Of a stretch of DNA of 10,279 bases, positions 1 through 10,279 are shown one piece after another. The position numbers and the translations under genes are program-made. The DNA is taken from positions 1 through 10,279 of the forward strand of contig JAHDSS010000400.1 of assembly GCA_018432565.1 (NCBI GenBank), given 5' to 3'. This stretch comes from Kiritimatiellia bacterium. Its GTDB lineage: Bacteria; Verrucomicrobiota; Kiritimatiellia; CAIQIC01; Lenti-01. The stretch's first letter is position 1; the number at the start of each line of letters is the position of its first letter. Under the pieces are notes generated by a model that was not told where the DNA came from, made no database searches, and saw nothing but the letters and a program-made list of their open reading frames with translations.

Positions 1-1
1 G

Positions 2-688
2 ACCGAGGAAAGCATCCAGAAAAAAGCGGTGCTCTACGACCACGACGAAGACGGGCACTACGACACGATTTCGGCGTTCATCAAAAGCGTGCGCGGCTCG
101 GACCCCAACGCCGCGCTCTACTGGCTGGCCAAGATGATCTACGCCGGCGAGGATCCCCGGTTCATCGCGCGGCGTCTGGTCATTCTGGCCAGCGAAGACA
201 TCGGCAACGCCGATCCCCGCGGGCTCAGCGTCGCCGTGGCCACGCTTCACGCCGTGGATTTCGTCGGCATGCCCGAGGCGCGCATTGCCCTGGCCCAGGC
301 CACCACCTATCTGGCCACCGCGCCCAAAAGCAACGCCGCCTACATGGGCCTCGAAGCCGCCCTGGCCGACATCAAGGAAGGCCGGACCCTTCCCGTGCCC
401 AAGGCCCTGCGCAGCACCGGCTCCCGGCGCGCGGCCCAGGCCTTCGGCCACCAGGGCTACCAGTATGCCCATGATTTCGACGGGCATTTCGTGGATCAGG
501 AATACGTCCCGACCGACAAGGTGTACTACGCACCCGAATCCCAGGGATACGAAGAGGTGATCCGCAAGCGCATCGAGCATTGGAACCAGTTGCGCCGGAC
601 GGCCCGCCGGACGCGGGCCGCCGACCGCGGAGCCGATGAAAAACAGCCGCCGGATGATGGCCCAGACGACGGAAAAGGCCAAGGATAG
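2..688 (+). CDS. rarA: Replication-associated recombination protein A (RarA/MgsA), C-terminal part
   Basis: Partial gene: the open frame enters from the left edge and ends at TAG 686-688, leaving 228 residues. RarA is a cytoplasmic AAA+ clamp-loader-like ATPase, related to WRNIP1/Mgs1, that acts at stalled replication forks. The visible part is the collar and tetramerisation region. Family hallmarks are HYDTISAFIKSVRGSDPNAALYWLA, then ARRLVILASEDIGNADP, ATTYLATAPKSNAAY and the late GYQYAHD...QEYVP block. The Walker motifs lie upstream of the window. After the family core (around IRKRIEHW) comes a ~30-residue charged tail (RRTARRTRAADRGADEKQ..DDG) that looks disordered and lineage-specific. 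The next gene starts 62 bp downstream behind its own likely promoter, so the two need not be cotranscribed. The family assignment is secure from the motifs; activity cannot be judged without the ATPase domain. Confidence 0.95.
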   Translation, partial: TEESIQKKAVLYDHDEDGHYDTISAFIKSVRGSDPNAALYWLAKMIYAGEDPRFIARRLVILASEDIGNADPRGLSVAVATLHAVDFVGMPEARIALAQATTYLATAPKSNAAYMGLEAALADIKEGRTLPVPKALRSTGSRRAAQAFGHQGYQYAHDFDGHFVDQEYVPTDKVYYAPESQGYEEVIRKRIEHWNQLRRTARRTRAADRGADEKQPPDDGPDDGKGQG

Positions 689-690
689 GC

Positions 691-719
691 TTGATTTACC
701 CCTTCGGGACGGATATACC
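691..719 (+). promoter_or_regulatory. Candidate sigma70-type promoter for the coiled-coil protein gene
   Basis: TTGATT at 691-696 and TATACC at 714-719 are separated by exactly 17 bp. Each hexamer matches 4 of 6 consensus bases. It lies directly after the rarA stop and would start transcription near 726, leaving a ~25-nt leader that contains the AGGTGG ribosome binding site at 741-746. This is a sequence match only; consensus preference in this lineage is unknown. Confidence 0.4.
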
Positions 720-750
720 TCGCGTGATCAGCATAGCAAAAGGTGGCGGG

Positions 751-3141
751 ATGATGAATCACATGAAATGGGCCGCGGCGGTCGCGGTCGGACTGATGGC
801 AGGCGGCCTCTCCTGGACGATTGCGGCCAGTGCGCCGGATTCCTATCAGAAGATCGATGCCGAATCGCTCCAGCGCTCCCCCCAGAATGCCTGGGCCCGC
901 GCCATCCTGTTCTCCGACATCCTCGAATCCCGCCCCGGAGGCCGTGCCCGGCGCCTCGACCGGAAAACCTATCTGCCCATGCGCCTCAAGGCGGCCGGCA
1001 CGGTGTGGATTCCCGAAGACCTCTCCGACAAGTTCCAGGCCCTGGAACCGGGCGGCACCTATTCGTTCGCCGGCACCGTGGACCAGATCTCCCGCCGCTA
1101 TTATGTCATCGTGGATGCCTGCTATCGGGTCCAAACCACGGCGGACATGACCGAGCACTGGACGGACATGCTGAATCCGGAAACACAGAAGGCCAACCAG
1201 GCGGATGCGCTTTCCGAAACCGTCATGCAGGCGCTGCTGCTGAATGCCCAGAACAGCCTGATCAAGCTCGCCCAGGAGAGCAACGTGTCTGTAGGCCAGC
1301 TGATCGAAGCCCAGACCGACGGCGGGCAGCGCATTGCCGAGCATATCGTGGCGGATGCCCTGCAGGGCGAGCTGCGGGCCCAGGGCAAGACCGCCGATGA
1401 ACTGATGATCGGCGCCGTCCTTGCCCTGCTGCAGAAACAGGCCGTCCTCGATGAATCCGCGCGCGTCGCGGCGGAAAACGAAGCCGCCGCCGCCCGGGAA
1501 GTGGAAGCCGCCGCCGCGTCTGAATCACAGGCCGCCGCCGAGCCGGTTCCCGAGCCGGAGGAGCCGCCCCAGGAGGTGGCCGCCGTCAAGGAAGAGCCCG
1601 TAGACCAACCCGTCGAGATCCCCGAAGAAACCCCGCCGACACCCACTCCGGAAGCCGTCCTGCCGCCAAGCGAAACGGATATCGCCGCCGTCCAGCCGGA
1701 AACGCCGGAGGAAACCCCTCCGCCGCCTGTGCCCGAAGCCGTGGCCCCCGAAACCGATGGTGAAATGGCCGCGACATCCGAAACCGAGGTCGTTCCCAAA
1801 GCCATTCCGCCCGCCCCGGAACCGCAGACGGATCTGACGGCAGGGGATGGAGACGCCCCTGCGGAACCCGTGGCTGAAGAACCCGCGACTGCGGTGGAAA
1901 CCGATTTGGCCGCGCTTCTTCCTCCCGTGGAAGAACTGAATTCCGCTCCCGCCGATGGCGAACCGCCTCCCGAAACGCCGGAGGCGGAAACCCTCGCGGC
2001 TCGCTCCGGGAACGAAAACGCCGAACCGCCGCTGCCCGAGGAGCCGAAAGCCGATGCCGCCCCGGGAGAACCTCAGGCGGAAGCCGAAGCGATTTCCCTC
2101 CCGCCGCTTCCGGAAGGCGAGATGGCGGCCGAGCCCGTCGCCGTTCCGCCGTCCAGCATGCTGGTCGTACCGCTGACCGGCGATCCGCCCGATGTCGTCC
2201 CCATGGTCAGCACCGAACCCACCAAGGCCGAGCTGGCCCAGATGGAAAAGGAAGAACAGGCCCGCCTGAAGGAAGAACAGCGGCTGGCGCGCATTGAAGC
2301 CAAGCGGCTGGCCGCGGAGGAAAAGAAAGCCGCCGCCGAAGCCCGCAAGGCCGAACTGGCCCGCAAGAAGGCGGAAGAAATCAAGGCGCGCGAGGAAGAG
2401 GCTGCGCGCAAGGCCGCCGAATGGAAGGCCAAGCAGGAAGCCGCCCGGCTGGAAGCCGAAGCCAAGAAGGCCCTCAAGGAACAGGAACGCCTGCTGGCCG
2501 AACAGGAAAAGGAAGCGCTGGAAGCCGTCCGCCAGGCCGAAGAAATGGCCCGGCAGGAAGAAGAAGCCCGCCGCCTCCGCGAAGAATCCGAACAGCGCAT
2601 CGCCGAATTCGAAGCCCGCAAGGCCGCCGCCGAAGCCGCCCTGGCCGAAGCCGAGGCCCAGCGCCAGGCGGAACTCCAGCGGATTCAGGAAGAGGCCGAA
2701 GCCAAGGCGGCCGCCCAGGCTGCGGAAGAAGCTGCCCGGATCGCCGAAGAGGAAGCCCGTCAGGACGAAGCGCTGCGCATTGCCAAGGAAGTGGCCGAAC
2801 ACGAACGCCGGGCCGCGGAAGAAGCCGCCGCCCGCATTGCCGAAGAGGAAGCCGCGCGCCAGGCCGCCGAAGAACGGGTGGCCCAAATGAAACGCGAAAT
2901 CCAGGAAATGGAAGCCCGCCTGCGTCAGGCCGAATCCCTCCAGGCGGTGCCGGCCGCGCCCGCCCCCGCGGAACCACCGGCCGCTCCCGAGATGTCCGCC
3001 CGGGAACGCCGCCGCCTCGAGGCCGCCGAACGCAAGGCCCGGCAGGAAGCCGAAAAAGCCGCCGCCGCCCGGGAGCCGGCGGAAGAACCCCCGACGGAAC
3101 CCGGCGAACTCCCCGAATGGATGCAGCCTGTCGTATTCTAA
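751..3141 (+). CDS. Secreted or membrane-anchored Pro/Glu-rich, Ala/Glu coiled-coil protein of unknown function
   Basis: I do not recognise a named family. With the ATG at 751 (or 754, which is better spaced from AGGTGG at 741-746) the protein has about 796 residues. Residues 6-28 (KWAAAVAVGLMAGGLSWTIAASA) form a signal peptide or N-terminal anchor. Residues ~29-260 look globular. A stretch around 75-125 (AAGTVWIPEDL..GGTYSFAGTVDQISRRYYVIVDACY) reads as alternating beta strands, possibly OB-like (inference). Residues ~263-490 are low-complexity Pro/Glu/Ala. Residues ~490-730 are an almost uninterrupted Ala/Glu/Lys/Arg helix with heptad character, like the middle domain of TolA. A short Pro/Ala break and a second charged helix precede the C-terminus ELPEWMQPVVF. 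It is probably periplasmic and elongated. A TTG at 691 would extend the frame, but it coincides with the -35 hexamer and lacks a ribosome binding site. TolA or IgA-binding labels from database hits would reflect composition, not homology. Confidence 0.85.
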   Translation: MMNHMKWAAAVAVGLMAGGLSWTIAASAPDSYQKIDAESLQRSPQNAWARAILFSDILESRPGGRARRLDRKTYLPMRLKAAGTVWIPEDLSDKFQALEPGGTYSFAGTVDQISRRYYVIVDACYRVQTTADMTEHWTDMLNPETQKANQADALSETVMQALLLNAQNSLIKLAQESNVSVGQLIEAQTDGGQRIAEHIVADALQGELRAQGKTADELMIGAVLALLQKQAVLDESARVAAENEAAAAREVEAAAASESQAAAEPVPEPEEPPQEVAAVKEEPVDQPVEIPEETPPTPTPEAVLPPSETDIAAVQPETPEETPPPPVPEAVAPETDGEMAATSETEVVPKAIPPAPEPQTDLTAGDGDAPAEPVAEEPATAVETDLAALLPPVEELNSAPADGEPPPETPEAETLAARSGNENAEPPLPEEPKADAAPGEPQAEAEAISLPPLPEGEMAAEPVAVPPSSMLVVPLTGDPPDVVPMVSTEPTKAELAQMEKEEQARLKEEQRLARIEAKRLAAEEKKAAAEARKAELARKKAEEIKAREEEAARKAAEWKAKQEAARLEAEAKKALKEQERLLAEQEKEALEAVRQAEEMARQEEEARRLREESEQRIAEFEARKAAAEAALAEAEAQRQAELQRIQEEAEAKAAAQAAEEAARIAEEEARQDEALRIAKEVAEHERRAAEEAAARIAEEEAARQAAEERVAQMKREIQEMEARLRQAESLQAVPAAPAPAEPPAAPEMSARERRRLEAAERKARQEAEKAAAAREPAEEPPTEPGELPEWMQPVVF

Positions 3142-3160
3142 GCAGACCGGTGGATCCGGA

Positions 3161-3285
3161 TTTTCCACGGTGTGGAAAATGTTTTTCCATGGCGTGGAAA
3201 ACATCCGCCCTTTTTTTCCATAGTGTGGAAAACGTCCGTCTGTTTTTTCCACGGTGTGGAAAATGTTTTTCCACGGTGTGGAAAA
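3161..3285. promoter_or_regulatory. Array of five 19-bp palindromes (TTTTCCA-N5-TGGAAAA), probable multi-site operator upstream of manC
   Basis: Five copies sit at 3161-3179, 3183-3201, 3214-3232, 3245-3263 and 3267-3285. Copies 1, 4 and 5 are identical (TTTTCCACGGTGTGGAAAA, 8-bp arms and 3-bp centre). Copies 2 and 3 change only the 5-bp middle (TGGCG, TAGTG) and keep the 7-bp arms intact. Start-to-start distances are 22, 31, 31 and 22 bp, close to two and three helical turns, so all dyads face one side of the DNA. Linkers repeat too: TGT between copies 1-2 and 4-5, and related 12-mers (CATCCGCCCTTT, CGTCCGTCTGTT) around copy 3. The array fills most of the 157 bp between the coiled-coil gene and manC and ends 13 bp before the manC start. 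I infer cooperative binding of a dimeric regulator. Confidence 0.8.
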
Positions 3286-3298
3286 CCGGAGGCGCGGC

Positions 3299-4387
3299 AT
3301 GAGCCTGACCCACGCCTATGCGGTCATCATGGCCGGCGGAAAAGGCGAGCGCTTCTGGCCGCTGAGCACGTCGCGGCGTCCCAAGCAGCTGCTCGCGCTG
3401 GCGGGCGGCAAGCCCCTGATCGTCCAGGCCGTGGAGCGCCTGGCGGGAGTGATCCCGCCGGAACGGGTGCTGATTGTCACGAATGAATCCCTGGTGGCGC
3501 CCATCCGGGACCTGCTGGGGGAGGGGAGTCCGGTGGGGATTCTGGGCGAACCGGTCGGCCGGGACACCGCGGCCGCGATCGCCGCCGGCGCCGCCTGGAT
3601 CCGGCGGCGCGATCCGGAGGCCGTGTTCTGCGTTCTGACGGCCGACCATGTCATCGGCGATCTGCCGGTGTTCCGCGAGACCCTGGTGCAGGGCCTGACG
3701 CTTTGCGCCGCGCACGAGGTGCTGATGACCATCGGCATCGGCCCGACGGAGCCCAGCAGCGCCTACGGCTACATCGAGGCCGGTGCGCCCTGGCTGTCCT
3801 CCGGGGGCATCGAGTTCCACCGCGTGAGACGGTTTGTCGAAAAGCCCGATGCCGACACCGCCCGGCAGTACCTGGCCACGGGGCGCTATGCCTGGAATTC
3901 CGGCATGTTTGTCTGGTCCGTGCGCAGCATCCGCGCCGCCTTCGCCGAATTCCAGCCGGCGCTGGCCGAGCGGCTCGACGCGTGGTCGGCCTGCGCCGGC
4001 GACGCCGAATTCCAGGCGGCCCTGGAGCGGGATTTCCCCGACCTGCGCAAGATTTCCATCGATTACGCGGTGATGGAGAAGGCGCCGAACATCGTGATGT
4101 GCAAAGGGGCTTTTGCCTGGGACGATGTCGGCTCGTGGCCGGCGCTGGAATCACATCTGCCCGCAGACGGGCAGGGGAATGCCGTGCAGGGCGATGTCGC
4201 CGCCGCCGGCAGTTCCGGAAACATCGTGGTCAGCGACGGCCGGCTGACCGCGCTCGTGGGCGTTCGCGACCTGGTGGTCGTTCAGGCCGACGGCGTGACG
4301 CTGGTCTGCGACAAGGCGCATTCCCAGGACATCAAAACCCTGCTGGCGCAGCTGCGGGAACAGCCCGGACGAGAACCGATCCTGTAA
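3299..4387 (+). CDS. manC: Mannose-1-phosphate guanylyltransferase (GDP-mannose pyrophosphorylase)
   Basis: Converts mannose-1-phosphate and GTP to GDP-mannose and pyrophosphate in the cytoplasm, supplying mannose, fucose or rhamnose units for envelope polysaccharides. The 362-residue protein shows the nucleotidyltransferase signature [11 protein letters not shown] (13-23), EPVGRDTA (84-91), TADH (114-117), YGYIE (156-160), FVEKPD (179-184), YAWNSGMF (197-204), SIDYAVMEK (253-261) and WDDVGSW (274-280). Its length matches the single-domain form; the C-terminal phosphomannose isomerase domain of the ~470-aa bifunctional enzymes is absent. The ATG at 3299 is chosen because GGAGG (3288-3292) precedes it by 6 nt; the in-frame upstream extension would read through the palindrome array. 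The rubredoxin gene follows 40 bp later and may share the transcript. The five-palindrome array immediately upstream suggests dedicated transcriptional control. Confidence 0.94.
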
Positions 4388-4427
4388 GAGAAAACGAAAC
4401 CCAACCAACCCCCAAAGGAGAAAGACC

Positions 4428-4586
4428 ATGAAATACCTCTGCACCGTATGCGGCTACATCTATGATCCGGCCGTTGGCGATCCCGATGGCGGCATTGAAC
4501 CCGGCACCAAGTTCGAGGACATTCCCGACAGCTGGGTCTGCCCGGTGTGCGGCGTTGGCAAAGACTCCTTTGTCCCGCAGGACTGA
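4428..4586 (+). CDS. Rubredoxin
   Basis: A 52-residue one-iron electron carrier of the cytoplasm. Two CxxC knuckles, C5-TV-C8-GY and C38-PV-C41-G, supply the four cysteine ligands of the Fe(SCys)4 site. The intervening [13 protein letters not shown]...[15 protein letters not shown] segment is the standard aromatic-core pattern, and the length is typical of the family. The start is fixed by AAAGGAG at 4414-4420, 7 nt before the ATG. Rubredoxins in anaerobes donate electrons to rubrerythrin, superoxide reductase or rubredoxin:oxygen oxidoreductase; no such partner is visible here, so the physiological partner is unknown. The gene lies 40 bp after manC and is closed by a strong terminator, so it is likely the last gene of that transcription unit, although the functional link to GDP-mannose synthesis is not obvious. 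Confidence 0.97.
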
Positions 4587-4602
4587 GCGGAATCCGCTTC
4601 CG

Positions 4603-4640
4603 CGCCCGGTTGCACGGTCGTGCAGCCGGGCGATTTTTTT
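4603..4640 (+). terminator. Intrinsic terminator after the rubredoxin gene
   Basis: A 13-bp stem (4603-4615 with 4620-4632, one U-G wobble) closes a GGTC tetraloop and is followed after one A by seven Ts (4634-4640). It begins 16 bp after the rubredoxin stop, in the right orientation to end the manC-rubredoxin transcript. Confidence 0.9.
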
Positions 4641-4684
4641 ATGAGGACTGATCGAATCCGCCCGTTTTCAGGGGCTTTTATACT

Positions 4685-4712
4685 GCGTCGCATAATACAT
4701 ATTATGTTTACA
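4685..4712 (+). other. dif: dif-like XerC/XerD recombination site (chromosome dimer resolution)
   Basis: The 28-mer splits into an 11-bp XerC-type arm GCGTCGCATAA (4685-4695), a 6-bp centre TACATA (4696-4701) and an 11-bp XerD-type arm TTATGTTTACA (4702-4712). Compared from memory with the dif sites of E. coli and B. subtilis, I count 20 and 19 identities of 28, concentrated in the inner arms (CGCATAA and TTATGT). The inner halves form the perfect palindrome CATAATA-CA-TATTATG (4691-4706). It is intergenic, and the genes on both sides are transcribed toward it, as expected at a replication terminus. The alternatives are an attachment site of a Xer-using mobile element or a chance match; no integrase or phage gene is present nearby. 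Confidence 0.75.
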
Positions 4713-4783
4713 TATAGGTATTAGGTCCCGCTACATATGGTGGTTCGCAGTTAGGACCCCGGGTTTTCGCCCCGACGATAACT

Positions 4784-4813
4784 TGTGGAGAACTCTGTGA
4801 ACCATGTGAACAA
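4784..4813 (+). repeat. Three DnaA-box-like nonamers
   Basis: TGTGGAGAA (4784-4792), TGTGAACCA (4796-4804) and TGTGAACAA (4805-4813) are same-strand relatives of the DnaA box (reverse complement TTWTNCACA). The first and third each differ from the consensus at one position, and the second is weaker. They lie ~70 bp right of the dif-like site. Binding is unproven, and the cluster lacks the AT-rich unwinding element and dnaA/dnaN/parAB neighbourhood of an origin. Confidence 0.35.
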
Positions 4814-4860
4814 CCTGAAGTCATCTGGCTGATGATTCACCTGAACCCGTGATTCTCATT

Positions 4861-4888
4861 TGTCTCGGATATTATTATAACCGAGACA
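4861..4888. repeat. Perfect 8-bp inverted repeat with AT-only spacer
   Basis: TGTCTCGG (4861-4868) and CCGAGACA (4881-4888) flank a 12-bp spacer made only of A and T (4869-4880). The 28-bp dyad could be a protein-binding site or a hairpin; there is no U-tract, so a terminator is unlikely. No flanking gene start lies close enough to assign an operator role. Confidence 0.5.
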
Positions 4889-5140
4889 GAATTCGATGGC
4901 TTGTCATCGGTGGGTTGGCAGGATGCCGCCGGTCGGCGGCGATCCCGTCATCCGGTTGTCGTGGCGGTTTAGCCAGGGGGCGTCCGGTGCGCTTGGGCTG
5001 CTGAGATGGAGTACCCGGGTTCCTTGAGAGTGGACACCTGCGTTTCAGCATCCCGAATCGGACTCTGATCCGACCGGCAGGGATTCGCATTTTCCGTTCG
5101 CGCAGGGACCTGATCAGGCGAGGGGGCCCCCCTTCCCCTC

Positions 5141-5158
5141 CCCTGCCCCGCGGCAGGG
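5141..5158. terminator. GC-rich hairpin just past the dctM stop, possible TRAP operon end
   Basis: CCCTGCC (5141-5147) and GGCAGGG (5152-5158) form a perfect 7-bp stem with a CCGC loop, starting 5 bp beyond the dctM stop on the - strand. It would stop or protect the TRAP transcript 3' end. No U-tract follows on the - strand, so intrinsic termination is uncertain. The arm also contains a CCCTNCCC octamer discussed as an FtsK-type motif. Confidence 0.35.
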
Positions 5159-5163
5159 AACGG

Positions 5164-6426
5164 TTAGTTGACCAGGGCCAGGCTCAGGGCGGGCCAATAG
5201 GTGATCAGAGCGAGCACGCCGAGCATCAGGCCCATCAGGGCCAGAGAGGCGGCGGCCAGCTTCATCAGGGGCCGATTGAGACGCATGGCCGCAATGAACA
5301 GGTTCATGCCGACGGGCGGTGTGCTGTATCCGATGGCCAGGTTGGCCAGGAAAATGATGGCGAGGTGCACCGGATCGATGCCGTAGCGAACCGCCAGCGG
5401 CGCCAGCAGCGGCACAATGACGATGGTGGCGGTATAGATGTCCATGATGCAGCCGACGGCCAGAAGGAACAGATTGAGCGCCATCAGGAAAACCAGCGGA
5501 TGGGTGATGCGGGCCCCCACCCATTCGAGGATGAGCTGGGGAACCTGTTCGAAAATCAGGAAATTGGTGATGGCCATGCCCATGCCCAGAATCAGCAGCA
5601 CGCCGCCGACCAGCACGACCGTATCCCGAACGATGAGCGTCAGACGGTGAACGGGAATTTCCCGGTAAACCAGCACTTCGATCACCAGCACGTAGGCGGC
5701 GGTCAGGACGGCGGCTTCGCTGGCCACCAGCCATCCGCTGTAAATGCCGCCGAGAACCACAAAGGGCAGCGGAATCTCCCACTTGGCCTCCCACAGGGCG
5801 GCGGCCAGTTCGCGTCCCCGGAAGGGATGCCGGGGAATGCGGGCGTGGATGCCGGCGCGGATGCCATAGAGACTGAGCACGGCCAGCGCCAGCAGGCCGG
5901 GCAGAACGCCGGCGCGGAAAACCGCCTGTACGGTCACGGAGGGCGAAATGGGCTGGGCGATGATGGCATACAGGATCAGGGGCAGGCTGGGCACAAACAG
6001 GACGCCCATGTTGCCGCCGGTGGTGACCAGGCCCAGGGCCGCCTTTTCGCGATAGCCGTCCTGCAGCAGCGCCGGCAGCAGCAGGCCGCCAAGCGCGACA
6101 ATCGTCACCCCGGAGGCCCCCGTGAAGGCCGTCATGAACGTGCAGGTGACGATGCACACCATGGCCAGTCCGCCGGGCATCCAGCCGAAGGCGGCGCGCG
6201 TGAGGCGCAGCAGGCGCTCGGAGGCACGGCTGCCGGCCAGCACGTAGCCGGCCAGGGCGAACATCGGCAGCGCCTGCAGCATCGGCATGTTGGTCAGGCG
6301 CGTGAGTTCGCCGATCACGATGGCGAAATCCATGCCGCCGGACTGGTAGGCCAGCATGGCCAGCGCGCCGAACACCGCGAACAGCGGCGCTCCGAGCAGG
6401 GCCAGGATGACAATGCCCCAGATCAT
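5164..6426 (-). CDS. dctM: TRAP transporter large permease subunit (DctM family)
   Basis: The 420-residue inner-membrane protein is the transport subunit of a tripartite ATP-independent periplasmic transporter, which uses an ion gradient (usually sodium) to import the ligand delivered by the periplasmic receptor. Nearly the whole length is hydrophobic helix, consistent with the 11-12 segment elevator-type fold. Family motifs are visible: MPMLQALPMFALAGYVLAG (48-66), FMTAFTGASGVTIVALGG followed by LLPALLQDGY (97-125), TTGGNMGVLFVPSLPLILYA (135-154) and YSTPPVGMNLFIAAM near the C-terminus. The start ATG (6426-6424) overlaps the dctQ stop in ATGA, implying translational coupling. It is the last gene of tatT-dctP-dctQ-dctM. 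The subunit identity is firm; the substrate cannot be read from this protein. Confidence 0.95.
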   Translation of the reverse strand: MIWGIVILALLGAPLFAVFGALAMLAYQSGGMDFAIVIGELTRLTNMPMLQALPMFALAGYVLAGSRASERLLRLTRAAFGWMPGGLAMVCIVTCTFMTAFTGASGVTIVALGGLLLPALLQDGYREKAALGLVTTGGNMGVLFVPSLPLILYAIIAQPISPSVTVQAVFRAGVLPGLLALAVLSLYGIRAGIHARIPRHPFRGRELAAALWEAKWEIPLPFVVLGGIYSGWLVASEAAVLTAAYVLVIEVLVYREIPVHRLTLIVRDTVVLVGGVLLILGMGMAITNFLIFEQVPQLILEWVGARITHPLVFLMALNLFLLAVGCIMDIYTATIVIVPLLAPLAVRYGIDPVHLAIIFLANLAIGYSTPPVGMNLFIAAMRLNRPLMKLAAASLALMGLMLGVLALITYWPALSLALVN

Positions 6427-6962
6427 GGCGAGGTTCTCCCCTCCCCCGGCATTTCACCGGGCTCGGGCGGCGGCAGCCAGGCCGAAGGCAGAAGCGCCTG
6501 CAGAGCGATGCGGAAGGACATGAGCCAGAAGGCCACGGGAATCACCATGAAATACTTCCAATGGGGCCAGCCGAGAAGTTCGCCCATGGCCATGTCGCGC
6601 TGGAATCCGACATAGCGTCCGGCGGCCCAGGCCAGAACACCGCACGCAACCGCGGCGAACAGCGATGTGACTCGCCGGATCCAGCCGGACCACCCGGACG
6701 GCAGCAGCGCGGCGGCCAGGTCAATGGCAATATGCCTTCCCCGGCCGGCGGCAGCCAGCGCGCCCAGCATGGTCAGCCACAGCAGGCCCATTCCCAGCAG
6801 CGGTTCGGCCCACGGGAAGCCGGTTTGCCACAGATTGCGCAGGAGAATCTGCAGCGCGGCCAGCATCACCATGGCCGTGACCAGCAGCGTCAGGATCGCG
6901 CGTTCCAGCCGGTCCGCCGCGTCCCGGATCCGGCGGCCGACTTTCGCCGCCCGCCCGCTCAT
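6423..6962 (-). CDS. dctQ: TRAP transporter small permease subunit (DctQ family)
   Basis: The 179-residue small membrane subunit pairs with DctM and helps anchor the permease. Four hydrophobic segments are visible at roughly residues 22-43, 52-72, 99-116 and 135-156. The hallmark GRGRHIAIDL (73-82, the family's R-x-x-HI-x-hydrophobic-D motif) and the WAEPLLGMGLLWLTMLGA segment (51-68) place it in DctQ. The start at 6962 is chosen because its ATG overlaps the dctP TGA as ATGA; longer in-frame extensions would run over the dctP coding region. Its own TGA overlaps the dctM start the same way. The C-terminal tail is Pro/Gly/Glu-rich (PPPEPGEMPGEGRTSP) and probably disordered. The substrate is unknown. 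Confidence 0.93.
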   Translation of the reverse strand: MSGRAAKVGRRIRDAADRLERAILTLLVTAMVMLAALQILLRNLWQTGFPWAEPLLGMGLLWLTMLGALAAAGRGRHIAIDLAAALLPSGWSGWIRRVTSLFAAVACGVLAWAAGRYVGFQRDMAMGELLGWPHWKYFMVIPVAFWLMSFRIALQALLPSAWLPPPEPGEMPGEGRTSP

Positions 6963-7957
6963 GAGCCGCGCCGTTCCTTCAGAACCGCCTGGAGCCGGTC
7001 CCAGGCCTCGGCCGAGAACACCTGGCCCTTGACCTTCTCCAGGGCCTGCGCGGCGATCCGCTCGAAATCCGCCCGGCCTTCCGGTGTTTCCGGGATGGGA
7101 GTCACGCCTTGCCCGCGCATGAACTCGAGCGCCTCGGCATCGCTTTGGCGCACCTTGGGCGTGAGCAGGCGGCAGTGCTTGTCGAAGGCGGCCTTCACGG
7201 CAGGCTGATGGCGCGCGGGCACCAGGTTCCAGCCGGCCTTCGACAGAAAGACGCCGCCGATCCCGTAGGTCAGTTTCATTTCGTAGAGGTAGCGGATGCG
7301 GGTGTGCCACTGGACGGCCACGGCGGCGGTGGGCGGGCCGAAAACCGTTTCCAGCGCGCCGGTCTGAAGGGACGGCAAGACGTCGGTGACGTTGGCCGGA
7401 ATGGAGGGAATGCGGCCGGCGCCGAACAGTTCGATCAGCATGGGCGAATCCAGGCCCCAGACCTTGGTGGCGCGCAGCTCGTCGAGATTGGAAAAGGGCT
7501 TCATGCTGTAGGCGTAGCTGAAGCCCACCTCGGTCCAGCCCAGGGCTTCATAGCCGTTGGCCCGGGCACCGGCTTCAAGAAATTCGCGCAGGGCCTCCAG
7601 GGCGGCATCGGCCTCGTCGTAACTGCGCAGCGCCAGCGGGAACATGAGCGCGCCGGCGTCCGGGCAGATGGCGCCGGTGGCGTAGCCCATGAAGCCTCCG
7701 CCGTGAAGCTGGCCGCTGCGGATTTTGAAGAGCACGTCCTTTTCGGTGCCCATGATGCCGCCGGGATAGATCCGCACCCGGACTTCGCCGTCCGTCGCCG
7801 CCTCGATTTCCTCCTTGGCGCTGTTCAGCGCCTGCATCCAGATGCTGCCATCCGGGGCCAGGGTGGCCAGATTCAGGCGCACCTGGGCCAGAACCGGCGC
7901 GGACGGCAGAGCCATGAGAAGCAAGAGGAACAAAAAACGCGGACGGATGGCGGGCAT
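6959..7957 (-). CDS. dctP: TRAP transporter periplasmic substrate-binding protein (DctP/TatP type)
   Basis: This is the periplasmic receptor that hands ligand to DctQM. The 332-residue protein begins with a signal peptide (1-24, ending PVLA|Q), followed by VRLNLATLAPDGSIWMQALNSAKEEIEAATDGEVRVRIYPGGIMG (26-70), the standard first lobe. The family block around 194-208 reads LPSLQTGALETVFGP. The ATG at 7957 is preferred because AGGAG lies a few bases upstream; a longer start at 7984 would overlap the tatT stop and remove a clean signal peptide start. At the place where classical carboxylate-binding receptors carry K-I-R the protein has K165-V-W167-GLDSP, so the usual ligand-carboxylate arginine seems replaced by tryptophan (recalled alignment). 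Together with the adjacent tatT gene, 13 bp upstream, this suggests the TatP subgroup and a hydrophobic or otherwise non-classical ligand. Confidence 0.93.
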   Translation of the reverse strand: MPAIRPRFLFLLLLMALPSAPVLAQVRLNLATLAPDGSIWMQALNSAKEEIEAATDGEVRVRIYPGGIMGTEKDVLFKIRSGQLHGGGFMGYATGAICPDAGALMFPLALRSYDEADAALEALREFLEAGARANGYEALGWTEVGFSYAYSMKPFSNLDELRATKVWGLDSPMLIELFGAGRIPSIPANVTDVLPSLQTGALETVFGPPTAAVAVQWHTRIRYLYEMKLTYGIGGVFLSKAGWNLVPARHQPAVKAAFDKHCRLLTPKVRQSDAEALEFMRGQGVTPIPETPEGRADFERIAAQALEKVKGQVFSAEAWDRLQAVLKERRGS

Positions 7958-7970
7958 GGAATCTCCTTTT

Positions 7971-8852
7971 CTAAAAGTACTCATCGATCTGATCGAGCAG
8001 TTCGCGGGCGCGCATCTGGGCCACGGCGTTCATCAGGGTGAACTCCGCCACGTCGGGGGCGGCATCCACCACGTCCTGCAGCGTGCGCTCGAACAGGTCC
8101 CGGTCGAAGGCGTAGCGTGCGTAGAATTCGGCAAAGGTCACGCGCGTCAGCAGATAGTCGGGACCGGCGATCTCCATGCTGCGTTCAAAATGCGCGCGGG
8201 CCTTATCGAGGTCGCGACCGCCGCCCAGCGGCAGCACGGTGTAGTAGATGCCGTAAAAAAGGTCCACGCCGCCCTGACGGATCCCGGGATCGAGTTCGCG
8301 CACGCGTTCCATCATGGCCAGGACCCGGGGCATGTCGCCGAGCGCGGCCGGAGAGTCCGAGTTGGCGATGATCCACATGACCCAGGCGGTGGCCGTGGTG
8401 ATCAGGGCCCGGGCATCGGCCTTGCGGAACGACTGCAGGCAGGCGGCAAAGGTATCAGCGTCGGCGTCGCGCGCCCGGGCAAACCGGGGATTGGTTTCGA
8501 TCAGCGTCCGCAGTCCGTAGTCCCGTGCTTTCCGGTACATCTGCCGGGCGCGTTCCCGCCGGGACTTGTCCACAAACGCCGTGGCATAGGCCAGCTGGGC
8601 TTCGGCCGCGGACAGCAGGACCGTCGGATTGTCGGGATGGGATTCGGCCAGCGCATCCAGCACCAGCAGGAAAGCCGGGGCGCCGTCGCGCACCAGTTCG
8701 ACGTCCTCCTGATGCATCAGGCCTTCGGAGAGCTGGCTGGCCATGGGCGAGATCATTCGGGCGGCGCCTTTGCGAATCAGCGCACAGCCGCTGCCCGGGA
8801 GCAGGGAGACCGCCAGAACGGCGGCAAGCAGGATGGAGGCAGAACGTTTCAT
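7971..8852 (-). CDS. tatT: TRAP-associated TatT-family helical repeat lipoprotein
   Basis: The 293-residue protein matches the TatT component of TPR-associated TRAP transporters, known from Treponema pallidum Tp0956, where it forms a trimer that binds the receptor TatP and is thought to shelter hydrophobic ligand. An N-terminal secretion signal ends in LLPGSGC with Cys23 as likely lipidation site; the -3 residue is Gly rather than Leu, so the lipobox is not ideal. The rest is alpha-helical with TPR-like pairs, for example RRERARQMYRKARDYGLRTL (98-117) and DLDKARAHFERSMEIAGPDY (214-233). The characteristic DADTFAACLQSF and DLFYGIYYTVLPLGGGRDLDKA segments are present. It is the first gene of the transporter operon, 13 bp before dctP. 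The family call rests on these segments and the context; lipidation is an inference. Confidence 0.85.
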   Translation of the reverse strand: MKRSASILLAAVLAVSLLPGSGCALIRKGAARMISPMASQLSEGLMHQEDVELVRDGAPAFLLVLDALAESHPDNPTVLLSAAEAQLAYATAFVDKSRRERARQMYRKARDYGLRTLIETNPRFARARDADADTFAACLQSFRKADARALITTATAWVMWIIANSDSPAALGDMPRVLAMMERVRELDPGIRQGGVDLFYGIYYTVLPLGGGRDLDKARAHFERSMEIAGPDYLLTRVTFAEFYARYAFDRDLFERTLQDVVDAAPDVAEFTLMNAVAQMRARELLDQIDEYF

Positions 8853-8864
8853 GATGAAGGGGTA

Positions 8865-8893
8865 TTTCTACCCTGCCCCCTCCCCTGCCACAA
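8865..8893 (-). promoter_or_regulatory. Candidate promoter for the tatT-dctPQM operon
   Basis: Read on the - strand, TTGTGG (8893-8888) and TAGAAA (8870-8865) are separated by 17 bp. Matches to consensus are 3 and 4 of 6. Transcription would begin only ~5 nt before the tatT ATG at 8852, and there is no Shine-Dalgarno sequence in that stretch, so a near-leaderless mRNA is possible. The only other promoter would be the one upstream of the ParB-like gene, 48 bp away. Confidence 0.3.
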
Positions 8894-8900
8894 GCAAAAC

Positions 8901-9689
8901 CTAGGCATCCAGCAGTCCCGGAAACGCCTGGCGCACCCGCTCGAGAGCGTCCGGCGCGGCATTCCGGGCCCGCAGCACCTCCAGCAGCGCCAGCAGGTCG
9001 TCGCCGCTGACATCGAAGCGGGCGGGTCGCGCCTTGAGGCGCTTGGCGGCGGTGCGGAAAGTCAGGGGGCGGGGCGCGGAACGGCCTTCGGGCTTCTCCA
9101 GGGACGCCAGCCGGGCTTCCAGCACGGCGCGTTCCTCGCCGGGGGGAGCCGACAGCACGGCGCGGCAAATGGCCTTGGCCTTGGCCCAGCTGATCTGTCC
9201 CTGCTCCAGCCGCCGCCGCACGCGCGGATCCATTCCCGGCGCATACCGCAGGATGTCTTCCACCCAGGCCTCTGACTTGTCCAGAAAGCGGGCGATCCGT
9301 CCCGGTTCCCAGTTGGCGTTGGACATGAACAGAATGGCGTCGAAATAGTCGGTAATGCGCGCATCCAGGCGGTCGGCGTTCAGCTTCAGGTTCAGCGCCT
9401 GGATTTCATCGAGATCCCCCTGGATGACGCGGACATCCACGCGGTCGAAATAGCCCGGGTTGCGCGACCGGATCCGGCGGATGGCGGCGTGGCGGTGAAA
9501 TCCACCGACCAGGAAAAACTCTCCCGGATTCCGTTCCCAGACCACGATCGGCTCCAGCAGGCCGTTGGCGAGGATATCTTCGGCGTAATGCGCAACCTTG
9601 GCTTCCTGCAGGGGGCGGTGGTTGGCGACCGACGGGTGCAAATGCACCTGGTCGAAGGGCACATAATCGAAACGTTTCGTAGCCAGCAT
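8901..9689 (-). CDS. Orphan ParB-fold (ParB/Srx nuclease-fold) DNA-binding protein
   Basis: The 262-residue protein has an N-terminal ParB-type domain: VHLHPSVANHRPLQE (15-29), Y-AEDILANGLLEPIVVWER (35-53) and GEFFLVGGFHRHAAIRRI (56-73). The GGFHRHAA box (62-69) corresponds to the nucleotide-binding GERRxRA motif of ParB CTPases. A helix-turn-helix-like stretch follows (WEPGRIARFLDKSEAWVEDILRY, 127-149), then ISWAKAKAICRAVL (166-179), which parallels the ParB linker helices. The C-terminal ~60 residues are charged and helical. The ATG at 9689 has AGGAG about 8 nt upstream. No parA lies beside it, so it is probably not the main segregation ParB; it may be an accessory DNA-binding regulator. 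A 12-bp palindrome (CGAAACGTTTCG, 9668-9679) lies inside its first codons. Function beyond nucleotide and DNA binding is not assignable. Confidence 0.85.
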   Translation of the reverse strand: MLATKRFDYVPFDQVHLHPSVANHRPLQEAKVAHYAEDILANGLLEPIVVWERNPGEFFLVGGFHRHAAIRRIRSRNPGYFDRVDVRVIQGDLDEIQALNLKLNADRLDARITDYFDAILFMSNANWEPGRIARFLDKSEAWVEDILRYAPGMDPRVRRRLEQGQISWAKAKAICRAVLSAPPGEERAVLEARLASLEKPEGRSAPRPLTFRTAAKRLKARPARFDVSGDDLLALLEVLRARNAAPDALERVRQAFPGLLDA

Positions 9690-9814
9690 GAGATCTCTCC
9701 TGTCGAATAAAGGGGTTGGTTCCGGCGCACTCTACCGGATTGACGCCCGGCGCAAAGATTTATTTCACCCCCCTTTCGGCCGGCGGGCGCCTCTGCGATT
9801 AGGTGCACGCCCAA

Positions 9815-9943
9815 GTCATATTGAGCGAAGGCGCGCAGCGCCGGAGTCGAAATAACTTGTCCCGCCACCGCGGGATCTCGGCCCCATCCCAAAGGCAGGC
9901 CTGCGGGACCCAGCCGAGATCCCTCGACTTTGCTCGGGATGAC
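9815..9943. repeat. 129-bp imperfect inverted-repeat intergenic element
   Basis: The ends GTCATATTGAGCGAAG and CTTTGCTCGGGATGAC are imperfect inverted copies. Nested inside are a perfect 11-bp inverted pair GGGATCTCGGC (9872-9882) and GCCGAGATCCC (9913-9923), a hairpin TCCCGC-CACC-GCGGGA (9860-9875) and the palindrome GCAGGCCTGC (9895-9904). The 'GTCAT..TGAGCGAAG..GTCGA' terminal pattern resembles widespread non-coding intergenic repeats (REP/MITE-like) that I recall from several phyla. Transposase dependence is unknown. Confidence 0.7.
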
Positions 9944-9976
9944 AATCCTACAGCCCATTGCCGTCTTGACACTCGC

Positions 9977-10017
9977 CTCCTGTCGCGAAGGCGGTTAGGA
10001 CCCGCGCGGGACAGGAG
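9977..10017. repeat. Short intergenic inverted repeat with TTAGGACCCGC motif
   Basis: CTCCTGTC (9977-9984) and GACAGGAG (10010-10017) are perfect 8-bp arms. The interior contains TTAGGACCCGC (9995-10005) and the palindrome CCCGCGCGGG (10001-10010), and GCCCCGCCCTAC follows on the right. The TTAGG-CCCG core recurs next to the dif-like site at 4721-4730 and 4751-4761, suggesting a dispersed intergenic family. Confidence 0.6.
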
Positions 10018-10149
10018 CCCCGCCCTACGATGGCCGATTCTGGCGACACCCTGGATTCGCCCGATTCGTGTGCGGCAATGCTTTCGGCTTTACTCCCGGG
10101 GGCGTCCTCCGTTTAATGCTGGGCTTTCGGCCAAACGCCGGCAAACGCC

Positions 10150-10279
10150 ATGTTCAGCAAGACAGTGACACCTCGATTCGGGGATGTGGACGGACTGCGC
10201 CACATCAACAACACCCGTCTGCCCCTGTGGTTTGAACTGGGCCGCGAACCGCTTTTCCGCCTGTTCAATCCCGGCATGC
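10150..10279 (+). CDS. Acyl-CoA thioesterase, hotdog fold (4HBT type), N-terminal fragment
   Basis: Only the first 43 residues are in the window. The pattern TPRFGDVDGLRHINNTRLPLWFELGRE is the opening strand and central helix of the 4-hydroxybenzoyl-CoA/YbgC-like thioesterase family, with the catalytic-type Asp in FGDVDGLRHINN (the usual FxDxDxxGHVNN) and the conserved NN at the start of the hot-dog helix. Such enzymes hydrolyse acyl-CoA thioesters in the cytoplasm; the substrate chain length cannot be inferred. The ATG at 10150 sits two residues before the conserved strand, as is usual in the family, although no clear ribosome binding site precedes it. The gene is transcribed away from the repeat-rich interval. 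Confidence 0.85.
   Translation, partial: MFSKTVTPRFGDVDGLRHINNTRLPLWFELGREPLFRLFNPGM

Follow-up and report, generated by a model that had tools for sequence, protein, structure and literature searches.

Dispersed, phased palindrome arrays with lineage-specific arms in Kiritimatiellae genomes

The five palindromes ahead of a manC-like gene in a Kiritimatiellia bacterium belong to a genome-wide population of phased arrays, whose palindrome recurs in every genome sampled from the order and whose arms have been switched genome-wide in two genomes, G012 and G003, one of these switches being accompanied by hybrid half-sites. Such genome-wide motif swaps point to co-evolution between the sites and a DNA-binding protein. 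We give about an even chance to the reading that the arrays are dispersed sets of putative double-stranded binding sites for a co-evolving, dimeric, chromosome-wide architectural protein, and that they spread like REP/BIME repeats.

In the window (the whole stretch of 10,279 nucleotides analysed), TTTTCCA-N5-TGGAAAA occurs five times with exact arms, at starts 3161, 3183, 3214, 3245 and 3267, where 0.15 copies are expected by chance and none of 200 shuffles reaches five; a sixth copy is absent from the whole window even when three mismatches are allowed. The steps are 22, 31, 31 and 22 bp, and the linkers consist of TGT, used twice, and two related 12-mers, CATCCGCCCTTT and CGTCCGTCTGTT. In all these points, from the positions and exact arms to the repeated linkers and the lack of any other full copy, the motif scan agrees with the sequence-only reading that had singled out this array. 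That reading also described the array as symmetric about its third copy, which holds for the spacing but not for the half-sites: these read TTTTCCAC or TTTTCCAT, and the site types along the array are C/C, T/C, T/C, C/C and C/C. The symmetry of the window array is one of spacing only. Its 5' edge lies 19 bp past the stop codon of an Ala/Glu-rich gene, and its 3' edge 13 bp ahead of the manC-like ATG, with CCGGAGG in between. The features are as follows:

751–3141, plus strand: Ala/Glu-rich coiled-coil-like protein, without Pfam family (start codon from our own gene call)
3155–3160: TCCGGA, left array border, a frequent border in the source genome (30 left and 32 right ends among 86 arrays)
3161–3179: site 1, core CGGTG, C/C type, head site
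3180–3182: linker TGT, 3 bp (22-bp step)
3183–3201: site 2, core TGGCG, T/C type
3202–3213: linker, 12 bp (31-bp step)
3214–3232: site 3, core TAGTG, T/C type
3233–3244: linker, 12 bp (31-bp step)
3245–3263: site 4, core CGGTG, C/C type
3264–3266: linker TGT, 3 bp (22-bp step)
3267–3285: site 5, core CGGTG, C/C type
3286–3292, plus strand: CCGGAGG, right array border; it overlaps GGAGG, the likely ribosome-binding site of manC
3299–4387, plus strand: mannose-1-phosphate guanylyltransferase-like protein (manC; PF00483, PF22640)
8901–9689, minus strand: orphan ParB/Noc-like protein (best NCBIfam matches nucleoid_noc, E 5e-4, and parB_part, E 2e-3)

In the source genome assembly, which comprises 2.51 Mb in 604 contigs and is 82.9% complete, the palindrome is present in 205 exact copies, compared with none for the reversed control. 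Our array analysis covers the window and 76 site-bearing contigs, together 608,621 bp with 204 of the 205 exact sites. Including near copies, these sites group into about 86 arrays of 1 to 9 sites each, a count slightly inflated by near-duplicate contigs, since L165 and L193 have a common 120-bp flank and a second ParB-like copy with 96% identity lies on contig C25. Steps of 22 bp (75), 31 bp (80) and 30 bp (13) make up 168 of the 178 steps, and five of the 86 arrays show the 22-31-31-22 pattern of the window. Taken over all within-array pair distances and not just neighbours, phasing peaks at 10.3–10.4 bp with a vector length of 0.874, which bears out the earlier proposal that the dyads fall on roughly the same helix face. 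The central five bases, previously regarded as the varying part between exact arms, do differ from site to site but are themselves constrained, reading Y-R-S-Y-R in 200 of the 204 exact sites. We also observe that some longer linkers (steps 42–43) hold a further small palindrome (CTGCTGAAGCAG or CCCGCTTCAGCGGG type):

L124:4795–4855, longer linker with second palindrome
L130:11514–11605, longer linker with second palindrome
L145:2034–2095, longer linker with second palindrome
L163:2097–2157, longer linker with second palindrome

Throughout the genome, arrays that have a single terminal short step show polarity, a C/C head being followed by T/C sites. In the 35 arrays that have a 22-bp step at one end only, oriented short step first, site 1 is C/C in 32 of 35, site 2 is T/C in 31 and site 3 in 33 of 35, and site 4 is T/C in 7 of 9. 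T/T sites are scarce (6 of 251, versus about 26 expected from the half-site frequencies). A comparable order, in which site 2 is sometimes C/C, is found in some named metagenome-assembled genomes (MAGs; for example CALMBO, JAAZFE, JAQUJC and SABN, with 1 to 5 usable arrays each). The T-half lies on the opposite side in DMJA, JAKLIL, part of JAAZBB and one of the three usable G002 arrays, and polarity is missing from MAGs whose cores are A-type.

Canonical sites are present in 28 of 28 genomes sampled from the order (source genome included), at 1 to 718 sites each, so that the impression that such palindromes recur in related genomes proved right; among class genomes outside the order, two of ten carry sites (7 and 3). 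A scan of named genomes with a pattern admitting steps of 22 to 31 bp returned at least 103 stretches, sorted into at least 31 contig prefixes, and the matches listed come mostly from MAGs titled Kiritimatiellae, Lentisphaerae or Verrucomicrobia. Among these listed matches the cores are genome-specific, and 31-bp steps recur in MAGs with other cores, within the 22–31 limits of the pattern itself.

Changing the sites recognised by a chromosome-wide protein is considered difficult, since hundreds must change together. In G012, 14 canonical sites and one hybrid stand beside 152 copies of TTTTACG-N5-CGTAAAA, and its genus-mate G013 carries 177 canonical, 104 hybrid and 34 new sites. The new motif occurs in just three of 38 genomes (the third, G016, with one copy), and the hybrid TTTTCCA-N5-CGTAAAA, outside G013, in G014 (19) and once each in G012, G008 and G019, the other 33 genomes having none. 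In G003, 20 canonical sites compare with 545 copies of TTTGCC-N7-GGCAAA, a motif found 0 to 3 times in each of the other 37 genomes; the steps listed for it, mostly of 30 and 44 bp, agree less well with a 10.4-bp turn. With old motif, hybrids and new motif spread across related genomes, the path of a switch becomes readable and testable. We note that the G003 arrays L282, L369 and L370 are built of 2+2 palindromes, with 11-bp linkers and partly shared 25-bp linkers.

Some arrays lie in frame inside genes, namely a TilS-like gene, an OppB-like permease, a nucleotidyl transferase and a membrane-protein-like frame without Pfam family; a fifth candidate, an ABC-protein frame (L193), was left out, its array probably lying before the true start. 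Two of these intragenic positions are kept between genera or families. In tilS, 14 of 16 same-family loci hold canonical sites (at most two mismatches), an in-frame reading being shown for 12 of the 14, and of the 54 sites in these 14 genomes 43 have exact arms. The tilS arrays differ in copy number, spacing pattern and encoded peptide. Those of G005 and G012 retain one canonical site each, with two mismatches, and in G012 the degenerate old site is accompanied by two new-type sites in the old 31-bp register; tilS of G003 uses its own dialect, and that of G004 has no sites. The permease position is common to the source genome and G018 (families f1 and f3), with different cores. Exact arms at old positions despite changed linkers suggest selection on the sites as double-stranded DNA. 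The intragenic arrays also suggest a DNA-level constraint within coding sequences.

Linkers reveal that the arrays also spread by copying. Between arrays, the mean best match of oriented 12-bp linkers is 9.64 of 12 positions, versus 8.95 (sd 0.09) in a column shuffle, and 18 of 73 linkers match at 11 or more positions, versus 3.6 in the shuffle, seven linkers that could not be oriented being left out. One 31-bp hybrid unit is common to four of the G013 arrays read, and in two G003 arrays the first 19 bases of the 25-bp linker are identical. Part of the uniformity of the arrays therefore stems from copying, and the idea of unrelated linkers, and hence of no copying, is overturned by the similarity above the column shuffle. 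By eye, 11 of 14 G013 contig starts (L351–L364, picked for a nearby array) begin with one of a few common sequences directly abutting an array, which would suit a multi-copy insertion element located in or next to arrays; the insertion element ISPpu9, described as found in REPs, offers a comparison. A phage origin is rejected, since 2.9 million viral contigs yield a single match for a site pair. In that match (L326:3427–3510; IMGVR_UViG_3300035698_006241) the array seemingly lies, by eye, inside the frame of a small HTH-like protein, and it could be host DNA.

Placement relative to genes shows no lean toward starts. Using our own codon-model calls on contigs first cut at arrays, a procedure by which intragenic arrays count as same-strand pairs, we find that 77 arrays with both neighbours called fall into 55 same-strand, 11 convergent and 11 divergent pairs, not significantly different from 394 background pairs (314, 39 and 41). 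Divergent pairs look depleted solely against background gaps of at least 100 bp (11 of 77 versus 33 of 126, p 0.054). Where the neighbours are tandem and no call is open-ended (42 cases), the arrays split into 21 closer to the upstream stop and 21 closer to the downstream start, so that the comparison with start codons proposed with the original observation comes out even. REPs sit close to stop codons, and in G020, a genome of another family, intergenic arrays make up 32 of 48; of these, 27 are non-divergent, and all but one of the 27 (26) have a stop codon no more than 30 bp away. Its other 16 arrays are called intragenic, most near called gene ends. Asymmetric cores of the source genome read T..G 55 times and C..A 52 times on the sense strand, and this lack of wobble bias speaks for a role as DNA and argues against an RNA hairpin.

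The manC locus itself is patchy. In 13 same-family relatives, the region upstream of manC carries an array in four (G002, G007, G008 and G015), a degenerate remnant in two (G016 and G012) and nothing in seven; in G014, outside this set, two near-copies with one and two mismatches precede manC (L252). Similarly, three array loci of the source genome are comparable in 20 arbitrarily chosen G002 contigs, and the array is kept at one. A manC-specific operator is rejected in view of the placement in all gene orientations, the missing start preference and the frequent absence at relatives' manC. Of the earlier proposal, a cooperative operator or architectural site controlling manC, the multi-site, phased, cooperative-looking arrangement stands and "architectural site" fits, but control of manC is not supported, given about 86 arrays. 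The array before manC is probably an ordinary member of the population that affects manC just incidentally.

The search for a binding protein covered the ParB/Noc-like protein of the window, Y1 transposases and array-adjacent genes, and identified no cognate binder among them. The ParB/Noc-like protein scores far below the cut-offs of the nucleoid_noc and parB_part families. Its gene occurs in 17 of 38 genomes, all 17 array-bearing; it was not found in eight genomes with at least 55 sites (G001, G017, G018, G020, G021, G022, G024 and G025, including two that are no more than 84% complete) or in the genomes of family f2, and its helix-turn-helix is nearly constant in the switched genome G012. 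With array-rich genomes in which the gene was not found and a helix-turn-helix barely altered in G012, it is a weak candidate only. Y1/HuH transposases are present in 35 of 38 genomes, including eight of ten outside the order, while G005 (86% complete) has 72 sites and no Y1/HuH match; the distribution of a Y1/RAYT partner does not track the arrays.

A co-occurring regulator had also been suggested as something to look for. Among 20 array-downstream genes scanned with Pfam (of 44 listed), none is a known transcription regulator and seven have no family, which sets aside an autoregulated regulator of known type among them; of those with a family, one encodes RuvC and another a topoisomerase VI A-like protein. 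Ten array-adjacent proteins of other genomes likewise include no regulator (three have no family), and in 466 array-adjacent proteins, with coarse gene calls, no family is array-adjacent in more than three genomes. The gene caller used for this regulon comparison seemed to mis-pick strands in GC-rich contigs, and its orientation counts were set aside. We note that one topoisomerase VI subunit A/Spo11-like gene (L170:5164–6294, plus strand) begins 29 bp behind an array. Confinement to a macrodomain is rejected from G018, whose 57 sites are spread over nine unordered contigs of 178 to 547 kb.

No description of such arrays was found in open-access literature at the level of titles and abstract beginnings, and an earlier description is possible. 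REP/BIME elements are high-copy, mainly extragenic, clustered palindromes with species-specific sequence families, intragenic units among them (PMC3733652), and REPIN repeats co-evolve with a cognate RAYT (TnpA-REP) protein (PMC8266576). The arrays resemble them in being high-copy, mainly extragenic, clustered palindromes with dialects that spread by copying within a genome, and differ in lacking a GTAG/CGTC tag (one GTAG and one CGTC within 7 bp of 502 half-sites) and a Y1/HuH transposase that tracks them, and in having fixed 22/31-bp steps, polarity and a graded half-site switch. Rickettsia palindromic elements are likewise found in frame within unrelated genes (PMC10969869), as are some arrays here, but they are about 150 bp long with a conserved peptide, whereas here 19-bp sites form mostly intergenic arrays and the peptide is not conserved. 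parS and NBS palindromes are bound two-fold symmetrically, and ParB/Noc specificity can be switched by four residues (PMC7383237); NBS are scattered around the chromosome (PMC4331003). Unlike the palindromes here, parS and NBS are 16-bp sites without a 1-bp centre, and phased polar arrays are not mentioned for them in the available part of the text (PMC7383237). The ParB-like protein near the window array, moreover, does not co-vary with the arm switch, and the sites of G018 show no confinement to a chromosome domain.

If the arrays serve an architectural protein, one dimer would occupy each palindrome, and dimers would line up along one helix face, starting at the C/C head site, to form a polar filament, which would organise or mark the chromosome and would not switch single promoters. 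The specificity of the protein may drift per lineage, the sites following by half-site mutation and by the copying of fitting units. Exact arms, quantised steps, polarity, long-kept intragenic positions and an arm switch with hybrids count in favour of such a protein. Against it count the binder not found and the window candidate, which failed two checks; the linker likeness from copying, the G003 steps and the stop-codon hugging in G020; and the orthologous loci often without an array, with tilS of G005 and G012 reduced to one degenerate canonical site each. A bolder version, which we put forward tentatively as a possibility, is an order-wide Kiritimatiellae architecture system whose putative protein would nucleate at the C/C head and polymerise directionally across phased palindromes, at anything from scores to hundreds of loci with fixed intragenic positions included, its specificity having been rewritten genome-wide at least twice with hybrid intermediates in one living lineage. 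If true, this would be a nucleoid or repeat-handling protein new to science, in a little-studied bacterial class.

Alternatively, a trans-acting enzyme could copy intact repeats as in REP/REPIN-like mobile palindromes, phasing and dialects being by-products of the copied unit. This would accommodate arrays present or absent at orthologous loci, the common linkers and TCCGGA borders, the shared G013 hybrid unit and G003 linker pair, the genome-specific dialects and the G020 positions; we nevertheless consider it rather unlikely, given the missing tag, Y1/HuH proteins that occur irrespective of arrays and lack a match in array-bearing G005, the strict 22/31 steps and polarity, and tilS arms that stay exact after linkers, copy number and frame have diverged. 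That a global transcription factor uses the palindromes as hundreds of operators, one of them at manC, is improbable. Its operators would be palindromic, phased and cooperative-looking, as the sites are, and the window array reaches the likely ribosome-binding site of manC. Yet the arrays are not preferentially upstream of genes: 11 of 77 lie between convergent genes and some within genes, and neither a regulator among the scanned downstream genes nor a shared regulon emerged. Among known systems, the multi-site operators of Lrp/AsnC, NrdR and ArgR space palindromes two or three helical turns apart, but they are promoter-bound and have few sites.

Two further explanations carry little weight. 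That the palindromes mark DNA for uptake or self-recognition, in dialects that differ by lineage and are maintained by biased uptake, would suit their hundreds of copies, their dialects and the single viral match, and is very improbable, as phased, polar, multi-site arrays in mostly intergenic positions would be unexpected of uptake words. RNA hairpins or bidirectional terminators, for which the stop-codon proximity in G020 speaks, are the least credible of all: the cores show no wobble bias, no consistent U-run directly follows the stem by eye, and arrays occur within coding sequence and before starts.

Elsewhere in the window, a small Cys-rich gene 3' of manC (4428–4586, plus strand) is presumably rubredoxin-like, judging from its motif; by eye, a similar gene comes next after manC in 11 of the 12 relatives with a readable downstream side. 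A TRAP transporter cluster, comprising DctM, DctQ, DctP and a TAtT-type component, occupies 5164–8852 on the minus strand.
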